A stretch of 7,227 bases of DNA from a bacterium (GTDB lineage: Bacteria; Patescibacteriota; Minisyncoccia; Phycocordibacterales; UBA6065): assembly GCA_030648825.1 (NCBI GenBank), contig JAUSGU010000027.1, positions 1 to 7,227 of the forward strand, in the 5' to 3' direction. Below, in pieces: positions 1 through 7,227 of this stretch (position 1 is the first letter of the stretch; each line of letters starts with the position of its first letter). Made by a program: the position numbers and the translations under genes. The notes under the pieces are model-generated. The model saw only the letters and a list, made by a program, of their open reading frames with translations, made no database searches and had not been told where the DNA came from.

Positions 1-27
1 CCTAAACTCTATAGGTTTTTTCATTCA

Positions 28-726
28 TTATTCTCTGCGCGCAGGTGTATTTCTGATGATTTTCATAACTTCATCGTCAGAATCCGTTATATGAAAAATT
101 TTCTCATCGCCTGAACTGATGGTTTTATAATCGTCCCGCAAAATGATGGCCAGATCAAGAATTTTTTGCCAATACTCACGCCCAACGCAAATGATCGGCA
201 CTCTGGCGATTTTTCCGCTCTGGACCAAAGTCACCAATTCAAAAAATTCATCTAGCGTACCAAAACCGCCAGGAAAGAAAATGAAAACTTCCGCCGAAAA
301 CGTCAGAGCCACTTTTCTGACGAAAAAATAGTAGAATCTCATATGAGCCGTGAGGTATTGATTCATTTTCTGTTCGTGGGGCAAAACGATATTCATGCCG
401 ACTGATTTGCCCCCGGCTTCAAAGGCTCCGCGGTTAGCCGCTTCCATCACGCCCTGACCACCGCCTGTGACAACTGCGTATTTCAATTCCTCTACTATGC
501 GGCGAGATAAAGCGCGAGCGTGAATATAGCATGGATGATCTTCGGCAAAACGAGATGAACCAAAAAAAGAAACCGAATGTGGATAATTCTTTAAAAATTT
601 GAAAGCATGTCCAAATTCGCTGTTTATGGTGGAGAGCCGGCGATGAGAGTTTTCAATGAATTCCTTGCGGGAAATGGCGTGATTGATGTCGTGGCCGACG
701 GTTTTTTTCCAAAAATTTCTGAACAT
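28..726 (-). CDS. LOG-family (TIGR00730-like) Rossmann-fold protein, putative nucleotide 5'-monophosphate phosphoribohydrolase
   Basis: Counting from the ATG at 726 the protein has 232 residues. It carries the two signatures of the LOG / lysine-decarboxylase-like family: a TGGGQGVMEAANRGA nucleotide-binding loop at about 87-101 and PGGFGTLDE at about 152-160, the family's PGGxGTxxE catalytic motif. Characterised members hydrolyse cytokinin riboside 5'-monophosphates or other nucleoside monophosphates to free base plus ribose 5-phosphate in the cytoplasm; the substrate here cannot be read from sequence. The frame stays open upstream to an ATG at 759 and a TTG at 771. However, a TATAAT hexamer at 760-765 directly abuts the 759 ATG, so the transcript probably begins inside that extension and 726 is preferred. 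No SD site precedes any of the starts. It is divergent from the FKBP gene. The family call is firm; start and substrate are uncertain. Confidence 0.9.
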   Translation of the reverse strand: MFRNFWKKTVGHDINHAISRKEFIENSHRRLSTINSEFGHAFKFLKNYPHSVSFFGSSRFAEDHPCYIHARALSRRIVEELKYAVVTGGGQGVMEAANRGAFEAGGKSVGMNIVLPHEQKMNQYLTAHMRFYYFFVRKVALTFSAEVFIFFPGGFGTLDEFFELVTLVQSGKIARVPIICVGREYWQKILDLAIILRDDYKTISSGDEKIFHITDSDDEVMKIIRNTPARRE

Positions 727-759
727 GGATGTTGATAAACTGGTATAAAAGATAAACAT

Positions 760-765
760 ATTATA
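760..765 (-). promoter_or_regulatory. -10 hexamer for the LOG-family gene
   Basis: The minus strand reads TATAAT, a perfect -10 consensus, in the divergent intergenic region. No convincing -35 lies 16-18 nt upstream. A start about 7 nt downstream (near 753) would give a leader of roughly 27 nt before the ATG at 726. Confidence 0.4.
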
Positions 766-791
766 GTACAATATCTTGGTATTAGCTAAAT

Positions 792-797
792 TAAAAT
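792..797 (+). promoter_or_regulatory. Possible -10 hexamer for the FKBP gene (leaderless arrangement)
   Basis: TAAAAT (5 of 6 to consensus) ends exactly 6 nt before the ATG at 804, the same spacing as the TATAAT boxes before hicB and rpoD. There is no SD site and no recognisable -35. The stretch is very AT-rich, so a chance match is possible. Confidence 0.3.
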
Positions 798-803
798 TAA
801 TTT

Positions 804-1343
804 ATGAGATCGTTCAAGATACGTGAATGGACCGCCGTGGGTGTAGCATTGGTCGGCGCTGGAGTATTGTTTTTTGGTGGCAATATTTGGCAATTTATCA
901 CGGGAGGAAATATACCGAACCCCGCCGGAGAGGTCGCTTCCCCTATTACAAGCAATCTGACAAACAATACCGAGGATCCCGTTAAACAACAAAAAGAACA
1001 AATGACGAATATATCAACGACGGCCGGATTGGAAATTTATGATGAAAAAGTCGGCACAGGCGCCGAAGCGGTTGCCGGCAAAACCGTCTCCGCTCATTAT
1101 GTGGGCACTCTCACAGACGGCACAAAATTTGACAGTTCTCTAGACCGCGGAAACGCTTTTGAATTCAAACTCGGCGCAGGGCAGGTGATAAAAGGCTGGG
1201 ATCTAGGCATAACGGGCATGCGTGTCGGCGGTGTACGCAAGCTCGTCATTTCTCCCGAACTCGGCTATGGCCAACAAGCCATCGGCCCCATTCCGGCAAA
1301 TTCCACTCTGACGTTTGAGGTGCAGTTGGTGGGGGTAAAGTAA
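804..1343 (+). CDS. Membrane-anchored FKBP-type peptidyl-prolyl cis-trans isomerase
   Basis: 179 residues. A short basic N terminus (MRSFKIREW) precedes a hydrophobic segment at about 10-32, likely an uncleaved signal anchor. A polar Asn/Thr/Pro-rich linker follows (about 35-70), then one FKBP domain at about 73-179. The active-site residues of the FKBP12 family can be matched: Tyr99 in AHYVG, Phe109-Asp110 in KFDSS, Val128-Ile129 and Trp132 in QVIKGWDLG, Tyr155 in LGYG, and Phe171 near the end. It should catalyse proline isomerisation and assist protein folding on the outer face of the cytoplasmic membrane. It stands alone on the plus strand, divergent from the LOG-family gene; the next gene, hicB, has its own promoter signal. 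Start: ATG without SD, with a possible -10 box 6 nt upstream. Confidence 0.93.
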   Translation: MRSFKIREWTAVGVALVGAGVLFFGGNIWQFITGGNIPNPAGEVASPITSNLTNNTEDPVKQQKEQMTNISTTAGLEIYDEKVGTGAEAVAGKTVSAHYVGTLTDGTKFDSSLDRGNAFEFKLGAGQVIKGWDLGITGMRVGGVRKLVISPELGYGQQAIGPIPANSTLTFEVQLVGVK

Positions 1344-1353
1344 AGAAAAAAGC

Positions 1354-1382
1354 TTGCTTTTGCTTTTATAGGATTATATAAT
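1354..1382 (+). promoter_or_regulatory. Promoter of hicBA (TTGCTT, 17 nt, TATAAT)
   Basis: A perfect TATAAT at 1377-1382 is preceded at 17-nt spacing by TTGCTT (1354-1359), which keeps the TTG of the -35 consensus. The -10 ends 6 nt before the hicB ATG at 1389, so initiation about 7 nt downstream would fall on the start codon itself. No SD site is present. This fits leaderless transcription of hicBA. Confidence 0.55.
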
Positions 1383-1388
1383 CGTCAT

Positions 1389-1619
1389 ATGTCAAGCATA
1401 ATACAGTTTACAATTAAAAAAGATGAGAATGGTGTTTACTGTGCTAAAGCGATAGATTTTCCTATTTTTACATTTGGGAAAACATTACCAGAACTAGAAA
1501 ATAATATACGAGAAGCTACGGCACTTTACATAGAAGATGAGGACTTGGCTTCTTTGGGAATTTCTGCTGAACCATCATTGTTGGTAAACTTTGAAATACC
1601 TCGCGTGGCTTATGCCTAA
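1389..1619 (+). CDS. hicB: HicB-family antitoxin
   Basis: 76 residues with the HicB pattern: an N-terminal beta strand (IIQFTIKKDENGVYCAKAID), the DFPIFTFGKTLPELENNIREA region typical of the partial RNase H-like HicB fold (about 23-43), and a short acidic, then hydrophobic tail. HicB antitoxins bind HicA and block its mRNA interferase activity, and many also repress their own operon. No C-terminal ribbon-helix-helix or helix-turn-helix domain is evident, so any autoregulation would need the short form or the complex. The gene order is antitoxin first, the reverse of classical hicAB but seen in many loci. It overlaps hicA by 8 nt, so the two are translationally coupled. Confidence 0.85.
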   Translation: MSSIIQFTIKKDENGVYCAKAIDFPIFTFGKTLPELENNIREATALYIEDEDLASLGISAEPSLLVNFEIPRVAYA

Positions 1620-1860
1620 TAAACTGAAAGATCTGTCTGGAAAAGAAATCATAAAATTTCTGGAACAAAATAATTTTTCTGTTTATAAAACCCGAGGTAG
1701 TCACTGTAAAATGCGTAGAATGGTTTCAGATCACAACCAAACTCTCATGATTCCTATACATAGTTCCATAGCTAAAGGAACATTACATGATATTTATAAT
1801 CAAATACTTGAATATATACCAGAATCATCAGGAGTAAAGAATTTTTTCTTTACTGATTAA
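1612..1860 (+). CDS. hicA: HicA-family mRNA interferase toxin
   Basis: 82 residues from the ATG at 1612, which overlaps the hicB stop by 8 nt. A TTG at 1591 would add seven residues, but 1612 matches the usual HicA length and coupling. It is a double-stranded-RNA-binding-like fold: LSGKEIIKFLEQNNF (first helix), then TRGSHCKMRR with the catalytic His31, then MIPIHSSIAKGTLHDIYNQI with the conserved His50 and the helix after it. HicA toxins bind and cleave mRNA and are held in check by HicB. The active-site His is present and the frame is intact, so it is probably functional. It converges on the RT gene with only 2 nt between stop codons and no terminator between them, so read-through antisense to the RT is possible. 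The role could be local stabilisation of the element; this is inference. Confidence 0.88.
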   Translation: MPNKLKDLSGKEIIKFLEQNNFSVYKTRGSHCKMRRMVSDHNQTLMIPIHSSIAKGTLHDIYNQILEYIPESSGVKNFFFTD

Positions 1861-1862
1861 TG

Positions 1863-2855
1863 TCAGGGTAAGTATCCAATACCGACCTGTTTCATAATCT
1901 TATATGTATTACCATGGGAAAGAAGTCCTCTGTAGGAAATTATAGTTTGAGACTTTGGATACCATTGCATATTTTTTATAATTTTCCGTTTTGTGGTAGT
2001 TCTCAACTGCCGATGATGTGGAAAATGTGTCCATCCTAAAAAATCCACGCCAGAAGCGTATGTTTTGATATAGACCTTATTTTCATGGAGAGATAGGTGG
2101 AGTTTGCCGTTAAGAAATTTATGAATCTTTGTTAGGAGGTTTTCAAGATATTCTTTGTTCTCGGATAAAATTACAAAATCATCGGCATATCGTATATAGT
2201 ATTTTATTCTTAGCTCTTGTTTCATATACATATCAAATTCATGCATATAAATATTTACCAGAAGTTGTGAGGTTAAATTACCCAAAGGAAGACCGATACC
2301 TTTCTGCTTGGAATAAAAACTAATAATCACTTGTTCAATAAGCCAGAGAATATCTACATCCTGAATGTGTCTTTTGAGTATATTTATAAGAACTGATTGG
2401 TCTATGCTCGCGAAAAACTTTCTAACATCACATTTGAGAACAAAACATGTCCGTGTATGGTTCCTTGAAACCTTGCCCGCAAAATATTTAAAACGATCTA
2501 GTGCTCTATGAGTGCCTTTATATTTTATACATGAATAAGAATCATAAATAAATCTATTATGAAAATACCAGCAAATTTCTTTGTAGATGAGATGATGCAC
2601 AATCCTGTCTCGAACAGTCGCTTTGTGAATATTTCTAGGCTTTGGATCTGAAATATTGAATGCCGTATATGAATCATGGGTATAAGTTTTGTTTTTCAAA
2701 GCATTATAGAGAGCGATAATGTTTGTCGCCAAATCCATTTCAAAAGCAATAACATCTCTTTTGTGCCGCTTGCCAGAGATAAATTTCTCCCACGTTGCAA
2801 GAAGATTTTCTATGGTTATGATAGATTTATATTCATGACTGAACACAGCACACAT
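1863..2855 (-). CDS. DGR-type reverse transcriptase
   Basis: 330 residues from the ATG at 2855. RT motifs appear in order: IYDSYSCIKYKGTHRALDRF (about 103-122, the DGR/group II-like region before motif A), VLKCDVRKFFASID with Asp143 (motif A), GIGLPLGNLTSQ (186-197; the DGR hallmark GxxxSQ), the YADD box (223-226), GVDFLGW (269-275), and a C-terminal YRGLLSHGNTYK region (308-319) common in DGR RTs. There is no maturase, endonuclease or integrase domain. The role is to copy TR RNA into cDNA with errors at adenines, for transfer into VR. The frame is open up to a TTG at 2900, but that extension only translates a palindrome and poly-G tract, so 2855 is preferred. The only purine-rich sequence upstream is the G run; no ordinary SD is seen. 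DGR RTs usually have YMDD or a close variant; YADD keeps both catalytic aspartates. The gene looks intact. Confidence 0.95.
   Translation of the reverse strand: MCAVFSHEYKSIITIENLLATWEKFISGKRHKRDVIAFEMDLATNIIALYNALKNKTYTHDSYTAFNISDPKPRNIHKATVRDRIVHHLIYKEICWYFHNRFIYDSYSCIKYKGTHRALDRFKYFAGKVSRNHTRTCFVLKCDVRKFFASIDQSVLINILKRHIQDVDILWLIEQVIISFYSKQKGIGLPLGNLTSQLLVNIYMHEFDMYMKQELRIKYYIRYADDFVILSENKEYLENLLTKIHKFLNGKLHLSLHENKVYIKTYASGVDFLGWTHFPHHRQLRTTTKRKIIKNMQWYPKSQTIISYRGLLSHGNTYKIMKQVGIGYLP
2795..2822 (+). promoter_or_regulatory. Possible promoter for avd (TTGCAA, 16 nt, TATGAT)
   Basis: TTGCAA (2795-2800) and TATGAT (2817-2822) lie inside the 5' end of the RT gene, facing avd. The -10 box is 5 of 6 to consensus and the spacing is 16 nt. 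A transcript starting near 2829 would carry the 13-bp palindrome across the avd start. The match is only moderate. Confidence 0.3.
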
Positions 2856-2865
2856 TCTACCCCCC

Positions 2866-2896
2866 CCCCTACAAGCACCACTAGTGCTTGTAGGGG
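2866..2896. repeat. Perfect 13-bp inverted repeat beside a 10-C tract, between the RT and avd starts
   Basis: Arms 2866-2878 and 2884-2896 are exact reverse complements (CCCCTACAAGCAC and its partner) around a 5-nt loop. The left arm is the end of a run of ten C (2860-2869). The repeat fills most of the 28-nt gap between the divergent RT and avd genes and covers the avd start. Neither strand has a T run after the hairpin, so it is not an intrinsic terminator. Its core (CCCCTAC and GTAGGGG) recurs in the hairpin at 3215-3237 at the other end of avd. Possible roles are control of both starts or a recombination scar. Confidence 0.85.
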
Positions 2897-3231
2897 CCAA
2901 AAAAACATACCGATTGTGGCATGATTATTTGGTAAATTTAAAACGTTTGGATAGTGTCACTATAGGTGAAAAAATTGATAACACATTTCTGACTTTGTTG
3001 GAACTGATTTTTAAAGGGTGTTTTGCTACAGACAAATTCGAAAAACTTTCATTTGTATCTCTGGCTATAGGTAAATGTGACATTTTGAAATTCTTTCTTC
3101 AAATAAGCTGGGAACATAAAATAATAGACCACAAAAAATATGGTGAACTCATTCTTGAGTTGGATCACGTTGGCAGAATGCTTGGCGGATGGAAAAAGAA
3201 TATTCAAGAGAAAACTCCCCCTACTAGGTAG
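2884..3231 (+). CDS. avd: Avd-like DGR accessory protein (four-helix bundle)
   Basis: 115 residues if started at the GTG at 2884. The pattern fits the Avd / four-helix-bundle (S23-like) family: KKTYRLWHDYL (first helix), VTIGEKIDNTFLTLLELI (second helix; the family's YxLGxKI region), EKLSFVSLAIGKCDILKFFL (third helix), and IIDHKKYGELILELDHVGRMLGGW (fourth helix with the family's closing IGRMLGGW-type motif). In the Bordetella phage system Avd forms a pentamer that binds the RT and nucleic acid and is needed for retrohoming. The start is uncertain: GTG lies inside a palindrome, has no SD, and the first five residues do not look like the usual IPI-type N terminus. The gene lies on the strand opposite to RT, TR and target, and its last codons coincide with the TR terminator. 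The family call is good; the N-terminal end is doubtful. Confidence 0.85.
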   Translation: MLVGAKKTYRLWHDYLVNLKRLDSVTIGEKIDNTFLTLLELIFKGCFATDKFEKLSFVSLAIGKCDILKFFLQISWEHKIIDHKKYGELILELDHVGRMLGGWKKNIQEKTPPTR

Positions 3232-3237
3232 AGGGAG
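3206..3237 (-). terminator. Intrinsic terminator just downstream of the template repeat
   Basis: On the minus strand a 10-bp stem (CTCCCTCTAC with GTAGGGGGAG, one U-G pair) and a 3-nt CTA loop are followed directly by TTTTCTCTT. It begins 12 nt after the end of TR, so it should end a TR transcript before it reaches the RT gene. On the plus strand it overlaps the last codons and stop of avd. Confidence 0.7.
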
Positions 3238-3248
3238 AAATCATAAAA

Positions 3249-3381
3249 GTTGCAGAAGCAGAGGAGGCAGTTGTCGTCGTTCCAGTCATTCTCGAAGTTG
3301 CCCAAGTTGAACTTGAAATCGTCATCCGAGTTCCGGTTCACGTAGGGAACCCTGTGGTTGCCGTCGGTATTCTGCCAAAGC
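3249..3381 (-). repeat. DGR template repeat (TR)
   Basis: 133 bp that align without gaps to VR (3723-3855, offset 474). There are 20 mismatches, every one at an adenine of the minus (coding-sense) strand of TR; 35 adenines are present, and all 98 other positions are identical. Identity stops sharply at both ends (3248 and 3382 differ at non-adenine bases). Read in the target frame, TR encodes ten Asn codons, all AAC or AAT, which cannot give stop codons when only A is changed; all ten differ in VR. TR lies between the target gene and avd, in the same orientation as the target and the RT. No stand-alone protein product is likely; a 64-codon open frame here only reflects the target's VR. Confidence 0.97.
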
Positions 3382-3607
3382 TTTGTACGATAAGCCACCT
3401 ATTCCACCGAGGGAGACGCCAGCCGCCCTCTGTATTTTATGCCGAGCCTTATTTTGCTCGATAGCTTATCGCACCGACTTATTTGATTTTTTCATAAAAG
3501 GCGACACTCATCCGCAAGGCGTACCCGACGGACCGCTGGCCGATTCCTCATACGAGAATTCGATTGAGTGAAGCCGTAGCCGCACCTGTAATCTAATTCC
3601 AGATAAA
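3382..3607. other. Gene-free stretch upstream of TR, with an imperfect inverted repeat
   Basis: No credible gene is seen. The open frame on the plus strand at 3383-3571 has no recognisable motif, start signal or family resemblance. The stretch carries an inverted repeat of 11-nt arms (3385-3395 and 3464-3474, 10 of 11 paired, GATAAGC core) whose left arm begins 4 nt from the TR boundary. It would be the 5' part of a TR RNA. It is richer in GC than the RT and avd genes. Confidence 0.45.
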
Positions 3608-3613
3608 AGTATA
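3608..3613 (-). promoter_or_regulatory. Possible -10 box for TR RNA
   Basis: The minus strand reads TATACT, the same hexamer as in the target gene's strong promoter, located between the target's terminator and TR. No good -35 sequence lies at 17 nt, so support is weak. Confidence 0.3.
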
Positions 3614-3629
3614 CTAAATGTTTGAGTAT

Positions 3630-3658
3630 AGAAAAGGCCCCTGTTTGCACAGGGGCCT
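3630..3658 (-). terminator. Intrinsic terminator of the DGR target gene
   Basis: A 9-bp GC-rich stem (AGGCCCCTG with CAGGGGCCT; 3635-3643 and 3650-3658) with a 6-nt loop is followed on the minus strand by TTTTCTATA (counting the last stem T). It lies about 60 nt after the target stop codon at 3717. DGRs often have a hairpin just after VR that aids retrohoming; this one is farther away than usual and has a U tract, so termination is the simpler reading. Confidence 0.8.
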
Positions 3659-3716
3659 CGTATTCAAAGGATCAAAAGACCCAAGAACTTTTTTTAAGCG
3701 ACAAAGTGTCAAAGCA

Positions 3717-4400
3717 CTATTCGTCGCAGAAGCAGAGGAGGCAGTAGTCGTCGTCCCAGTCAAACTCGAAGCCGCCCAAGCCGAACCCGAAACCGCCACC
3801 CGAGTGCCGGAACACGTAGGGAACCCTGCGGCTGCCGTCGGTATCCTGCCAAAGCGCTTTCTTCTCATCAAAGGAGACACTCCAGCGGTTGATCGGCAAC
3901 TGGTTTTTCGCCTGCTCGTAAGCAAGTGAAGCACCCTGGGCACCGACGAGAACTGCCTTTTGGCTCTTGAGGAAACCGAGGCAATCCACTGACGTTACCG
4001 TCTCCTTGATTTGGAACACCTTGACCTTGAACTTCCGGCCGGCAACGAGTTTGGTCGTCGCCGAGCTATAGTTCTTGTCAGTGATGGCGTCGTTGTAGTA
4101 ATTGAACTCCTTGCGGTGTTGGTTACTAAACGTTTCCAGACGAGTGGCGTGATTGTAACCTTCCGGCACAACTACACTGAACTCACCAACCTGCTCGAAG
4201 CGCTTGTCTGCGACAACGGTCGTTGTCCCGTCATATTCGCCACGCATGAGGCGGTCGTATGCGGACCAGAACTCGGGGTCTGCACCGTGCTTGATTCCAT
4301 CAACCCGCTCCTGTGAGAGATTGAGGGAGTTAGCGCGCGTGCACATTTGCCCGTGGAGACTGAATACCGACTCTGGACTAGCGGATGATATCTTTGTCAT
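3717..4400 (-). CDS. DGR target protein with C-terminal variable region (CLec-like), N-terminal part of unknown function
   Basis: 227 residues from the ATG at 4400, which has GAGGT 5 nt upstream; an in-frame start at 4433 lacks this. The last 45 residues (about 183-226) are encoded by VR. RVPYVFRHSGGG, FGFGLGGFEFDWDDDY and CLLCFCDE fit the C-type-lectin-like ending of DGR variable proteins (RVP, then a motif of the LxxFxxDWxD kind, then the final strand). Fifteen residues differ from the TR-encoded version: 186, 190, 191, 197, 199, 201-203, 205, 207, 210, 213, 216, 219 and 226. Residues 1-170 are hydrophilic, with no signal peptide, lipobox or membrane segment, and I do not recognise a family. 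The protein ends just after VR. The invariant CxxCxC cluster (220-225) near the end is unusual. It has its own promoter and terminator. Higher GC than RT and avd. Confidence 0.93.
   Translation of the reverse strand: MTKISSASPESVFSLHGQMCTRANSLNLSQERVDGIKHGADPEFWSAYDRLMRGEYDGTTTVVADKRFEQVGEFSVVVPEGYNHATRLETFSNQHRKEFNYYNDAITDKNYSSATTKLVAGRKFKVKVFQIKETVTSVDCLGFLKSQKAVLVGAQGASLAYEQAKNQLPINRWSVSFDEKKALWQDTDGSRRVPYVFRHSGGGFGFGLGGFEFDWDDDYCLLCFCDE
3723..3855 (-). repeat. DGR variable repeat (VR)
   Basis: 133 bp at the 3' end of the target gene, matching TR at 3249-3381. Twenty differences, all at TR adenines: 14 A to G, 5 A to T, 1 A to C on the coding strand, and each contributes to an amino-acid change. 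The 3' end holds an 18-nt tract without adenine (3726-3743, coding TGCCTCCTCTGCTTCTGC), identical in TR and the best candidate for the initiation-of-mutagenic-homology (IMH) site. The stop codon is 4 nt beyond the repeat. Confidence 0.97.
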
Positions 4401-4405
4401 GGTAT

Positions 4406-4410
4406 ACCTC
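4406..4410 (-). promoter_or_regulatory. Shine-Dalgarno site of the target gene (GAGGT)
   Basis: GAGGT ends 5 nt before the ATG at 4400 and decides this start over the upstream in-frame start at 4433. It is the only clear SD site in the window. Confidence 0.75.
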
Positions 4411-4479
4411 GTATCGTATCGGTGCCGTGTCATCTCTAGATTTCCTATAAAAGCGAAACCAAAAGTGCTTATCGGGTGC

Positions 4480-4539
4480 GATCAGATGCGAAATTTGGAC
4501 AATTCGCGGAGACGAACAGGCCAAATTTCGCATCTGATC
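4480..4539. repeat. Perfect 19-bp inverted repeat in the leader of the target gene
   Basis: Arms 4480-4498 and 4521-4539 are exact reverse complements (GATCAGATGCGAAATTTGG and its partner) around a 22-nt spacer. It lies between the target promoter (4573-4601) and the SD, so the mRNA leader would fold into a strong hairpin. No T run follows on the minus strand, so it is not an ordinary terminator. It could be a leader regulator, an RNA-stability element, an operator for a dimeric protein, or the remnant of a small repeat. Confidence 0.85.
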
Positions 4540-4572
4540 TTCTGCTTCTTTCAATGTACTATACTACCTACT

Positions 4573-4601
4573 AGTATACACCCTAACAACGATTCTGTCA
4601 A
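4573..4601 (-). promoter_or_regulatory. Near-consensus sigma-70 promoter of the DGR target gene
   Basis: On the minus strand TTGACA (4596-4601) is separated by exactly 17 nt from TATACT (4573-4578): a perfect -35 and a 5-of-6 -10. Initiation near 4566 gives a leader of about 165 nt that includes the 19-bp inverted repeat. The -10 overlaps a 7-bp inverted repeat (TATACTA, 4560-4566 and 4572-4578) that could be an operator. No other gene lies between it and the target. Confidence 0.8.
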
Positions 4602-4650
4602 GTTTTTTGAGATACCTTCTGTTATATGGCTTACATTAAAGCTTTTTTAG

Positions 4651-4763
4651 TCACGAAAGGGATGTTTGAGTTGTGGCTTTCGGAGGCTGCGGAGGCAGCC
4701 GAGAACGAGCTGCTCCGCCAGTAGGCGGAGACAGCGTACACAACTCAAACATTCCTTTCGTGA
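4651..4763. mobile_element. MITE-like 113-bp inverted-repeat element with 4-bp target duplication
   Basis: Terminal arms of 25 bp (4651-4675 and 4739-4763) are complementary at 24 positions, the other being a G-T pair. The interior holds two more hairpins: GGCTGC with GCAGCC (4685-4700) and CTCCGCC with GGCGGAG (4713-4730), the latter extended by 4 bp past a bulged A. TTAG occurs directly on both sides (4647-4650 and 4764-4767), as a target-site duplication would. It has no coding capacity. It sits at the rpoD stop codon, so it forms the 3' end of the rpoD mRNA. No U run follows on either strand; it could still act as a stabilising 3' structure. An alternative reading is an unusual terminator-like structure with no mobile origin. 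Confidence 0.55.
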
Positions 4764-5960
4764 TTAGTAATTCTTCAGCTGATTTATTCTCTCGTGCTGT
4801 CGGATTTTTTCATGGGCCTTGGCTTCTATTTGGCGGATACGCTCACGAGTGACGCCGAATTCCCTGCCCACTTCTTCCAATGTATGAGTGATGCCATCGT
4901 TTAGACCATGGCGCATTTCCAAAATCTTGCGTTCTTTTGGCGATAGATCGCCGAGTATATTTTTGACTTGATCTGCCAGTATTCTGCGCGAAGATTCCTG
5001 ATCGGGAGAGAGAATTTTGTCATCAGAAAGAAAATCACCGAGAGTAGATTTACCATCATCACTATCATCACCCACGGGACTCTCCAGAGACACTGTATCC
5101 TGATCTATTTTTTCTATTTGATAGACTTTTTCCACTTCCAGACCCATCTCCGTGGCTATTTCATCAGGCAATGGATCTCGACCGAGGTCCTGGGAAAGTC
5201 GACGGAAAACTTGTTTATATTTTGCTATCGTTTCCACCATATGGACAGGCACGCGAATAGTGCGAGACTGATCAGCCAGAGCGCGAGTGATAGCCTGACG
5301 AATCCACCATGTGGCGTATGTGGAAAATTTATAACCTTTTGTCCAATCAAATTTATCTACAGCTTTAAAGAGACCCAAGTTCCCTTCTTGGATGAGATCA
5401 AGCAGAGTGAGATCGGCGCTACGCCCCACATATTTTTTGGCGATGGAAACAACGAGGCGCAGGTTGGCTTTTGCTAGCAGACCTTTAGCTTCATCATCTC
5501 CCGACTCTATACGTCTGGCCAGTTCTTTTTCCATGGCGGCGGAAACCAGAGGGTATTGACCGATTTCTTTGAGATACATCTGAATAGAATCATACGAGGA
5601 TTCACTACCTAGCCGGCCTAAACCATATTTCTTGCCGGTTTCTTTTACCGGTGGTTCTATATCCAGCATGCCACCCGATTCCAAGACATCCACGCCGGCG
5701 GTGGAGAGTCTGCTGTATAAATCGTCCAGAAATATAATATCGTCTTCTACAGTCGGAAACTCTTTCAGAATCTCATCGTATGTGATAAAACCCCTTTCCT
5801 TGCCTTTGGCGATCAGTTTATCGGCACGACGGTTCGCCTCCCTAGCCTTTTCTTTGGCTTTTTGCTGTTTCGGGGTGAGCTTTTTCTTGGCCTTGCTTTT
5901 TTTTGGCGTTTTTTTGGATATTCGGGCCTTTTTTGTTTTTTTGGACATTTTTTTAGACAT
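4764..5960 (-). CDS. rpoD: Primary RNA polymerase sigma factor (sigma-70, RpoD/SigA)
   Basis: 398 residues with the group 1 sigma pattern. A Lys/Ala-rich N terminus (1-55) leads into a short region 1.1 (about 56-100). Region 1.2 follows at YDSIQMYLKEIGQYPLVS (about 123-140), region 2 with NLRLVVSIAKKYVGR and DLIQEGNLGLFKAVDKFDW (166-206), region 2.3-2.4 at STYATWWIRQAITRALADQS (213-232), region 3 (about 233-295), and region 4 ending in the -35-binding helix-turn-helix LEEVGREFGVTRERIRQIEA (361-380). It directs core RNA polymerase to housekeeping promoters; regions 2.4 and 4.2 look standard, agreeing with the TTGACA/TATAAT-type signals seen here. It lies 21 nt after dnaG, the common dnaG-rpoD order, but also has its own extended -10 box. 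The start at 5960 is supported by that box. The stop codon touches the MITE-like element. Confidence 0.98.
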   Translation of the reverse strand: MSKKMSKKTKKARISKKTPKKSKAKKKLTPKQQKAKEKAREANRRADKLIAKGKERGFITYDEILKEFPTVEDDIIFLDDLYSRLSTAGVDVLESGGMLDIEPPVKETGKKYGLGRLGSESSYDSIQMYLKEIGQYPLVSAAMEKELARRIESGDDEAKGLLAKANLRLVVSIAKKYVGRSADLTLLDLIQEGNLGLFKAVDKFDWTKGYKFSTYATWWIRQAITRALADQSRTIRVPVHMVETIAKYKQVFRRLSQDLGRDPLPDEIATEMGLEVEKVYQIEKIDQDTVSLESPVGDDSDDGKSTLGDFLSDDKILSPDQESSRRILADQVKNILGDLSPKERKILEMRHGLNDGITHTLEEVGREFGVTRERIRQIEAKAHEKIRQHERINQLKNY

Positions 5961-5966
5961 TTGTGT

Positions 5967-5975
5967 ATTATAGCA
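5967..5975 (-). promoter_or_regulatory. Extended -10 promoter of rpoD (TGCTATAAT), leaderless arrangement
   Basis: The minus strand reads TGCTATAAT: a perfect TATAAT preceded by the TGn of an extended -10, which can work without a -35; none is visible at 17 nt. The hexamer ends 6 nt before the rpoD ATG, so transcription would begin at or next to the start codon. There is no SD site. It lies between the dnaG stop and rpoD. Confidence 0.6.
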
Positions 5976-5981
5976 AAGCTG

Positions 5982-7227
5982 TTAAATTTTTTCTGTCAGA
6001 TTTTTAATCGCTTGAATCCTGGCAGTCAACTGCTGAATTTTTCCCATAATTTCTCCCGTCTCTCCTCTGGTCTTCTCTATCTTGTGGAGCTCCATCATAA
6101 TGGCCTCTAATTTTTTCTTTGCATACTCTCCTTCCAGATGAAGTAAAAGAAGCCTCCATTCTCTGTCTATATTCGTTTCGCCATAAGTTATTTCGGCTTC
6201 CAGAGTGAGCTCCGCTATATCATCTGCCGACAGAGAGGCAAAAGTTTTTGATTTTTCCTCACCGACAATTTTCATCAACTCCCTTCCCTTTTCTTCATCG
6301 CCATTGAAATAAGTTCGCGAATGGAGGATACCGATTATTTTACGTTCTATGGATTCCAGACGCTCTATCCGACGAGTTTTGTTTTGGTATGGAATAGCGA
6401 CACTCTTTGCCTGACCGCTGTTTTGTTTCGCGTATTCCTGCAAATCTTTCCACAAAGCGTCCTCATTTACATCCAATTTGTCGGCGATTTTTTTGACAGC
6501 CTGAAATCTGGAAGTGTCGGATGGAATGGCCAGAACGTACGGAAAAATATCCTGTTTGATTTGTTTTAAAACATTTGCCGACGAGATTTTAGAGTCAATC
6601 ATGATATCCACCAAATAATCTATGAAATCTTTTTTTGTCTCCAGAATTTTTATCCAATCTTTCGGATTGGCCTTTATGATATCGGCTGGATCTTTGCCAC
6701 CTTTTATATCCACAATTTTGACGTTCATACCGAGCGATATGGCTGGCACGATTCGGCGAACCGCTTTTTGGCCTGCGGAATCGGAATCAAAGGCAACCAC
6801 AATATTGTCGGCTAGCCGGACGAGGAGCCCAAATGCCGAATCTGTGCCCCGATCTTCCGTAAAAGCAGTGCCTGAGGCAGCAACTGTATTGGTAAAACCG
6901 GCCTGATGAGAGCAGACACAATCCATCTGGCCTTCCACCAGAATTGAATAATCTCTCTTGCGGACATCCATTTTGGCTTTATCCAAACCATAAAGTGTTT
7001 TTGATTTATTATAAAGCTGTGTTTCTGGACTATTCAGATATTTCGGGGATTTTTCATCATCAACCACGATACGGCCAGAAAATGCCACAATTCTGCCGGA
7101 CGTATCGCCTATAGGAAACATAATACGTCCGCGAAAAACATCATAATACGGATCACCACTCGGTTTCTCTGTTTTTTTTATGAGACCTACCGCCGAGACA
7201 TCCACATCACTAAAACCTCTTGATTTG
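5982..7227 (-). CDS. dnaG: DNA primase DnaG, C-terminal part (5' end beyond the window)
   Basis: About 414 residues are visible and the frame is open to the right edge, so the zinc-binding domain and most of the N-terminal catalytic subdomain lie outside. Visible features: RGFSDVDVSAVGLIKK and DVFRGRIMFPIGDTSGRIVA (primase core), SPKYLNSPETQLYNKSKTLY, then the TOPRIM fold with the metal-binding Glu in LVEGQMD (about residue 98 of the fragment) and the DxD pair in VAFDSDSAGQKAVRR (about 147 and 149). A helical C-terminal region with charged heptad-like stretches would contact the replicative helicase. The protein makes RNA primers for replication. It precedes rpoD by 21 nt on the same strand, as in the macromolecular-synthesis operon of many bacteria. 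A GTG at 7205 is internal, not the start. Confidence 0.97.
   Translation of the reverse strand, partial: KSRGFSDVDVSAVGLIKKTEKPSGDPYYDVFRGRIMFPIGDTSGRIVAFSGRIVVDDEKSPKYLNSPETQLYNKSKTLYGLDKAKMDVRKRDYSILVEGQMDCVCSHQAGFTNTVAASGTAFTEDRGTDSAFGLLVRLADNIVVAFDSDSAGQKAVRRIVPAISLGMNVKIVDIKGGKDPADIIKANPKDWIKILETKKDFIDYLVDIMIDSKISSANVLKQIKQDIFPYVLAIPSDTSRFQAVKKIADKLDVNEDALWKDLQEYAKQNSGQAKSVAIPYQNKTRRIERLESIERKIIGILHSRTYFNGDEEKGRELMKIVGEEKSKTFASLSADDIAELTLEAEITYGETNIDREWRLLLLHLEGEYAKKKLEAIMMELHKIEKTRGETGEIMGKIQQLTARIQAIKNLTEKI

Follow-up and report, generated by a model that had tools for sequence, protein, structure and literature searches.

Template and target choice by diversity-generating retroelements (DGRs) is, in the accessible literature, known mainly from one phage system. 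For the BPP-1 DGR, the available parts of two papers describe adenine-specific mutagenesis (PMC12875486, PMC3240598), a structured spacer 3′ of the template repeat (TR) and a motif 5′ of the TR that ends reverse transcription (both PMC12875486), and a hairpin/cruciform after the variable repeat (VR) (PMC3240598). DGRs of CPR/Patescibacteria are already known, e.g., "DGR clade 2" (Roux et al., 2021, PMC8144416, available text), in agreement with the initial annotation of the locus considered here; some CPR reverse transcriptases (RTs) are placed in clade 5 by another paper (PMC10907252, available text). The DGR analyzed below lies in the window, i.e., the whole 7,227-nt stretch of patescibacterial DNA (Table 1). 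We consider it probable that it is a variant DGR in which a stand-alone template RNA carries an RT scaffold 5′ of the TR; the system is predicted to rewrite adenine codons in the terminal part of the target gene.

Table 1. Features of the DGR locus (window coordinates).
Feature	Position	Strand	Basis or remark
RT reading frame (DGR)	1863-2900	minus	start probably ATG near 2855 rather than TTG at 2900
Palindrome between the divergent avd and RT starts	2870-2892		read from the sequence
avd-like gene	2884-3231	plus	antisense to RT, TR, and VR
Terminator-like hairpin and T tract, directly 3′ of TR	3215-3237	minus	avd stop codon inside, on the other strand
P0 helix, 3′ strand, TGATTT (proposed)	3238-3243	minus	pairing statistics
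TR	3249-3381	minus	gapless alignment with VR
Conserved 5′ RNA core, helices P1, P2, P3	3384-3496	minus	model R1, 94.9 bits (window itself among the model's own sequences); covariation
P1, 3′ strand	3385-3396	minus	pairs with 3463-3474
P1, 5′ strand	3463-3474	minus	pairs with 3385-3396
P0 helix, 5′ strand, AAATCA (proposed)	3484-3489	minus	pairing statistics
RNA 5′ half with hairpins	3497-3618	minus	seen in consensus folds of close (12) and distant (85) sequences
TATACT, candidate -10 element for the template RNA	3625-3630	minus	hexamer scan
CYYNG-enriched stretch behind VR, 7-8-nt spacing	3648-3722	minus	longest chain in the window, three units
Target gene	3717-4433	minus	ATG near 4400 is the likely start; homologues begin at about that point
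VR, 3′ end of the target gene	3723-3855	minus	TR alignment, homologue comparison

The pairwise alignment of TR and VR on the minus strand is gapless over 133 bp. Its 20 mismatches fall exclusively on TR adenines (35 in total) and spare the remaining 98 positions (hypergeometric p ~1e-14): 14 A>G, 5 A>T, and 1 A>C. The differences alter 15 residues, including all ten TR-encoded Asn; our recount reproduces the figures of the initial annotation for both the alignment and the residues. When the 548,629-base assembly is searched with the TR (E ≤ 0.001), only the VR is matched besides the TR itself. In other loci, TR/VR pairs were found by a scan demanding an A-compatible stretch, while boundaries and mismatch counts were established afterwards without this condition; so counted, 597 of 636 mismatches fall at TR adenines in 36 patescibacterial loci (636 of 677 once two from Bacillota are added) and 308 of 335 in loci drawn from the class and the phylum (18 of 20 loci with a detected pair, the others being L165 and L170). 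A direct pair is absent from 8 of 46 loci (L006, L008, L053, L054, L067, L072, L089, and L083, where the pair is inverted).

The target gene, whose C-terminal part is tentatively modelled as C-type-lectin-like, shows the same bias among its homologues. Here, the VR codons fall into 24 whose counterpart in the window's TR contains an A and 20 whose counterpart lacks one. Compared with the window, homologues P0001, P0002, P0004, P0005, and P0006 carry differences at 15, 16, 18, 16, and 13 of the 24 former codons, respectively, and at 0, 0, 0, 1, and 0 of the 20 others; hence the non-adenine VR variants named by the initial annotation as evidence against a DGR are nearly absent at the protein level. 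Because these five homologues vary at adenine codons and barely at the other VR codons, the sequences indirectly indicate that the DGR of this lineage has been active. That the locus is a decayed relic with old TR/VR differences is hardly credible, given this pattern, the identity of TR and VR at all non-adenine positions, and the open reading frames of RT, avd, and target.

The RT matches PHROG 1423 (reverse transcriptase, E 8.7e-102) and, among PDB chains, best 8ub7_A ("Reverse transcriptase", E 3.2e-36), while in NCBIfam a group II intron RT scores best (E 2.5e-38), far short of the model's cut-off. Its motifs are GNLTSQ and YADD (GSLTSQ and YMDD in BPP-1), as expected from the DGR-type RT (GxxxSQ, YADD) reported initially. 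In the RT tree, one branch (support 97/88) sets 31 Patescibacteria RTs apart, another (98/93) holds ten RTs taken as DGR RTs, and four group II intron RTs form a third group; ten rows are left out of this tree, four fill less than half of the columns, several are shortened, and several branches are long. The DGR label is backed by annotated TR/VR for BPP-1, by annotated Avd for ACA2 and Nostoc, and by TR/VR for L007 and L009; L008 has no TR/VR pair, and four phage RTs carry the label alone. By this tree, a check proposed in the initial annotation, the window RT falls with the Patescibacteria RTs, adjoining the DGR-labelled ones and apart from the group II intron RTs. The window RT may belong to "DGR clade 2".

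The avd-like product matches PHROG 3206 (Avd, E 4.1e-13), as well as NF033474 of NCBIfam (Avd, E 7.2e-11) and bAvd of Pfam (E 3.5e-9), both below their cut-offs, in line with the Avd-like protein of the initial annotation; there is no PDB match at 0.01. In each of the 61 loci with both matches (all 41 distinct loci, window included, and all 20 from the class and phylum draws), the gene runs opposite to RT. The order TR, antisense avd, RT is retained in 36 of 36 loci, with the Avd match ending 12–90 nt behind the TR; the full order in the window is target(VR), array, 5′ RNA, TR, hairpin, antisense avd, RT. Reading the locus as a DGR, as done initially, agrees with the adenine specificity in the window and in the other loci and with the presence of all core parts. 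The description as complete is premature: the template RNA would extend past the TR, and the orientation of avd, opposite to RT, TR, and VR, is absent from the initial annotation.

Analysis of the region 5′ of the TR reveals a conserved RNA fold with strong covariation. For 9 of the 12 P1 pairs, at least one sequence has both partners replaced. In a 36-locus MAFFT alignment, pairing in the helices reaches 93.9% of cells, vs. 65.8% after shuffling and 30–55% in slid registers, the latter controls being biased toward the structure, as it was derived from these same sequences; both-side changes number 266 vs. 84.9 ± 8.8. The fold energy of the core is −37.3 vs. −1.6 ± 1.8 for column shuffles in 11 close loci, and −31.9 vs. 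0.0 in the 36 loci. No Rfam family reaches the gathering score in the window and eight relatives, and the best E-value at positions 3200–3640 is only 9.2. A −10-like hexamer (at least 5 of 6 matches) occurs in 31 of 36 loci vs. 22.8 ± 2.5 shuffled, a weak excess.

The distance from the end of the RNA core to the TR is −7 to 56 nt in 36 of 36 loci, and the TR directly follows the RNA in the 18 class and phylum loci with a detected pair. A terminator-like hairpin, directly behind the TR in the window, is scored at the equivalent place in 93 of 100 loci (without a shuffled control). The segment just 3′ of the TR can, with moderate support from pairing statistics, pair with the 5′ RNA (P0). Here, 77.9% of pairs are formed vs. 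41–58% in slid registers, controls with the same bias as above, and the tree contains 19 both-side changes vs. 2–7, along with 73 breaking changes; these counts come from 93 of 100 loci after re-anchoring and then 82 of 93 (11 dropped), and, of the seven positions counted, one profits from the filter, which retains rows with a terminal TTT.

A promoter-like box, the junction architecture, and a terminator-like hairpin after the RNA would also suit a cis-regulatory leader or riboswitch that controls RT expression and stands outside the retrotransposition machinery. We find this very improbable, as the core ends so close to the TR in all 36 loci, the TR follows at once in the 18 others, the TR itself stands between RNA and hairpin, and the proposed P0 pairing links the RNA to the TR 3′ flank. 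Alternatively, the DGR may be an ordinary one, where a read-through RNA antisense to avd serves as the RT-binding spacer, and the 5′ RNA only stops the RT or stabilizes the transcript. Both the spacer 3′ of the TR and the stop motif 5′ of it have counterparts in BPP-1, the RT lies downstream of the TR on the same strand, and the transcript may read through the hairpin toward the RT. However, antisense avd has no conserved fold (five windows stay within 2 sd of column shuffles, both in the 11 close and in the 36 loci), whereas the 5′ core has one, and the hairpin directly behind the TR speaks against it as well. Due to the lack of structure in antisense avd, we rate the 3′-spacer explanation lower, as unlikely, and the 5′ scaffold slightly higher.

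With the scaffold 5′ of the TR, a short RNA would be transcribed from about 3618, where we infer its start, comprising the 5′ structured domain, the TR, and the putative terminator hairpin 3237–3215. The adjacent avd and RT genes, which diverge from each other, would supply the two proteins, avd being convergent with the template RNA. Pairing of the A-rich strand 3489–3484 with 3243–3238 behind the TR would close the TR into a loop and place the 3′ end of the TR next to the scaffold; at this site, an RT–Avd complex may bind, begin the cDNA, and miscopy adenines. The cDNA would then replace the VR, for which an A-poor 3′ end and, perhaps, the CYYNG array downstream may serve as marks. In these loci, the end of the VR is followed by periodic (7–8 nt) CYYNG enrichment, which is not seen in BPP-1. 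It is conceivable, but we would sooner doubt than assert it, that these systems form a mechanistically separate class of Patescibacteria DGRs, with a stand-alone RNA of ~400 nt, a 5′ RT–Avd scaffold, a loop that positions the priming site, and targets whose mark would be, instead of a cruciform, a CYYNG array of 7–8-nt periodicity wrapping a multimeric DGR protein, e.g., the Avd ring.

The RNA model has matches in 139 of 397 genomes of the source genome's order (E ≤ 0.01), and the RT in 149 (E ≤ 1e-30); both occur together in 122 genomes (Fisher p 1.6e-55, relatedness ignored), leaving 27 of the 149 RT genomes without an RNA match and 17 of the 139 RNA genomes without an RT match. The covariance model finds such template RNAs even where the contig has no RT. 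The RNA is also matched in 88 of 285 genomes drawn from the class and in 34 of 192 from the phylum, and in 0 of 146 genomes from the order of a Lachnospiraceae DGR genome, under stricter filters and with no positive genome in the draw. Among 17 chosen sources, R1 is strong in the window, L053, L054, and L083, weak in L089 (E 0.28), and has no match in BPP-1, L007–L009, and eight others. The DGR is flanked by rpoD and dnaG on one side and by HicAB-like, FKBP, and LOG-family genes on the other. A phage origin was considered but finds no support: a pattern scan of viral contigs yielded no RT relative; 167 phage records hold distant RTs, all below 60% identity (the best among the matches listed, 37%); and of eight viral contigs with an 18-base RNA motif, six reach only E 0.043–0.085 with the RNA model.

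In the open-access texts available, we found no report of the 5′ RNA, antisense avd, or the CYYNG array, although an earlier mention is possible. The three are not described in the available text of PMC8144416, the main text of which has no occurrence of "avd", "accessory", "orientation", or "strand". The cell-encoded CPR DGRs of "DGR clade 2", with targets lacking a recognisable conserved domain (same source, available text), resemble the locus, and so does the BPP-1 DGR (AY029185), both it and the window having RT, Avd, TR, and VR. BPP-1-type organization includes a non-coding structured spacer between TR and RT; in the window, this interval is avd on the other strand, with no conserved fold of the TR strand. 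It also includes a hairpin/cruciform 4–34 bp from the VR, a zone where the loci studied here show the periodic motif enrichment. The BPP-1 order is mtd(VR)–bbp7–TR–144 nt–brt, all on one strand, bbp7 presumably being avd, whereas avd of the window is opposite to RT. In each of BPP-1, ACA2, and Nostoc, RT and the accessory gene share a strand, whereas the latter is antisense in the window and throughout the 61 loci. The BPP-1 fold follows the template, whereas the fold predicted here precedes it. An entire large clade in which the RNA scaffold probably precedes the template and the VR is followed by a different signature may provide an independent test of which DGR parts are essential. It may also offer a further RNA design for targeted mutagenesis. 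By analogy only, a structured RNA segment before a reverse-transcribed one within a single RNA recalls retrons (PMC8867640, available text); unlike these, the window has a TR/VR pair with adenine-only differences.

The template repeat (TR) and the variable repeat (VR) at the 3′ end of the target gene differ at 20 positions, all of them among the 35 TR adenines (14 A>G, 5 A>T, and 1 A>C), altering 15 residues; on recount, the repeat coordinates, gapless length, and mismatch and residue counts of the initial annotation are exact. The reverse transcriptase (RT), Avd-like, and target genes, described there as intact, indeed all have open frames. No further TR-like site is found in the assembly at E ≤ 0.001; the window is a complete contig of this 548,629-base assembly (88.7% complete), whose host is likely a member of the Patescibacteria. 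VR variation had been expected to be confined to TR adenines, and across relatives, at the protein level, it almost is: in the five best target homologues apart from the window itself, 15, 16, 18, 16, and 13 of the 24 VR codons containing A in the window's TR differ from the window, vs 0, 0, 0, 1, and 0 of the 20 codons without A. The target homologue P0006 has the same C-terminal domain as the window target and a different-looking N-terminal part, which suggests that N-terminal domains have been exchanged.

Features of the window and of two related loci
Locus	Feature	Positions	Strand	Remark
Window	HicB-like/HicA toxin-antitoxin-like pair	1389-1860		adjoins RT end; Pfam: HicA over, HicB under cut-off
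Window	RT	1863-2900		frame open
Window	Avd-like	2884-3231	plus	frame open
Window	Terminator-like hairpin and T tract	3237-3215		after TR
Window	TR	3249-3381	minus	gapless 133-bp alignment with VR
Window	CYYNG array	3648-3722	minus	7-8-nt period
Window	Target	3717-4433		frame open
Window	VR	3723-3855	minus	gapless 133-bp alignment with TR
Window	27-bp inverted repeat (89%)	4480-4539		between promoter-like site and target start
Window	Promoter-like TTGACA-17-TATACT	4601-4573		upstream of target
Window	Inverted repeat, 37-nt arms	4639-4775		between target and rpoD
L094	Target ORF	4246-4893
L094	VR	4751-4883
L094	RNA	5130-5238
L094	TR	5240-5372
L094	avd-like ORF	5377-5751	other strand	recognised by eye
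L083	VR	3426-3557		inverted relative to TR
L083	TR	5521-5652		inverted relative to VR

The RT matches the PHROG reverse transcriptase with E 8.7e-102; its top NCBIfam model is a group II intron RT, with a score far under the cut-off. The RT tree (45 rows; 10 rows excluded; long branches) places 31 Patescibacteria RTs on one side of a branch with support 97/88; 10 DGR-labelled RTs, with labels assigned by us and TR/VR checked for some of them, are grouped apart (98/93), and four group II intron RTs form another group. The window RT falls among the Patescibacteria RTs, next to the DGR-labelled RTs and away from the group II intron RTs. By the sequence features tested, the window locus is a diversity-generating retroelement (DGR). 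It is probably a new member of a known CPR clade of DGRs (PMC8144416), a placement that we infer. The 27-bp inverted repeat lies between the promoter-like site and the target start, and therefore in the target's likely 5′ UTR.

The VR–TR interval (240–421 nt in 36 loci) contains, before the TR, an RNA core of ~110 nt with three helices, ending −7 to 56 nt from the TR. In the MAFFT alignment of 36 loci, standard pairs fill 93.9% of pair cells vs 65.8 ± 1.1% shuffled and 30–55% in slid registers; both sides change in 266 cells vs 84.9 ± 8.8, with at least one such change at 21 of 24 pairs. The consensus fold energy of the core is −37.3 in 11 close loci (column shuffles, −1.6 ± 1.8) and −31.9 in all 36 (0.0). 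Antisense avd, in five overlapping windows, stays within 2 sd of shuffles in the close loci (best −2.6 vs −0.7 ± 1.1) and gives 0.0 across all 36. The covariance model R1, built from this alignment, matches 65/65 sources, a count that is not independent because 61 of them were chosen by R1 match; in the R1-fitted alignment 97.0% of cells pair vs 76.2% shuffled. R1 also matches L053, L054, and L083, picked by RT and outside the model. Among 397 genomes of the order, R1 is found in 139 (E ≤ 0.01), RT in 149 (E ≤ 1e-30), and both in 122; R1 matches 88/285 genomes of the class draw and 34/192 of the phylum draw, some genomes being in both. It matches 0/146 genomes from the order to which a DGR-carrying Lachnospiraceae genome belongs, and Rfam has no match for the RNA.

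A hairpin at the place corresponding to the window's terminator-like hairpin scores in 93/100 loci (no shuffled control). The TR–hairpin bases are complementary to the A-rich strand opening the RNA core (AAATGAAGA/TCTTCATTT, AAATAAAAA/TTTTTATTT, AAATGAAGT/ACTTCATTT). At positions 2–8 of this proposed closing helix, 73.6% of cells pair in 93 loci vs 63.7 ± 1.2% with rows permuted and 44–58% slid; the 82 loci with clear register show 77.9% pairing and 19 both-side changes on single branches vs 2–7 slid, together with 73 breaks. On these comparisons, a helix between the 5′ RNA strand and the TR 3′ flank is probable; it would set the TR 3′ end against the 5′ scaffold.

The window avd occupies the TR–RT interval, opposite in strand to RT, TR, and VR. 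The same opposition to RT is seen in 41/41 distinct loci with both matches (the window among them; L003 and L005 were omitted because they duplicate L058 and L059) and in 20/20 class/phylum-draw loci. In every locus with an identified TR, avd lies between TR and RT (36/36 loci, plus 18/18 class/phylum-draw loci), the Avd match ending 12–90 nt behind the TR in the 36 loci (alignment ends, not stop codons).

In 37 loci (window and 36 others), the 75 nt after the VR contain 210 CYYNG matches vs 53 ± 6 shuffled, with lag-8 autocorrelation z ~15; 18 class/phylum-draw loci contain 96 vs 22.7 ± 4.0. The enrichment over shuffles is strong over the whole set and weak in individual loci: chains of at least four units occur in half of 36 loci vs 0.3% of random windows, the window has three units, and four loci a single one. 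The array also follows the target end of L072 (a contig without RT), the inverted VR of L083, and L014. Array levels are low downstream of the TR (mean chain 0.67). The same holds downstream of the VRs of the Bordetella phage DGR BPP-1, L007, and L009, of the L011 and L017 target-like genes, and of a guessed position in L016. As a guess, a multimeric protein might recognise the array.

L094 (G000:C47:1-5924) is a second DGR in the window's assembly, with 21/23 TR/VR mismatches at A; its RT start, recognised by eye, runs off the contig end. In L083 the target is reversed, yet the 5′ RNA still precedes the TR and the array still follows the VR. In assembly G005, RT/TR (L054) and the target with array (L072) are on separate contigs, which would fit a VR at a distant site and a broken assembly equally well.

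Judged by its 5′ RNA, antisense avd, array, and lack of a conserved 3′ spacer, the CPR clade looks like a DGR variant whose template RNA and target site are built differently. The accessory gene shares the strand of RT in BPP-1 (bbp7, which we take to be avd), in phage ACA2, and on a Nostoc plasmid, whereas in the window and its relatives avd is opposite RT. BPP-1 has 144 nt between TR and its RT gene brt, where the window has antisense avd; that spacer is, according to PMC12875486, a structured RNA that recruits RT–Avd and primes cDNA, and PMC8867640 mentions a trailing RNA of ~200 bases with conserved structure. The TR 3′ end is the cDNA start in BPP-1, while here the proposed helix would place this end at the 5′ scaffold. 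Behind the VR, BPP-1 requires a hairpin or cruciform, as stated in PMC3240598, whereas the window and its relatives show the CYYNG array.
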